In this document: piece by piece, positions 1-51,087 of the stretch
How the letters are laid out: each line of letters begins with the position of its first letter
Numbering within the stretch: the first letter of the stretch is position 1
From: Streptomyces coryli
GTDB taxonomy: Bacteria; Actinomycetota; Actinomycetes; Streptomycetales; Streptomycetaceae
Length of the DNA: 51,087 nucleotides
Assembly: GCF_011044975.1 (NCBI RefSeq)
Contig: NZ_JAAKZV010000029.1
Location: 1-51,087 of the forward strand
Direction: 5' to 3'
Notes under the pieces: model-generated
The model's database searches: none
What the model was told of the DNA's origin: nothing
Seen by the model: the letters and a program-made list of their open reading frames with translations, nothing else
Made by a program: the position numbers and the translations under genes

Positions 1-371
1 GCTCGGCCGGGGAGCGGGCCGCGCCGCTGGCGCGCGGGGCGGCGCGGGTGGGGACGGATGCGGGCGACTCCGGGCGCACCTACCCCTCGATCGCGTATCA
101 GCCCGGCCCGTACAACCCGGCCAGGGGCTATCGGCCAGAAGGTGAGCGGAATCCGTACGTGGAGCCGCCGCCCGCCGAGGCACCTCCGGCGGGGGGCGGC
201 GGGGCGTACAGCGCGCCGACGATCGGCGCGGCGGTGCCGCCGCCGCTGCCGCCGGGGAAGCGGCGCGCGCGCAAGCAGCAGCCGCGCTGGGGGACGCCGG
301 ACGCGGACGGGCCACCGCCGCCGCCGGGGAAGCCCGGTGGTGGTACGGGCGGTCCGCGCAAGCGGCGGTGA
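1..371 (+). CDS. C-terminal part of a proline-rich protein (5' end outside window)
   Basis: The reading frame that ends in TGA at 369-371 is open back to the window edge, so only the C-terminal ~122 residues are visible. They are rich in Pro, Gly, Tyr and Arg, with PPPP and PPLPPGK runs and a basic tail ending GGPRKRR. No catalytic motif is visible and the segment looks disordered. Proline-rich cytoplasmic tails like this occur on some large Streptomyces membrane proteins, for example the streptophobe family, but nothing here proves that identity. The ATG at 48 is only an internal methionine codon. Transcription runs the same way as serB downstream. Confidence 0.55.
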   Translation, partial: SAGERAAPLARGAARVGTDAGDSGRTYPSIAYQPGPYNPARGYRPEGERNPYVEPPPAEAPPAGGGGAYSAPTIGAAVPPPLPPGKRRARKQQPRWGTPDADGPPPPPGKPGGGTGGPRKRR

Positions 372-394
372 TGCGGGCCGGCGCCGGGGTTACG

Positions 395-423
395 TTCAGT
401 GGTGCAAGGCCAGGCGATAGCCT
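395..423 (+). promoter_or_regulatory. Putative promoter of serB
   Basis: TTCAGT (395-400) and TAGCCT (418-423) are separated by exactly 17 nt. The predicted transcription start falls about 430, next to the ATG at 433, which has no Shine-Dalgarno sequence. This fits a leaderless mRNA, which is common in Streptomyces. Inferred by eye. Confidence 0.4.
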
Positions 424-432
424 GTGCGCATC

Positions 433-1629
433 ATGAGCGCGCCTGATGTCCCCACGCTGCTGGTCAAGATCTTCGGCAAGGACCGTCCTGGCATCACCGC
501 CGGGCTGTTCGACACCCTCGCCGCCTACTCCGTCGATGTGGTCGACATCGAGCAGATCGTCACCCGTGGGCGCATCACCCTCTGCGCCCTGGTCACCGAG
601 CCCGTCCACGCCACCGAGGGCGAGCTGCGGGCCACCGTGCACAGCTGGGCCGAATCGCTCAAGCTGCAGGCCGAGATCATCACCGGGCACGGGGACAACC
701 GGCCGCGCGGGTCGGGCCGTTCGCACGTCACCGTGCTCGGGCATCCGCTGACCGCCGAGTCCACGGCGGCGATCGCCGCGGAGATCACCGGGACCGGCGG
801 CAACATCGACCGGATCTTCCGGCTGGCCAAGTACCCCGTGACGGCGGTCGAGTTCGCCGTCTCCGGCGCCGCCACCGAGAAGCTGCGTACGGCGCTCGCC
901 ACCAAGGCCGCCGCCCTCGGCGTGGACATCGCCGTCGTCGCGTCCGGGCTGCAGCGGCGGGCGCAGCGCCTCGTCGTCATGGATGTGGACTCGACGCTCA
1001 TCCAGGACGAGGTGATCGAGCTCTTCGCCGGGCACGCCGGCTGCGAGGACAAGGTCGCCGAGGTCACGGCCGCGGCGATGCGCGGCGAGCTGGACTTCGA
1101 GCAGTCGCTGCACGCCCGCGTCGCGCTGCTGGAGGGGCTCGACGAGGCCGTGGTGGAGAAGGTCCGCGAGCAGGTGCGGCTCACCCCCGGCGCCCGCACC
1201 CTCGTCCGTACGCTGAAGCGGCTCGGCTATCAGGTCGGCGTGGTCTCCGGCGGATTTACGCAGGTCACCGACCATCTCCAGGAGAAGCTCGGCCTGGACT
1301 TCGCCTCCGCCAACACCCTTGAGATCGTGGACGGCAAGCTCACCGGCCGGGTGACCGGGCCGATCGTCGACCGGGCGCAGAAGGCCCGCCTCCTCCGCTC
1401 CTTCGCCGAGCAGGCGGGGGTGCCGCTCGACCAGACCGTCGCCATCGGCGACGGCGCCAACGACCTCGACATGCTCAACGCGGCCGGCCTCGGCGTCGCC
1501 TTCAATGCCAAGCCCGTCGTACGGGAGGCCGCGCACACCGCGGTCAATGTCCCCTTCCTCGACACGGTGCTCTACCTCCTCGGCATCACCCGCGAGGAGG
1601 TAGAGGCCGCCGACGGCCTCGCCGAGTGA
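433..1629 (+). CDS. serB: Phosphoserine phosphatase SerB with N-terminal ACT domains
   Basis: Catalyses the last step of serine synthesis, O-phosphoserine to serine. The 398-residue protein has ACT-like regulatory sequence over roughly residues 1-170 (starts MSAPDVPTLLVKIFGKDRPG), then a HAD phosphatase domain. The nucleophile motif DVDST is at residues 184-188, and the later GDGANDLDML metal-binding loop is intact. Length is right for ACT-containing actinobacterial SerB. GTG at 424 is an alternative start; ATG 433 is preferred because of the promoter spacing. The 3' end overlaps the convergent WYL regulator gene by 44 nt. Confidence 0.95.
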   Translation: MSAPDVPTLLVKIFGKDRPGITAGLFDTLAAYSVDVVDIEQIVTRGRITLCALVTEPVHATEGELRATVHSWAESLKLQAEIITGHGDNRPRGSGRSHVTVLGHPLTAESTAAIAAEITGTGGNIDRIFRLAKYPVTAVEFAVSGAATEKLRTALATKAAALGVDIAVVASGLQRRAQRLVVMDVDSTLIQDEVIELFAGHAGCEDKVAEVTAAAMRGELDFEQSLHARVALLEGLDEAVVEKVREQVRLTPGARTLVRTLKRLGYQVGVVSGGFTQVTDHLQEKLGLDFASANTLEIVDGKLTGRVTGPIVDRAQKARLLRSFAEQAGVPLDQTVAIGDGANDLDMLNAAGLGVAFNAKPVVREAAHTAVNVPFLDTVLYLLGITREEVEAADGLAE

Positions 1630-2593
1630 GCCGCCGGCCCATCGCGTCCAGGAACTCCACCAGTTCCGGCGGCTCCCGCACCTCGAGGTCGATCTCCAGC
1701 AGCGCGATCCGCACCGCCAGCCAGTCGAGCGCGTCGCCGCCCGTGATCAGTGTGCAGCGGTCCGCCGAGTCCGGATCCCGCTCCAGCCGGCCCGCGCCTC
1801 GCGGCAGCCGCCGGGCCGCCTCCGCCAGCGGTACGAACAGGGTCACCACCGCCCGGTAGCGGGCGCGCGGGCCCGCGATGCCCTCCGCGACGAAGGCGGC
1901 GGCGTCCTCGGCGGGCAGCTCCCGCGCCGGATGCCGTACGCCCGTGGGCCGGGGCTCGCTGATCCGGTCCACGCGGAAGCTCCGCCAGTCCTCCCGGTCC
2001 CGGTCGTACGCCACCAGATACCAGCGGCCGCCGGTGCTGACCAGCCGGAACGGCTCCACGTGCCGCGCGCCTGGGGCACCCTGCTTGCCCCGGTACCCGA
2101 ACCGCAGCCCCTCCCCCTTGGTGCTGGCCGCCGCGAGCACCGCCAGGGTGTCCGCGTCCACCTCGCCGTGCGGCGCCGGAACGGCACCGGTCGGGCCGAC
2201 GGTCAGCGGGACCGTGGCGCGCTGCAGGGTGCCGACGCGGCGGCGGAGACGGTCAGGAAGGACCTGTTCCAGCTTGGCCAGCGCCCGCGCGGAGGACTCG
2301 GCGATGCCCGAGATGTTGTCGGCCGCGGCCCGGCGCAGGCCGACCGCGACCGCCACCGCCTCGTCGTCGTCCAGCAGCAGCGGCGGCATGGCTTTCCCCG
2401 CCGTCAGCCGGTAGCCGCCGATCGCGCCGATGGTCGCCTCCACCGGATAGCCGAGCTCGCGCAGCCGGTCGATGTCGCGGCGTACCGTGCGCGGGCTGAT
2501 GCTCAGCCGTTCGGCCAGCTCAGGACCGGTGTACTCGCGGCCGCTCTGCAGCACGGACAGCAGCTTCAGCAGCCTCGCCGGGGTGTCGCTCAT
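1586..2593 (-). CDS. YafY-type HTH/WYL-domain transcriptional regulator
   Basis: The N-terminus (MSDTPARLLKLLSVLQ, then SPRTVRRDIDRLRELGYPVE) is the winged HTH of the YafY/DeoR-like group. The C-terminal half carries the WYL ligand-binding fold, here in the form GGRWYLVAYDRDREDWRSF. Such proteins bind DNA as dimers, and several respond to nucleic acids or DNA damage. It is divergent from the UvrA-like gene, with the palindrome at 2618-2632 in the gap, so it probably controls both genes. An in-frame ATG at 2605 would add four residues; neither start has a convincing ribosome site. The 3' end overlaps serB convergently. Confidence 0.9.
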   Translation of the reverse strand: MSDTPARLLKLLSVLQSGREYTGPELAERLSISPRTVRRDIDRLRELGYPVEATIGAIGGYRLTAGKAMPPLLLDDDEAVAVAVGLRRAAADNISGIAESSARALAKLEQVLPDRLRRRVGTLQRATVPLTVGPTGAVPAPHGEVDADTLAVLAAASTKGEGLRFGYRGKQGAPGARHVEPFRLVSTGGRWYLVAYDRDREDWRSFRVDRISEPRPTGVRHPARELPAEDAAAFVAEGIAGPRARYRAVVTLFVPLAEAARRLPRGAGRLERDPDSADRCTLITGGDALDWLAVRIALLEIDLEVREPPELVEFLDAMGRRLTRRGRRRPLPPRG

Positions 2594-2617
2594 GCCCTTC
2601 AGCATCGCAGAAAAGGC

Positions 2618-2632
2618 GGTCAGGTTCTGACC
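2618..2632. promoter_or_regulatory. Operator-like dyad GGTCAG-GTT-CTGACC
   Basis: Perfect 6-bp inverted repeat with a 3-bp centre, located between the divergent starts of the WYL regulator (2593) and the UvrA-like gene (2656). It is the only clear dyad in the gap. Position and symmetry suit a dimeric YafY/WYL repressor acting on both genes. Confidence 0.55.
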
Positions 2633-2655
2633 TGCTTCGGTCGTACCGTGATCGT

Positions 2656-4923
2656 ATGGCTCACAACGACATGCGGATCGCCGGCGCCCGCGAGCACAAC
2701 CTCAAGGACGTCGACGTCACCGTCCCCCGGGACAAGATCACCGTCGTGACCGGGGTCTCCGGCTCCGGCAAGTCCTCGCTTGTGTTCGGCACCATCGCCG
2801 CCGAATCGCAGCGGCAGCTGGCCGAGACCTTCTCCTCGTTCGTACGCAACCGGCTGCCCCGGCAGGAGCGGCCGCAGGCGGACCTGCTCGACCACCTCGC
2901 GCCCGCCGTGGTCATCGACCAGCGGCCGGTCGGCGGCGGGGCGCGCTCCACCGTCGGCACGATGACGGACATCTACACGGCGCTGCGGCTGCTGTTCTCG
3001 CGCATCGGCACGCCGAGCGCGGGTGAGTCGACGGCGTACTCGTTCAACGACCCGCGCGGGATGTGCCCGGAGTGCTCGGGGCTCGGCCGGGTGCGGCGGC
3101 TGGACCTGGAGGCGTTTCTGGACCGGTCGAAGTCGCTCAATGAGGGCGCGATCCGCTTCAAGCCGTTCGAGGTGGGCTCGGTGTGGTGGCAGACGTATGC
3201 CGAGTCGGGGCTGTTCGACCCGGACCTGCCGATCGGGGACTTCAGCCCGCAGGACTGGGACAAGCTGCTGTACGGCAAGGGCTTCCGGGTCCCGCGCCGC
3301 AACAAGAGCACCGGCGAGCAGGGCCACAACGCGTACGAGGGACTCGTCGTCCGCTTCAACCGGCTGTACCTGGACCGCGACGCACCCGCCCACTCCCGCG
3401 CCGCCGTGCGCCGCGTGGTCACCGAGGGCCCGTGCCCGGAGTGCGGCGGCTCGCGGCTGAACGAGGCGGCCAGGGCCTCGAAGATCGACGGCCGGTCGAT
3501 CGCCGACCTGACCGCGCTCGACGCCGTCGACCTGCTCGCCGAGCTGAAGCAGATCGACGACCCGGTGGGCGGCCCGGTCGCGGCCGCGGCGGCCGGCTCG
3601 CTGGAGCGGCTGGTGGACATCGGGCTCGGGTATCTGAGCCTGGACCGGGCCACCGCGTCGCTGTCGGGCGGCGAGGCGCAGCGGCTGAAGACCGTACGGC
3701 AGCTGGGGTCGAGCCTCAGCGGGCTGACGTACATCTTCGACGAGCCGACGACGGGGCTGCACCCGCGCGATGTGCACCGCCTCACCGACCTGCTGCGGCA
3801 GCTGCGCGACAAGGGCAACACGGTGCTGGTCGTCGAGCACGACCGCGATGTGATGGCGGCCGCCGACCACGCGATCGACCTCGGCCCCGGCGCGGGCGCG
3901 CGCGGCGGCGAGGTGGTGTACGCGGGCCCTGCGGCGGGGCTCGGCGCGGCGGACACCGTGACCGGGCGGTGGCTGCGGCAGCGGGTGCCGGTGCGGGAGG
4001 AGGTGCGGGCGCCGGCGGGCTGGTTCGCCGTCGAGGGTGCCTCGCTGCACAACCTGCGCGATGTGCGCGTGCGCGTGCCGCTCGGCGTGCTGACCGCGGT
4101 CACCGGCGTCGCCGGGTCGGGGAAGAGCTCGCTGGTGGCGGAGTTCGTGCGGCGGTACGGGGCGGAGCGCGGGGAGCCGGTGGTGGTGGACCAGTCGGCG
4201 CCGCACGCGTCGTCGCGGTCGGCGGTGATCTCGTATCTCGGGCTGCTGGACACCGTGCGGCGGCTGTTCGCCCGCGCGACGGGCGCCGACGCGGCGCTGT
4301 TCAGCTTCAACTCCCGCGGGGCGTGCCCGGACTGCAAGGGCCTGGGCGTGATCCGCACCGACCTCGGCTACCTCGACCCGGTCACCACGCGGTGCGCGAC
4401 CTGCGCGGGGCGGCGCTTCAATGCCGAGGCGCTGCGGCACACGGTGGCCGGGCTGTCGATCGCCGACGTATTCGAGCTGACCGCGGACCAGGCCGCCGAA
4501 CACTTCGCCGCGGAGCCGGTGCTGCGCGGCCCGCTGCGGGCGCTCGCCGAGGTCGGGCTCGGGTACGTAAGGCTGGGGCAGTCGCTCACCGCGCTGTCGG
4601 GCGGTGAGCGGCAGCGGCTGAAGCTGGCCGGGCGGCTGGACGGCAGCGGCGGGGTGTACGTATTCGATGAGCCGACGACCGGGCTGCACATGGCCGATGT
4701 CGAGGTGCTGTCGGGCCTGCTCGACCGCCTGGTCGACGCGGGCAACACGGTGCTCGCCGTCGAGCACAACCTCGACGTAGTCAAGCGCGCGGACTGGGTG
4801 CTTGACCTGGGCCCGGACGGCGGCCGGGACGGCGGCCGGGTGGTGTTCGAGGGAACCCCGGCACAGCTGGCGGCGGCGGACACGGCGACCGCGGAGTATC
4901 TGCGCCGGGATCTCGCTGCTTAG
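2656..4923 (+). CDS. Short UvrA-like double ABC ATPase
   Basis: Two UvrA-type ABC modules in 755 residues. Walker A motifs are GSGKSS near residues 36-41 and 487-492; LSGGE signatures are followed by FDEPTTGLH in both halves. Zinc-finger pairs CPEC...CPEC and CPDC...CATC are present. The protein passes from the first ATPase lobe (APAVVIDQRPVGGGARSTVGT) almost directly to the first zinc module. It therefore lacks the UvrB-binding insertion of the ~950-aa repair UvrA, and resembles UvrA2 or drug-resistance UvrA proteins (DNA-damage tolerance). The adjacent WYL regulator supports a regulated stress or resistance role rather than housekeeping repair. Confidence 0.88.
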   Translation: MAHNDMRIAGAREHNLKDVDVTVPRDKITVVTGVSGSGKSSLVFGTIAAESQRQLAETFSSFVRNRLPRQERPQADLLDHLAPAVVIDQRPVGGGARSTVGTMTDIYTALRLLFSRIGTPSAGESTAYSFNDPRGMCPECSGLGRVRRLDLEAFLDRSKSLNEGAIRFKPFEVGSVWWQTYAESGLFDPDLPIGDFSPQDWDKLLYGKGFRVPRRNKSTGEQGHNAYEGLVVRFNRLYLDRDAPAHSRAAVRRVVTEGPCPECGGSRLNEAARASKIDGRSIADLTALDAVDLLAELKQIDDPVGGPVAAAAAGSLERLVDIGLGYLSLDRATASLSGGEAQRLKTVRQLGSSLSGLTYIFDEPTTGLHPRDVHRLTDLLRQLRDKGNTVLVVEHDRDVMAAADHAIDLGPGAGARGGEVVYAGPAAGLGAADTVTGRWLRQRVPVREEVRAPAGWFAVEGASLHNLRDVRVRVPLGVLTAVTGVAGSGKSSLVAEFVRRYGAERGEPVVVDQSAPHASSRSAVISYLGLLDTVRRLFARATGADAALFSFNSRGACPDCKGLGVIRTDLGYLDPVTTRCATCAGRRFNAEALRHTVAGLSIADVFELTADQAAEHFAAEPVLRGPLRALAEVGLGYVRLGQSLTALSGGERQRLKLAGRLDGSGGVYVFDEPTTGLHMADVEVLSGLLDRLVDAGNTVLAVEHNLDVVKRADWVLDLGPDGGRDGGRVVFEGTPAQLAAADTATAEYLRRDLAA

Positions 4924-4928
4924 GTGGA

Positions 4929-4952
4929 GGGCCGGGGCGCTGCCCCCGGCCC
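4929..4952. terminator. Bidirectional hairpin between UvrA-like and SixA genes
   Basis: GGGCCGGGG (4929-4937) and CCCCGGCCC (4944-4952) form a perfect 9-bp stem with a 6-nt loop. It lies in the 36-nt gap between the convergent stops at 4923 and 4960. There is no U-tract, as is usual for Streptomyces. Confidence 0.6.
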
Positions 4953-4959
4953 CCGCTGC

Positions 4960-5481
4960 CTACGTGTGTGATGTCCAGAAGTGCGTCAGCGTGCCGTCCA
5001 TGCCGTGCTCCACGGACTTCCAGTCACCTGCGAAAGACACCACGGCGATCGCCGCCGTCGGAAAGCCGCTGCGGTTCATCCGGGCCGCCGCATCGTCGTC
5101 CGCGCGCGCGGACAGCGCGTCGGCGAGGGCGTGGACGCCGGGGTTGTGGCCGATCACGATGAGGTTCCGGACGTCGTCCGGGGTCTCGTTGACGACGGCG
5201 ATCAGCTCGCCCAGGGACGCCTCGTAGAGCCGGTCCTCGTAAACGGTCTTGGGCCGCGCCGGCAGCTTCGGCACCACCAGCTTCCAGGTCTCGCGGGTGC
5301 GGACGGCGGTGGAGCACAGCGCTCGGTCGGGCGCGAGGCCCTCCTTCGCGAGCCAGTCTCCGGCGAGCGGGGCCTCCTTGCGGCCGCGCTCGGCGAGCGG
5401 GCGATCATGGTCGGACACCTGCGGCCAGTCTGCTTTCGCATGGCGGAGAAGGATGATGCTGCGGGCCGTTTCTACGCTCAT
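4960..5481 (-). CDS. SixA-type phosphohistidine phosphatase (histidine phosphatase superfamily)
   Basis: 173 residues. LRHAKAD near the N-terminus carries the phospho-accepting histidine and arginine of the RHG/RHA motif. VIGHNPGVHALA supplies the second active-site histidine, and CSTAVRTRETW the conserved arginines. This is the SixA branch, which removes phosphate from phosphohistidine on HPt domains or PTS proteins. Substrate here is unknown; no histidine kinase is in the window. Next upstream on the same strand is the 69-aa membrane protein gene, 100 nt away, which may or may not be co-transcribed. Confidence 0.88.
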   Translation of the reverse strand: MSVETARSIILLRHAKADWPQVSDHDRPLAERGRKEAPLAGDWLAKEGLAPDRALCSTAVRTRETWKLVVPKLPARPKTVYEDRLYEASLGELIAVVNETPDDVRNLIVIGHNPGVHALADALSARADDDAAARMNRSGFPTAAIAVVSFAGDWKSVEHGMDGTLTHFWTSHT

Positions 5482-5581
5482 GTGCCCCAGCTTCGCACGA
5501 AACGCGCCTGCGGGCGGGCGGTGTTGGGATGCTCGACCGGCATGGGTGACCTCCCGCAGGAGTGTCCCGGGCCGCGCCCGA

Positions 5582-5791
5582 TCACATCAGCCCGGAGACC
5601 ACATTGGCCTGGAACCAGGCGAGGAACTGCGACAGCGGCAGCTCGCCGCTCGCCGCCTGCGCTCCCCCGGCGCCGAGCGCCAGCAGCAGCGCGAAGGCGG
5701 CGACCGGCAGCGCCAGCACCCACCACCGCAGCCGCGTCTCGGCGGGGCTGCCCGGCCGGGTGGACCGGGGGGTGGGGACGGTGGCCGCCAT
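5582..5791 (-). CDS. Small single-pass membrane protein, unknown function
   Basis: 69 residues. A short basic N-terminus (MAATVPTPRSTRPGSPAETR) precedes one hydrophobic helix at about residues 23-47, then a ~20-residue tail ending WFQANVVSGLM. I do not recognise a named family. G/C bias at third positions and the clean hydrophobic segment support a real gene. The opposite strand is also open here, so a shadow ORF remains possible. Confidence 0.5.
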   Translation of the reverse strand: MAATVPTPRSTRPGSPAETRLRWWVLALPVAAFALLLALGAGGAQAASGELPLSQFLAWFQANVVSGLM

Positions 5792-5912
5792 GGGATCGCC
5801 TCCGGGGCTCTGGGGTGGGCGTTTCGCGTTACGTGGAACGCTACGCAGCCGGGGCCGCCGGTCCTATCCGGTGACCCACCCAGTTACCCCTGACCCTGGC
5901 CCCCTAGGGGAC

Positions 5913-5930
5913 GGTGGGGCTAGCCCCACC
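5913..5930. terminator. Perfect palindrome GGTGGGGCT/AGCCCCACC, probable terminator
   Basis: An 18-bp uninterrupted palindrome lying 5 nt beyond the stop codon of the SGM_5486-type gene (5936, minus strand). It fits a GC-rich terminator for the MFS/micro-protein transcript. The remaining 5792-5912 stretch holds no recognisable gene and presumably the promoter of the 69-aa protein. Confidence 0.5.
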
Positions 5931-5935
5931 CCCGC

Positions 5936-6049
5936 TCAGGAAAGCACCGTGGCGACGACCGAGATGACGATGGTGATCAGGGCGATGACACCCAGAATGC
6001 CCAGAAACTTCCGCTGGCCACCCTGGGGATTGGGCTCGAGGACTGGCAT
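5936..6049 (-). CDS. SGM_5486-family transporter-associated micro-protein
   Basis: 37 residues starting MPVLEPNPQGGQRKF and continuing as one hydrophobic helix (LGILGVIALITIVISVVATVLS). I recognise this as the small protein that Streptomyces annotations call SGM_5486 family transporter-associated protein, usually next to a CynX/NimT-type MFS gene, as here (18 nt downstream of it). It is probably a single-span membrane partner or stabiliser of the transporter; that role is inferred from position. Confidence 0.85.
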   Translation of the reverse strand: MPVLEPNPQGGQRKFLGILGVIALITIVISVVATVLS

Positions 6050-6067
6050 GCCGACCAGTCTCCCATG

Positions 6068-7321
6068 TCAGATCTCGTCCTCGACCACGCGGTCCCGCCC
6101 GGCCACCACGCCGACGCCGATCTGAATCACCATCAGCGCGGCCATCAGCCCCAGCGGCGCGCCCCAGCCGCCGGTGGCGCTGTAGAGGCCGCCGACGACG
6201 AGCGGGCCGGGGATGGAGATCACGTAACCGGTGGACTGGGCGAAGGCGGACAGCTTCACGACGCCGGCGCCGGTGCGCGAGCGCATGCCGATGAGGGTGA
6301 GCACGAGCGGGAAGGAGCAGTTGGACACGGCGAGCAGCAGCGCCCACACCCAGGCCCCGCCGTGCGGCCACAGCCACAGACCCGCATAGCCGGCCAGGCC
6401 GCACAGGCCCATCACGACCGCGATCGGGCCCTGGTGCTTGAGCCGCTCGGCGACCCGCGGCAGCACGAAGGCCAGCGGCACCCCGAGGCCCATGACGACC
6501 GCGAGCAGCACGCCGGCAGTGCCGGCCGAGAGGCCCGCGTCGCGGTAGATCTGCGGCAGCCAGCCGAGGGTCACGTACGCCGCGGTGGCCTGGAAGCCGA
6601 AGAAGACGCCGAGCGCCCAGGCGGTGGGGCTGCGGGTGAGGCGCACCGGCTGCGCGTCGGCCTGGGCGGCCTGCCGCGTGCCCCCGTCCGTCTTACGGTC
6701 GCCGCGCAGCACGCCGAACCAGGGCAGCACCGCGACGGCGGCGACCAGCGCCCAGGCGCCGAGCCCGATCCGCCAGCTGCCGCCGAAGGCGTGCGCGACG
6801 GGGACGGTGGCGGCCGCGGCGGCGGAGGTGCCGAGGGCGAGGCCCATCGAGTACAGGCCGGTCATCGGGCCGACCCGGTCGGGGAACCAGCGCTTGACGA
6901 TGGCGGGCAGCAGGACGTTGCTGACCGCGATGCCGGCCAGGGCCAGGGCGCTGGCGGCCAGGAAGCCGGCGGTGTTGCCCAGCAGCGGCCGTACGAGCAG
7001 GCCCGCGGTGATGGCGACCATGCCGCCGCAGACGACCTTCGCCGGGCCGAAGCGGCGGGCCAGTCGCGGGGCGAGGCTGCCGAAGATCGCGAAACAGACG
7101 GCCGGCATGGAGGTGAGCAGGCCGGCGACGGTGCCGTTCATGCCGACGCCGTCGCGCACCTCCTCCATCATCGCGCCGAGCGAGGAGATGGCCGGGCGGA
7201 GGTTGATGGCGGCGAGAAGGAGGGCCGCCACCATGATCCGGCGCGGCCACGGGGAGGTGGTCGGCTCGGGGAGCGCGTCGGTCGCGCTGGTGCGGGTGGC
7301 AGTGGTCTTCTCGCGTAGCAT
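6068..7321 (-). CDS. CynX/NimT-family MFS transporter
   Basis: About 417 residues with 12 predicted hydrophobic helices. AALLLAAINLRPAISSLGAMMEEV matches the start of helix 1 in the CynX/NimT (cyanate/2-nitroimidazole) family, and the internal loop RLARRFGPAKVV is MFS-typical. Substrate is not predictable. The usual call might begin at 7333 (MMGNMLREK); I prefer the ATG at 7321 because a TATGAT -10 element ends 7 nt upstream, giving a leaderless start. Co-transcribed with the 37-aa partner, and divergent from the GntR regulator that probably represses it. Confidence 0.9.
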   Translation of the reverse strand: MLREKTTATRTSATDALPEPTTSPWPRRIMVAALLLAAINLRPAISSLGAMMEEVRDGVGMNGTVAGLLTSMPAVCFAIFGSLAPRLARRFGPAKVVCGGMVAITAGLLVRPLLGNTAGFLAASALALAGIAVSNVLLPAIVKRWFPDRVGPMTGLYSMGLALGTSAAAAATVPVAHAFGGSWRIGLGAWALVAAVAVLPWFGVLRGDRKTDGGTRQAAQADAQPVRLTRSPTAWALGVFFGFQATAAYVTLGWLPQIYRDAGLSAGTAGVLLAVVMGLGVPLAFVLPRVAERLKHQGPIAVVMGLCGLAGYAGLWLWPHGGAWVWALLLAVSNCSFPLVLTLIGMRSRTGAGVVKLSAFAQSTGYVISIPGPLVVGGLYSATGGWGAPLGLMAALMVIQIGVGVVAGRDRVVEDEI

Positions 7322-7328
7322 GTTGCCC

Positions 7329-7359
7329 ATCATAGAATCATGGGATGAATGCTTGTCCA
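7329..7359 (-). promoter_or_regulatory. MFS promoter with a GntR-type dyad in its spacer
   Basis: Read on the minus strand: TGGACA (7354-7359), a 19-nt spacer, TATGAT (7329-7334). Inside the spacer lies AATCATGGGATGAAT (7336-7350), a dyad with perfect TCAT/ATGA cores and matching outer A/T. A dimeric repressor bound here would occlude RNA polymerase, and the divergent GntR gene at 7393 is the obvious candidate. Confidence 0.5.
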
Positions 7360-7392
7360 GCCAGGACCAGAGGACCTGAGGAGATCTAGGTC

Positions 7393-8100
7393 ATGCCCCT
7401 GCACTCCCCCCGCCGCGCGAGCCTGACCGACCAGGTCATCGCCGAGCTGCGGAACCAGATCACCTCCGGCGAGTGGCCGGTGGGCGACCGCATCCCCACC
7501 GAACCCGAGCTGGTGGAGCAGCTGGGTGTGGCCAGGAACACGGTCCGCGAGGCGGTCCGGGCGCTGGCCAACAACGGGCTGCTCGACATCCGGCAGGGCT
7601 CGGGCACGTATGTCGTGGCCACGAGCGAGCTCGCCGGGGTGATGCGGCGGCGCTTCGCGGGCTCCCGGATGCGGGACTTCGCGGAGCTGCGCAGCGCGCT
7701 GGAGTCGCAGGCGGCGCGGCTGGTGGCGGTGCGGCGTACGGAGCAGGAGCTGAAGCGGATCGACGCGCTGCTGGACCGGCGGGAGCGGGCATGGGCGGCG
7801 GGCGACGTGGCCGCCTTCGTGGACGCGGACGCGACCTTCCACCTGTCGGTGGTGACCGCGTCGCACAACGAGATCCTGACCGAGATGTACGCGGATCTGG
7901 ACGCGGTGCTACGGGATCATCTGCACCTGGAGGTCGGCGCCGAGCTGCGGCCCGAGGTGTACATGGACCACGGGCGGCTCGTGGACGCGATCCGGGCGCA
8001 GAACGCCGATGCCGCGGGCGCGGAGGCGGCGGCGCACGCGCTGCACTGCGTGCTGGAGGGCCGCGGCGAGGAGCGGCTGCTCAGCGGGGAGCGTGGCTGA
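7393..8100 (+). CDS. FadR/GntR-family transcriptional regulator with FCD domain
   Basis: 235 residues. The GntR winged HTH covers residues ~10-75 (LTDQVIAELRNQITSGEW, IPTEPELVEQLGVARNTVREAV, IRQGSGTYV). An all-helical FCD effector domain follows, with its typical Asp/His metal-binding pattern (FVDADATFHLSVV, MDHGRLVDAI). A GAGGAG ribosome site precedes the ATG. Divergent from the CynX/NimT transporter, so it is probably a local regulator sensing a small carboxylate-type ligand. The last 20 nt overlap the convergent secreted-protein gene. Confidence 0.92.
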   Translation: MPLHSPRRASLTDQVIAELRNQITSGEWPVGDRIPTEPELVEQLGVARNTVREAVRALANNGLLDIRQGSGTYVVATSELAGVMRRRFAGSRMRDFAELRSALESQAARLVAVRRTEQELKRIDALLDRRERAWAAGDVAAFVDADATFHLSVVTASHNEILTEMYADLDAVLRDHLHLEVGAELRPEVYMDHGRLVDAIRAQNADAAGAEAAAHALHCVLEGRGEERLLSGERG

Positions 8101-8383
8101 CCCACGCCCTGGCTATCCCGAACCAGCAGCGGCCGCGGAACTCCCGGCCCTGGCTCGGGTTCAAGGTCACGGCCCGGCTGTCGGTGTCCGGGTCCCACCA
8201 CTCCGCGCACTCGACGTGCAGCTGCACGCGGTCGGCGGTGCCGTTGGGGTTGTGGCAGCGGGCGGTGACGGTATCGCCGGTGACGTTCGTACGGCAGTCG
8301 GCGATGCTCGCGTCCGCTCGCGCGGGGGTCGCGAGGACGGTCCCCAGGAGGACGGCGGCGAGGAGGCTGCTGCGTCTGCGCAT
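8081..8383 (-). CDS. Small secreted protein, unknown function
   Basis: 100 residues. A Sec signal peptide is clear: MRRRSSLLAAVLLGTVLATPARA with cleavage expected after ARA. The mature ~77-residue part has four cysteines (ASIADC, VTARC, VECAEWW, RGRCWFG), enough for two disulfides, and resembles small extracellular beta-rich Streptomyces proteins. I cannot name a family. Its 3' end overlaps the GntR gene by 20 nt tail-to-tail. The 235 nt between this gene and fabI hold no ORF I would defend. Confidence 0.7.
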   Translation of the reverse strand: MRRRSSLLAAVLLGTVLATPARADASIADCRTNVTGDTVTARCHNPNGTADRVQLHVECAEWWDPDTDSRAVTLNPSQGREFRGRCWFGIARAWVSHAPR

Positions 8384-8618
8384 GACATCAACCTCCTCGG
8401 CCGTACTGCGGCTGAACGCCGCTGCTGCACCACAAGGACAACTCGCCGCGGGAAGACCGCGGATGCTGTCCTCTCAGGGTGCGCCCGGGGCGCTGGGAAT
8501 GCGCCGCGAGTAGGCCGATCGAGGGACGTCGGGGCGGCGGGCGGGCGGGCGCGGCCGAACCGCACCCGCCAGCCTGACCTGCGCCGGGACCAAACCCCGC
8601 GCGGACGCCCCCGGCGCG

Positions 8619-9386
8619 CTACGCGCCGATCGCGTGCAGGCCGCCGTCGACGTGGATGATCTCGCCCGTCGTCTTCGGGAACCAGTCAGAGAGCAGGGCG
8701 ACGATGCCCTTGCCCGCCGGCTCCGGGTCGGAGAGCTCCCACTTCAGCGGGGAGCGGCTGTCCCAGACGGCGGCGAGGTCGGAGAAGCCCGGGATGGACT
8801 TGGCCGCCATCGAGCCGATCGGGCCGGCCGAGATCAGGTTGCAGCGGATGTCGTCCTCGCCGAGGTAGCGGGCGAGGTAGCGGCTCGTCGACTCGAGCGC
8901 GGCCTTGGCCGGGCCCATCCAGTCGTACTGCGGCCACGCGAACTGCGCGTCGAAGGTGAGGCCGACCACCGAGCCGCCGTTCTCCATCAGCGGCTTGCAC
9001 GCCATCGTCAGCGACTTCAGCGAGTACGCGGACACGTGCATCGCCGTAGACACCGACTCGAAGGGCGTCTCGAGGAAGTTGCCGCCCAGCGCGTCCTGCG
9101 GCGCGAAGCCGATGGAGTGCACGATGCCGTCGAGGCCGCCGAGCTCGGCGCGGACCTTGTCCGCGAGGCCGGCCAGGTGCTCGTCGTTGGAGACGTCCAG
9201 CTCAATGACCGTGGTCGGCTTCGGCAGCTTCTTCGCGATCCGCTCGGTGAGCGTCGGCCGCGGGAACGCCGTCAGGATGATCTCGGCGCCCTGCTCCTGC
9301 GCCAGCTTCGCGGCGTGGAAGGCGATGGAGGACTCCATCAGCACGCCGGTGATGAGGATGCGCTTGCCGTCAAGGATTCCACTCAT
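8619..9386 (-). CDS. fabI: Enoyl-ACP reductase, InhA/FabI type
   Basis: NADH-dependent reduction of trans-2-enoyl-ACP in type II fatty acid synthesis. 255 residues, Rossmann SDR fold. The N-terminal motif ITGVLMESSIAFHAA, the segment GLTFDAQFAWPQYDWMGPAKAAL carrying the Tyr-x6-Lys pair, and GEIIHVDGGLHAIGA at the end are typical of the InhA-like branch. It starts 5 nt after the fabG stop, so the pair is co-transcribed. GGCGCG/CGCGCC flanks its TAG stop (8613-8627) and could act as a small terminator stem. Confidence 0.95.
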   Translation of the reverse strand: MSGILDGKRILITGVLMESSIAFHAAKLAQEQGAEIILTAFPRPTLTERIAKKLPKPTTVIELDVSNDEHLAGLADKVRAELGGLDGIVHSIGFAPQDALGGNFLETPFESVSTAMHVSAYSLKSLTMACKPLMENGGSVVGLTFDAQFAWPQYDWMGPAKAALESTSRYLARYLGEDDIRCNLISAGPIGSMAAKSIPGFSDLAAVWDSRSPLKWELSDPEPAGKGIVALLSDWFPKTTGEIIHVDGGLHAIGA

Positions 9387-9391
9387 GGTGC

Positions 9392-10096
9392 TCAGTGACC
9401 CATGCCCAATCCGCCGTCCACGGGAATGACGGCTCCGGTGATGTACGAGGCGTCGTCGGAGGCGAGGAAGCGCACCGTATTGGCGATCTCCTCCGGCTGC
9501 GCGTAACGGCCGAGCGGCACCTGGGAGACGATGCCCTGACGCTGCTCGTCCGTGAGCGCCTGGGTCATGTCGGTGTCGACAAAACCGGGCGCGACGACGT
9601 TGAAGGTGATACTGCGCGAGCCGAGCTCACGGGCGAGCGAGCGGGCGAAGCCGACCAGGGCCGCCTTGGAGGCGGCGTAGTTCGCCTGGCCGGGCGAGCC
9701 CATCAGGCCGACCACCGAGGAGATCAGCACGACGCGGCCCTTCTTGGCCCGCAGCATGCCGCGGTTCGCGCGCTTGACCACCCGGAAGGTGCCGGTGAGG
9801 TTGGTGTCGACGACCGAGGTGAAGTCCTCCTCGGACATCCGCATCAGCAGCTGGTCCTTGGTGATGCCCGCGTTCGCGACCAGCACCTCGACCGGGCCGT
9901 GCGCCTCCTCGATCTCCTTGTACGCCCGGTCCACCTGCTCGGTGTCGGTGATGTCGCACTTGACAGCCAAGAAGCCCTTGGGTGGCTCCCCGCTGCGGTA
10001 CGTAATGGCGACCTTGTCGCCAGCGTCCACGAAGGCTTGGGCGATGGCGAGGCCGATGCCGCGGTTGCCTCCGGTTACCAGTACCGAGCGGCTCAA
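9392..10096 (-). CDS. fabG: 3-oxoacyl-ACP reductase FabG (TTG start)
   Basis: NADPH-dependent reduction of 3-oxoacyl-ACP, the first reductive step of fatty acid elongation. 234 residues, classical SDR: TGGNRGIG cofactor loop, VANAGIT, Ser in ISSVVGLMG, catalytic NYAASK, and the C-terminal ITGAVIPVDGGLGMGH. The start codon is TTG at 10094-10096, which gives MSRSVLVTGG, with an AAAGGG ribosome site just upstream. It forms a two-gene operon with fabI. The 191 nt up to tldD contain the divergent promoters and no gene. Confidence 0.95.
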   Translation of the reverse strand: MSRSVLVTGGNRGIGLAIAQAFVDAGDKVAITYRSGEPPKGFLAVKCDITDTEQVDRAYKEIEEAHGPVEVLVANAGITKDQLLMRMSEEDFTSVVDTNLTGTFRVVKRANRGMLRAKKGRVVLISSVVGLMGSPGQANYAASKAALVGFARSLARELGSRSITFNVVAPGFVDTDMTQALTDEQRQGIVSQVPLGRYAQPEEIANTVRFLASDDASYITGAVIPVDGGLGMGH

Positions 10097-10287
10097 GGGT
10101 CCACCCTTTCGTCAGGTCAGGTCTCAACCCCTGAAAACTATCGGGCTGCGGCCGGGGACGGGCAATCCGCCCCCCACAGGGCACCCGTCCGGACGGTTGT
10201 CGGGTTTCCACAGAAAGGGCTGGGCGGAGAGCGGGCGGCCGGGAGATGATCGGTCGCGACACCGAACCAAGGATCTGGAGGCGGGTC

Positions 10288-11808
10288 GTGGCCCATTCGA
10301 TCGATGATGCGTTCCTCGCGCTGCCGCTGAGCGCGCTCGCGGACGCCGCCCTGGCGCGCGCCCGCTCGCTCGGCGCCGAGCACGCGGACTTCCGGCTGGA
10401 GCGGGTGCGGGCGGCATCCTGGCGGCTGCGCGACGCGAAGCTCGCCGGCTCCTCGGACACGACGGACTTCGGCTATGCGGTGCGGGTGGTGCACGGCGGC
10501 GCCTGGGGCTTCGCCTCGGGCGTCGACATGACGCCGGACGCGGCGGCCCGGGTGGCCGGGCAGGCAGTGGCGATGGCGAAGCTGTCGGCGCAGGTGATCG
10601 CGGCGGCGGGCTCGGACGAGCGGGTGGAGCTGGCGCCGGAGCCGGTGCACGCGGAGAAGACCTGGATCTCGGCGTACGAGATCAGCCCCTTCGACGTACC
10701 GGACACCGAGAAGACCGGGCTGCTGACCGAGTGGAGCGAGCGGCTGCTGCGGGCGAAGGGCGTGGCGCATGTGGACGCCTCGCTGCTGACGGTGCAGGAG
10801 AACAAGTTCTACGCCGACACCGCCGGGACCTCCACCACGCAGCAGCGGGTGCGGCTGCATCCGGTGCTGGACGCGGTGGCGGTGGCGGAGTCGGGCGAGT
10901 TCGACTCGATGCGGACCATCGCGCCGCCGGTGGGGCGCGGCTGGGAGTATCTGACCGGCACCGGCTGGGACTGGGACGCGGAGCTGGAGCGGATCCCGGA
11001 GTGGCTGGCGGAGAAGATGGCGGCGCCGGCGGTCGAGGCGGGCACGTACGACCTGGTCGTGGACCCGTCCAATCTGTGGCTGACCATTCACGAGTCGATC
11101 GGGCACGCGACCGAGCTGGACCGGGCGCTCGGGTACGAGGCGGCGTACGCGGGGACCTCCTTCGCGACCTTCGATCAGCTCGGGAAGCTGCAGTACGGCT
11201 CCGACCTGATGAACGTGACCGGTGACCGGACCGCCGAGCACGGCCTCGCCACCGTCGGCTACGACGACGAGGGCGTGGCCGGGCAGTCCTGGGACCTGAT
11301 CAAGGACGGCGTACTGGTCGGCTACCAGCTGGACCGCCGGATCGCGAAGCTGACCGGCTTCGAGCGGTCGAATGGCTGCGCCTACGCGGACTCCCCCGGC
11401 CACGTGCCGGTGCAGCGGATGGCGAACGTCTCGCTGCAGCCGGCGCCCGAGGGGCCGACGACGGACGAGCTGATCGGGGAGGTGGAGCGCGGGATCTACG
11501 TGGTCGGCGACCGGTCGTGGTCGATCGACATGCAGCGCTACAACTTCCAGTTCACCGGCCAGCGCTTCTTCAAGATCGAGAACGGGCGGCTGGCAGGCCA
11601 GCTCCGGGATGTGGCGTACCAGGCCACGACCACCGACTTCTGGGGCTCGATGTCCGCGGTCGGCGGCCCGGACACATACGTCCTCGGCGGCGCCTTCAAC
11701 TGCGGCAAGGCCCAGCCGGGCCAGGTCGCGGCGGTCTCGCACGGCTGCCCGTCGGCCCTCTTCAGGAATGTGAACATCCTCAACACCACCCAGGAGGCGG
11801 GACGATGA
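10288..11808 (+). CDS. tldD: TldD metalloprotease subunit
   Basis: Large subunit of the TldD/TldE(PmbA) metalloprotease, which degrades unfolded peptides and in some bacteria matures ribosomal peptides such as microcin B17. The metal and active-site region HESIGHATELDRALGYEAAYAGTS is intact. I chose GTG 10288 because GGAGG lies 6 nt upstream; the frame is open from 10246 but that stretch lacks a ribosome site. The TGA at 11806-11808 overlaps an ATG (ATGA) that opens a 36-codon mini-ORF ending at the tldE start codon. Confidence 0.93.
   Translation: MAHSIDDAFLALPLSALADAALARARSLGAEHADFRLERVRAASWRLRDAKLAGSSDTTDFGYAVRVVHGGAWGFASGVDMTPDAAARVAGQAVAMAKLSAQVIAAAGSDERVELAPEPVHAEKTWISAYEISPFDVPDTEKTGLLTEWSERLLRAKGVAHVDASLLTVQENKFYADTAGTSTTQQRVRLHPVLDAVAVAESGEFDSMRTIAPPVGRGWEYLTGTGWDWDAELERIPEWLAEKMAAPAVEAGTYDLVVDPSNLWLTIHESIGHATELDRALGYEAAYAGTSFATFDQLGKLQYGSDLMNVTGDRTAEHGLATVGYDDEGVAGQSWDLIKDGVLVGYQLDRRIAKLTGFERSNGCAYADSPGHVPVQRMANVSLQPAPEGPTTDELIGEVERGIYVVGDRSWSIDMQRYNFQFTGQRFFKIENGRLAGQLRDVAYQATTTDFWGSMSAVGGPDTYVLGGAFNCGKAQPGQVAAVSHGCPSALFRNVNILNTTQEAGR
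11779..11808 (+). repeat. Direct repeat, copy 1: end of tldD
   Basis: 30 bp that differ from 11886-11915 at only two positions. It contains an AGGAGG-like ribosome site and ends ATGA. In tldD it encodes the C-terminal LNTTQEAGR. Confidence 0.85.
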
Positions 11809-11915
11809 CAGAGCTCAGCCTTTCGATCCGGGGCGGCGCCGCAACCGGCCGGGGGTCCGGGGGTCGTCCCCCGGGACAGCACAGTCTCAACACCACCCAG
11901 GAGGCCGGTCGATGA
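11805..11915 (+). CDS. 36-codon coupling ORF between tldD and tldE
   Basis: ATG overlaps the tldD stop (ATGA) and TGA overlaps the tldE ATG (ATGA), so ribosomes could pass from tldD through this ORF into tldE. The encoded peptide begins MTELSLSIRGG and ends in a second copy of NTTQEAGR. It is probably not a functional protein but a by-product of a junction duplication plus an inserted hairpin element. The overlaps at both ends are exact. Confidence 0.4.
   Translation: MTELSLSIRGGAATGRGSGGRPPGQHSLNTTQEAGR
11855..11877. repeat. GC-rich hairpin inside the duplicated junction
   Basis: CCGGGGG (11857-11863) pairs with CCCCCGG (11868-11874) around TCGT, with GTCC/GGAC flanks. It resembles the abundant GGGTCCGGGGG-type intergenic palindromes of Streptomyces genomes, here lying between the two copies of the tldD/tldE junction. 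Confidence 0.55.
11886..11915 (+). repeat. Direct repeat, copy 2: ribosome site and start of tldE
   Basis: Second copy of the 30-bp junction, offset by 107 bp from copy 1, with 28 of 30 positions identical. It carries the ribosome site of tldE and its ATG at 11912. Confidence 0.85.
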
Positions 11916-13294
11916 GCAAGCCGCACGAGATCGTTGAGCGGGCCCTCGCGCTCTCCCGGGCGGACGGGTGCGTCGTCATCGCGGACGAGCAGTCGACGGC
12001 GAACCTGCGCTGGGCCGGGAACGCGCTCACGACGAACGGCGTCACCCGCGGCCGCCAGCTGACCGTCATCGCGACCGTCAACGGTCAGGAGGGCACCGCC
12101 TCCGGCGTCGTCTCCCGCGCCGCCGTGACCGCGGACGACCTGGAGAGTCTGGTACGGGCCGCCGAGTCGGCCGCCCTCGACGGCGGCCCCGCCGAGGACG
12201 CGCAGCCGCTGGTGACCGACGTGCCGCCATCCCCCGCCTTCACCGAGCCGCCCGCCGAGACCTCCTCCGAGGTCTTCGGCTCCTTCGCCCCGGCCCTCGG
12301 CGAGTCCTTCGCGACGGCCAAGCGCGGCGGCCGCGAGCTGTACGGCTTCGCGAACCACATGGTCACCTCGACCTATCTGGGCACGTCCACGGGCCTGCGG
12401 CTGCGGCACGACCAGCCGACCGGGACGCTGGAGATCAACGCCAAGTCCCCGGACCGCACGAAGTCCGCCTGGGCCGGGCGGGCCACCCGCGACTTCACCG
12501 ACGTCGACCCGGCGGCGCTGGACGCCGAGCTCGCGCAGCAGCTCGCCTGGGCGGAGCGGCCGGTCGAGCTGCCGGCCGGACGGTACGAGACGCTGCTGCC
12601 GCCGTCCGCCGTGGCCGACCTGCTCACGTACATGTACTGGTCCGCCTCGGGCCGCGACGCCGTCGACGGCCGTACCGTCTTCTCCAAGCCGGGCGGCGCG
12701 ACCAAGGCCGGTGAGCAGCTCGCCGAGCTGCCGCTGACGCTGCGCAGCGACCCGCACGCGCCGGGCCTGGAGGCCGCACCCTTCGTCATCGCGCACGCCT
12801 CCGGCGGCGACTACTCGGCCTTCGACAACGGCCTGCCGCTCACCGCCACCGACTGGATCCGCGACGGCAAGCTCGTGAACCTGCTCACCTCGCGCTTCTC
12901 CGCGGGCCTGACCGGGCTGCCGGTAGCACCCGAGATCGACAACCTGATCCTGGACGCGGGCGGCACGAAGTCGCTGGCGGAGATGGTCGCGGAGACCGAG
13001 CGCGGGCTGCTGCTGACCTGCCTCTGGTACATCCGCGAGGTGGACCCGGCGACGCTGCTGCTGACCGGTCTCACCAGGGACGGCGTCTATCTGGTGGAGA
13101 ACGGGGAGGTCACCGGGGCGGTGAACAACTTCCGCTTCAACGAGTCCCCTGTCGACCTGCTGTCCAGGGCCACCGAGGCGGGACGGACCGAGCCGACGCT
13201 GCCGCGCGAGTGGGGCGACTGGTTCACCCGGGCCGCGATGCCGGCGCTGCGGGTGCCGGATTTCAATATGAGCTCGGTCAGCCAGGGCGTATAA
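11912..13294 (+). CDS. tldE: TldE/PmbA metalloprotease subunit
   Basis: 460 residues. Partner of TldD; the PmbA/TldE subunit lacks metal ligands of its own and completes the dimer. The conserved pattern includes a glycine-rich N-terminal half, [20 protein letters not shown], and the C-terminal [38 protein letters not shown] cut-down TldD fold (the quoted residues are seen in two adjoining stretches). Translation is probably coupled to tldD through the small ORF at 11805-11915. tyrS follows 46 nt downstream in the same direction. Confidence 0.9.
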
Positions 13295-13340
13295 CCTCGT
13301 ACCTGGCGCGAACCACCAATCACAAGGAGACACGAGAACC

Positions 13341-14609
13341 GTGACGGACATCGTCGACGAGCTCAAGTGGCGCGGGCTGATCGCCCTGTCCACTGACGAG
13401 GACGCACTGCGCAAGGCGTTCGCGGACGGGCCCGTCACGTTCTATTGCGGCTTCGACCCGACGGCCTCCAGCCTGCACCTGGGCAACCTGGTGCAGATCC
13501 TCACGCTGCGCCGGATCCAGCTGGCGGGCAACAAGCCGCTGGGTCTGGTCGGCGGGGCCACCGGCCTGATCGGCGACCCGAAGCCGGACGCCGAGCGCAA
13601 GCTCAACGACCTCGACACGGTCGCCGACTGGGTCGGCCGGCTGCGCGGTCAGATCGAGCGCTTCCTCGACTTCGAGGGCCCGCACGCGGCCGAGATGGTG
13701 AACAACCTGGACTGGACGTCCGGGCTGTCCGCGATCGAGTTCCTGCGGGACGTCGGCAAGCACTTCCGGGTCAACAAGATGATCGCCAAGGAGGCCGTCT
13801 CCCGGCGGCTGAACTCCGAGGCCGGCATCGGCTACACCGAGTTCAGCTACCAGATCCTGCAGGGCTACGACTTCCTGGAGCTCTACAAGCGCTACGGCTG
13901 CACGCTGCAGACCGGCGGCAGCGACCAGTGGGGCAATCTCACCTCGGGTACGGACCTGATCCACCGGGTGCACCCGGAGGCGTCAGTGCACGCGCTGGCC
14001 ACGCCGCTGATCACGAAGGCGGACGGCACCAAGTTCGGCAAGACCGAGTCCGGCACCATCTGGCTGGACGCGGAGCGGACCACGCCGTACGCGTTCTACC
14101 AGTTCTGGCTGAACGCGGACGACCGGGACGTGTCGAACTTCCTGCGGATCTTCAGCTTCAAGAGCCGCGAGGAGATCGAGGAGCTGGAGCGGCTGACCGA
14201 GGAGAAGCCGCAGATGCGGGCCGCGCAGCGGGCGCTTGCGGAGGAGCTGACGGCGATGGTGCACGGCGCCGACCAGTGCGCCGCCGTGATCGCCGCGTCG
14301 AAGGCGCTCTTCGGCCAGGGCGACCTGGCGGAGCTGGACGAGGCCACCCTCGCCGCCTCGCTGTCCGAGCTGCCGCACGCGAAGGTGGCGGAGCTCGGCC
14401 CGGTGGTGGACCTGCTGGCCGAGACCGGGCTCTCGCCGTCGAAGTCGGCCGCCCGCCGCACGGTCAAGGAGGGCGGCGCGTACGTGAACAACGTCAAGGT
14501 CGCCGGCGAGGACGCGGTGCCGGCGGCGGCCGAGCTGCTGCACGGGCGCTGGCTGGTGCTGCGGCGCGGCAAGCGCAACCTGGCGGCGGTCGAGGTCGCG
14601 GCGGACTGA
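13341..14609 (+). CDS. tyrS: Tyrosyl-tRNA synthetase
   Basis: Charges tRNA-Tyr. 422 residues, class I synthetase: HLGN (residues 46-49) is the HIGH motif and KFGKT (231-235) the KMSKS equivalent. [12 protein letters not shown] is the tyrosine/ATP pocket signature, and an S4-like RNA-binding domain closes the protein ([18 protein letters not shown]). GTG start with AAGGAG 11 nt upstream. There is no room for a T-box leader in the 46-nt gap. A strong terminator follows at 14622. Confidence 0.97.
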
Positions 14610-14621
14610 TTCCAGGCCTGA

Positions 14622-14655
14622 GGGCCCGCTGCCGGTGCGTACCGGCGGCGGGCCC
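14622..14655 (+). terminator. Strong terminator after tyrS
   Basis: A 15-bp stem, GGGCCCGCTGCCGGT (14622-14636) with ACCGGCGGCGGGCCC (14641-14655), has one G-U pair and a GCGT tetraloop, followed by TTCGCT. It starts 13 nt after the tyrS stop and also sits before the convergent GlsB stop at 14669, so it may serve both genes. Confidence 0.85.
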
Positions 14656-14668
14656 TTCGCTGTGGCGG

Positions 14669-14956
14669 CTAGCGGCCGCGGGCCCTCGCCTTGCTCTTGC
14701 CGCGCGTGCCCGCGTAGATCGGGGCGCCCAGGGCCACGATCGCCACGGCGCCGGCGAGCTGCAGGGCGTGCCGGATCCAGTCGATGCCCTTGGTGTCGTT
14801 GACCCCGATCCAGGACGCCACGGCATTGCCGAGGATCGCTCCGATGAGGCCGAAGACCAGGGTCAGCCAGATGGGAATGTTCTGCCTGCCCGGCAGGATG
14901 GCGCGCGCGGCGGCACCCAGTACCAAGCCGAACAAAATCGCCCACAACCAGCTCAT
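14669..14956 (-). CDS. GlsB/YeaQ/YmgE-family stress membrane protein
   Basis: 95 residues with three hydrophobic segments: MSWLWAILFGLVLGAAARAI, IPIWLTLVFGLIGAILGNAVASWIG (two adjoining parts), and LQLAGAVAIVALGAPIYAG. The glycine-rich small integral membrane family is transglycosylase-associated/YeaQ. The basic tail is GKSKARARGR. ATG 14956 is chosen because GGAGG lies 4 nt upstream; the longer open frame to 15163 has no support. Family members are stress-induced; no biochemical function is established. Confidence 0.88.
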   Translation of the reverse strand: MSWLWAILFGLVLGAAARAILPGRQNIPIWLTLVFGLIGAILGNAVASWIGVNDTKGIDWIRHALQLAGAVAIVALGAPIYAGTRGKSKARARGR

Positions 14957-15101
14957 GTCGCCTCCTAATGCGGCATTGTGCGCATGTCGTGCCAGTGTCC
15001 GTCGGGCGCACTTCGGCCGCATGTGGGAGGGGGCCGTATGCGGTACCCGGCCCTGGGCGTACCGTAGAGAAATATCCAGCTGGCGGGTGGTGGAGAGCGT
15101 G

Positions 15102-15503
15102 ATGCGGAAGCGTGGAGGCACCGGCGGCTCCGGCGAGGTCTTCCGGATCACCGGGGCCCGCAAGAGCCTCGACGAGGACGTGCGCGGCCGGCAGCGGCGC
15201 TACGTGATCTCCATGCTGATCCGCGCCGCGGCGGTGGTCGCGGCGGCGCTGCTGTGGAACGTGGAGCGGTTCACCGCGATCTTCGCCCTCATCCTCGGGA
15301 CCTTCCTCCCGTACGTGGCCGTCGTGGTCGCGAACGCCGGCCGGGAGAACGCGCCGGGGCTGCCGGAGGCGTTTGTGCCGAAGCCTGTGCAGCCGATGCT
15401 GGAGGGCCGGGTCATGGATGCCGAGGAGACGATCCCCGACCCCGCAGAGCACGCAGGCCCGGAGGAAACGGGGCACACCGGCCGTACGCACGGGGCGAGT
15501 TGA
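15102..15503 (+). CDS. DUF3099 two-helix membrane protein
   Basis: 133 residues. The DUF3099 core is FRITGARKSLDEDVRGRQRR, followed by two transmembrane helices (about residues 37-52 and 57-76, the second ending LGTFLPYVAVVVANAG). The acidic disordered tail ends GHTGRTHGAS. ATG 15102 has GGAG 6 nt upstream; GTG 15099 is adjacent. An actinobacterial conserved protein of unknown function. It is divergent from the GlsB-type gene, and the 145-nt gap holds both promoters (TACCGT at 15060-15065 is a candidate -10). Confidence 0.88.
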   Translation: MRKRGGTGGSGEVFRITGARKSLDEDVRGRQRRYVISMLIRAAAVVAAALLWNVERFTAIFALILGTFLPYVAVVVANAGRENAPGLPEAFVPKPVQPMLEGRVMDAEETIPDPAEHAGPEETGHTGRTHGAS

Positions 15504-15570
15504 GCGCGAAGCTCAAGAAAACCTCAGATCAATAGTGCAGATCCGGTGCCTAGCGGTGGGGGTCCCGTGA

Positions 15571-15660
15571 CATACTTCGTAGGCGCTCCGCATCCCCCGT
15601 CGGAGCGACGGACCGACGCCGGGCGGCTCCCCCCGTGGCTGCCCGGCGTCGCCCCCTCTC
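15571..15660 (+). ncRNA. Candidate small RNA or structured leader with two hairpins
   Basis: Downstream of a -10-like CATACT (15571-15576) come two perfect stems. The first is CGCTCCG/CGGAGCG (15584-15590 with 15601-15607). The second is an 11-bp stem CGACGCCGGGC/GCCCGGCGTCG (15614-15624 with 15641-15651) with a 16-nt loop, followed by CCCCCTCTCT. No ORF covers the region. Either a small RNA ending at hairpin 2, or the terminator of the DUF3099 transcript. Direction is not proven. Confidence 0.35.
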
Positions 15661-15673
15661 TAGGCTTGTAGCC

Positions 15674-15889
15674 GTGGACGAATCCTTGATCTGCTCAGCC
15701 AAGGGCTGTCGCGATGCTGCCGTCTGGGTGCTCGCCTGGAACAACCCCAAGCTGCACACCCCTGAGCGCCGCAAGACCTGGCTGGCGTGCGATGAACACC
15801 GCGAGCATCTGGCCCAATTCCTGGGCATGCGAGGGTTCTTGAAGGACGTAGTGGCGCTGAAGGACTGGCAGGAAGCCGAAGGCGCGTAG
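15674..15889 (+). CDS. Conserved 71-aa Cys/His-containing protein, unknown function
   Basis: Starts MDESLICSAKGCRDAAVWVLAWNN (given in two adjoining parts) and contains WLACDEHREHLAQFLGMRGF. The CxxxxC pair and the later C-x2-H-x2-H suggest a small zinc-binding fold. Homologues are widespread in actinobacteria, sometimes mislabelled acetone carboxylase, which is implausible at this size. GTG 15674 is preferred: TAGGCT (15661-15666) lies 7 nt upstream and there is no ribosome site, so it looks leaderless. Confidence 0.78.
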   Translation: MDESLICSAKGCRDAAVWVLAWNNPKLHTPERRKTWLACDEHREHLAQFLGMRGFLKDVVALKDWQEAEGA

Positions 15890-15918
15890 CGCGCTAGCCG
15901 CGTCGATCGCGCCTGACG

Positions 15919-15950
15919 GCGCTCGCCCTCAAGCGCCGGGCGGGCTTGAT
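15919..15950. repeat. Streptomyces intergenic palindrome, degenerate copy
   Basis: CCTCAAGCGCCGGGCGGGCT with following TGAT (15927-15950) matches, with two substitutions and one insertion, the reverse complement of the copy at 38340-38362. The upstream GGCGCT (15919-15924) pairs with AGCGCC. It lies between the convergent 71-aa gene and moaA, where it may act as a terminator. Confidence 0.6.
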
Positions 15951-15968
15951 TCTGGTCGCCCTCGCCGC

Positions 15969-16958
15969 TTAGCCGCCGATTGCCGACATGGGCCTCTCTG
16001 GCTGTACGAAGCTCGGGTCGTCCAGGCCTGCCCCGGCCTTCTTCCCCCACATCGCGGCCTTCCAGCGCTCCACGATCTCCGCGTCCGACGCGCCGTCGCG
16101 GAGCGCGCCGCGCAGGTCCGACTCCTCGCGCGCGAACAGGCAGTTGCGCACCTGGCCGTCCGCCGTGAGACGCGTGCGGTCGCAGGCCCGGCAGAACGGG
16201 CGCGTCACCGAGGCGATCACGCCGACCCGGTGCGGGCCGCCGTCCACGAGCCAGCGCTCCGCGGGGGCCGAGCCGCGCTCGTCCGCGCCCTCCTCCGTCA
16301 GGTCGAAGCGGGTGCGGAGGCTCTGCAGGATGTCGCCCGCCGTGATCATGCCGTCGCGCTGCCAGCCGTGCTGGGCGTCCAGCGGCATCTGCTCGATGAA
16401 GCGGAGCTCGTAATCGTGCTCGATGGCCCAGGCCAGCAGGTCGGGGGCCTCGTCGTCATTCAGCCCGGGCATCAGGACCGCATTGACCTTCACCGGAGAC
16501 AGACCCGCCTCGCGGGCCGCGGCCATGCCGCGGAGCACGTCGTCATGCCGCTTGCGGCGGGTGAGCTGCTGGAAGACCTCGGGCCTGAGGGTGTCGAGCG
16601 AGACATTGACCCGGTCCAGGCCGGCGGCCTTCAGCGCCGGGGCCGTACGCTCCAGGCCGATGCCATTGGTGGTCAGCGACATCTGCGGGCGGGGCTCCAG
16701 GGCCGCGACCCGCTCCACGATGCCGACCAGGCCGGGGCGCAGCAGCGGCTCGCCGCCGGTGAAGCGGACCTCGGTGATGCCGAGGTCGGTCACCGCGATC
16801 CGGATCAGCCGGACGATCTCGTCGTCCGTGAGCAGGTCGGGCTTACCGAGCCACTGCAGACCCTCCTCGGGCATGCAGTACGTACAGCGGAGATTGCAGC
16901 GGTCCGTCAGGGACACGCGCAGATCGGTTGCGGTGCGCCCGAACGTGTCCAAGAGCAT
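15969..16958 (-). CDS. moaA: GTP 3',8-cyclase MoaA (molybdenum cofactor synthesis)
   Basis: Radical-SAM enzyme that converts GTP to 3',8-cyclo-GTP in the first step of molybdopterin synthesis. 329 residues. The SAM cluster CNLRCTYC has Cys at 21, 25 and 28; GEPLLRPG and LTTNG are typical; the C-terminal second cluster is present (FCRACDRTRLTADGQVRNCLF), and the chain ends in the essential double glycine (MSAIGG). ATG 16958 matches the family start (MLLDTFGRTATDLRVSLTDR) and follows a GGAGAGG ribosome site; the frame stays open to 17090 without support. Confidence 0.96.
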   Translation of the reverse strand: MLLDTFGRTATDLRVSLTDRCNLRCTYCMPEEGLQWLGKPDLLTDDEIVRLIRIAVTDLGITEVRFTGGEPLLRPGLVGIVERVAALEPRPQMSLTTNGIGLERTAPALKAAGLDRVNVSLDTLRPEVFQQLTRRKRHDDVLRGMAAAREAGLSPVKVNAVLMPGLNDDEAPDLLAWAIEHDYELRFIEQMPLDAQHGWQRDGMITAGDILQSLRTRFDLTEEGADERGSAPAERWLVDGGPHRVGVIASVTRPFCRACDRTRLTADGQVRNCLFAREESDLRGALRDGASDAEIVERWKAAMWGKKAGAGLDDPSFVQPERPMSAIGG

Positions 16959-17124
16959 GTGGCGGCCTCTCCAGGTGGATGTTCCTACAGTCGGCAGCCT
17001 ACGCGAGGGCACCGACATCGGGCACGGACGAAACCTCACATCCGTATCGCGGAAAACTGTGGAAAAAGCCGGGCGGGCGGCACCCGACAACGGTGCCGCC
17101 CGCCCTGACCTGCGACTGAGCGGC

Positions 17125-18747
17125 TCAGTGCGCGCCCGCCCCGGACAGGGAGCGGACCTCGAGCTCGGCGAACTTCTCGCCGTCCTCGTCCTCGTCCTTC
17201 GTCAGGAGCGAGCCCAGGATGCCCAGCAGGAAGCCCATCGGGATGGAGATCAGCCCCGGGTTCTCCAGCGGGAACCAGGCGAAGTCCACACCCGGCCACA
17301 TCGACGTTTCCTTGCCGGAGACCACCGGCGAGAAGAGCACCAGGCCCACGGCCGTGATCAGGCCGCCGTAGATCGACCACAGGGCGCCATTGGTGTTGAA
17401 GCGCTTCCAGAAGAGGCTGTAGAGGATCGTCGGCAGGTTCGCCGAGGCGGCCACCGCGAAGGCGAGCGCCACCAGACCCGCGACATTCAGATTCCCGGCG
17501 AAGACGCCGAGGCCGATCGCGACGCCGCCGATCAGCACCGCGGAGATACGGGCCGCGCCGACCTCCTGCTTCTCGCTCGCCTTGCCGCGCTTGATGACGT
17601 TTGCGTAGATGTCGTGCGCGAACGACGACGACGAGGCCAGCGTCAGCCCCGCGACCACCGCCAGGATCGTCGCGAAGGCGACCGCGGAGATCACGGCGAG
17701 CAGGATCGCGCCCCAGGCGCTGCCGTCACCGCCGCCCAGATGGTAGGCGAGCAGTGGCGCCGCCGTATTGCCCGCCGGGTTGGATTCGGTGATCTCCTTC
17801 GGGCCGACCAGCGCGGCGGCGCCGAAGCCGAGGGCGATCGTCATCAGGTAGAAGGCGCCGATCAAGCCGATCGCCCACAGCACGGACTTACGGGCGACCT
17901 GCGCCGTCGGCACCGTGTAGAAGCGGATCAGGATGTGCGGCAGGCCCGCGGTCCCGAGGATCAGGGCGATGCCCAGCGAGATGAAGTCGATCTTCGACGT
18001 GGTCGAGACCCCGTACTTCAGACCGGGCTCCAGGAAGGCCGCGCCCTTGCCGCTCTCCTCGGCCGCGGTGCCGAGCAGGTCGGAGATGTTGAAGTTGAAC
18101 TCTGCCAGCACCATGATCGTCAGCAGCAGCGCACCGGTCATCAGCAGCGCGGCCTTGACGATCTGCACCCAGGTGGTGCCCTTCATGCCGCCGATCGTCA
18201 CGTAGAGAATCATGATGACGCCGACGAGGACGACGATCAGGTTCTTGCCGCCCTCCCCGCTGATGCCGAGCAGCAGCGCCACCAGCGCGCCCGCGCCGAC
18301 CATCTGCGCCAGCAGATAGAAGATGGACACGACGATCGTCGAGACGCCCGCGGCGGTACGGACCGGGCGCTGCCGCATCCGGTACGCGAGCACGTCGCCC
18401 ATGGTGAACCGGCCGGAGTTGCGCAGCGGTTCGGCGACCAGCAGCAGCGCCACCAGCCAGGCGACCAGGAAGCCGATGGAGTAGAGGAACCCGTCGTAAC
18501 CGGAGAGTGCGATGGCGCCCGCGATGCCGAGGAAGGACGCCGCCGACATGTAATCGCCGGAGATGGCAAGGCCGTTCTGGAAGCCGGTGAAGGAGCGGCC
18601 GCCGGCGTAGAAGTCGGTGGCGTCCTTGGTCTTGCGGCCGGCCCAGACGGTGATGGCGAGGGTCGCCGCCACGAAGAGCGAGAAGAGCGAGATGATCAGC
18701 GGGCGGTGCTCCTTGGCCTCGATGGCCAGGGTGAAGGTCGTACTCAT
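17125..18747 (-). CDS. Cation/acetate-type symporter (sodium:solute symporter family)
   Basis: 540 residues with ~13 transmembrane helices, SSS family, ActP/MctC branch. DFYAGGRSFTGFQNGLAISG carries the family motif, and SAASFLGIAGAIALSGYDG follows. It imports short monocarboxylates (acetate, possibly pyruvate or propionate) with a cation. Its ATG overlaps the stop of the DUF485 gene (ATGA), the classic yjcH-actP arrangement. The acidic C-terminus includes KDEDEDGEKFAELEVRSLSG. The exact substrate cannot be read from sequence. Confidence 0.92.
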   Translation of the reverse strand: MSTTFTLAIEAKEHRPLIISLFSLFVAATLAITVWAGRKTKDATDFYAGGRSFTGFQNGLAISGDYMSAASFLGIAGAIALSGYDGFLYSIGFLVAWLVALLLVAEPLRNSGRFTMGDVLAYRMRQRPVRTAAGVSTIVVSIFYLLAQMVGAGALVALLLGISGEGGKNLIVVLVGVIMILYVTIGGMKGTTWVQIVKAALLMTGALLLTIMVLAEFNFNISDLLGTAAEESGKGAAFLEPGLKYGVSTTSKIDFISLGIALILGTAGLPHILIRFYTVPTAQVARKSVLWAIGLIGAFYLMTIALGFGAAALVGPKEITESNPAGNTAAPLLAYHLGGGDGSAWGAILLAVISAVAFATILAVVAGLTLASSSSFAHDIYANVIKRGKASEKQEVGAARISAVLIGGVAIGLGVFAGNLNVAGLVALAFAVAASANLPTILYSLFWKRFNTNGALWSIYGGLITAVGLVLFSPVVSGKETSMWPGVDFAWFPLENPGLISIPMGFLLGILGSLLTKDEDEDGEKFAELEVRSLSGAGAH

Positions 18748-19112
18748 GCGTCACGCTCCACTGCGTCGTTCTCGCTCTCCACGCGGTTCTTGATGGCCTC
18801 GGCCTTCGGGTCGATCTTGGCGGCGGCGTGCCGGGCGTAGAACCACGCGATGAGGAACGTGGTGACGAACTGCAGAACGCCCAGGACGAAGGCGACATTG
18901 ATGTTGCCGGCGACCTTCGTGCCCATGGCGTCGGTCGCGAAAACGGACAGCAGGACGTATGCCAGGTACCAGACGACGAACGCGACGGTGAGCGGGAACG
19001 AGAAGGAGCGGTAGGCGCGGCGGAGGGCGCCGAACTCCTGGCTCTGCTGCACCGCTGTGTAGCGCCCCGGCCCCGGCTGCTTGGGGATGCTTCCTGGGGG
19101 TGGTGCGGACAC
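18744..19112 (-). CDS. DUF485 (YjcH-like) membrane protein
   Basis: 122 residues with two helices (FPLTVAFVVWYLAYVLLSVF and VAFVLGVLQFVTTFLIAWFY). The DUF485 signature FGALRRAYRSFSFP precedes helix 1. DUF485 proteins are encoded directly upstream of acetate permeases and are thought to be accessory. GTG start at 19112 with AGGAGA 5 nt upstream; 4-nt stop/start overlap with the symporter gene. The 245 nt up to the subtilase gene hold only promoter DNA as far as I can see. Confidence 0.92.
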   Translation of the reverse strand: MSAPPPGSIPKQPGPGRYTAVQQSQEFGALRRAYRSFSFPLTVAFVVWYLAYVLLSVFATDAMGTKVAGNINVAFVLGVLQFVTTFLIAWFYARHAAAKIDPKAEAIKNRVESENDAVERDA

Positions 19113-19358
19113 GGTCTCTCCTGGTGATCAAGGGGGCGGGGTTGTGAGCGTTCACAGCACCTCGTGAGCTGAGTCACAACACGTTTCCGCGCGCATGTTA
19201 CGGGTGCGGTTCCTGATCCAAAAGATGGCGGCGCGGGAAATCGCCCGCCAAGTTGCGTATTGATGGCGGACCGTGATCGGCGATAGCTTCGCTTGCCATG
19301 TACCCGACCGCGGGAGGGAGACCCGCGGATCGGACCTGACGGATGATCTGGAGACCCC

Positions 19359-20885
19359 ATGACCCATCCCAGACCTCGGTGGACCCGCATGGCCGCGGCG
19401 TCCACCGGGCTCGCTCTCACGGTCGCGCTCGGCTTCCTGCCGGGTTCGGCCTCCGCCGACGCGGCACGCGACGCGGAGGTGGCAGCCGCGGGCGCCAAGG
19501 CCGCCGGTGACACGCTGCCTTACCTCGTGAACGCCGACACCGACCGGGGCACCACAGCCCGGGTCACGAAGGCGATAGCCGCGGCGGACGGCAAGCTCGT
19601 GAAGGCCTATGAGCGCATAGGCGTGTTCATCGTCCACTCGGCCAACGCGGACTTCGCCAAGGAACTGCGCGGCGTCCGCGGTGTGGACTCGGCGGGCGCG
19701 GCCCGCACGGCACCGCTCAAGCCGGCCTGGACGGACGAGGACAAGGAGGGGGCACCGAAGCCGTATTCGCTCGCGGACGCCCCGAAGGCGGCCGCGGACC
19801 AGGAGCCACTGGAGCCCGAGCAGTGGGACCTGCGCGCCATCAAGTCCGACAAGGCGAACAAGATCAACCCGGGTAGCAAGAAGGTGACCGTCGGCGTCAT
19901 CGACACCGGTGTCGACGACACCCACCCGGACCTGGCGCCCAACTTCAGCAAGTCGCAGTCGGCGAACTGCGTCGGCGGCGTGGCTGATACGAGCGACGGG
20001 GCCTGGCGGCCGTACACCTCCGACGCCTACCACGGCACGCACGTGGCGGGCGAGGTCGCGGCGGCGCGTAACGGCGTCGGTGTGGCCGGTGTGGCGCCGG
20101 GCGTGAAGGTGGCGTCCATCAAGGTGTCCGAGCCGGACACCCAGCTGTTCTTCCCGGAGTCGGTGGTCTGCGCGTTCGTCTTCGCGGCCGACCACGGCAT
20201 CGAGATCACCAACAACAGCTATTACGTGGACCCGTGGCTCTACAACTGCAAGGACGACCCGGACCAGCGTGCCATCGTGGACGCGGTCGGCCGGGCCTCC
20301 GCGTACGCGCAGAAGAAGGGCCTGCTGAACGTCGCCTCGGCGGGTAACTCCAACCACGACCTCGACTCGGACGCGATCGTGGACGACTCCTCGCCGGACG
20401 ACACCACGCCGGTCGAGCGCACCATCGACCCGTCGGAGTGCTGGGACATCCCGACCCAGCTGCCGGGCGTGGCGACGGTGTCCGCGACCGGTGTCCAGGA
20501 CCTGAAGTCGTACTACTCCACGTACGGCAAGGGCTGGGTCGACGTGGCGGCGCCGGGTGGCGACAAGTACCAGATCCCGGACAACCCGTCGAAGAACGGC
20601 CGCATCCTGTCGACCATGCCTGACGGCGCGTACGCGTGGCTGCAGGGCACGTCGATGGCGGCACCGCACGTCTCCGGCGTGGCCGCGCTGCTGAAGTCGA
20701 CGCACCCGTATGCCAACGGTGCGCAGCTGCAGCAGCTGCTCAAGGCGCAGGCCGACAACCCGGGCTGCCCGGAGTTCTACGACCCGGACGGCAATGGTGT
20801 CGAGGACTCCACCTGCGAAGGGTCGAAGAGGTCGAACGGCTTCTACGGCAAGGGCATCGTGGACGCGCTGGACGCGGTGCGCTGA
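19359..20885 (+). CDS. Secreted S8 (subtilisin-like) serine protease
   Basis: 508 residues. A Sec signal peptide is at 1-34 (TGLALTVALGFLPGSASADA). An inhibitor-like propeptide follows (DTLPYLVNADTDRG...VFIVHSANADFAKEL). The triad is complete: Asp182 in VIDTGVD, His225 in HGTHVAGE, Ser432 in GTSMAAPHV, with oxyanion Asn in SAGNSNHD. No C-terminal anchor. GGAG precedes the ATG. An extracellular protease for nutrition or processing. The last 43 nt overlap the lysoplasmalogenase gene tail-to-tail. Confidence 0.95.
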   Translation: MTHPRPRWTRMAAASTGLALTVALGFLPGSASADAARDAEVAAAGAKAAGDTLPYLVNADTDRGTTARVTKAIAAADGKLVKAYERIGVFIVHSANADFAKELRGVRGVDSAGAARTAPLKPAWTDEDKEGAPKPYSLADAPKAAADQEPLEPEQWDLRAIKSDKANKINPGSKKVTVGVIDTGVDDTHPDLAPNFSKSQSANCVGGVADTSDGAWRPYTSDAYHGTHVAGEVAAARNGVGVAGVAPGVKVASIKVSEPDTQLFFPESVVCAFVFAADHGIEITNNSYYVDPWLYNCKDDPDQRAIVDAVGRASAYAQKKGLLNVASAGNSNHDLDSDAIVDDSSPDDTTPVERTIDPSECWDIPTQLPGVATVSATGVQDLKSYYSTYGKGWVDVAAPGGDKYQIPDNPSKNGRILSTMPDGAYAWLQGTSMAAPHVSGVAALLKSTHPYANGAQLQQLLKAQADNPGCPEFYDPDGNGVEDSTCEGSKRSNGFYGKGIVDALDAVR

Positions 20886-21496
20886 TCCGCCGGGCCGCCC
20901 GGTAGCAGGCCTGTGACGAGCAGGTACTGGGCGGCCAGGTAGGTCGACATCACCAAGAACCCGGCCGCCGGCGGCTGCGGCCAGTCGGCGAGCCGGGTCG
21001 CGATGAGGGTGTCGGAGAGGAGAAAGAGCGCCCCTCCGGCACCCGCTCGCGTTCCGGCCCCGCTCGCCCGCCAGGCCATGGCGGCGAGCAGCAGGCTGTA
21101 CGCGGCGACCGGGCCGCGCAATGCCGGGTCGAGGCCCGGCCAGAGCGCCGCGAGGGTGGCCGCCCAGACGGCGGCGTACGCGATCGCGGCCACGCGGTGC
21201 GGGCGGTGGCCGCGGGCCCTGAACAGCGCCAGATAGCAGACGTGTCCGGCCGCGAAGGCGCCCATTCCGGCGAGGAACGCCGGGCCGCCGATCTGCAGCA
21301 GCACGTCTCCTGCGGCGCCGCAGAGCAGCGCGGCGATGAGCAGCCGCGGCCCGCCACGGAGCGCCGCGTATACGGCCAGCAGCGGCATGAGCAGGGGCTT
21401 GGTGGCGTACTCGAGCGGCTGCAGGCCGAAGAGCAGGGCGGCGAGGTGCAGCGCGGATACGGCGGTGAAGGCGCGCAGCGCCAGGCGGCTGTTCAC
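20843..21496 (-). CDS. YhhN/TMEM86-family lysoplasmalogenase-like membrane protein
   Basis: 217 residues, about eight hydrophobic helices. The segments PLEYATKPLLMPLLAVY, CGAAGDVLLQIGGPAFLAGMGAFAAGHVCYLALF (in adjoining parts), FLLSDTLIAT and STYLAAQYLLVTGLL match the YhhN/lysoplasmalogenase family, including its KP, GD and SD residues. The human relative TMEM86B cleaves the vinyl-ether bond of lysoplasmalogen. GTG at 21494-21496 overlaps the stop of the sterol-desaturase-like gene (GTGA), so the two are translationally coupled. Activity in bacteria is inferred. Confidence 0.82.
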   Translation of the reverse strand: MNSRLALRAFTAVSALHLAALLFGLQPLEYATKPLLMPLLAVYAALRGGPRLLIAALLCGAAGDVLLQIGGPAFLAGMGAFAAGHVCYLALFRARGHRPHRVAAIAYAAVWAATLAALWPGLDPALRGPVAAYSLLLAAMAWRASGAGTRAGAGGALFLLSDTLIATRLADWPQPPAAGFLVMSTYLAAQYLLVTGLLPGGPADQRTASSASTMPLP

Positions 21497-22383
21497 CGGG
21501 GCTGCGGGTCCGGCTCCGGCGCGGGTGCCGGACGGGCCGTAGCGGGTGATGCGGCCGACGGCTGCCAGCCTGGGCCGCGGAAGACCCGGGCCGCGCGTTC
21601 CCGCCAGTCCCCGGCCGCCCGCACATCCCGCGCGATCGCCGCGTACTCGTGCGTCGCCACCCGGAGCGGGTTGAACGTCGTGATGTTCTTCGTCAGGCCG
21701 TAGGCGCACGGCTCCCGCTCCGGTTCGAAGGAGCCGAAGAGCCGGTCCCAGACGATCAGGATGCCGCCGAAGTTGCGGTCCAGGTAGTTGCCTTGCGAGG
21801 CGTGGTGGACGCGGTGGTGGGACGGGGTGTTGAGGACGTACTCGACCGGCCGTGGCAGCCGGCCGATGCGCTCGGTGTGGATCCAGAACTGGTAGACGAG
21901 GTTCACCGACGAGCAGAACGCCAGCGCCGCCGGGTGCACGCCGCACAGGATCATCGGCAGGTAGAACGGCCAGGACGTCGCCGAGGTCCAGGGCTGCCGC
22001 AGGGCGGTCGAGAGGTTGAACTTCCGGCTGGAGTGGTGCACCACATGGGAGGCCCACAGCAGCCGGACGACGTGGTGGCCGCGGTGCGACCAGTAGTAGC
22101 AGAAGTCCTGCGCGAGCAGCGTCAGCAGCAGCGCCCACCACACCACCGGGACGCGCAGCGGCGTCAGCTCGTAGACGGCCGCGTAGACCGCGACGACCGG
22201 GATCTTCCACAGCAGGTCGGTGAAGATGCTGCCGAGGCCCATCGTCATCGATGTGACCGCGTCCTTGGTCTCGTAGCCCGCCGCTTCCTCGTCCGGGTGC
22301 AGCCGGTAGCTGATCACCTCGGCGAGGGTGAGGACGAGGAAGGCCGGGATGGACCACAGCACCACATCGGGCAGGTCAGGCAT
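21493..22383 (-). CDS. Sterol desaturase/fatty acid hydroxylase superfamily protein
   Basis: 296 residues, membrane-embedded di-iron oxygenase family. Histidine boxes: H100-x3-H104 (SHRGHH), H113-x2-HH (HVVHHS), H169 (WIHT), H190-x2-HH (HHRVHH). NYLDRNFGGILIVWDRLFGSF is typical of the branch containing alkylglycerol monooxygenase. It probably hydroxylates a lipid chain or ether lipid, using O2. Immediately coupled to a lysoplasmalogenase-like gene, which suggests ether-lipid chemistry. Confidence 0.88.
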   Translation of the reverse strand: MPDLPDVVLWSIPAFLVLTLAEVISYRLHPDEEAAGYETKDAVTSMTMGLGSIFTDLLWKIPVVAVYAAVYELTPLRVPVVWWALLLTLLAQDFCYYWSHRGHHVVRLLWASHVVHHSSRKFNLSTALRQPWTSATSWPFYLPMILCGVHPAALAFCSSVNLVYQFWIHTERIGRLPRPVEYVLNTPSHHRVHHASQGNYLDRNFGGILIVWDRLFGSFEPEREPCAYGLTKNITTFNPLRVATHEYAAIARDVRAAGDWRERAARVFRGPGWQPSAASPATARPAPAPEPDPQPR

Positions 22384-22416
22384 GGTGCGAACCCTAGAAC
22401 GGCGATCGAGCGGCGC

Positions 22417-24108
22417 CTAGGCGCGGGAGCGGGCCAGTTCCGCCGGCTGCTTGCGGATGAAGGCCGTGCGCAGGGCGTGGTACGGGGAGTCCGCGGCGTA
22501 GAAGTTGCGCCACATCCGGGCGAGTTCGCCGGAGCGGTACCACTCCAGTGGCTTGATCGACTCGTCCCGCTCCCGCCGCCGCCGCTTCTCGCGCAGCCGC
22601 GCCGCCAGATGCCGGGAGGCCGCGACCGTCTGCGCCAGCTCGGCCGCCGCTGACCGGAACTCCTCGGGCCCTGCCGGGAGTACGTGATCGACCAGGCCCA
22701 GGTGCCGCGCCCGGCTGGCGCTCACCGGCACCGCGTCGTCGGTCAGCAGGTGCGCCTGCTCCCAGCCGACCCGGCGGGGCAGCGTGTACGTCCAGTACTC
22801 GGACCCGTACAGGCCCATCCGCCGGTAGTGCGGGTTCAGTATCACGCCCTGCCGGCACCACACTTCGTCGGCCGCGAGCGCGAACATCACGCCGCCGGCC
22901 GCCGCATTGCCGCCGAGCGCGGCGACGGTGAGCCGGTCGGTGGTCTCCAGCACCGCCTTCACCACGTCGTTCATCGCGTTGATGTTGGCCCATGACTCCC
23001 CCGCCGGATCGTCCGCGGCCTCGATGGTGCCCAGGTGTATGCCGTTGGAGAAGAAGTCCCGTTCACCGCCGAGGACCAGCACCTTGGTGCGGCGGGTGAG
23101 CGCGTGCCGGTACGCGGCCAGCAGCCGGCGGCACTGGTCGGTGGACATCGCGCCCGCCGGGAAGGAGAAGCCGAGGACGCCGACGCGGCCGCCGGCGTGC
23201 TCGCGGTAGTGGATGTCGGTCCAGGTGCGGCGCCCGGCGGGGAGCGTGAGCGGCGCGGGGACGTGCGGCAGCAGCTGCGCCGTGGCACCGAGGGCTTTGG
23301 TGGCGGGCATCTTGAAGGTGGCGGGTCCTTCGGCCGTACGCCGCGGCCGCAGCTGCGTCAGCCACACCGCGCCGTCCGCCGTGGCCCGGCACACCGCGCC
23401 CGCGCGGCGGGCGAGTAGCCGCCCCGGCCGCCCGCGCAGCTCGTCCTCCGCGTGCCCGCCGTAGAGGAAGTACTCGCGCCCGCCGATCTCGTCGAGCACG
23501 CCGGGGAAGGAGTCGGCCGCGCGCAGCTTGCGCAGCACGGTCCGCGTGTCGTCGGCGGCCCAGTCGATGCGCCGCCGGTCCTGCCGGAAGTACGGGCGGG
23601 CCCGCCCGCGCACGTCGGGGCGGGTGTAGTCCAGCGGCTCCGGCACGTACCGGCCGGAGGCATAGCGCTCGACGGCCAGATGCACCGCCTGCAGCGCGGC
23701 GTCGGCGATCTCGCCCCGGTACAGGTCGCTCTTCGCCCGCGGCGGCAGTTCGCAGCCGACCGTGGCCCAGATGTCGCCGCCGTCCATCTCCTCGGCGGCC
23801 TGCAGCACGGTGACGCCCCACCGCCGCTCGCCGCCGTCGACGGCCCAGTCGAGCGCGGAGGGGCCGCGGTCGCCCATCGGGCCGGGGTGGACGATCAGGC
23901 AGACCCGGCGCTTGTAGACCTCAGCAGGAATGGCGGTCTTCAGCATCGGGGCGATGACGAGATGCGGGTCGTCCTGCTCGACCGCCCGGCTCAACGCGCT
24001 CTCGTCACCCGCCTCCCGGAACCGGACGAGGTGCCCGCGGTCGCCGAGTTCGGCCTCCACGCGCTGGGTGAGGGAGTTGTACGCGGTGGCGATCAACAGG
24101 ATGCGCAT
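22417..24108 (-). CDS. hypX: HypX-type fusion: formyl-THF transferase plus enoyl-CoA hydratase domain
   Basis: 563 residues. The N-terminal half is a formyltransferase (MRILLIATAYNSLTQRVEAE; HPGPMGDRGPSALDW; MDGGDIW). The C-terminal half is a crotonase fold (LVLGGERDFFSNGIHLGTIE, LGGNAAAGGVMFALAADEVW). This architecture is HypX/HoxX, which makes CO from formyl-tetrahydrofolate via formyl-CoA for the [NiFe]-hydrogenase active site under oxic conditions. No hydrogenase or other hyp gene lies in this window, so its client is distant or different. ATG 24108 follows GGAGAGG. Confidence 0.88.
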   Translation of the reverse strand: MRILLIATAYNSLTQRVEAELGDRGHLVRFREAGDESALSRAVEQDDPHLVIAPMLKTAIPAEVYKRRVCLIVHPGPMGDRGPSALDWAVDGGERRWGVTVLQAAEEMDGGDIWATVGCELPPRAKSDLYRGEIADAALQAVHLAVERYASGRYVPEPLDYTRPDVRGRARPYFRQDRRRIDWAADDTRTVLRKLRAADSFPGVLDEIGGREYFLYGGHAEDELRGRPGRLLARRAGAVCRATADGAVWLTQLRPRRTAEGPATFKMPATKALGATAQLLPHVPAPLTLPAGRRTWTDIHYREHAGGRVGVLGFSFPAGAMSTDQCRRLLAAYRHALTRRTKVLVLGGERDFFSNGIHLGTIEAADDPAGESWANINAMNDVVKAVLETTDRLTVAALGGNAAAGGVMFALAADEVWCRQGVILNPHYRRMGLYGSEYWTYTLPRRVGWEQAHLLTDDAVPVSASRARHLGLVDHVLPAGPEEFRSAAAELAQTVAASRHLAARLREKRRRRERDESIKPLEWYRSGELARMWRNFYAADSPYHALRTAFIRKQPAELARSRA

Positions 24109-24279
24109 GGGTTCCTCTCCTGCAGCCAGGTCGAGGTCGGGAGCCTGTGTCGGTCGCATATGCCGCAGCGATACCCCACCGAATCGTTCGCTATGCGCAG
24201 ATGCCTCCACTGCTCCCACTTGCTCATTACGGGTCCGGATCGATCACGAACGTGCACTGGCACGCCGATCTTTACCGGC

Positions 24280-24300
24280 GGTACGTTTCGGATTCGTACC
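24280..24300. promoter_or_regulatory. Inverted repeat GGTACG-N9-CGTACC upstream of phospholipase C
   Basis: Perfect 6-bp arms 75 nt upstream of the phospholipase gene, within the 266-nt divergent region shared with hypX. A possible operator. I do not see a clear PHO box in this region. Confidence 0.3.
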
Positions 24301-24374
24301 ACCGTCACGCACGTGACCGTTGATACGAGCAGCTTGGTCCGGCACCCCACGGCTCCCAGGAGGTCACCCTCTCC

Positions 24375-26447
24375 ATGTCTTCTTCTCCGCTCGACCGCCG
24401 CCGCTTTCTGCAGCTGGCCGGCGGTACGGCCGCCTTCGCGGCGCTGGCCTCCAGCATCGACCGCGCGGCCGCGATCCCCGCCAAGCGCGTGGCGGGGGAC
24501 ATCTCGGATATCCAGCACATCGTGGTGCTGATGCAGGAGAACGAGTCCTTCGACCACTACCTCGGCCCGCTGAACGGCGTCCGCGGCTTCGGCGACCCGC
24601 GCCCGGTGACGCTGCCGTCGGGCAAGAGCGTGTGGCACCAGGCGGACGGCGGCGGCAAGGAGGTGCTGCCGTTCCGGCCCGCGGCGGACGACCTCGGGAT
24701 GAAGTACCTCCAGGGCCTCAACCACGACTGGGCGGGCGGCCAGGCGGCCTTCAACGACGGCGCGTACGACAACTGGATAGCCGCGAAGTCCCCGGCGACG
24801 ATGTCGTATCTGAACCGCTCCGACATCCCCTTCCACTACGCGCTCGCGGACAAGTTCACCATCTGCGACGCGTACCACTGCTCGTTCATCGGGGCCACGG
24901 ACCCGAACCGCTACTTCATGTTCGCCGGCAGCAACGGCCAGGACGGCACCGGTGGCGGCCCGGTGATGGGCAACGAGGAGGCGGGCTACGGCTGGACGAC
25001 CTACCCCGAGCGGCTGGAGAAGGCCGGGGTGTCGTGGAAGGTCTACCAGGACATCGGCGACGGCCTGGACGCGAACGGCAAGTGGGGCTGGATCGAGGAC
25101 GCCTTCCGCGGCAATTACGGCGACAACTCGCTGCTGTGGTTCAACAACTACCGCAACGCCAAGCCGGGCGACCCGCTCTTCGACAAGGCCCGTACCGGCA
25201 CCAACGCGAAGGCGGGCGAAGGCTACTTCGACCAGCTCAAGGCTGACGTCCAGGCCGGCAAGCTGCCGAAGATCTCGTATGTCGTCTCGCCCGAGGCCTT
25301 CAGCGAGCACGCCAACTGGCCGCCGAACTACGGCGCCTGGTACATCGCGCGGGTGCTGGACGCGCTGACCTCGAACCCGGAGGTCTGGTCGAAGACGGCC
25401 CTGTTCATCACGTACGACGAGAACGACGGCTTCTTCGACCACGTGGTGCCGCCGCACCCGCCGCTGGGCGAGGGGCGGGGCGCGTCGACGGCGGACGCCT
25501 CGAAGGACTACTACACGGGCGGGGTCTCGGGATACACCGCGAAGGGCCCGTTCGGCTTCGGCCCGCGGGTGCCGACCTTCGTCGTATCCCCGTGGTCGAC
25601 GGGCGGCTACGTCTGCTCGGAGACCTTCGACCACACCTCGCTCGTGCAGTTCATGGAGAAGCGCTTCGGGGTGGAGGAGCCGAACATCACGCCGTGGCGG
25701 CGGGCGGTGGCGGGCGACCTGACGTCGGCCTTCGACTTCTCGGTGAAGGTCACGGACCCGGCGGAACTCCCGCCGACGGACGCGTACGAGCCCCCGGACA
25801 AGAACCGCCACCCGGACTTCCCCTTCACGCCGCCGGCCGACCCGTCGATGCCGAAGCAGGAGGCGGGCAGCCGGCCGACGCGCCCGCTGCCGTACGCGCC
25901 GGTGGTGGACGCGGCGGTGGACACGGCGAAGGGCGCGGTGTCGCTGAGCTTCACGGGCGGCAGGAAGGCGGGCGCGTGCTTCTACGTGACGTCCGCCGGC
26001 TCGGCGAAGGCGCCGACGCGCACGTACACGACGGAGGCGGGCAAGACCCTGCGGGGGACGTGGAAGGCGTCGGGGCAGGGCGCGTACGACCTGTCGGCGT
26101 ACGGCCCGAACGGCACGCTGGCGCGCTTCAAGGGCGCGGCGAAGGTGAAGGGCGCGGAGGTGAAGGCGCGACACGACGCGTCTTCCGGGAACCTGAAGCT
26201 CACCTTCACGAACACGGGCTCCTCGGCTCACAGTCTGACGGTGGCGAACGCGTACGGCGGCGCGAAGGAGACCTTCACGGTGAAGCCGGGCGCGACGGTG
26301 GAGCACACGGTGGACCTGAGCGGCAGCAAGCGCTGGTACGACGTGTCGGTGACGTCGGCGGAGGACGCCGGGTGGCTGCGGCGCTTCGCGGGGCATGTGG
26401 AGACGGGGGCGAAGGGGGTCAGCGACCCGGCGCTGGCCACAAGCTGA
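24375..26447 (+). CDS. Tat-exported phosphocholine-type phospholipase C
   Basis: 690 residues. The Tat signal has DRRRFLQLAGGTAAFAALA at residues 7-25. The alkaline-phosphatase-like phosphoesterase domain follows (IVVLMQENESFDHYLGPL, FSEHANWPPNYGAWY, TALFITYDENDGFFDHV). The C-terminal ~190 residues hold two repeats of the DUF756-like beta domain found in actinobacterial non-hemolytic PLCs (KAPTRTYTTEAGKTLRGTW, ETFTVKPGATVEHTVDL). It hydrolyses phosphatidylcholine-type lipids outside the cell. An AGGAGG site lies 12 nt before the ATG. Confidence 0.93.
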   Translation: MSSSPLDRRRFLQLAGGTAAFAALASSIDRAAAIPAKRVAGDISDIQHIVVLMQENESFDHYLGPLNGVRGFGDPRPVTLPSGKSVWHQADGGGKEVLPFRPAADDLGMKYLQGLNHDWAGGQAAFNDGAYDNWIAAKSPATMSYLNRSDIPFHYALADKFTICDAYHCSFIGATDPNRYFMFAGSNGQDGTGGGPVMGNEEAGYGWTTYPERLEKAGVSWKVYQDIGDGLDANGKWGWIEDAFRGNYGDNSLLWFNNYRNAKPGDPLFDKARTGTNAKAGEGYFDQLKADVQAGKLPKISYVVSPEAFSEHANWPPNYGAWYIARVLDALTSNPEVWSKTALFITYDENDGFFDHVVPPHPPLGEGRGASTADASKDYYTGGVSGYTAKGPFGFGPRVPTFVVSPWSTGGYVCSETFDHTSLVQFMEKRFGVEEPNITPWRRAVAGDLTSAFDFSVKVTDPAELPPTDAYEPPDKNRHPDFPFTPPADPSMPKQEAGSRPTRPLPYAPVVDAAVDTAKGAVSLSFTGGRKAGACFYVTSAGSAKAPTRTYTTEAGKTLRGTWKASGQGAYDLSAYGPNGTLARFKGAAKVKGAEVKARHDASSGNLKLTFTNTGSSAHSLTVANAYGGAKETFTVKPGATVEHTVDLSGSKRWYDVSVTSAEDAGWLRRFAGHVETGAKGVSDPALATS

Positions 26448-26484
26448 CGGACCGATGGGCTGATGGGCTGACGGGCCCGGCTCG

Positions 26485-26496
26485 TAGAGTACGGAC
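26485..26496 (+). promoter_or_regulatory. Putative -10 element and leaderless start of the NACHT gene
   Basis: TAGAGT (26485-26490) is followed by 6 nt and the ATG at 26497, with no ribosome site; this suggests a leaderless mRNA. The 49-nt gap after the phospholipase stop also has the short tandem GATGGGCT GATGGGCT. Confidence 0.4.
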
Positions 26497-29400
26497 ATGA
26501 CGGGGACAATCGAGGCCGTACTTGCGCGAGTTGCCGCCACCGTGGCCGGCTCCGCGGCGAAGGCGGTGCTGCGGCCGAAGCGGCCGGGAGCCGGTCTGGT
26601 GACCGCTCCCGGCCGTGCCGCGTTACCGGGGCGGCAGGCGGCGCGGCTCGGGGAGAAAGAGCTGGGGCGGCTGGTCGACGACCTGGCGGGACGGCTGCGG
26701 CGAGCGTGTGCCGCCGGGCCGTACGCGGAGCTGCCGGAGGCGGAACGGCTGGCGGCGGTGGAGGCGGTGCGGGATGCCTTCCAGGGACTTGCGGGCCTCG
26801 ATGAGCTGATGGCGCTCGATCTGGATGCGGAGGCGCTGGCGTCGCGGGTGGGGCGGCCGGTGGCCGGGCTCAGTCCGGCGGCTGAGTCGCTGCGGGGCGA
26901 GCTGCTGGCGCTGTGCTGCCGGCATGCGGTGGAGATCGCCACCGCGCTGCCGTCGTTCGGGCCGCGCGCGGATGTGGAGTTGATCCGGCGGAGCGGGGAG
27001 GCGCAGCGCGCGCTGGAGGAGATCCGCGAGCGGCTGCCGGGGGACGGCGCGGGGGCAGGGCTTGCCTTCGAGCAACGCTACGCGGAGTACGTCGCGGAGA
27101 CGTACGCGCGAGTGGAGCTCTTCGGGCTGACGCTGGGCCGTACGAGCACGGACCTGGCCCTGGATACGGCTTACATCAGCCTCGCGGTGAGCGGGGCCGA
27201 GGCGGAACTGGGGCACCGGGAAGGGCCCCACGGCTTCGGACGGCCGGCGATCCGGGTGGAGGAGGCGCTGGCAGACGGACAACGGCTGTTGCTGCGCGGT
27301 CCGGCGGGGTCGGGCAAGAGCACGCTGATGCAGTGGCTCGCGGTGAACACGGCCCGGCGGCGCTTCGCCGGACGGCTGGCGGAGTGGAACCGCTGCGTGC
27401 CGTTCGTGCTGCGACTACGGGAGATCAACGCCAGAGGCGGCGAGCTGCCGATGCCGGAGGACTTCATGACGGCGGCCCGGGTGCCCATGGGTGGGGCCGC
27501 GCCGGACGGGTGGGCACAGGATCTGCTCGAGGCTGGCCGGGCGTTGGTGCTTATCGACGGCGTCGACGAGATTCCGGAGCGGATGCGCAAGCAGACGCGG
27601 GACTGGCTGAAGGGGCTGGTGACCGCCTTTCCCGGTGCACGTTACGTGGTCACCACCCGGCCGTCGGCGGTCCCGGAGGACTGGCTGGCGACGCTGGGCT
27701 TCGAAGCGCACTCGCTGCTGCCGATGGAGCGGGAGGGCGTGGCCGAATTCATCGCGCACTGGCATGCCGCGGCACAGTTGGAGTGCGAGGACGAGGCCCT
27801 GGCGCAGTACGAACAGAGCTTGAAGGAAGCCGTGACCACGCGCCGGGACCTGGGCCGGCTCGCCACAAATCCGCTGATGTGCGCACTGCTGTGCGCCCTG
27901 AACCGGGACCGCAGGATGTACCTGCCACGGGCCCGCATGGAGCTGTACGACGCGGCGCTGGACATGCTGCTGATCCGCCGGGACACGGAGCGTCAGGTCA
28001 GCGGGACCGAGGGGGTGGAGCTCGGGCGCAGCGAGCAGTTGCTGTTGCTCCGGCGGCTGGCGTACTGGCTGATCCGTAACGATCAGGACGAGGCGGAGCA
28101 ATCCGAGGCCGTGGAGATGGTCGCGGAGTGGCTGACCGCGATGCCGCAACTGGCGGGCTCCGCGGAACCGGAGAAGGTCTTCCGGCATCTGCTGATACGC
28201 AGCGGGCTGCTGCGCGAGCCGTCTCCGGGTGTCGTGGACTTCGTGCACCGTACCTTCAAGGACTACCTGGGCGCGGCGGCCGCGGTGGAGGCGCGGGACT
28301 TCGGCGTGCTCGTGCGACACGCGCATGACGACAAGTGGGACGACGTGGTGCGGATGGCCGTCGGGCATGCGCGGCCGGACGAGCGGGTGCGGGTGCTGCG
28401 AGGGCTGCTGCGGCGGGCGGACAAGGTGAAGCGGCATCGGCAGCGGCTGGTGCTGCTGGCGGCGGCGTGCTTGGAGTACGCGCTGGAGGTGGATCCGGCG
28501 GTGCGGGACGAGGTGGAACGGCGGACCAGGGAGCTGCTGCCGCCGTACAACCCGGAGGAGGCGGAAGAGCTCGCGAAGATCGGCCCGCTGGTACTGGAGC
28601 TGCTGCCCGATCCGGCTCAGCTTGATGAGTGGGCGGCTTCTGCGTGCGTTCGCTGTGCCGCGTCCATTGGCGGTGACGCCGCGTTGGCGTGGATCCGGCG
28701 AGTGCCGCTCGGGCCACGCGGCGTGGTGGAAGGCACCATCGGGGAGGCATGGCGCTCTTTCCCCGCCGCGGAGTACGCGGACGTTGTGCTGCTGAATACC
28801 TCGCAGGAAGAGTCCTGGGTCGCGGTGCACACGCGCGAACAGTTGGAACAGCTCCCGCGACTGCCGCATCACACCCGTCCCACCATCTACGGATGCCCGC
28901 TTGACCTGCCGGACGACCTGCACCTCCTGAGACATGTACGCACGCTCGGACTGTTCGGCACACCAGGTGTCAGTGACCTGCAGGCCTTCCGTCCCCTGCC
29001 CGAACTGCGGGAACTCGCTCTCCAAAACCTCGAGGAAATCGAGAGCTTGGAGCCGCTTCGTGGGTCGTCACTGGAAGCGCTGTACCTGTACGGCCTGCGC
29101 CGTGACCTCGACCTCTCACCCCTAGCCGATCTGCCCGAGCTGACGTCCTTCTGCATCGATACGCCGGTTCCCGGTGACAGCCTCGACGGATTGCCGCTGA
29201 ATCCGGGGCTCACGCAGCTTGGCCTGTACGAGCAGGCAGGTAACGCCGACCTCTCCGGGGTCGACCGCTGGCCGGGGCTTACCACCATGACTCTGAGCGG
29301 GCCACACCAGTACGATCAGATCCGGCTGCTCAGTCGCCTGCCCGAGCTCAAGTGGCTGAACCTGCGCGAGCAAGAGACTCCGGACCTACGCGCACTGACA

Positions 29401-29643
29401 CCCTGTCAGCATCTCGAGACTCTGATCGCGATTGACGTTCAGGAAGTGCTGTATCTGGAAGCCCTGCGGGACATGCCGAATCTCACGTTCGTAAGTCTCG
29501 GGGGACCCACCCCCTTGGACCTATCCCCGCTCGCTGACCTGGATCACCTCACCATCTCGGTCGGCCGCAAAACCCCCTTTACCGGCGCCGACCGCATCCC
29601 CCGGGAGCGGTTCACCCTGCCGGCCAGGCGCCCGGCAGGGTGA
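26497..29643 (+). CDS. NACHT-domain NTPase with leucine-rich repeats (NLR-like, defence candidate)
   Basis: 1048 residues. Residues 1-~230 are helical, resembling a NACHT N-terminal helical (NNH) domain. The NACHT ATPase has Walker A GPAGSGKST (268-276), Walker B ALVLIDGVDEIPE (from 349) and VVTTRPSA sensor. A helical winged region follows (RDLGRLATNPLMCALLCAL, VDFVHRTFKDYLGA). From ~796 to the end lie irregular leucine-rich repeats (VRTLGLFGTPGVSDLQAF, LRELALQNLEEIESLEPL). Bacterial NACHT proteins include antiphage NLR-like systems. There is a TTA leucine codon at 26623-26625 (codon 43). The C-terminal third is visibly less GC-rich at third positions than the N-terminal part. No separate effector gene is adjacent. 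Confidence 0.93.
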   Translation: MTGTIEAVLARVAATVAGSAAKAVLRPKRPGAGLVTAPGRAALPGRQAARLGEKELGRLVDDLAGRLRRACAAGPYAELPEAERLAAVEAVRDAFQGLAGLDELMALDLDAEALASRVGRPVAGLSPAAESLRGELLALCCRHAVEIATALPSFGPRADVELIRRSGEAQRALEEIRERLPGDGAGAGLAFEQRYAEYVAETYARVELFGLTLGRTSTDLALDTAYISLAVSGAEAELGHREGPHGFGRPAIRVEEALADGQRLLLRGPAGSGKSTLMQWLAVNTARRRFAGRLAEWNRCVPFVLRLREINARGGELPMPEDFMTAARVPMGGAAPDGWAQDLLEAGRALVLIDGVDEIPERMRKQTRDWLKGLVTAFPGARYVVTTRPSAVPEDWLATLGFEAHSLLPMEREGVAEFIAHWHAAAQLECEDEALAQYEQSLKEAVTTRRDLGRLATNPLMCALLCALNRDRRMYLPRARMELYDAALDMLLIRRDTERQVSGTEGVELGRSEQLLLLRRLAYWLIRNDQDEAEQSEAVEMVAEWLTAMPQLAGSAEPEKVFRHLLIRSGLLREPSPGVVDFVHRTFKDYLGAAAAVEARDFGVLVRHAHDDKWDDVVRMAVGHARPDERVRVLRGLLRRADKVKRHRQRLVLLAAACLEYALEVDPAVRDEVERRTRELLPPYNPEEAEELAKIGPLVLELLPDPAQLDEWAASACVRCAASIGGDAALAWIRRVPLGPRGVVEGTIGEAWRSFPAAEYADVVLLNTSQEESWVAVHTREQLEQLPRLPHHTRPTIYGCPLDLPDDLHLLRHVRTLGLFGTPGVSDLQAFRPLPELRELALQNLEEIESLEPLRGSSLEALYLYGLRRDLDLSPLADLPELTSFCIDTPVPGDSLDGLPLNPGLTQLGLYEQAGNADLSGVDRWPGLTTMTLSGPHQYDQIRLLSRLPELKWLNLREQETPDLRALTPCQHLETLIAIDVQEVLYLEALRDMPNLTFVSLGGPTPLDLSPLADLDHLTISVGRKTPFTGADRIPRERFTLPARRPAG

Positions 29644-29647
29644 ACCG
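29608..29647. terminator. Perfect 16-bp bidirectional terminator
   Basis: CGGTTCACCCTGCCGG (29608-29623) and its exact complement CCGGCAGGGTGAACCG (29632-29647) flank an 8-nt loop. The TGA of the NACHT gene (29641-29643) is inside the right arm, and the convergent amidohydrolase stop is at 29656. It insulates the two transcripts. Confidence 0.88.
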
Positions 29648-29655
29648 CCGCCTGT

Positions 29656-30897
29656 TCACCAGACGCGCACCTTCCCGCCCGGCGCGAAGACCGGGCTCGT
29701 GGCGTCCGCCGGCGGGGTCTCCAATGGCACCGCCAATTCCTCGTACGTAGGGCCGGACTTGGCCGCGATCCCGTCCAGATACGCCAAGTCGAAGCCGTAC
29801 ACCCGAGCCGCATTCCCCGCCGCCATCGCGCGCAGCTCATTGCGCGGGACGTCCGCATACGCGATCCGCAGGCCCTCCCGCGAATACGGGTACGTCCCCT
29901 CGTCATGCGGATAGTCACTGCCCCACATGATCTTGTCGATCCCGATCCGATCCCGCAGCGGCACCTCATGCGGCCGCATGAAGCTGGCCCCCACGAAGCA
30001 GTTCTCCCGCCACACCTCCGAAGGCGGGTTCCCCATCATCGCCGCCAGCCCCGCGCCGAATTTCGACTCCGCCGTCGAAGCCTTTGACGCCGCCGCGACC
30101 AGCCGCGAGTGGTAGTAGTCCAGCATGTCCAGGACACCCGGTATCCACCCCGAGCCCTGCTCGGTCAGCACCAGCTTCAGCTCGGGATGCTTCCGGAAGA
30201 CGCCGCCGAAGATCAGGTGCCACAGCGCCCGGTGCGAGAACCACGTCGTCTCCACCATGAACACCGCCCGAGCCGCAGGCTCAGTCGCGTCCAGCGGCGG
30301 TGACGCCGACCCCGCGTGGTGGTTCACCGGCACGCCCAGCTCCGCGCACACCGCCCACAGCGGGTCGTACGCAGACGAGTACAGCTCCGGCAGCCCGGAA
30401 CCCGGCGGCGTCCCCGGCAGCAGGATGCCGCCCGTCAGGCCCGCCTCCTTCGCCCAGCGGACTTCCTTTACCGCCTCCTCCACGTCGTTCAGCAGGATCT
30501 GCGCCACCCCGGCCCGACGCCCCGGCGCCGCCGCGCAGAAGTCCGCCAGCCAGCGATTGTGCGCTCGCAGCCCGGCCCACCGCTGCGCGAATTCCTCCCG
30601 CGTCGGCGCCGGCGCCATCAGCGACGCGCTAGGAAAGAACGGCGGGATCGTATTCGGGAAGACCACTTCCGCGACGATCCCGTCCTCCTCCAGCTCCGCC
30701 AGCCGCCGCGCCGAGTTCCAGTTCTTGTCGGCCGTGTCGGCGAGCAGATCCTCGTACGGATTCACATACGTCGCCGCCCATGCGTCGAAGGCGGCGTGGT
30801 GCTTCGACTCCAAGTACGGCTTGTAGTCCAGCAGATCGGCGCCCGCGTGGCAGTCCGCCGAGATCACGGTGCAGCGGTCCGTAGCAGCGATGGTCAT
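29656..30897 (-). CDS. Amidohydrolase-2 family (ACMSD-like) metal-dependent hydrolase 1
   Basis: 413 residues. TIM-barrel amidohydrolase-2 type: N-terminal VISADCHAGADLLDYKPYL, central GVPVNHHAGSASPP, HPELKLVLTEQGSGWIPGVL, and C-terminal IMWGSDYPHDEGTYPYSREG with the metal Asp. This family includes decarboxylases of the ACMSD group and hydrolases acting on C-C or C-N bonds. The start overlaps the stop of the second amidohydrolase by 4 nt. Last gene of the four-gene operon driven from near 33900. Confidence 0.9.
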   Translation of the reverse strand: MTIAATDRCTVISADCHAGADLLDYKPYLESKHHAAFDAWAATYVNPYEDLLADTADKNWNSARRLAELEEDGIVAEVVFPNTIPPFFPSASLMAPAPTREEFAQRWAGLRAHNRWLADFCAAAPGRRAGVAQILLNDVEEAVKEVRWAKEAGLTGGILLPGTPPGSGLPELYSSAYDPLWAVCAELGVPVNHHAGSASPPLDATEPAARAVFMVETTWFSHRALWHLIFGGVFRKHPELKLVLTEQGSGWIPGVLDMLDYYHSRLVAAASKASTAESKFGAGLAAMMGNPPSEVWRENCFVGASFMRPHEVPLRDRIGIDKIMWGSDYPHDEGTYPYSREGLRIAYADVPRNELRAMAAGNAARVYGFDLAYLDGIAAKSGPTYEELAVPLETPPADATSPVFAPGGKVRVW

Positions 30898-32177
30898 GAT
30901 CCCACCCCCATGAACGGGAAGTCGAAGCCCGTCAGCCAGTGCCGGTTCGTCTCCCGCGCCCGGCGCCAGGACTCCTCCACCGGTGCCTGGTTCTCCGGCT
31001 GGCCCAGGTCGGCCGGCGTCGGGCCGATCCTGCGCGCCACCGGCGCCAGCGCCGCCGTGTCGAAGCCGAAGACCTCCGCCGCCGACTCGCCCAGCATCCG
31101 CCGGGTCTCTCCCACCGGGATGTCGTGGAAGGTCTTACGGAGCCAGTTCCGCGTGTCCGGCCAGGTGCCCTCCGGGTGCGGGAAGTCCGAGCCCCACAGG
31201 ATGTTGTCGACGCCGATCTCGTAGCGCTGCGCCAGCTCGCGGCGCTTCGTATTCGTCGCGCACACGAACACATTCCGGTCGAGGTACTCGTGCGGCGGGC
31301 GCTTCAGCTCCGCGAAGGGTGAGAGCTTCTTGCCGCCGTGCGCGCCCAGGTACAGGCGGTCCATGAACCACAGCAGGTTCGGCAGCCACCAGCAGCCCGA
31401 CTCCGCGACCCCGAAGCGCAGCCCGGGGTGCCGCTCGAAGACCCCCGACCACAGCAGGAACCACAGCGGCCGCGCCGGCCACCACGTCACCTCCGATACG
31501 TAGATGCCCAGGTGGTCGCCGTACTCGTGCCGCGGCGCCGCGCCCGAGTGCGTGATCACCGGCATCCGGCACTCGGCCGCCGCCGCCCACACCGGGTCGT
31601 AACGGCGGTCGTGGTACGGCTCCTTGTCCACCCACATGGCCGGGATCATGAGCGCGCCGAGGCCGCTCTCCTTCGCACGGTGGATCTCCGCGACCACGGC
31701 CTTCGGGTCGGCGGTGATCGGCAGCAGGGCCACGCCGCAGTGCCGCTCGGGGTTCTGCGACACGAACTCCGCCAGCCAGCGGTTGTGCGCCTGCGCGCCC
31801 GCCATGCCGAGTTCGGGGTCGTGGTCGCCGGACAGGCCGAGGCCGACGCCGAAGGGGGCGGCGGTCTGGCTGTCGACGGCGTCCGCGTCGGGGAAGACCA
31901 CCTCCGCCGCGACGCCGTCGCCGTCGAGTTCCTTCAGCCGCTGGGCGGCGTCCCAACCGCCGCGCAGGCCTTCTTCGTTGTCGCTGAACCACTTCTCGGC
32001 GAAGGCTTCGTTGCGGATGCCGAGCTTCGTCATCTCCGCGCGCCGGGCGTCGCGCCCGGCCAGGAATTCGTCGAAGTCGCGGTGGAAGCGGCTGTCCAGA
32101 TACGGGCGGTATTCCTCCGTGGGCAGCCCGGCGTGGCAGTCGGAGGAGATGATCAGGTACGGGTCGCTCACGCTCAT
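30894..32177 (-). CDS. Amidohydrolase-2 family (ACMSD-like) metal-dependent hydrolase 2
   Basis: 427 residues, a clear paralogue of its downstream neighbour: LIISSDCHAGLPTEEYRPYL at the N-terminus, PVITHSGAAPRHEYGD mid-chain, HPGLRFGVAESGCWWLPNLL, and ILWGSDFPHPEGTWPDTRNW. ATG 32177 is favoured over GTG 32183 because AGGAG lies 8 nt upstream of it. Tandem paralogues of this type often act on related intermediates or form heteromers. Four-base coupling with gene 1 indicates co-regulation. Confidence 0.9.
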   Translation of the reverse strand: MSVSDPYLIISSDCHAGLPTEEYRPYLDSRFHRDFDEFLAGRDARRAEMTKLGIRNEAFAEKWFSDNEEGLRGGWDAAQRLKELDGDGVAAEVVFPDADAVDSQTAAPFGVGLGLSGDHDPELGMAGAQAHNRWLAEFVSQNPERHCGVALLPITADPKAVVAEIHRAKESGLGALMIPAMWVDKEPYHDRRYDPVWAAAAECRMPVITHSGAAPRHEYGDHLGIYVSEVTWWPARPLWFLLWSGVFERHPGLRFGVAESGCWWLPNLLWFMDRLYLGAHGGKKLSPFAELKRPPHEYLDRNVFVCATNTKRRELAQRYEIGVDNILWGSDFPHPEGTWPDTRNWLRKTFHDIPVGETRRMLGESAAEVFGFDTAALAPVARRIGPTPADLGQPENQAPVEESWRRARETNRHWLTGFDFPFMGVGS

Positions 32178-32195
32178 GTGCACGCTCCTAATCGC

Positions 32196-33077
32196 CTAAT
32201 CGAGAATGAAGCTCTCCAAGTAGCCCGGGTTCGCCCGGTCGAGCATCGACTGCGAGCGCGCCCGGATCTGCGCGTCGCTGCGCTCGCTGGCCGGCAGCAT
32301 CCAGAAGCGGTCCGCCCGGATGCCGTCCGCGACCTCGGCGGCGACGTCCTCCACCGGCGTGAACTCGACCTCTTGCCCGGCGTCGCGCATCGCCGCCTCC
32401 CATTCGTCGAGGCGCCGGTACGGGGTCTTGCGCGGCCGCGTCTTGGCGTACCGGTCGGGGCGGTTGCGATGCGATTCCCACAGGCCCGTACGCAGCATGT
32501 GCGGGCCGGGGAACAGCACCGACGCGCCGACCGGCGCGCCCTCCGCCCGCAGGTGCGCGTACAGCGACTCGGTCATCGTCACCACCGCCGACTTCGTCAC
32601 CGCGTACACGGACGCGGTCGGCAGCGGCGCGATCCCGCCGTCCCCGGATGACGTGTTGACCACATGGCCGGGCTCGCCGCCGTCCAGCATCCGCGGCACG
32701 AAGGCCTGGATGCCGTGGAAGACGCCCCAGATGTTGACCGCGAAGGCCCACTCCCAGTCCTTCGGGTCGTGCTGCCACATCCGGCCCTCGGCGCCGGAGC
32801 CGACGCCCGCGTTGTTGCACAGCACGTGCACGCCGCCGAAGGCGTCGTACGCGGCCTGGGCGAGGGCCTCGACGTCGTCGCGTACGGAGACGTCGCAGAC
32901 CCGCGGCAGCACCTTGGCGCCGTTGTCGATCTCGGCCGCCGCCTTGGCCAGCGCCGACTCCTCCACGTCCGCCATCACCACCCGCAGCCCCTCGGCCGCG
33001 AAGCGCTTCGCCATGGCGAGCCCGATGCCGCTCGCGGCGCCGGTGACGACCGCCGTCTGTCCCGCTCGCAGCTCCAT
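32196..33077 (-). CDS. SDR-family oxidoreductase
   Basis: 293 residues, classical SDR. Cofactor loop TGAASGIG, acidic ADVEES after strand 2 (favouring NAD over NADP), CNNAGVG, Ser in VNTSSGDGGI and catalytic YAVTK are all present. The C-terminal extension beyond residue 240 is longer than in FabG. Start codon overlaps the stop of the acetoacetate-decarboxylase-like gene by one base (TGATG). Probably oxidises or reduces a pathway alcohol/ketone. Confidence 0.92.
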   Translation of the reverse strand: MELRAGQTAVVTGAASGIGLAMAKRFAAEGLRVVMADVEESALAKAAAEIDNGAKVLPRVCDVSVRDDVEALAQAAYDAFGGVHVLCNNAGVGSGAEGRMWQHDPKDWEWAFAVNIWGVFHGIQAFVPRMLDGGEPGHVVNTSSGDGGIAPLPTASVYAVTKSAVVTMTESLYAHLRAEGAPVGASVLFPGPHMLRTGLWESHRNRPDRYAKTRPRKTPYRRLDEWEAAMRDAGQEVEFTPVEDVAAEVADGIRADRFWMLPASERSDAQIRARSQSMLDRANPGYLESFILD

Positions 33078-33874
33078 CAGACGGTCCCTTCCGGCGGGCC
33101 GTCGTGCGCCTGCTGCGGATCGTCATAGCGCTGGTGCAGATACGGCGCGAACGCCTGCGCGCTCAGCCGCTCGACGACCTTGCCGCGCTGGTCGGTGGTC
33201 TTCTCGCCGATGGTGATCTCCAGCAGCCTGCGCACCGGCAGATCCGCTACGGGGTCGTAGGCCGACTCGCGCAGCACCACCTCGCCGTCGATGGCCTCCA
33301 GCTTGCGGACCTTCTCCTGGCGGGTGCAGTGCACCAGCACGGGGTCGGCGTCGAAGCCGCTGCCGTCGACGGCCGGCAGGAACTTCACGTAGAAGTCGGT
33401 CTTCTCGGCGGGCGCGGGCGGCTCCAGCGGTCCGGTGACGTTCCCGCGCACCTCGACGAAGGCGATGCCGTGCCGCTCCAGCCGGGCCGCGACGGCGTTC
33501 CCGTCCCGCGTCACCACGACCTCGCCGAGCTTCTTCGGCTCGCCGAAGACCTCGCGGCCGCCGATCAGCGCCCGCTCGTGGGTCATCGGCATGACCAGCG
33601 GATACCAGCCGGCCCTGTCCCCGTGCTGCGCCGCCACCGCGAACGACCCGGCGCCCAGCGGATATCCGGGCAGATCCACCTTGCTGATGTTCACGCGAAC
33701 CAGGGGCCGCTCCCCCGGCTTCAGCGGCGGCGGCAGGACGGCCGCGACCGCGTCGGCGTCGGACTCCCAGACGGCCACGACGCCCGTGGACCAGATGTCG
33801 GGCAGTTTGGCGCTGCCCTCCCGCGCCGCCTTGATCTCGGCCTCGCTGCGCGGGCCGTACCGTACGCGTGCCAT
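33077..33874 (-). CDS. Acetoacetate decarboxylase-family protein
   Basis: 265 residues. The family active-site segment GEPKKLGEV contains Lys114/Lys115, one of which forms the Schiff base in acetoacetate decarboxylase. Other conserved pieces are YPLVMPMTHERALIGGRE and VDLPGYPLGAGSFAVAA. Actual substrate may differ, as many family members are aldolase-dehydratases. ATG 33874 has a GAAGG site 9 nt upstream. First gene of the four-gene operon, divergent from TetR across the dyad at 33909. Confidence 0.9.
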   Translation of the reverse strand: MARVRYGPRSEAEIKAAREGSAKLPDIWSTGVVAVWESDADAVAAVLPPPLKPGERPLVRVNISKVDLPGYPLGAGSFAVAAQHGDRAGWYPLVMPMTHERALIGGREVFGEPKKLGEVVVTRDGNAVAARLERHGIAFVEVRGNVTGPLEPPAPAEKTDFYVKFLPAVDGSGFDADPVLVHCTRQEKVRKLEAIDGEVVLRESAYDPVADLPVRRLLEITIGEKTTDQRGKVVERLSAQAFAPYLHQRYDDPQQAHDGPPEGTV

Positions 33875-33908
33875 GTACTTCACCCTTCGCCGGTCTTCCC
33901 TTTGGGCC

Positions 33909-33923
33909 TGTAACACCGTTACA
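33909..33923. promoter_or_regulatory. Operator-like dyad TGTAACACCGTTACA
   Basis: Perfect 6-bp inverted repeat (TGTAAC/GTTACA) with 3-bp centre in the 58-nt gap between the divergent decarboxylase-family gene and tetR. Typical of TetR-family operators; one bound dimer pair could shut both promoters. Confidence 0.65.
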
Positions 33924-33932
33924 ACGGAACGC

Positions 33933-34559
33933 GTGAAAGGTGAACACCCACGGCTCAACCGGGACCTCGTACTGGACACGGCCGCCGAACTCGTCAAGCA
34001 GCAGGGCGTCGAGGCGCTCACGATGCGCAAGCTCGCGGCCGAGCTGGGGACGGCGGTCACGTCGATCTATTGGCATGTCGGCAACCGCGAGTCGCTGCTG
34101 ACCGAGCTCGTGGCCCGTACGGTCGCCGAGCTCGGCGAGATCCGGCCGCGAGGGCGGACGCCGCGGGACCGGATCGTCTCCCTCGCCCGCACCCTGCGCC
34201 GCGAGCTGCGCGCGCATCCGCACCTGGTCGCGCTGGTGCACGAACGCGGGCGCACGGAGCAGATGTTCCAGCCGGTGGCGCAGGCGCTGGTGCACGAGGT
34301 GCACGCGGCGGGGCTGCGCGGGGCGCGGGCCGCGCAGGCGGTGCGGGCGGTGCAGTTCCAGGTCGTCGGCTTCGTGGTGCTGGAGCGCTACCGCGAGCGG
34401 GCGCCGGTCCAGCGGCCGGGCGAGCAGGAGCTGTGGGACGCCGATACGGCCGGCCAGGACCCGGCGCTGGCGCGGGCACTGGCCGCGGAGGTGGACGTGG
34501 ACCGGCTGTTCGCGGCGTCGGCACGAGCGCTGGTGGACGGGCTGCTGGGCCCCGCGTAA
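33933..34559 (+). CDS. TetR-family transcriptional regulator
   Basis: 208 residues from GTG 33933 (VKGEHPRLNRDLVLDTAAEL). The HTH is residues ~14-55: KQQGVEALTMRKLAAELG and TSIYWHVGNRESLLTELV. The variable ligand domain follows, resembling the TetR_C group. Divergent from the amidohydrolase/SDR/decarboxylase operon, so it is the likely local repressor released by a pathway metabolite. Confidence 0.9.
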   Translation: MKGEHPRLNRDLVLDTAAELVKQQGVEALTMRKLAAELGTAVTSIYWHVGNRESLLTELVARTVAELGEIRPRGRTPRDRIVSLARTLRRELRAHPHLVALVHERGRTEQMFQPVAQALVHEVHAAGLRGARAAQAVRAVQFQVVGFVVLERYRERAPVQRPGEQELWDADTAGQDPALARALAAEVDVDRLFAASARALVDGLLGPA

Positions 34560-34644
34560 AGCAGTGGTGCGGGCGCGGCGGGCGCACCTACCGTGGACGT
34601 ACGCGGGGGCGGCTCCGCGGCGTGCTTCCTTCTTCATCCTTTAA

Positions 34645-34715
34645 ATGAATCCGTAGCGCGCCCACTTCCCGCCCCCGCGCTCGCTTTCCAACGGGGAGTC
34701 ACCAGGGGGATTCAT
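34645..34715 (+). promoter_or_regulatory. Possible RBS-occluding stem in the RING-protein leader
   Basis: ATGAATCC (34645-34652) is exactly complementary to GGATTCAT (34708-34715), which overlaps the AGGGGG ribosome site (34704-34709) and ends 4 nt before the ATG at 34720. The left arm lies in an AT-rich patch (CCTTTAAATGAAT) unusual for this genome, possibly part of the promoter. Confidence 0.35.
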
Positions 34716-34719
34716 CACC

Positions 34720-37281
34720 ATGTCGACGCTGCACGCGGTGCTGCTGCGCCACGCCGGCACCGTCCATCTGCACCACACGCCCGCCCCCGGGCCGTACGAG
34801 CCGAACGCCAACGGGCTCGTCGCCCTGGAGGCGGAGCTGCTCGACCGCAACGCCGCGCTCTCCGCCCCGCTGCGGGACGCGCTGGCGCGCCTGCGCCCGA
34901 AGGACCTCGCCGCCACCGGCGCCCGGCTCCTGAAGGACCTCGACCGCGAACTCGGCGCCGACCGCACCCACATGCCGCTCTTCCGCCGCTTCCCGCGCTC
35001 GACACCGCGCGACACGCAGGCGCTGTACGTGGACCGGGTCTTCGCGCTGCTGCTGCAGCAGCAGCGGCAGCCGTGCGTGCTCTGCGGCACGGTCGGCTCG
35101 GTGCACCCGGTCGCCCCCTGCGCGCACCTGGTGTGCCGCGGCTGCTTCGACGGCTCCGATTACACCGGCTGCCCGGTCTGCCGGGTCCGCATCACCCCCG
35201 GCGACCCCTTCCTGCAGCCGTCGCGTACGGACGGCACCCCGCCCGCCCGCACGGCGGCCGGCCCGCTGCGCCTGCTCACCCTCGGCGCCGACCGCGCGAC
35301 CGACGCGGCGCGGACCCTCGCCCGGCTGCTCGCCCGCCGCACCCCGCTGTCGCCGCAGGACCGCGACGACCTGCGGGTGCTGCTCGAGCACGCGCCGCCG
35401 GACGACCTCGGCTGGCTGCCGGAGGACATTCCGGTACGCGAGACCAAGGCCCTGGTCCTCGGCCTGCTGCTGCTCGACGAGCGCAGCCGGGAGGCGCTGA
35501 CGGCCCGGCTGCCGGGCCTGCTGACCACCGCCACCGACGTGCTGCGGCTGCTCGCCGTGTGGTCCGGCGGCGAGGCGGACCTGCTGGCGCCGCCCCGCTT
35601 CAAGAGCCTGCCGCGCCCGCTGCGCCGCACGCTCCTCGCCGTACTCGACGGCCTCGCGCCTGCGCTGGTGGCCGAGGACCTGCGGCGCCACCCGCGCACG
35701 TGGAAGCACGCGGCCGAGCCGCTGCACCCGTACGAGCACGCGGCCCGCTTCCCGCGGGCGGCGCTGGCGTTCGCGGTCCTGCGGGAGACGCGCCTCGCGG
35801 AACTGCCGCACGCGGAGCCGCACATCGCTGGTCAGCGCGACCTGCGCGTGGACGAGCACGGCCGGATCCGGACCGCGGGCTTCGCGCCCCAGATCGAGCA
35901 GGCCCTGGCCGCCGGGGACACCGACCGGGCGACCGCGCTCCTGGCCAAGCGGCCGGGAGAGCTGGTCCGCCGCCTCGACCACCTGCTGCGGCTGTCGGGT
36001 GAGCCGCCCGCGCCGCTGCTCGCCGCGCTCCAGTCGGCGCTGCCCAAGGCGGGTGCAGGACCGCTGCTTTCGGCATACGGGGCGCTGCGGAACCGTCATC
36101 TCCCGCCCCACCGCCGGGTGTTCTTCCCGCGCGGCCAGCTCGCCCGCTCGTACGCGACCGACGACCATCGCCCGCCGCTGCCCGAGCAGACCACCGCGCG
36201 GATCTGCGGCCTGCTCGAGGGCGAGATCCTGCGCCGCCTGGCGGCCGCCCCGCGGCACGACACCGCCGTGCTCGACGCCGGCCTCGCCCGCCTGGCGGCG
36301 CCGTTCGCCGAGCGGACGGCGTCCCCGGCGCTGGTCGCGGTCCCGCGCGGCAGCACGCAGCAGCTGCCGGACGGCGATGTCGTGCGGCTGTTCCTGCACT
36401 GGACGGAGCCCAAGGGCACCCGGGTGGACCTCGACCTGTCGGTGGCGTTCTACGACCAGGCCTGGAAGTTCGCCGGGCTGTGCGACTACACCGACATGCG
36501 CTACCTCGACACGGCCGCGATCCACTCCGGCGACCTCACCTCGGCGCCCGCGCCGGAAGGGGCGACGGAGTACGTCGACCTCGACCTGCGGCAGCTCGCC
36601 GACGCCGGCGCGCGGTACGCGGTCGTGCTCGTCTTCGCGTACAACGACGTGCCGTTCGAGGACCTCCAGGACGCCTTCGCGGGCTTCATGGAGCTGCCGG
36701 ACGCCGAGCGCCGGGACAGCGCGTTCCACCCGCGCGCCGTGCGGCAGCGCTTCGACCTCACGGGTGAGTCGCGGGTGTGCGCGCCGATGGTGCTGGACCT
36801 GGACCAGCGCAGCGCGCTGTGGACGGACATCCACCTGTCGGCGGCCGGCGGTTTCCACAACGTCGACCGGCACCACCCGGTGCTCGGCCGCCTGGGGCAC
36901 GACCTGACCACGTACTTCACCGGCGGCGGCCGGGTGTCGATGTGGGACCTGGCGTGCTGGCACGCGGCGGCGCGCAGCGACGAGGTCACGGTGCTGGGAC
37001 CGCGCGGGACCGACGAGGCGTGGACGTACCACCGCGAAGAGGGACAGCCGATCGCGGACTTCGCCGCCCGGGTGCGCGGCCTGGAGCGGCCGGACCAGCG
37101 GCAACTGGACATCTGGGCGGACTCGTTCGCGTCCGGCCGGGACGCCCTGCTGCTCCTGGTCGACGGGACGCTCGAGCCGCGGGGCGCGAAGGGCGAGGTG
37201 TACCGCCTCTACCCGGGCCCGGTGGACGGCTGCGGCCTGGACCGGCTGGCGGCAAGCGACCTGCTCACGGCGCTGGGCTGA
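34720..37281 (+). CDS. MXAN_6230/SCO0854-family RING-domain protein with TerD-like domain
   Basis: 853 residues. A canonical C3HC4 RING finger has Cys119, 122, 134, His136, Cys139, 142, 151, 154. A long helical, Leu/Arg-rich middle follows (~200-540). The C-terminal part from ~547 resembles TerD (VRLFLHWTEPKGTRVDLDLS, IHSGDLTSAPAPEGATEYVD, YAVVLVFAYNDVPFEDLQDA). RING domains are ubiquitin-ligase or scaffold modules in eukaryotes; TerD proteins bind calcium and belong to tellurite/stress systems. A multi-domain stress or signalling protein is likely; function is not established. It stands alone as a monocistronic gene. Confidence 0.88.
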   Translation: MSTLHAVLLRHAGTVHLHHTPAPGPYEPNANGLVALEAELLDRNAALSAPLRDALARLRPKDLAATGARLLKDLDRELGADRTHMPLFRRFPRSTPRDTQALYVDRVFALLLQQQRQPCVLCGTVGSVHPVAPCAHLVCRGCFDGSDYTGCPVCRVRITPGDPFLQPSRTDGTPPARTAAGPLRLLTLGADRATDAARTLARLLARRTPLSPQDRDDLRVLLEHAPPDDLGWLPEDIPVRETKALVLGLLLLDERSREALTARLPGLLTTATDVLRLLAVWSGGEADLLAPPRFKSLPRPLRRTLLAVLDGLAPALVAEDLRRHPRTWKHAAEPLHPYEHAARFPRAALAFAVLRETRLAELPHAEPHIAGQRDLRVDEHGRIRTAGFAPQIEQALAAGDTDRATALLAKRPGELVRRLDHLLRLSGEPPAPLLAALQSALPKAGAGPLLSAYGALRNRHLPPHRRVFFPRGQLARSYATDDHRPPLPEQTTARICGLLEGEILRRLAAAPRHDTAVLDAGLARLAAPFAERTASPALVAVPRGSTQQLPDGDVVRLFLHWTEPKGTRVDLDLSVAFYDQAWKFAGLCDYTDMRYLDTAAIHSGDLTSAPAPEGATEYVDLDLRQLADAGARYAVVLVFAYNDVPFEDLQDAFAGFMELPDAERRDSAFHPRAVRQRFDLTGESRVCAPMVLDLDQRSALWTDIHLSAAGGFHNVDRHHPVLGRLGHDLTTYFTGGGRVSMWDLACWHAAARSDEVTVLGPRGTDEAWTYHREEGQPIADFAARVRGLERPDQRQLDIWADSFASGRDALLLLVDGTLEPRGAKGEVYRLYPGPVDGCGLDRLAASDLLTALG

Positions 37282-37315
37282 GCGGACGGCGTGCGTGCGG
37301 CCCGGCAGCTGGGCC

Positions 37316-38215
37316 TCACGCCGCCGACGGCAGGTCGTGCCGCCGGGCCAGTTCGAGTACGCCCCGCAGCGCCGGCTCCGCCGGGCCGGGGCCCGGGCGG
37401 ATGAGCGCCTGGACGGCGATCGGCTCGGGCTGGGTGACGAGGTCGAGCTGGACCAGGTCGCCGTCGGCCAGTTCGCGGACGACGGTGAGATACGGCAGCA
37501 GCGCCACCCCGTGGCCGTGTGCGGCGAGCCGGCGCAGCGCGCCGAACGAGCCGGTGACCATGGCAATATGGGCCCGCTCCATCAGGTCGTCGCCGTACCG
37601 GTCGAAGAGCATGTGCGAGGTGCAGCCGAGCTCGGCGACGAGGAAGTCGTGGGCGAGCAGGTCCTCGTCCGTAACGGACGGCTTTCCGGCCAGGGGGTGG
37701 GTCGGGCCGGTGACCAGCACCACCCGCTCGTGGGCGACGACATCCTCGCGGCCGGGGGCAGGCCTGCCGTTGTCGAAGACGAAGACCAGGTCGAGGCGGC
37801 CGGCGTCGAGGTCGTCGTAGAGCCGGCTGCGCGGGCCCACGGCGAGGCTGACCTCGGCGCGCGCGTCGTCGCCCGCCGCGCCGTTGCCGAGAGCGGTGAC
37901 GATCTCCGGCAGCCACTCGCTCGCGAGGGTCTCCAGCGCCCCGATGCGCAGCCGCGGCCGCTCGTCGGCGGCGGCGCGGCACATTAAGTCGTCGAGTTCC
38001 AGGGCCTGACGGGCGTACGGCAGCACGCGGCGGCCCGCGTCGGTGAGGGGCGCGCCGGTGCTGGTACGGGTGAGCAGGCGCGCGCCGAGCTCGCTCTCCA
38101 GGCGGCGCAACTGGGCGCTCAGGCTGGACTGGGCGTAGCCGAGGTGCTCGGCGGCGGCGGAGATCCCGCCGCGCTCGGCGACGGCTATGAAGGCCCGCAG
38201 ATAGCGTGAGTCCAT
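37316..38215 (-). CDS. LysR-family transcriptional regulator (contains TTA codon)
   Basis: 299 residues. N-terminal HTH ([42 protein letters not shown]), then a periplasmic-binding-like effector domain ([18 protein letters not shown]). Codon 77 is TTA (37985-37987), so translation should need the bldA tRNA. Divergent from an MFS exporter with a LysR box between; probably activates the exporter in response to its substrate. Confidence 0.93.
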
Positions 38216-38228
38216 GCCGGGAGCGTGC

Positions 38229-38245
38229 CATCGGATTCTCCGATG
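38229..38245. promoter_or_regulatory. LysR box CATCGGATTCTCCGATG
   Basis: Perfect 7-bp dyad around TTC containing the T-N11-A pattern (38231-38243). A second half-site CATCGGATT begins at 38250. It lies 14 nt upstream of the LysR start, between the divergent genes, as expected for recognition and activation sites. Confidence 0.65.
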
Positions 38246-38302
38246 CCGCCATCGGATTTCCGGCCTGTCGCGAGGTACGGACGGCGAGCGAGCCTGACCC
38301 GC

Positions 38303-39703
38303 ATGAACATCGCTGACTCACGGTGGCCCGCGCCGGGCTATCAGCCCGTCCGGCGTTTGAGGGCTCCGCGCGAAGCGCGGATGCCGCGCCGCAGACGCGA
38401 ACCCGATGCCATCGGCTTCGCCGGCATCGTCGCCGGCAACGGCCTCGTCCTCCTCGACACCACCATCCTCAACGTCGCCCTCCCCGACGTCCGCACCGAC
38501 CTCGGCGCCTCCGCCGCCGCCCTCCCCTGGACCGCCGACGCCTACACGGTCGTCTTCGCCGGCCTGCTGCTCGCCGCCGGCGCCGTCGCCGACCGGTTCG
38601 GCCCGCGCCGCGTCTACCGCTGGTCGCTCGCCGCCTTCGCCGCGCTGTCGCTGCTGTGCGCCGCCGCCCCCGGCGCGGCCGCGCTCATCGGCGGCCGGGC
38701 GCTGCTCGGCGCGGCCGGCGCGGGCATGGTCCCGGCGTCGCTCGCCCTGCTCGCCGCCCTGTACCCGAAGCCTGCGAGGCGGGCGCGGGCGGTGGGCGCG
38801 TGGGCGGCGCTGAGCAGCATCGGCATGATCGCGGGCCCGGTACTCGGCGGCGCCCTGGTCGAACTCGGCGGCTGGCGCCTGATCTTCCTCGTGAACCCGC
38901 CCATCGCCGCACTCGCGATCTGGGCCTCGCGGGGTCTCCACAGCACCCGCGCCACGTCCCCGCGCCGCGCGGACCCGGCGGGCCTGGCCCTCTCCGTGAC
39001 CGGCCTGACCTCCCTCACCTTCGGCCTCATCGACGCCGGTACGGGCGGCTGGGCCCGCCCGCTCCCGGTGGCGGCGCTCCTCCTGGCGGCGGCCGCCTTC
39101 GCCGCCCTCGCGATCGCCGAACGCCGGGTCCCCGCACCCGCGTTGCCCCCCGCGCTGCTGCGACTGCGGCCCGTACGAGCGGCGATGGTGACGGCGACGA
39201 CGGCGACATGGACGGTATACGGGGTGCTGTTCCTGCTCACTCACTGGCTGGTCGAGGACCGCGGCCTGGGCCCCTTCCAGGCCGGTCTCGCCTTCCTCCC
39301 GCTCACCCTCCCCATGTGCGTACTGCCGCTGCTCACCGGCCGGTTGGTCGCCCGTACCGGCACCCGCCCCGCCATGCTCGCCGGGCTCACGGCGGTGGCG
39401 GCGTCGGGCGGCCTGCTCGCCTTCGCCGGGCACGACGCACCGCTCGGACTGATCGCCGCGGTGCAACTCGTCCTCGCCGTGGGCGCGACACTCTCGATCC
39501 CCGCGGCGACGGCGGAACTCTCCTCCTCCGCCCCCGCCGAACTCGCCGCCACGGGCCAGGGCGCCCTCAACGCGGCCCGGCAGGCGGGCGCGGCACTCGG
39601 CGTAGCGGTGCTGGGCACGTGCGGGGATCTCGGAACGGCCGGCTGGGTCGTGCTCGCGGGCGGCGCGGCCGGTCTGGTGGCGGTACGGGGACGGGGGCGC
39701 TGA
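38303..39703 (+). CDS. MFS transporter, DHA2-like drug/metabolite exporter
   Basis: 466 residues from ATG 38303, or 440 from ATG 38381. MFS motifs: [20 protein letters not shown] (DHA2 motif D1), [10 protein letters not shown] (motif A), [29 protein letters not shown] (motif C, antiporter). Residues 12-20 of the longer form are encoded by an intergenic-type repeat (38335-38363), so either the repeat was inserted in the gene start or 38381 is the true start. Neither start has a good ribosome site. GTG 38225 lies in the LysR box and is unlikely. Confidence 0.88.
38335..38363. repeat. Streptomyces GTCCGGCGTTTGAGG-type palindromic repeat
   Basis: GGGCT-ATC-AGCCC (38335-38347) followed by GTCCGGCGTTTGAGGG (38348-38363) is the very common Streptomyces intergenic element. 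CCGCG-CGAAG-CGCGG (38369-38382 region) adds another small stem. Here it lies at or inside the 5' end of the MFS coding frame. Confidence 0.75.
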
Positions 39704-39775
39704 CGCGTCAAGAAGATCGTCGGACCGCCCCCTCGCGTACGGCGATGTCGTACCCGCCCTTTATGCTCCTGGACC

Positions 39776-40801
39776 ATGCTCGAAGACCACGCGGCAGCGT
39801 CGGCTGCACCTCCCGCAGCCCGCGCCGACCGGCCACCGCACGCCTGGCCGGAGGGCTATCCCGGCGGCTATGCCGTGGTCGACGTCGAGACCACGGGCCT
39901 GGCCCGGCACGACCGCATCATCTCGGCCGCGGTCTTCCGGGTGGACGCGCGCGGCGAGGTCGAGGACGAGTGGTACACGACGGTGAACCCGGACCGGGAC
40001 CCGGGCCCGGTCTGGATCCACGGCCTGACCAGCGAGATGCTCGCCGACGCGCCGCGATTCCCGGAGATCGCCGGGGCGTTCGCCGAGCGCCTCGAGGGCC
40101 GCGTCCTGGTGGCGCACAATGCCGTCTTCGACTGGTCGATGATCGCCCGCGAATACGCCCGCGCGGGCGAGACCGCCCCGGTCCGGCAGCGGCTGTGCAC
40201 CATCGCCCTGGCCAAGGACCTGGACCTGGACCTGCCGAACTTCAAGCTGGAGTCCCTGGCCCGGCATTACGGCGTCTCGCAGCGCCGCGCGCACCACGCG
40301 CTGGACGACGCGCGGGTGCTGGCCGAGGTCTTCCGCCCCAGCCTGCGGCGGGCGGCGGCATCCGGGCTGCGGCTGCCGCTGCTGGCCTGCCAGCCGCTGA
40401 AGGAGTGGGCGGACGGCCCGCCATCGGCCACCCGCCCCGCCGGTGTCCCCGGGGCCCGTACGCCCTCCTCGCCGACCTGGCGCAGCTGGCGCCCGGCCCG
40501 CAAGCTGCCGCCGTGCCCGTATCCGAATCCGGGCCGGTACGAGCCGGGCGGCACCCTGATGCAGGGCATGCGGGTCGCCTTTTCGGGCGACACGTCGATA
40601 GACCGCTTCCTGCTGGAGGACCGGGCCGTCTCGGCGGGCCTGCACGTGGCGTCGAGCGTCTCCCGCCTGACGAGCCTCCTCGTCACGAACGACCCCCAGG
40701 CCCCGACGAGCAAGGTCGCCAGGGCGGCCCTGCACGGGACGCCGGTGGTGGACGAGGCGGCGTTCATTCAGCTGCTGCAACACGTGCGCCCGGCGGAGTG
40801 A
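39776..40801 (+). CDS. DnaQ-like DEDDh 3'-5' exonuclease with C-terminal BRCT-like domain
   Basis: 341 residues. The exonuclease motifs are DVETTG (Asp36, Glu38), HNAVFDWSMI, and HHALDDARVLAE near 173 (DEDDh type). After a Pro/Arg-rich linker, residues ~265-340 resemble BRCT (MRVAFSGDTSIDRFLLEDRA, SLLVTNDPQAPTSKVARA). The layout resembles proofreading epsilon-like nucleases used in repair. TATGCT (39762-39767) lies 8 nt before the ATG, suggesting a leaderless start. Confidence 0.88.
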   Translation: MLEDHAAASAAPPAARADRPPHAWPEGYPGGYAVVDVETTGLARHDRIISAAVFRVDARGEVEDEWYTTVNPDRDPGPVWIHGLTSEMLADAPRFPEIAGAFAERLEGRVLVAHNAVFDWSMIAREYARAGETAPVRQRLCTIALAKDLDLDLPNFKLESLARHYGVSQRRAHHALDDARVLAEVFRPSLRRAAASGLRLPLLACQPLKEWADGPPSATRPAGVPGARTPSSPTWRSWRPARKLPPCPYPNPGRYEPGGTLMQGMRVAFSGDTSIDRFLLEDRAVSAGLHVASSVSRLTSLLVTNDPQAPTSKVARAALHGTPVVDEAAFIQLLQHVRPAE

Positions 40802-40864
40802 AGCTCGCCCGACGCGCCCGTACCAAGCCCGCCGGGCGTCACGCCCGCCCCGCAGGCTGGCCGC

Positions 40865-41098
40865 ATGGCTCGATGTGAGGTCTGCGGGAACGACTACGCG
40901 ATGTCGTTCGAAGTACACGCCCAGGGTGAAGTGCACGTCTTCGACTGCTTCGCCTGCGCCATCCACCGGATGGCCCCCATCTGCGAACACTGCTCCTGCC
41001 AGGTCATCGGCCAGGGCGTGGAGTCGGAAGGGCACTGGTATTGCGGCGCCCACTGCGCCCGCCAGGAGGGCGTGGACGGCATCGTCGCCCACGTATAG
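40865..41098 (+). CDS. Small Cys-rich zinc-binding protein, unknown function
   Basis: 77 residues with nine cysteines and several histidines: MARCEVCGNDYAMSFEVHAQ, FDCFACAIHRM, CEHCSCQVIG, WYCGAHCARQEG. Four CxxC-like pairs suggest two treble-clef/LIM-like zinc sites. Widely conserved in actinobacteria but uncharacterised to my knowledge. No ribosome site precedes the ATG, so it is probably leaderless. It lies 43 nt before SURF1 on the same strand. Confidence 0.82.
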   Translation: MARCEVCGNDYAMSFEVHAQGEVHVFDCFACAIHRMAPICEHCSCQVIGQGVESEGHWYCGAHCARQEGVDGIVAHV

Positions 41099-41141
41099 AC
41101 CCGAGGGCGGGCCGCCGCCGGGCGAGGGGTACCGTCAAGGG

Positions 41142-41948
41142 GTGTACCGCTTCCTGCTGACCCGGCAGTGGGTGTCCCTCACCCTGTTCGCCGTCCTTCT
41201 CATCCCGGCGATGATCGAGCTGGGCTTCTGGCAGCTGCACCGGCACGAGGCCCGCGTGGAGCGCAACGACCTCGTCGCGCAGAACCTCGAAGGGACCCCG
41301 GTCCCGGTGGCCGAGCTCACCTCCCCCGGGCATGAGATCCCCAAGGACGACACCTGGCGCACCGTGACGGCCAAGGGCCGCTACGACACCGCGCACGAGG
41401 TCGTCGTACGCCAGCGGACCTCGAGCGACGGCAAGCAGGGCTATTTCGTCGTCACCCCGCTCCGCCTCGACGACGGCCGCTTCGTCCTCGTCAACCGCGG
41501 CTGGGTCACGGCCGGGCAGGACCTCACCAAGTTCCCGACGGTGCCGAAGCCGCCCGCCGGCGAGGTGACCGTCACCGGCCGGCTGCTCGCCGACGAGACC
41601 ACCGCCGCCAGCAGCATCAAGGACCGCAAGGGCCTGCCGGGCCGGCAGGTGATGCTGATCAACGGCGACAAGCTCTCCAAGGAGCTCCCCGGCAAGATCC
41701 TCGGCGGCTACGTCCAGCTGACCAAGACGGCCCCGGCACCGGGCGGCAAGCAGCCCGAGCGCGTCGCCCCGCCCGACCACAGCAGCATCGGCCCGCATCT
41801 GGCGTACGCGATCCAGTGGTGGGTGTTCGCCGCGGGCGTGCCCTTCGGATGGTGGGTGCTGGTGCGCCGGGAGCGGCGCGAGCGCGCGGCGGCCGCCACC
41901 GATACGGCCCCCGACGTGGCGGCCTCCGAGCCGGTCACGGCAAACTGA
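41142..41948 (+). CDS. SURF1-family cytochrome oxidase biogenesis protein
   Basis: 268 residues, two transmembrane helices at the ends (VSLTLFAVLLIPAMIELGFW; LAYAIQWWVFAAGVPFGWWV) with an extracytoplasmic middle domain. GFWQLHRHEAR and VLVNRGWVTAG are SURF1 signatures. It helps heme insertion into aa3-type cytochrome c oxidase. GTG 41142 is chosen; TACCGT (41130-41135) upstream looks like a -10. An SDR gene follows 4 nt after the stop. Confidence 0.92.
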   Translation: MYRFLLTRQWVSLTLFAVLLIPAMIELGFWQLHRHEARVERNDLVAQNLEGTPVPVAELTSPGHEIPKDDTWRTVTAKGRYDTAHEVVVRQRTSSDGKQGYFVVTPLRLDDGRFVLVNRGWVTAGQDLTKFPTVPKPPAGEVTVTGRLLADETTAASSIKDRKGLPGRQVMLINGDKLSKELPGKILGGYVQLTKTAPAPGGKQPERVAPPDHSSIGPHLAYAIQWWVFAAGVPFGWWVLVRRERRERAAAATDTAPDVAASEPVTAN

Positions 41949-41952
41949 ACCC

Positions 41953-42708
41953 ATGGATCTTGGACTGCAGGACCGCGTGTACATCGTCACCGGGGCCACC
42001 CGCGGCCTGGGCCGCGCCTCGGCGGAGCAGCTCGTGGCCGAGGGCGCGAAGGTCGTCGTCTCCGGGCGGGACGAGAAGGCGGTGGCGGCGGCCGCCGCCG
42101 AGCTGGGCGAGAACGCGGTGGGCGTGACGGCGGACAACGCCGACCCGGCGGCCCCCGGCCGCCTGATCGCCGCGGCGCGCGAGCACTTCGGCGCCCTCGA
42201 CGGCGTGCTGATCAGCGTCGGCGGCCCGCCCGCCGGGCTGACCGCGGACATCGCCGACGACCAGTGGGAGGCGGCCTTCGCCTCGGTCTTCCTGGGCGCG
42301 GTGCGGCTCGCCCGCGCGGCGGCCGGCGAGCTAGCCGAGGGCGGCGTGATCGGCTTCGTCCTCTCCAGCTCGGTGCACGAACCGGTGCCGGGCCTCACCG
42401 TCTCCAACGGCCTCCGCCCCGGCCTCGCCGGCTTCGCGAAGTCGCTGTCGAACGAGCTCGCCCCGCGCGGCATCCGCGTCATCGGCGTGCTCCCGGGCCG
42501 TATCGACACGGACCGGGTGCGCGAACTGGACGCGCTGAGCGGCGACGCGGAGGCCTCGCGGGAGCGCAGCCAGGCGAACATCCCGATGCGCCGCTACGGC
42601 GCCCCGCAGGAGTTCGGCAAGGCCGCCACCTTCCTGCTGAGCCCGGCCGCGTCGTACATCACCGGCGTGATGCTGCCGGTGGACGGCGGGGCCAGGCGCG
42701 GGTTCTAG
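41953..42708 (+). CDS. SDR-family protein with non-canonical active site
   Basis: 251 residues. The cofactor-binding half is normal (TGATRGLG, SGRDEKA), and the C-terminus ends YITGVMLPVDGGARRGF. At the catalytic position, where FabG has YAASK, this protein reads VSNGLR (residues 150-155), so Tyr and Lys are replaced by Ser/Asn and Arg. Ser in SSSVHEP remains. It starts 4 nt after the surf1 stop and is probably co-transcribed. Could be an atypical dehydrogenase subgroup or a non-enzymatic SDR. Confidence 0.88.
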   Translation: MDLGLQDRVYIVTGATRGLGRASAEQLVAEGAKVVVSGRDEKAVAAAAAELGENAVGVTADNADPAAPGRLIAAAREHFGALDGVLISVGGPPAGLTADIADDQWEAAFASVFLGAVRLARAAAGELAEGGVIGFVLSSSVHEPVPGLTVSNGLRPGLAGFAKSLSNELAPRGIRVIGVLPGRIDTDRVRELDALSGDAEASRERSQANIPMRRYGAPQEFGKAATFLLSPAASYITGVMLPVDGGARRGF

Positions 42709-43314
42709 GCGGCGGGGCCGGTCTCGGGGTCCATCGTGCCGGATCGGCCCGACGGGCCGGTGGGGGGCGGTCCTTCCGGGTCGGTGGGCTGGTAGACGCC
42801 GTCGCGGGGCTCGATGTCCTTGCCGCGCACATAGACGCCACCCCCGGCCTCCACCAGCGCTCCGAACTCGCCGTCCGCGCCGACGTAATACTGCGCCTGG
42901 AGATACAGATCCGGCGGGTGCGGATACGCGGACGCCGCCGAGGCGGCCCCGTACCAGCCCCCCAGCAGTCCGCCGGTCTTCAAGCGCACACGCACGAAGC
43001 AGCTCCCCCGGTTCCTGAAGAGGGAGCAGGCCCACCAGGCCCGCCTGCCGGGGGTTGTCCGCCAGGCCGCCGAGTGGGCCCGCCCGGCGGTCGTTTCCCT
43101 GGGCCAGGTCCACCAGCCATGGGCCGGCGATCACGGCGTAGGCCGCGTCCAGGAGGGCGCTGGCGGCGATGGCCCGCACCAGCCGGTTGCCGGGCTCCTG
43201 CTCGCTGGGGTGCGCGCCGCGGAGCCGTTCGCGGACCGCCTGGTAGAAGACGCCGGGCAGCACGAGGACGAGAAAGACGCCCACCTGCTGGGCAGTTGAC
43301 GGCACCATCCCCAT
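42705..43314 (-). pseudogene. DUF6338-like gene broken by internal deletion and frameshift
   Basis: The N-terminal part (from 43314: MGMVPSTAQQVGVFLVLVLP, then GVFYQAVRERLRGAHPSEQE) and the C-terminal part (ending 42705: FRNRGSCFVRVRLKTGGLLG, GWYGAASAASAYPHPPDLYL) both match one family but are in different frames. The break is near 43022-43030. The helical and linker segment that normally joins them (roughly 50-60 residues by my recollection of the family) is missing. The N-terminal frame continues as nonsense antisense to the SDR gene. Likely a pseudogene. Confidence 0.7.
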
Positions 43315-43369
43315 CCCCCCGTGACTCCGGCATGTCGCCGACAGGATTCCATGCCGGCGTCCGGACCGG

Positions 43370-43957
43370 CTAAGTCACCCGCTCCGGACGGTGCTTGACC
43401 GCCCGCAGCCGGACCTCCGTCGGCAGCGCCGGCAGGCCCGTGGACTCGCATGCCTCGCGCAGCATGCGGGAGCGCAGCGCGACCACCGTCGCCGCGGGGC
43501 TCGCCCGCGGGCCGAGTACGAGGCCGACGTGCGCCCGCGGCGCGGTGCGGCGGCCCAGCAGGCTCACGCTCGCCCGCTCGACGCCGTCTATCCCGGTGGC
43601 CTCCGCCGCCAGTACGTCCTCGAGGGCCCGGCCGCGCAGGAGGGCCCGCGGCCCGGTGCCGCTCTCCGGCTCGCCCGTGTCGATGACCACCTCGCCGAGG
43701 CGCCGCTGCCGCAGCTGCGCGGCCAGCCACCACAACCCGAGCAGCACGACCACCGACAGCACGGCGATCACCGTCGGCCACCACCAGCCGTACGAACTCA
43801 CCCGCTCCCGGTCCGCGTCGCTGATCAGCACGTCGTCCGGGCCGTCCACCGGCAGGAAGCCCGGCAGCCCGAGCCCGGCCAGCAGCACGCCGAGCCCCAG
43901 CGCCACCAGGGCCGCCCCGGCGAGGCCGACCACCACCCGGTTGATCACCCGCAGCAT
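43370..43957 (-). CDS. amaP: AmaP-like alkaline shock response membrane anchor
   Basis: 195 residues. Two transmembrane helices (VVVGLAGAALVALGLGVLLA; WWPTVIAVLSVVVLLGLWWL) followed by a cytoplasmic domain with conserved ALEDVLAAEATGIDGVERA and RSRMLREACESTG. AmaP anchors Asp23 at the membrane in staphylococci. Last gene of the five-gene Asp23 cluster, 4 nt after the DUF6286 gene. Confidence 0.85.
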   Translation of the reverse strand: MLRVINRVVVGLAGAALVALGLGVLLAGLGLPGFLPVDGPDDVLISDADRERVSSYGWWWPTVIAVLSVVVLLGLWWLAAQLRQRRLGEVVIDTGEPESGTGPRALLRGRALEDVLAAEATGIDGVERASVSLLGRRTAPRAHVGLVLGPRASPAATVVALRSRMLREACESTGLPALPTEVRLRAVKHRPERVT

Positions 43958-43961
43958 GCCC

Positions 43962-44597
43962 TCACCCCTTCGCCGCCGGGCGCCGCACGTGCACGGAGAG
44001 CGCGGGCCGGCGGGCGAGGCCGAGCTCGTTGATGCCCTCGCCCAGCACCGCGTCCAAGTCCGCCCGTACGTCGTCCAGATCCCGGAAGTGCGCGTCCGCC
44101 CTGGCCAGCACCCGCCGCCGGCCCACGGCGACCCGCACCGCCTGCACGCCGGAGATCTGCATCGCCCGGTCCCGCAGCACCACCGCGGCCGTGGCGCGGT
44201 CGATCCCGGCCCGCACGTCGTCGCCGGGACGGCGCATCGGCAGCACCCCGCGCAGCCCGGGGCTGCAGGCGAGGTGCAGCAGCCAGGCGCCGAGCAGCAG
44301 CACGGCCGCGCCGCCGAGCAGCACCCATACGTCGTCGAGCGGGCGCGCGGCCAGCTCGTCGGCGAGGCGGTGCCGCCAGGCCATGCCGGGCTGCTCGGCG
44401 CGCACCTTCACGATGTCGTAGAGGAACACCCCGGCCATCAGCACCCCGCCGCCGGCCACCAGCGCGGCCGGCACCCGCCGCACCGCCCAGAAACGCCGCT
44501 CGGCCACGCTCTGCGCGCCCGGCTCGTAACCGGACGACGAGGCGGCCTGCTCCCAGTCACCCTTCTCCGGGGCGACCAACGTCTTGTCGTCGCTCAC
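43962..44597 (-). CDS. DUF6286-type membrane protein of the Asp23 cluster
   Basis: 211 residues. Two hydrophobic helices (VPAALVAGGGVLMAGVFLYD; VWVLLGGAAVLLLGAWLLHL) and a C-terminal domain with RDRAMQISGVQAVRVAVGRR, similar in design to AmaP. GTG 44597 follows GGGAGGG and overlaps the stop of the upstream Asp23-like gene by 4 nt. Function is inferred from cluster membership only. Confidence 0.82.
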   Translation of the reverse strand: MSDDKTLVAPEKGDWEQAASSSGYEPGAQSVAERRFWAVRRVPAALVAGGGVLMAGVFLYDIVKVRAEQPGMAWRHRLADELAARPLDDVWVLLGGAAVLLLGAWLLHLACSPGLRGVLPMRRPGDDVRAGIDRATAAVVLRDRAMQISGVQAVRVAVGRRRVLARADAHFRDLDDVRADLDAVLGEGINELGLARRPALSVHVRRPAAKG

Positions 44598-44971
44598 CGC
44601 ACCCTCCCCTGCCGCGGACCGCCGTGCCGGGTGGAGTGCAGCCGCTCCACCTCGACGCTGACCTCCGGGACCTCGAAGCCGGCCAAGGCCTTTACCCGTT
44701 CCGCGACGGCGTGACGCACCACCCGGCACTGCGCCCCGATGTCCGAGGGGAAGCCGAGCTCGACGCCGACCCGGATCCGGGCGGCAGCGCCGCGCACCAC
44801 CACCGCCGCGTGGGCGGCGTCGGTGCCGGGCGCGCCGAGCAGCGCCTCACGGGCGGCCTGCGACGCGATCTTCGCTACCACCCGGTCCTCGATACGGGTG
44901 GCTCCGCGCTCATGCGGCGGTACGGACGCGCCCGCGGCGTCCTCCACCCCGACGTCCCCCGCGGCCGCCAC
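44594..44971 (-). CDS. Asp23/Gls24-family protein 2 (short)
   Basis: 125 residues. The Asp23 core is IEDRVVAKIASQAAREALLG, AHAAVVVRGAAARIRVGVEL, and CRVVRHAVAERVKALAGFEV, ending in a basic tail. GTG start, 6 nt after the stop of the small membrane gene. A divergent second copy beside the longer Asp23 gene. Asp23 proteins form a membrane-associated layer responding to envelope stress. Confidence 0.85.
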   Translation of the reverse strand: MAAAGDVGVEDAAGASVPPHERGATRIEDRVVAKIASQAAREALLGAPGTDAAHAAVVVRGAAARIRVGVELGFPSDIGAQCRVVRHAVAERVKALAGFEVPEVSVEVERLHSTRHGGPRQGRVR

Positions 44972-44977
44972 GGCGCG

Positions 44978-45172
44978 TCACCGCCGCCGGTCGTCGCGCT
45001 CGGACGGCCGGCGGAAGAAGTCCCCCGGCTCGAGGTCGCCGTCGAGTACCCGCCCGACCACGAAGCCGATGGCGCCGAGCGCGGCCACCAGCAGAAACGC
45101 GCCGAAGCCGCCGAAGTATCCGGCGAAGCCGAGCGCCATGCCGGCGATCAGGCCGACGACTGCCATGCTCAT
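44978..45172 (-). CDS. DUF2273-like small membrane protein of the Asp23 cluster
   Basis: 64 residues with one or two helices (VVGLIAGMALGFAGYFGGFG and FLLVAALGAIGFVVGRVLDG) and a charged tail (RRPSERDDRRR). Same position and topology as the DUF2273 proteins that accompany Asp23 in other Gram-positives. ATG at 45172 or 45166. Confidence 0.8.
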   Translation of the reverse strand: MSMAVVGLIAGMALGFAGYFGGFGAFLLVAALGAIGFVVGRVLDGDLEPGDFFRRPSERDDRRR

Positions 45173-45189
45173 GGAGGTCCCCCGGTCCC

Positions 45190-45687
45190 CTACTGCAGCC
45201 TCGGCTGCTCGGTGTCGTCATCGTCGTCGTCCGGCAGCTTGACGTCGATGACGGCGATGTTCACCTCGACGACCTCGAGCCCGGTCATGCGCTCGACGGC
45301 GGAGATGACGTTCTCGCGTACGTCCCGGGCGACATCCGAGATGGCCACCCCGTAATCGACGATGATCTCGAGGTCGAGCGCCGTCTGCAGCTCACCGACC
45401 TCGGCCTTGACGCCGGCCGCCGACTTGGGGGTGCCGGTGCCCGGCACCCGCTCCCGGACCGCGCTGTACGTACGGGAGAAGCCGCCGCCCATCGCATGCA
45501 CGCCGACCACATCCCGGGCGGCAAGCCCGGCGATCTTCTCGACGACGCCGTCGGAGATGGTCGTACGCCCTCGGGTGGCCGGATCGCCGGTGCCGCGCCG
45601 GGTGCCCAGCGTCTTGGGCCCGGCCGACTCCACCGGCGCGGGTCGCTCCGGGACCGTGCTCTGCCTGACCGTGGCCTCGCTGTTCAC
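45190..45687 (-). CDS. Asp23/Gls24-family envelope stress protein 1
   Basis: 165 residues. A disordered N-terminus precedes the Asp23 core TTISDGVVEKIAGLAARDVV, GVHAMGGGFSRTYSAVRERV, and LDLEIIVDYGVAISDVARDV, followed by an acidic tail (PDDDDDDTEQPRLQ). GTG 45687 has AAGGG at suitable distance; starts further up to 45726 are possible but lie too near the promoter. First gene of the cluster, transcribed from the SigB-like promoter at 45738-45761. Confidence 0.86.
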   Translation of the reverse strand: MNSEATVRQSTVPERPAPVESAGPKTLGTRRGTGDPATRGRTTISDGVVEKIAGLAARDVVGVHAMGGGFSRTYSAVRERVPGTGTPKSAAGVKAEVGELQTALDLEIIVDYGVAISDVARDVRENVISAVERMTGLEVVEVNIAVIDVKLPDDDDDDTEQPRLQ

Positions 45688-45737
45688 CTGCGTCACCCTT
45701 TCTGTGCGTTCGCCCGACCTCAACACTATGGGAGGTC

Positions 45738-45761
45738 TACCCGAGGCTGCAGGATGGAGAC
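45738..45761 (-). promoter_or_regulatory. SigB-like promoter of the Asp23 cluster
   Basis: Minus strand: GTCT (45761-45758), 15 nt, GGGTAG (from 45742). This matches the Streptomyces SigB-type consensus GNNT-N14-16-GGGTAY except for the last base. The predicted start near 45730 gives a ~43-nt leader to GTG 45687. It overlaps the start of the divergent gene. Confidence 0.4.
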
Positions 45762-45762
45762 C

Positions 45763-46335
45763 ATGGCGGACTCATTGCGGGAGGCGGTACGCGACCAGCT
45801 GGGCCTCGGGCGACTGCTGCCGCTGGGCGAGGCGAAGGACGGCGCCTGGATCGCGGAGACGGCGGTGGCGGCAGCACTGCGCCCGGCGGCGGCGCGGGTC
45901 CCGGGCATCGAGCTGCGCTCGCTGCGGCTGACCCTGGCCGACCCGGAGGTGTGGACGGACCCGGCGGTGACGCCACCGGCGAGCGCGCTGCCGCCGGGTC
46001 CGCTACGGATCACCGCGGAGTGCGCGGCGGTGCTTGCGGCGGACCGCTCGCTGCGCGATGCGGCTGACGCGCTGCGCTCGGCACTCTTCGAGGCGGCGGA
46101 CCTGGCGGTCGGCCTGGAGGTGACGGCGGTGGACGTGCAGGTGACCGACCTGCTGGAGTCGGCCCCGCCCCCGGCGGAGGAGCCCGCCGGGCTCGCGGCG
46201 CCGGTGGTGCATAGGGTGCACGGCGAACTCCACATGGAACTCCCGCTGGACGGCGGCCGCGTCCTCGACACGGTCCGTCAGCTGCGCTCAACGGAGTCGA
46301 CGAACGCGGCGGTCCTGGTCACGTCGCTCCGCTGA
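45763..46335 (+). CDS. Asp23-associated protein (annotated elsewhere as nucleopolyhedrovirus P10 family)
   Basis: 190 residues. The N-terminus has LREAVRDQLGLGRLLPLGEA, KDGAWIAETAVAAALR, and a tail with the Asp23-like pattern (VNAAVLVTSLR-type ending). Streptomyces genomes carry this gene next to the Asp23 cluster; the viral name in some annotations is a misnomer. The start could be ATG 45754. It abuts enoyl-CoA hydratase tail-to-tail with no gap. Function unknown, probably the same envelope-stress system. Confidence 0.8.
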   Translation: MADSLREAVRDQLGLGRLLPLGEAKDGAWIAETAVAAALRPAAARVPGIELRSLRLTLADPEVWTDPAVTPPASALPPGPLRITAECAAVLAADRSLRDAADALRSALFEAADLAVGLEVTAVDVQVTDLLESAPPPAEEPAGLAAPVVHRVHGELHMELPLDGGRVLDTVRQLRSTESTNAAVLVTSLR

Positions 46336-47127
46336 TCAGTCAGAGATCCCCGCGAGGTCACGTAGACGCCGAGCCTGCGCCCCCCGCTCCGCCCCCCGCT
46401 GCTCCTCAAACGACCGCGAAAGCGCCCCCCGCAACAACGCCTTAGTCTCCACCACCGCATCCCGCGGAGCCTCCAGCAGCGCCGCCGCCAAGTCCCCCAC
46501 CGCGCCCGCGAGCTGCTCCCCCGGCACCACCAGATTCGCCAGCCCGATCCGCTCCGCTTCCTCCGCATGCACCATGCGACCCGTAGCGCAGATCTCCAAC
46601 GCCCGCGCATATCCCACGAGTTGAACCAGCGGCTGCGTCCCCGTGAGATCCGGCACCAGCCCAAGGCTGGTCTCGCGCATCGCGAACTGCGCGTCAGCAG
46701 CGCACACCCTCAGGTCACACGCCAGCGCCAGTTGAAAGCCCGCGCCAATCGCATGGCCTTGCACCGCGGCGAGGGAAACGATGTCATTACGGCGCCACCA
46801 GGTGAATGCCTCCTGGTATTCCGCGATGACAGCGTCCACCCGCTCATCGGAATACCCGGCCAACTCCATGAATCCGGGTTCGCCGGGAAAGCCCTCGGGC
46901 GTGAATGCCTGCCGGTCGAGGCCCGCGGAGAAGGATTTGCCCTCCGCTCGCAGCACCACCACCCGCACGCTGCCGGGAAGCGATCGGCCGACCGAAGCCA
47001 GCGCCCGCCACATGGCGGGGGACTGCGCGTTCCGCCGCTCGGGAAGGTCAAGGGTGACCGTCGCTACGGCCTGTTCGGCGTCGAGTTCGAGGCGGACGCC
47101 GTCCTGGTTCAAAGCCTTCGAAGTCAT
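46336..47127 (-). CDS. Enoyl-CoA hydratase/isomerase family protein
   Basis: 263 residues, crotonase fold. GKSFSAGLDRQAF and VQGHAIGAGFQLALACDLRV form the CoA/oxyanion pocket, and MRETSLGLVPDLTGTQPLVQ contains the second catalytic region. Substrate unknown. ATG 47127 (MTSKALNQDGVRLEL) has a GGTATA-like -10 just upstream and no ribosome site, so probably leaderless. Stop codon touches the P10-family gene's stop with no intervening base. Confidence 0.9.
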   Translation of the reverse strand: MTSKALNQDGVRLELDAEQAVATVTLDLPERRNAQSPAMWRALASVGRSLPGSVRVVVLRAEGKSFSAGLDRQAFTPEGFPGEPGFMELAGYSDERVDAVIAEYQEAFTWWRRNDIVSLAAVQGHAIGAGFQLALACDLRVCAADAQFAMRETSLGLVPDLTGTQPLVQLVGYARALEICATGRMVHAEEAERIGLANLVVPGEQLAGAVGDLAAALLEAPRDAVVETKALLRGALSRSFEEQRGAERGAQARRLRDLAGISD

Positions 47128-47191
47128 ATACCGAACAGTAACCACCCGGCCGGCCAGTCGGCCGACCGGGTGGCACATGCCACACCAGGCG

Positions 47192-47410
47192 TCAGGCCGA
47201 AGCCTTCTTGCCCCTTGTCGCACCGCCACGACCGCGCAGGGTCACGCCGGATTCGCTCAGCATCCGATGCACGAATCCGTAGGAGCGGCCGGTCTCTTCG
47301 GCCAGCGCCCGGATGCTCGCACCGGAGTCGTACTTCTTCTTCAGGTCTGCCGCGAGCTTTTCGCGCGCGGCGCCGGTAACCCGGCTGCCCTTCTTCAGAG
47401 TCTCGGCCAC
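47192..47410 (-). CDS. gbn: Gbn-like small helix-turn-helix nucleoid-associated protein
   Basis: 72 residues, MAETLKKGSRVTGAAREKLA followed by DLKKKYDSGASIRALAEETG (a helix-turn-helix) and YGFVHRMLSESGVTLRGRGG, ending ATRGKKASA. Highly basic. From memory this matches the Streptomyces GATC-binding nucleoid protein Gbn (SCO1839), which affects sporulation and antibiotic production. GTG 47410 has GGAGG 6 nt upstream. Upstream lies a TTGCCG/GATAAA promoter and a dense GATC cluster. Confidence 0.8.
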   Translation of the reverse strand: MAETLKKGSRVTGAAREKLAADLKKKYDSGASIRALAEETGRSYGFVHRMLSESGVTLRGRGGATRGKKASA

Positions 47411-47458
47411 CCGTGCCTCCTCATACGGAAGTGCGCTCTGGACTCTCATGATCACCCC

Positions 47459-47488
47459 TTTATCGCCTGCTGGCCACCCATTCGGCAA
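47459..47488 (-). promoter_or_regulatory. Putative promoter of the Gbn-like gene
   Basis: Minus strand TTGCCG (47488-47483), 18-nt spacer, GATAAA (47464-47459). The start point near 47452 falls on a GATC (47450-47453) and gives a ~42-nt leader. Confidence 0.45.
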
Positions 47489-47634
47489 GGTCCGCGCAAC
47501 AGGTTTTCCGGACAGCACCGAGTCCGGCCCGCCGCGATTCCCGCAAGATCCATCGTTGACGCAGGTCACAGCGGTGAGGAAGCGCGTACCACGCGGACGG
47601 CGCACGATGACCTTGACGCGCCGCCAATCCGGCG

Positions 47635-47712
47635 GATCGATCGGTGGTACGAGCAGATCTCACTCAGATGATGGATCAAGGCATGAGCCGAATGATCCAG
47701 AACGAGTCGATC
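47635..47712. promoter_or_regulatory. Cluster of six GATC sites upstream of the Gbn-like gene
   Basis: GATC at 47635, 47639, 47656 (as AGATCT), 47674, 47694 and 47709; two further sites at 47547 and 47450 lie closer to the gene. TGGATCA/TGATCCA (47672-47678, 47693-47699) also pair as a stem. The 281-nt gap 47450-47730 contains no gene. Confidence 0.6.
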
Positions 47713-47730
47713 AGGAGGCTGCCGGGGCCG

Positions 47731-49329
47731 TCAGGCCAGCGCGACGAGGTCCGCGTAGTCCTCGCCCCACAGGTCCTCGACGCCGTCGGGCAGCAGGATG
47801 ATGCGCTCCGGCTGCAGCGCGTCCACCGCGCCCTCGTCGTGGGTGACGAGCACGACGGCGCCGGTGAAGGTGCGCAGCGCGCCGAGGATCTCCTCGCGGC
47901 TGGCCGGGTCGAGGTTGTTCGTGGGCTCGTCCAGCAGCAGCACGTTCGCCGACGAGACGACCAGCGTGGCCAGGGCGAGACGGGTCTTCTCGCCGCCCGA
48001 GAGCACGCCCGCCGGCTTGTCGACGTCGTCGCCGGAGAACAGGAACGAGCCGAGGATCTTCCGGATCTCGACCAGGTCCATGTCCGGCGCGGCGGTACGC
48101 ATGTTCTCCAGGACCGTACGGTCCGGGTCGAGCGTCTCGTGCTCCTGCGCGTAATAGCCGAGCTTGAGGCCGTGGCCCGGCTGGACCTCGCCCGTGTCCG
48201 GCTTCTCGACCCCGGCCAGCAGCCGCAGCAGGGTCGTCTTGCCGGCGCCGTTCAGGCCCAGGATGACGACCCGCGAACCCTTGTCCACCGCCAGGTCGAC
48301 GTCGGTGAAGATCTCCAGCGAGCCGTACGACTTCGACAGGCCCTCGGCCATCAGCGGGGTCTTGCCGCAGGGCGCGGGGTCGGGGAAGCGGAGCTTGGCG
48401 ACCTTGTCGGACTGGCGGACCTCTTCCAGGCCGGCCAGCAGCCGCTCGGCCCGCCGGGCCATGTTCTGCGCGGCGACGGTCTTGGTCGCCTTGGCGCGCA
48501 TCTTGTCCGCCTGGGAGTTGAGGGCCGCGGCCTTCTTCTCCGCGTTCTGCCGCTCGCGCTTGCGGCGTCGCTCGTCGGCCTCGCGCTGGGCTTTGTAGAG
48601 CTTCCAGCCCATGTTGTACATGTCGATGGCCGAGCGGTTGGCGTCCAGGAGGAAGACCTTGTTCACCACCGTCTCGACCAGGTCCTCGTCGTGGGAGATG
48701 ACGATGAAGCCGCCGTGGTACGTCTTCAGGTAGTCGCGCAGCCAGACGATGGAGTCGGCGTCGAGGTGGTTCGTCGGCTCGTCGAGCAGCATGATGTCGG
48801 AGTCCGAGAACAGGATCCGGGCCAGCTCGACCCGGCGGCGCTGGCCGCCGGAGAGGGTATGCAGCGGCTGGCCGAGGACGCGGTCCGGCAGCCCGAGGCT
48901 GGCGGCGATGGTGGCGGCCTCCGACTCGGCGGCGTAACCGCCCTTCGTCAGGAACTCCGTCTCCATCCGCTCGTAGCGCTTCATGGCCTTCTCGCGGGTG
49001 GCGCCCTTGCCGGTCGCCATCCGGTCCTCGTCCTCGCGCATCTTGCGGATGACGGCGTCGAGGCCGCGGGCCGAGAGGATGCGGTCGCGGGCGAGCACGT
49101 CGAGATCGCCGGTGCGCGGGTCCTGCGGCAGATAGCCGACGGCGCCGCTGCGGGTGACGGTGCCGGCGGCGGGCTGGCCCTCGCCGGCCAGGACCTTGGT
49201 GAGGGTGGTCTTGCCGGCGCCGTTACGGCCGACCAGGCCGATGCGGTCGCCCTTGGCGATACGGAAGGACGCGGACTCGAGCAGGATGCGGGCGCCGGCG
49301 CGCAGCTCCAGGCCGGTGGCGGTGATCAC
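47731..49329 (-). CDS. ABC-F family ATP-binding protein
   Basis: 532 residues, two ABC domains, no membrane segment: Walker A GRNGAGKT (34-41) and GLNGAGKT, signatures LSGGQ and LSGGE, FSDSDIMLLDEPTNHLD and ANVLLLDEPTNNLD. Between them is the charged linker (EADERRRKRERQNAEKKAAA) typical of ABC-F translation factors (EttA-like) or ribosome-protection proteins. GTG 49329 follows GGAGAAACC. It has an upstream 7-codon ORF, MAILLVH. Confidence 0.93.
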   Translation of the reverse strand: MITATGLELRAGARILLESASFRIAKGDRIGLVGRNGAGKTTLTKVLAGEGQPAAGTVTRSGAVGYLPQDPRTGDLDVLARDRILSARGLDAVIRKMREDEDRMATGKGATREKAMKRYERMETEFLTKGGYAAESEAATIAASLGLPDRVLGQPLHTLSGGQRRRVELARILFSDSDIMLLDEPTNHLDADSIVWLRDYLKTYHGGFIVISHDEDLVETVVNKVFLLDANRSAIDMYNMGWKLYKAQREADERRRKRERQNAEKKAAALNSQADKMRAKATKTVAAQNMARRAERLLAGLEEVRQSDKVAKLRFPDPAPCGKTPLMAEGLSKSYGSLEIFTDVDLAVDKGSRVVILGLNGAGKTTLLRLLAGVEKPDTGEVQPGHGLKLGYYAQEHETLDPDRTVLENMRTAAPDMDLVEIRKILGSFLFSGDDVDKPAGVLSGGEKTRLALATLVVSSANVLLLDEPTNNLDPASREEILGALRTFTGAVVLVTHDEGAVDALQPERIILLPDGVEDLWGEDYADLVALA

Positions 49330-49391
49330 GGTGGTTTCTCCAGGCAGCAGGAAGAGGGGGCGGACAGGGCGCGAGGGGACGTCGACGCCGC

Positions 49392-49415
49392 CTAATGCAC
49401 AAGGAGAATGGCCAT
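49392..49415 (-). CDS. 7-codon leader ORF MAILLVH upstream of the ABC-F gene
   Basis: ATG 49415, stop TAG at 49394-49392, 62 nt before the ABC-F GTG. TAGACT (49427-49422) ends 6 nt upstream, giving a leaderless leader peptide. No strong terminator hairpin lies between it and the ABC-F gene, so any control would act on translation or mRNA. Short leader ORFs often regulate ABC-F genes. Confidence 0.5.
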   Translation of the reverse strand: MAILLVH

Positions 49416-49507
49416 GCGGCCAGTCTACCGGTGGGTCGCAACCCAATTAGCTGCCAGCCCCTGCCCGCAAAGGGCGGGTATGAGGGATTTCGACCATACT
49501 CATCCCT

Positions 49508-50431
49508 ATGCAGTTCGACGACAAGGCCGGCCTGGACCCTTCGCAGGTACGGGATGTGCGCCGCGGCGGTGGCGGCTTCGGTGGCGGCGGCTTCGGCGGC
49601 GGTGGCCGGGGAGCGGCGGTCAAGGGCGGCGGACTGCTCGCGCTCGTCGTGGCGCTGCTGGGAGCGTTCTTCGGCGTGGGCCCCAGCAACCTGGGCTTCA
49701 ACGACGCCACCCCCGACCCGGGCCCGCGGGCCACGGACACGGCGGACCTGGCCGGCGAGTGCCGTACCGGCGCGGACGCGAACAACAAGCTGGACTGCCG
49801 GGTGGTCGCGATCACCAACAGCCTGCAGAGCTACTGGTCGGACGAGTTCCAGAAGCGCGGCGGCACGTACAAGGACGCGAACACGGTGATCTACTCGCGC
49901 GCCATCAGCACCGGCTGCGGCAACGCGACGTCGGCGGTGGGCCCGTTCTACTGCCCGGCGGACATGAATGTGTATCTGGACCTGTCCTTCTTCAACGAGC
50001 TGCAGAGCCGCTTCGGCGCCCGCGGCGGCCCGTTCGCCCAGGCGTATGTGATCGCCCACGAGTACGGCCACCACGTGCAGAACCTGACCGGCGTCTTCGC
50101 CCGCATCGGCCCCAATACGGGCCAGGGCACGGCGAGCAACGCGGTCCGGCTCGAGCTGCAGGCCGACTGCTACGCCGGGGTGTGGGCCCGTAACGCGATG
50201 ACCACCCCCGACAAGACGACCGGCCGTCCGCTGATCACCAACCTCACCGAGGACGACATCCGCGACGGCCTGGACGCGGCGGCCGCGGTCGGCGACGACC
50301 GGATCCAGGAGATGGCGACGGGCTACGTCAACCCGGAGAGCTGGACGCACGGGTCGTCGGCGCAGCGGCAGCAGTGGTTCGCGCAGGGGCTGAAGACCGG
50401 CGACATGAACCGGTGCGACACCTTCCGCTGA
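49508..50431 (+). CDS. Neutral zinc metallopeptidase (YpfJ/KPN_02809 family)
   Basis: 307 residues. An N-terminal Gly-rich stretch (RRGGGGFGGGGFGGGGRG) is followed by a membrane helix (GLLALVVALLGAFFGVGP); the extracellular peptidase domain has HEYGHH (184-189) as zinc motif and a distal Glu in LELQADCYAGVW. Paired cysteines (CRTG, CRVV; CGNAT, CPAD) suggest disulfides. Divergent from the ABC-F gene. Confidence 0.92.
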   Translation: MQFDDKAGLDPSQVRDVRRGGGGFGGGGFGGGGRGAAVKGGGLLALVVALLGAFFGVGPSNLGFNDATPDPGPRATDTADLAGECRTGADANNKLDCRVVAITNSLQSYWSDEFQKRGGTYKDANTVIYSRAISTGCGNATSAVGPFYCPADMNVYLDLSFFNELQSRFGARGGPFAQAYVIAHEYGHHVQNLTGVFARIGPNTGQGTASNAVRLELQADCYAGVWARNAMTTPDKTTGRPLITNLTEDDIRDGLDAAAAVGDDRIQEMATGYVNPESWTHGSSAQRQQWFAQGLKTGDMNRCDTFR

Positions 50432-50500
50432 GCGGGTAACGGCCCCTGACCCACCCCCGGATTGGGCTTTCCGGCAGGCACGGGGAACACTGTCTTCGTG

Positions 50501-51087
50501 ATGGACGGCACATCGCGCGACCCCAGGCTCCAGCTCGTACCGCGGCAACCCACGCGGGAGATCGCCGCCTCCGCCCGGCGGGCAGTCCGCCACCGGACCC
50601 GGCGGCAGCCGCGCGTGCCCGACGGCATCGCCCCACGACCGCGCCTGGCGGCGCAGGCACGGGAGCGGCTCGCGGGGGCGGTGCGGGTCGCACGCATGGC
50701 GGAAGACGTGCACGCACCCTCGCGCAAGTCGGCCGAGGACGCGGCGGCGGTGCTGGGCACCGATCCGGCCGAGGCCGGGCGCGACTGGGACTTCGCGCTG
50801 CTCGCCGGCCTGATCGAACTGCACGCCGACCAGGCCCGCGCGGGCTGGCGGCTACGGGCGTGGGAGCGGGACGACAGCGCGGTGCTACGCGGCTGGGTGG
50901 CTCTCTTCGACGCGTGGTCCCTCGCCGTACCGGCGCCGGACAGCCTGGACACCGCGGCCGTGGCGGAAGTGGTGGAGGCGGCGCCGCAGGTGCTGGCGCT
51001 GCTCCACCTGTCGGGCGGTCCGATGCGGGTGCCGGCGCTGCTGGATCTGCTGCGGCAGCGGGTGGCGGAGCTGGGCGGTGGGGCCGC
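50501..51087 (+). CDS. Unrecognised protein, N-terminal part (runs off window)
   Basis: Frame open from GTG 50498/ATG 50501 to the window end: MDGTSRDPRLQLVPRQPTRE, then a basic Arg-rich segment, then DVHAPSRKSAEDAAAVLGTD, GRDWDFALLAGLIELHADQA and a helical continuation. Ser/Arg-rich helical protein, not recognised. CACTGT about 9 nt upstream with no ribosome site suggests a leaderless start. Confidence 0.65.
   Translation, partial: MDGTSRDPRLQLVPRQPTREIAASARRAVRHRTRRQPRVPDGIAPRPRLAAQARERLAGAVRVARMAEDVHAPSRKSAEDAAAVLGTDPAEAGRDWDFALLAGLIELHADQARAGWRLRAWERDDSAVLRGWVALFDAWSLAVPAPDSLDTAAVAEVVEAAPQVLALLHLSGGPMRVPALLDLLRQRVAELGGGA

Follow-up and report, generated by a model that had tools for sequence, protein, structure and literature searches.

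Bacterial proteins that join a NACHT domain to leucine-rich repeats (LRR) have already been described, as bona fide bacterial NLRs (PMC12169576). The bNACHT antiphage proteins have a tripartite layout with a central NACHT, as does the protein analysed here, but they end in NCH1 or SNaCT rather than in LRR; further, bNACHT25 carries a nuclease at the N-terminus, where the present protein has an NNH1 domain (PMC12169576). The present family, which is known here from sequence alone, also differs from bNACHT in its shared chromosomal site and its frequent TTA codons. TTA is a rare leucine codon that is read efficiently in Streptomyces only late in development. NACHT-LRR architecture is thus known in bacteria, and TTA-gated genes are a classic topic. 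A TTA gene occurs in 42 of 56 eCIS regions of Streptomyces (PMC10020575). eCIS are tied to bldA through TTA, as the present family would be, and have been linked to cell death; they are, however, many-gene phage-tail-like particles whose TTA often lies in a regulator, while here it lies in the receptor gene itself. For adpA and the genes of a frequent-TTA list, the TTA recurs in orthologues across species (PMC4255298); it does so in the present family too, but its position shifts between lineages. That study took the presence of TTA in at least five other genomes, a level it declared arbitrary, as a hint of adaptive value. Its frequent-TTA table, which is based on S. coelicolor and includes several entries of unknown function, names no NACHT protein, and our literature search found no paper combining NACHT with bldA and a TTA codon. 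What we present as new is an NLR-type receptor family with a shared site and recurrent, partly conserved TTA codons.

The gene lies in a 51,087-nt stretch of DNA from Streptomyces coryli (contig NZ_JAAKZV010000029.1, positions 1 to 51,087), which was analysed as a whole and is referred to below as the window. The gene and its signals are as follows:

26497 to 29643, plus strand: gene for the NNH1-NACHT-LRR protein, ATG start, 1048 codons
26485 to 26490, plus strand: TAGAGT, a -10-like hexamer 6 nt ahead of the ATG (leaderless-type start), read from the sequence
26623 to 26625, plus strand: TTA, codon 43, read from the sequence
29607 to 29648, no strand assigned: perfect 17-bp inverted repeat with an 8-nt loop, a putative bidirectional terminator (sequence and folding)

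The open reading frame at 26497-29643 (plus strand) is real, in agreement with an earlier sequence-only reading of this DNA, and its start codon is credible because the homologues begin at the same place or a few codons off. A Shine-Dalgarno-like run (GGAG, GAGG, AGGA or GGGG) precedes the start in 47 of 48 homologues but is absent before the window ATG. Conversely, TANNNT was found at the matching upstream spot in none of the 48 homologues, unlike in the window copy, whose start looks leaderless. The hexamer and the missing Shine-Dalgarno-like run agree with the leaderless-type promoter proposed earlier; a promoter scan found no consensus sigma-70 promoter. At the other end, the arms of the inverted repeat (29607-29623 and 29632-29648) span the stop codon, between convergent genes, and are predicted to fold at -43 kcal/mol (z -4.24). 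The repeat had been called a perfect terminator; the pairing is indeed perfect, but a T-run is lacking and the repeat was absent from the output of the simple terminator scan.

The encoded protein can be divided as follows:

26524 to 27027, plus strand: NNH1 (NACHT N-terminal helical domain 1), residues 10-177 (Pfam, E 5.9e-30)
27283 to 27771, plus strand: NACHT NTPase domain, residues 263-425 (Pfam PF05729, E 5.6e-24)
27772 to 28881, plus strand: NACHT-associated helical region, residues 426-795 (span aligned with NLRC4, NLRP3 and NOD2)
28882 to 29616, plus strand: leucine-rich repeats, residues 796-1040, presumed sensor (profile match to PDB LRR proteins)

The Pfam matches to NNH1 and NACHT were both above cut-off. 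The Walker A (GPAGSGKST, residues 268-276) and Walker B (LVLIDGVDE, residues 350-358) motifs are intact, and their key residues are invariant in 46 aligned sequences. Pfam LRR models stayed below cut-off on the window protein; the repeats were recognised by comparison with solved structures, through a phmmer match of residues 824-1019 to internalin A (E 1.1e-9) and through a family profile run against PDB LRR proteins (E 1.8e-27). Mean pairwise identity was highest among the segments measured at residues 426-600 (0.80), fell to 0.58 at residues 601-795, and was lowest in the LRR region (0.36). The fold predicted for residues 184-1043 matches NLRC4, NLRP3 and NOD2 in its NACHT, its helical region and its LRR, over some 600-700 residues, at a high rmsd over the full length, with 15-20% identity and with the N-terminal domain unmatched. 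Animal NLRs carry CARD or PYD effectors. Pfam, family profile and predicted fold together uphold the NLR-like layout of the sequence-only reading (N-terminal helical domain, NACHT with intact Walker motifs, LRR); by architecture and predicted fold, the window protein is an NLR-type, NACHT-LRR STAND NTPase.

A first scan with the single protein found no homologue. An alignment scan was then used, from which the best 80 loci among the matches listed were taken; 49 of these (L009-L057), nearly all from Streptomyces, were 47-54% identical to the window protein over most or all of its length. In a draw of 150 genomes, serving as a sample of the genus, a match was present in 105 at E<=1e-100 and in 23 at E<=1e-240. 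Genes of the loci were called with a custom script, homologue starts were picked by rule, and neighbour families were those assigned by Pfam in the window. Neighbours in common with the window were seen on at least one side of the gene in 44 of the 49 loci: on the left, genes of the S8 protease, YhhN and sterol-desaturase families, and on the right, either the amidohydrolase-SDR-ADC genes or a gene for an exonuclease. The remaining five (L010, L012, L049, L051 and L053) had no window-like neighbours. The site in the window is delimited as follows:

21493 to 22383, minus strand: fatty-acid hydroxylase/sterol-desaturase family gene (PF04116), left site marker
22417 to 24108 and 24375 to 26447: two extra genes of the window, separating the NACHT gene from the left marker
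29656 to 30897, minus strand: amidohydrolase gene (PF04909), convergent right neighbour and site marker

Among the 49 loci, 38 have the sterol-desaturase family gene on the side that it occupies in the window. A search with the amidohydrolase gene covered 392 genomes, and the 30 best loci were fetched. The NACHT gene was present in six of them and the site was empty in 16, that is, the sterol-desaturase gene adjoined the amidohydrolase gene or was one gene off; the other eight were ambiguous, as the flanks comprised only 1.5 kb. The shared neighbours and the empty sites therefore mark the window gene as a positional orthologue that is patchily distributed.

A mobile or viral origin was considered and is disfavoured, since the site of the window NACHT gene is also seen at chromosomal loci. 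No relative was confirmed in viral contigs, and the only phage matches were two weak ones, to Vibrio phages. Matches at E<=1e-5 were obtained in 71 plasmid records, in six of which they extended over 80% of the query. Among the plasmid copies, L001 belongs to the NNH1 type; its C-terminal part is encoded by a second open reading frame.

Codon 43 of the window gene is a TTA, as the sequence-only reading had stated, and is the only one in the gene. No homologue examined has TTA at this codon, so the position is private to the window copy. In one homologue lacking a start near the expected place (L108), a TTA falls at '43' when counted from an extrapolated start, and this is hence not the window codon 43. 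The orthologue check nevertheless revealed TTA codons elsewhere: 38 of 62 homologues (about 50% identity) contain at least one, making 53 of 9719 leucine codons. The 62 are made up of 47 of the 49 loci, another 13 sequences, the window gene and the copy from a plasmid (L001), and they include a shortened copy of 574 codons (L091). Left out were L041, L055, L107 and L108, which had no start near the expected place, and L109, whose start was misplaced; in L107, L108 and L109 a TTA lies some 13-15 codons past the likely start. The 150-genome draw, a check independent of the choice of the best 80, gave TTA in 17 of 23 homologues. Among the 21 that were fetched, 15 had TTA (L107 and L108, together with 13 of the 19 whose start lay close to where it was expected), as did the remaining two, L009 and L050. 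The first set had already included seven of the 23; TTA was present in 11 of the 16 that were new.

The background was taken from 59 chromosome-arm stretches of 20 kb each, with genes called by the same script under a model neutral to TTA (mixed model). TTA was present in 40 of 989 arm genes, in five of 96 of at least 600 aa, and in two of 45 of that length with a GC3 of 0.84-0.93; counted by leucine codon, it made up 43 of 34355 in all arms and 24 of 18196 in GC3-matched genes. With two other TTA-neutral models, the arm genes bearing TTA numbered 37 of 986 and 40 of 987, while a TTA-penalising codon model underestimated the background (3 of 495 and 5 of 303 genes, TTA/TTG 0.015) and was replaced. 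The family frequency is above this background, and TTA use stands as a recurrent family trait rather than one chance codon.

This excess may have arisen without any regulatory role, if the gene is a dispensable accessory whose early expression, in young mycelium, is irrelevant and in which TTA accumulates by drift once its avoidance is relaxed; we consider this somewhat unlikely. In line with it, family GC3 (0.90; window copy 0.84) is below that of the neighbours (0.94), TTA also occurs in 10 of 31 members of a more distant, roughly 40% identical group of paralogues, and the window position is private. The family TTA/TTG ratio (0.102) is, moreover, much like the A/G ratios seen in several further codon boxes of the family, and composition alone therefore indicates lost TTA avoidance only. 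GC3-matched arm genes, however, have similar A/G-ending ratios (GTA/GTG 0.118 against 0.116 in the family; AAA/AAG 0.111 against 0.102) and a TTA/TTG of only 0.040, and their share of TTA among leucine codons is lower than that of the family. It is position and persistence, not composition, that argue for a positive use of TTA.

As to position, TTA accounts for 18 of the 143 leucine codons at codons 2-15 of the family, against 35 of 9576 elsewhere. Arm genes show the same early bias, but a weaker one (11 of 1299 at those codons, 32 of 33056 outside them), and an early TTA bias has been described in Streptomyces genes (PMC4255298). Since the rows are related, the raw values of Fisher tests on family TTA are no guide as probabilities. 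The codons concerned are concentrated at positions 6-13 on several lineages, with codons 6, 8 or 9 used on separate ones. In a 48-row tree, built with a quick method and leaving out 15 rows that had only a later TTA, a minimum of seven changes between 'early' and 'no TTA' was needed, at least six of them forced by well-supported branches. The early-TTA label is clustered on that tree (five of 500 shuffles scored as low), and close relatives therefore repeat one event.

As to persistence, in a divergent clade of 13 members (59-77% protein identity; third-base identity of 0.557 at conserved fourfold sites) nine have TTA at codon 9. For a rare codon, the probability of being shared by another member was 0.60 (TTA), 0.12 (TTG), 0.008 (CTT) and 0 (CTA); a single TTG column (168) was common to seven members. 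We read this as selection on the codon-9 TTA in that clade. The early clustering, which exceeds that of arm genes, and the keeping of this codon where CTA and CTT are hardly kept and TTG rarely, speak against relaxed avoidance. A position close to the 5' end could also serve to limit dose: NLR overexpression is often toxic, and an early UUA, as a slow codon, might keep a toxic receptor scarce at all stages and independently of developmental timing. This explanation is very unlikely in our view, as the 13-member clade seldom retains any other rare leucine codon at that position and 34 of the 53 family TTAs lie beyond codon 100. Overall, the pattern suggests selection for bldA-linked expression, with relaxed avoidance accounting for part of it; because background rates were higher with the TTA-neutral models, our confidence in a receptor timed by development was slightly lowered and that in relaxed avoidance slightly raised.

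The gene had been called a probable defence sensor, a role for which the defence catalogues gave little support. No model of PADLOC-DB 2.0.0 matched the window protein at E<=1e-3, and the NCBIfam EruA match was weak and far below cut-off. Among 46 family members, two matched mad8 and one, weakly, IetA (best value 3.4e-4). Nine of ten neighbouring window proteins had no PADLOC match; the exception was the S8 protease (subtilase, 1.3e-20; IetS, weakly), which also matches the general subtilase family of Pfam. The general STAND/NACHT design, as in bNACHT proteins (PMC12169576), and the weak IetA and IetS matches would agree with an already catalogued antiphage system under another name. This is disfavoured and seems to us highly improbable, given the missing PADLOC match of the window protein, the S8 gene not being adjacent to it in the window, and a locus (L144) with the S8 gene beside the amidohydrolase gene at which no NACHT gene was called.

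The idea that a phage-supplied tRNA-Leu(UAA) switches on the TTA gene during infection was dropped as unsupported. A tRNA-Leu(UAA) gene was found in one homologue-bearing genome (L197); a single similarity search with it against 50,697 phage records gave five matches at E<=1e-5 (two Brevundimonas phages, two Acinetobacter phages and one unnamed phage). In one Streptomyces phage, Jay2Jay, ARAGORN identified 36 tRNAs in a 49.9-kb stretch, none of them for UUA. Phage CW39 has been reported to contain nine TTA genes and to show an infection phenotype dependent on solid medium (PMC13350457), which suggests that phages can meet bldA-active hyphae.

The explanation we favour, tentatively and at a little less than an even chance, is that the gene encodes a sensor of the NLR type, translated in dependence on development, which acts via abortive infection or programmed hyphal death. 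The divergent LRR array would sense a ligand, whose binding would release the NACHT switch and, as the fold and motifs suggest, lead to oligomerisation; the NNH1 helical domain would then give the output, most plausibly the death or arrest of an infected or stressed hyphal compartment. The mRNA of the positional orthologues often contains UUA, in repeated cases among its first 13 codons. Its full translation would therefore await the bldA tRNA (see PMC2000904, on S. coelicolor), and receptor dose would be coupled to antibiotic production and to the transition from vegetative growth to aerial growth. The window copy would follow this family habit through its own TTA at codon 43. Such gating is not absolute, as TTA genes can be expressed without the bldA tRNA under some conditions (PMC4932002), and the earlier proposal that translation is confined to aerial growth is therefore too strong.

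The same machinery could respond to a self signal instead of a phage, bringing about programmed hyphal death at the vegetative-to-aerial switch; the mechanism overlaps with that of the favoured sensor and only the trigger differs. In Streptomyces, cell death during development is promoted by eCIS, which are linked to bldA (PMC10020575), the family has a shared chromosomal site, the other window genes scanned belong mostly to metabolic, transport or protease Pfam families, and the neighbours are nearly all unmatched by PADLOC, as described above. We nonetheless judge a developmental death receptor unlikely. Patchy presence (23 of 150 genomes) and a divergent LRR fit an arms race better, and immunity was for this reason ranked above developmental death, though not strongly. 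A bolder version of the favoured explanation, which we find rather doubtful, is that the bldA-dependent switch to aerial growth also arms an inflammasome-like receptor, TTA having been repeatedly gained in a way that keeps this coupling. Doubtful to the same degree is its corollary, that a positional NLR kept or lost at one site would be fully translated only with the bldA tRNA, so that immunity or self-destruction would be licensed by development.

From the initial interpretation, then, the NLR-like architecture and a recurrent use of TTA are retained, while codon 43 itself, which fails the orthologue check proposed with that interpretation, the confinement to aerial growth and the defence role are not retained as written. 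A bldA-timed NLR could serve either immunity or developmental death. If the favoured explanation is true, bacterial NLR-type immunity would come under developmental translational control, and an immune-type receptor would join the genes tied to bldA. Mutants in bldA and the recoding of one codon would then provide a genetic handle on the timing of a death-dealing receptor in a multicellular bacterium. With a shared site and clear empty alleles, related strains lend themselves to comparison. Mature Streptomyces mycelium is less susceptible to phage, as reported for S. venezuelae (PMC10117723), and a receptor of this kind may be one candidate mechanism for that lower susceptibility.

Of all called genes of the window, only one besides the NACHT gene carries TTA, the rare leucine codon that is read in Streptomyces by the bldA tRNA:

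37316-38215, minus strand: LysR-type regulator gene, with TTA at codon 77.

The plasmid-borne NACHT genes L005 and L006 contain five and six TTA codons, respectively, and those at codons 16 and 78 are common to both. ARAGORN analysis of a 49.9 kb stretch of Streptomyces phage Jay2Jay (L198, 50000-99900) identified 36 tRNA genes plus a tmRNA; the two leucine tRNAs present both have a UAG anticodon, and no tRNA for UUA was detected in this stretch.

At four loci on Streptomyces plasmids, a small ORF (210-213 bases), divergently oriented, is found immediately upstream of the NACHT gene and is possibly a partner or regulator of that gene. On a Streptomyces jietaisiensis plasmid, a trypsin-like NACHT gene is adjoined by a Trypco2 gene:

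L002, 1946-2155: small divergent ORF, HTH domain by Pfam
L003, 2371-2580: small divergent ORF
L005, 2366-2578: small divergent ORF, HTH domain by Pfam
L006, 2384-2596: small divergent ORF
L008, 1967-5625: Trypco2 gene adjoining the trypsin-like NACHT gene (S. jietaisiensis)

In the window, a phospholipase C gene and a gene for a fusion protein lie between the conserved left neighbour, a sterol-desaturase family gene, and the NACHT gene. The fusion gene and two further genes of the window were characterized by their domain matches:

22417-24108, minus strand: formyltransferase-like plus enoyl-CoA hydratase-like fusion, 563 aa
34720-37281, plus strand: prokaryotic RING finger at residues 119-164 (Prok-RING_4, E = 1.4e-17) of a protein of 853 aa
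47192-47410, minus strand: HTH_58 protein, 72 aa

The RING-finger protein matched none of the PADLOC models of antiphage systems, and matches to its gene were found near some NACHT homologue loci (L020, L026, L038, L041 and L044). The HTH_58 protein may belong to the same family as the nucleoid protein Gbn/SCO1839.

The conserved left flank also includes a protease gene:

19389-20885, plus strand: S8 protease (PADLOC subtilase match, 1.3e-20).

Its product, probably a general subtilase, weakly matched the PADLOC models for IetS, and one NACHT family member weakly matched IetA. This pairing of an S8 protease with an IetS-like match and a NACHT member with an IetA-like match deserves attention.
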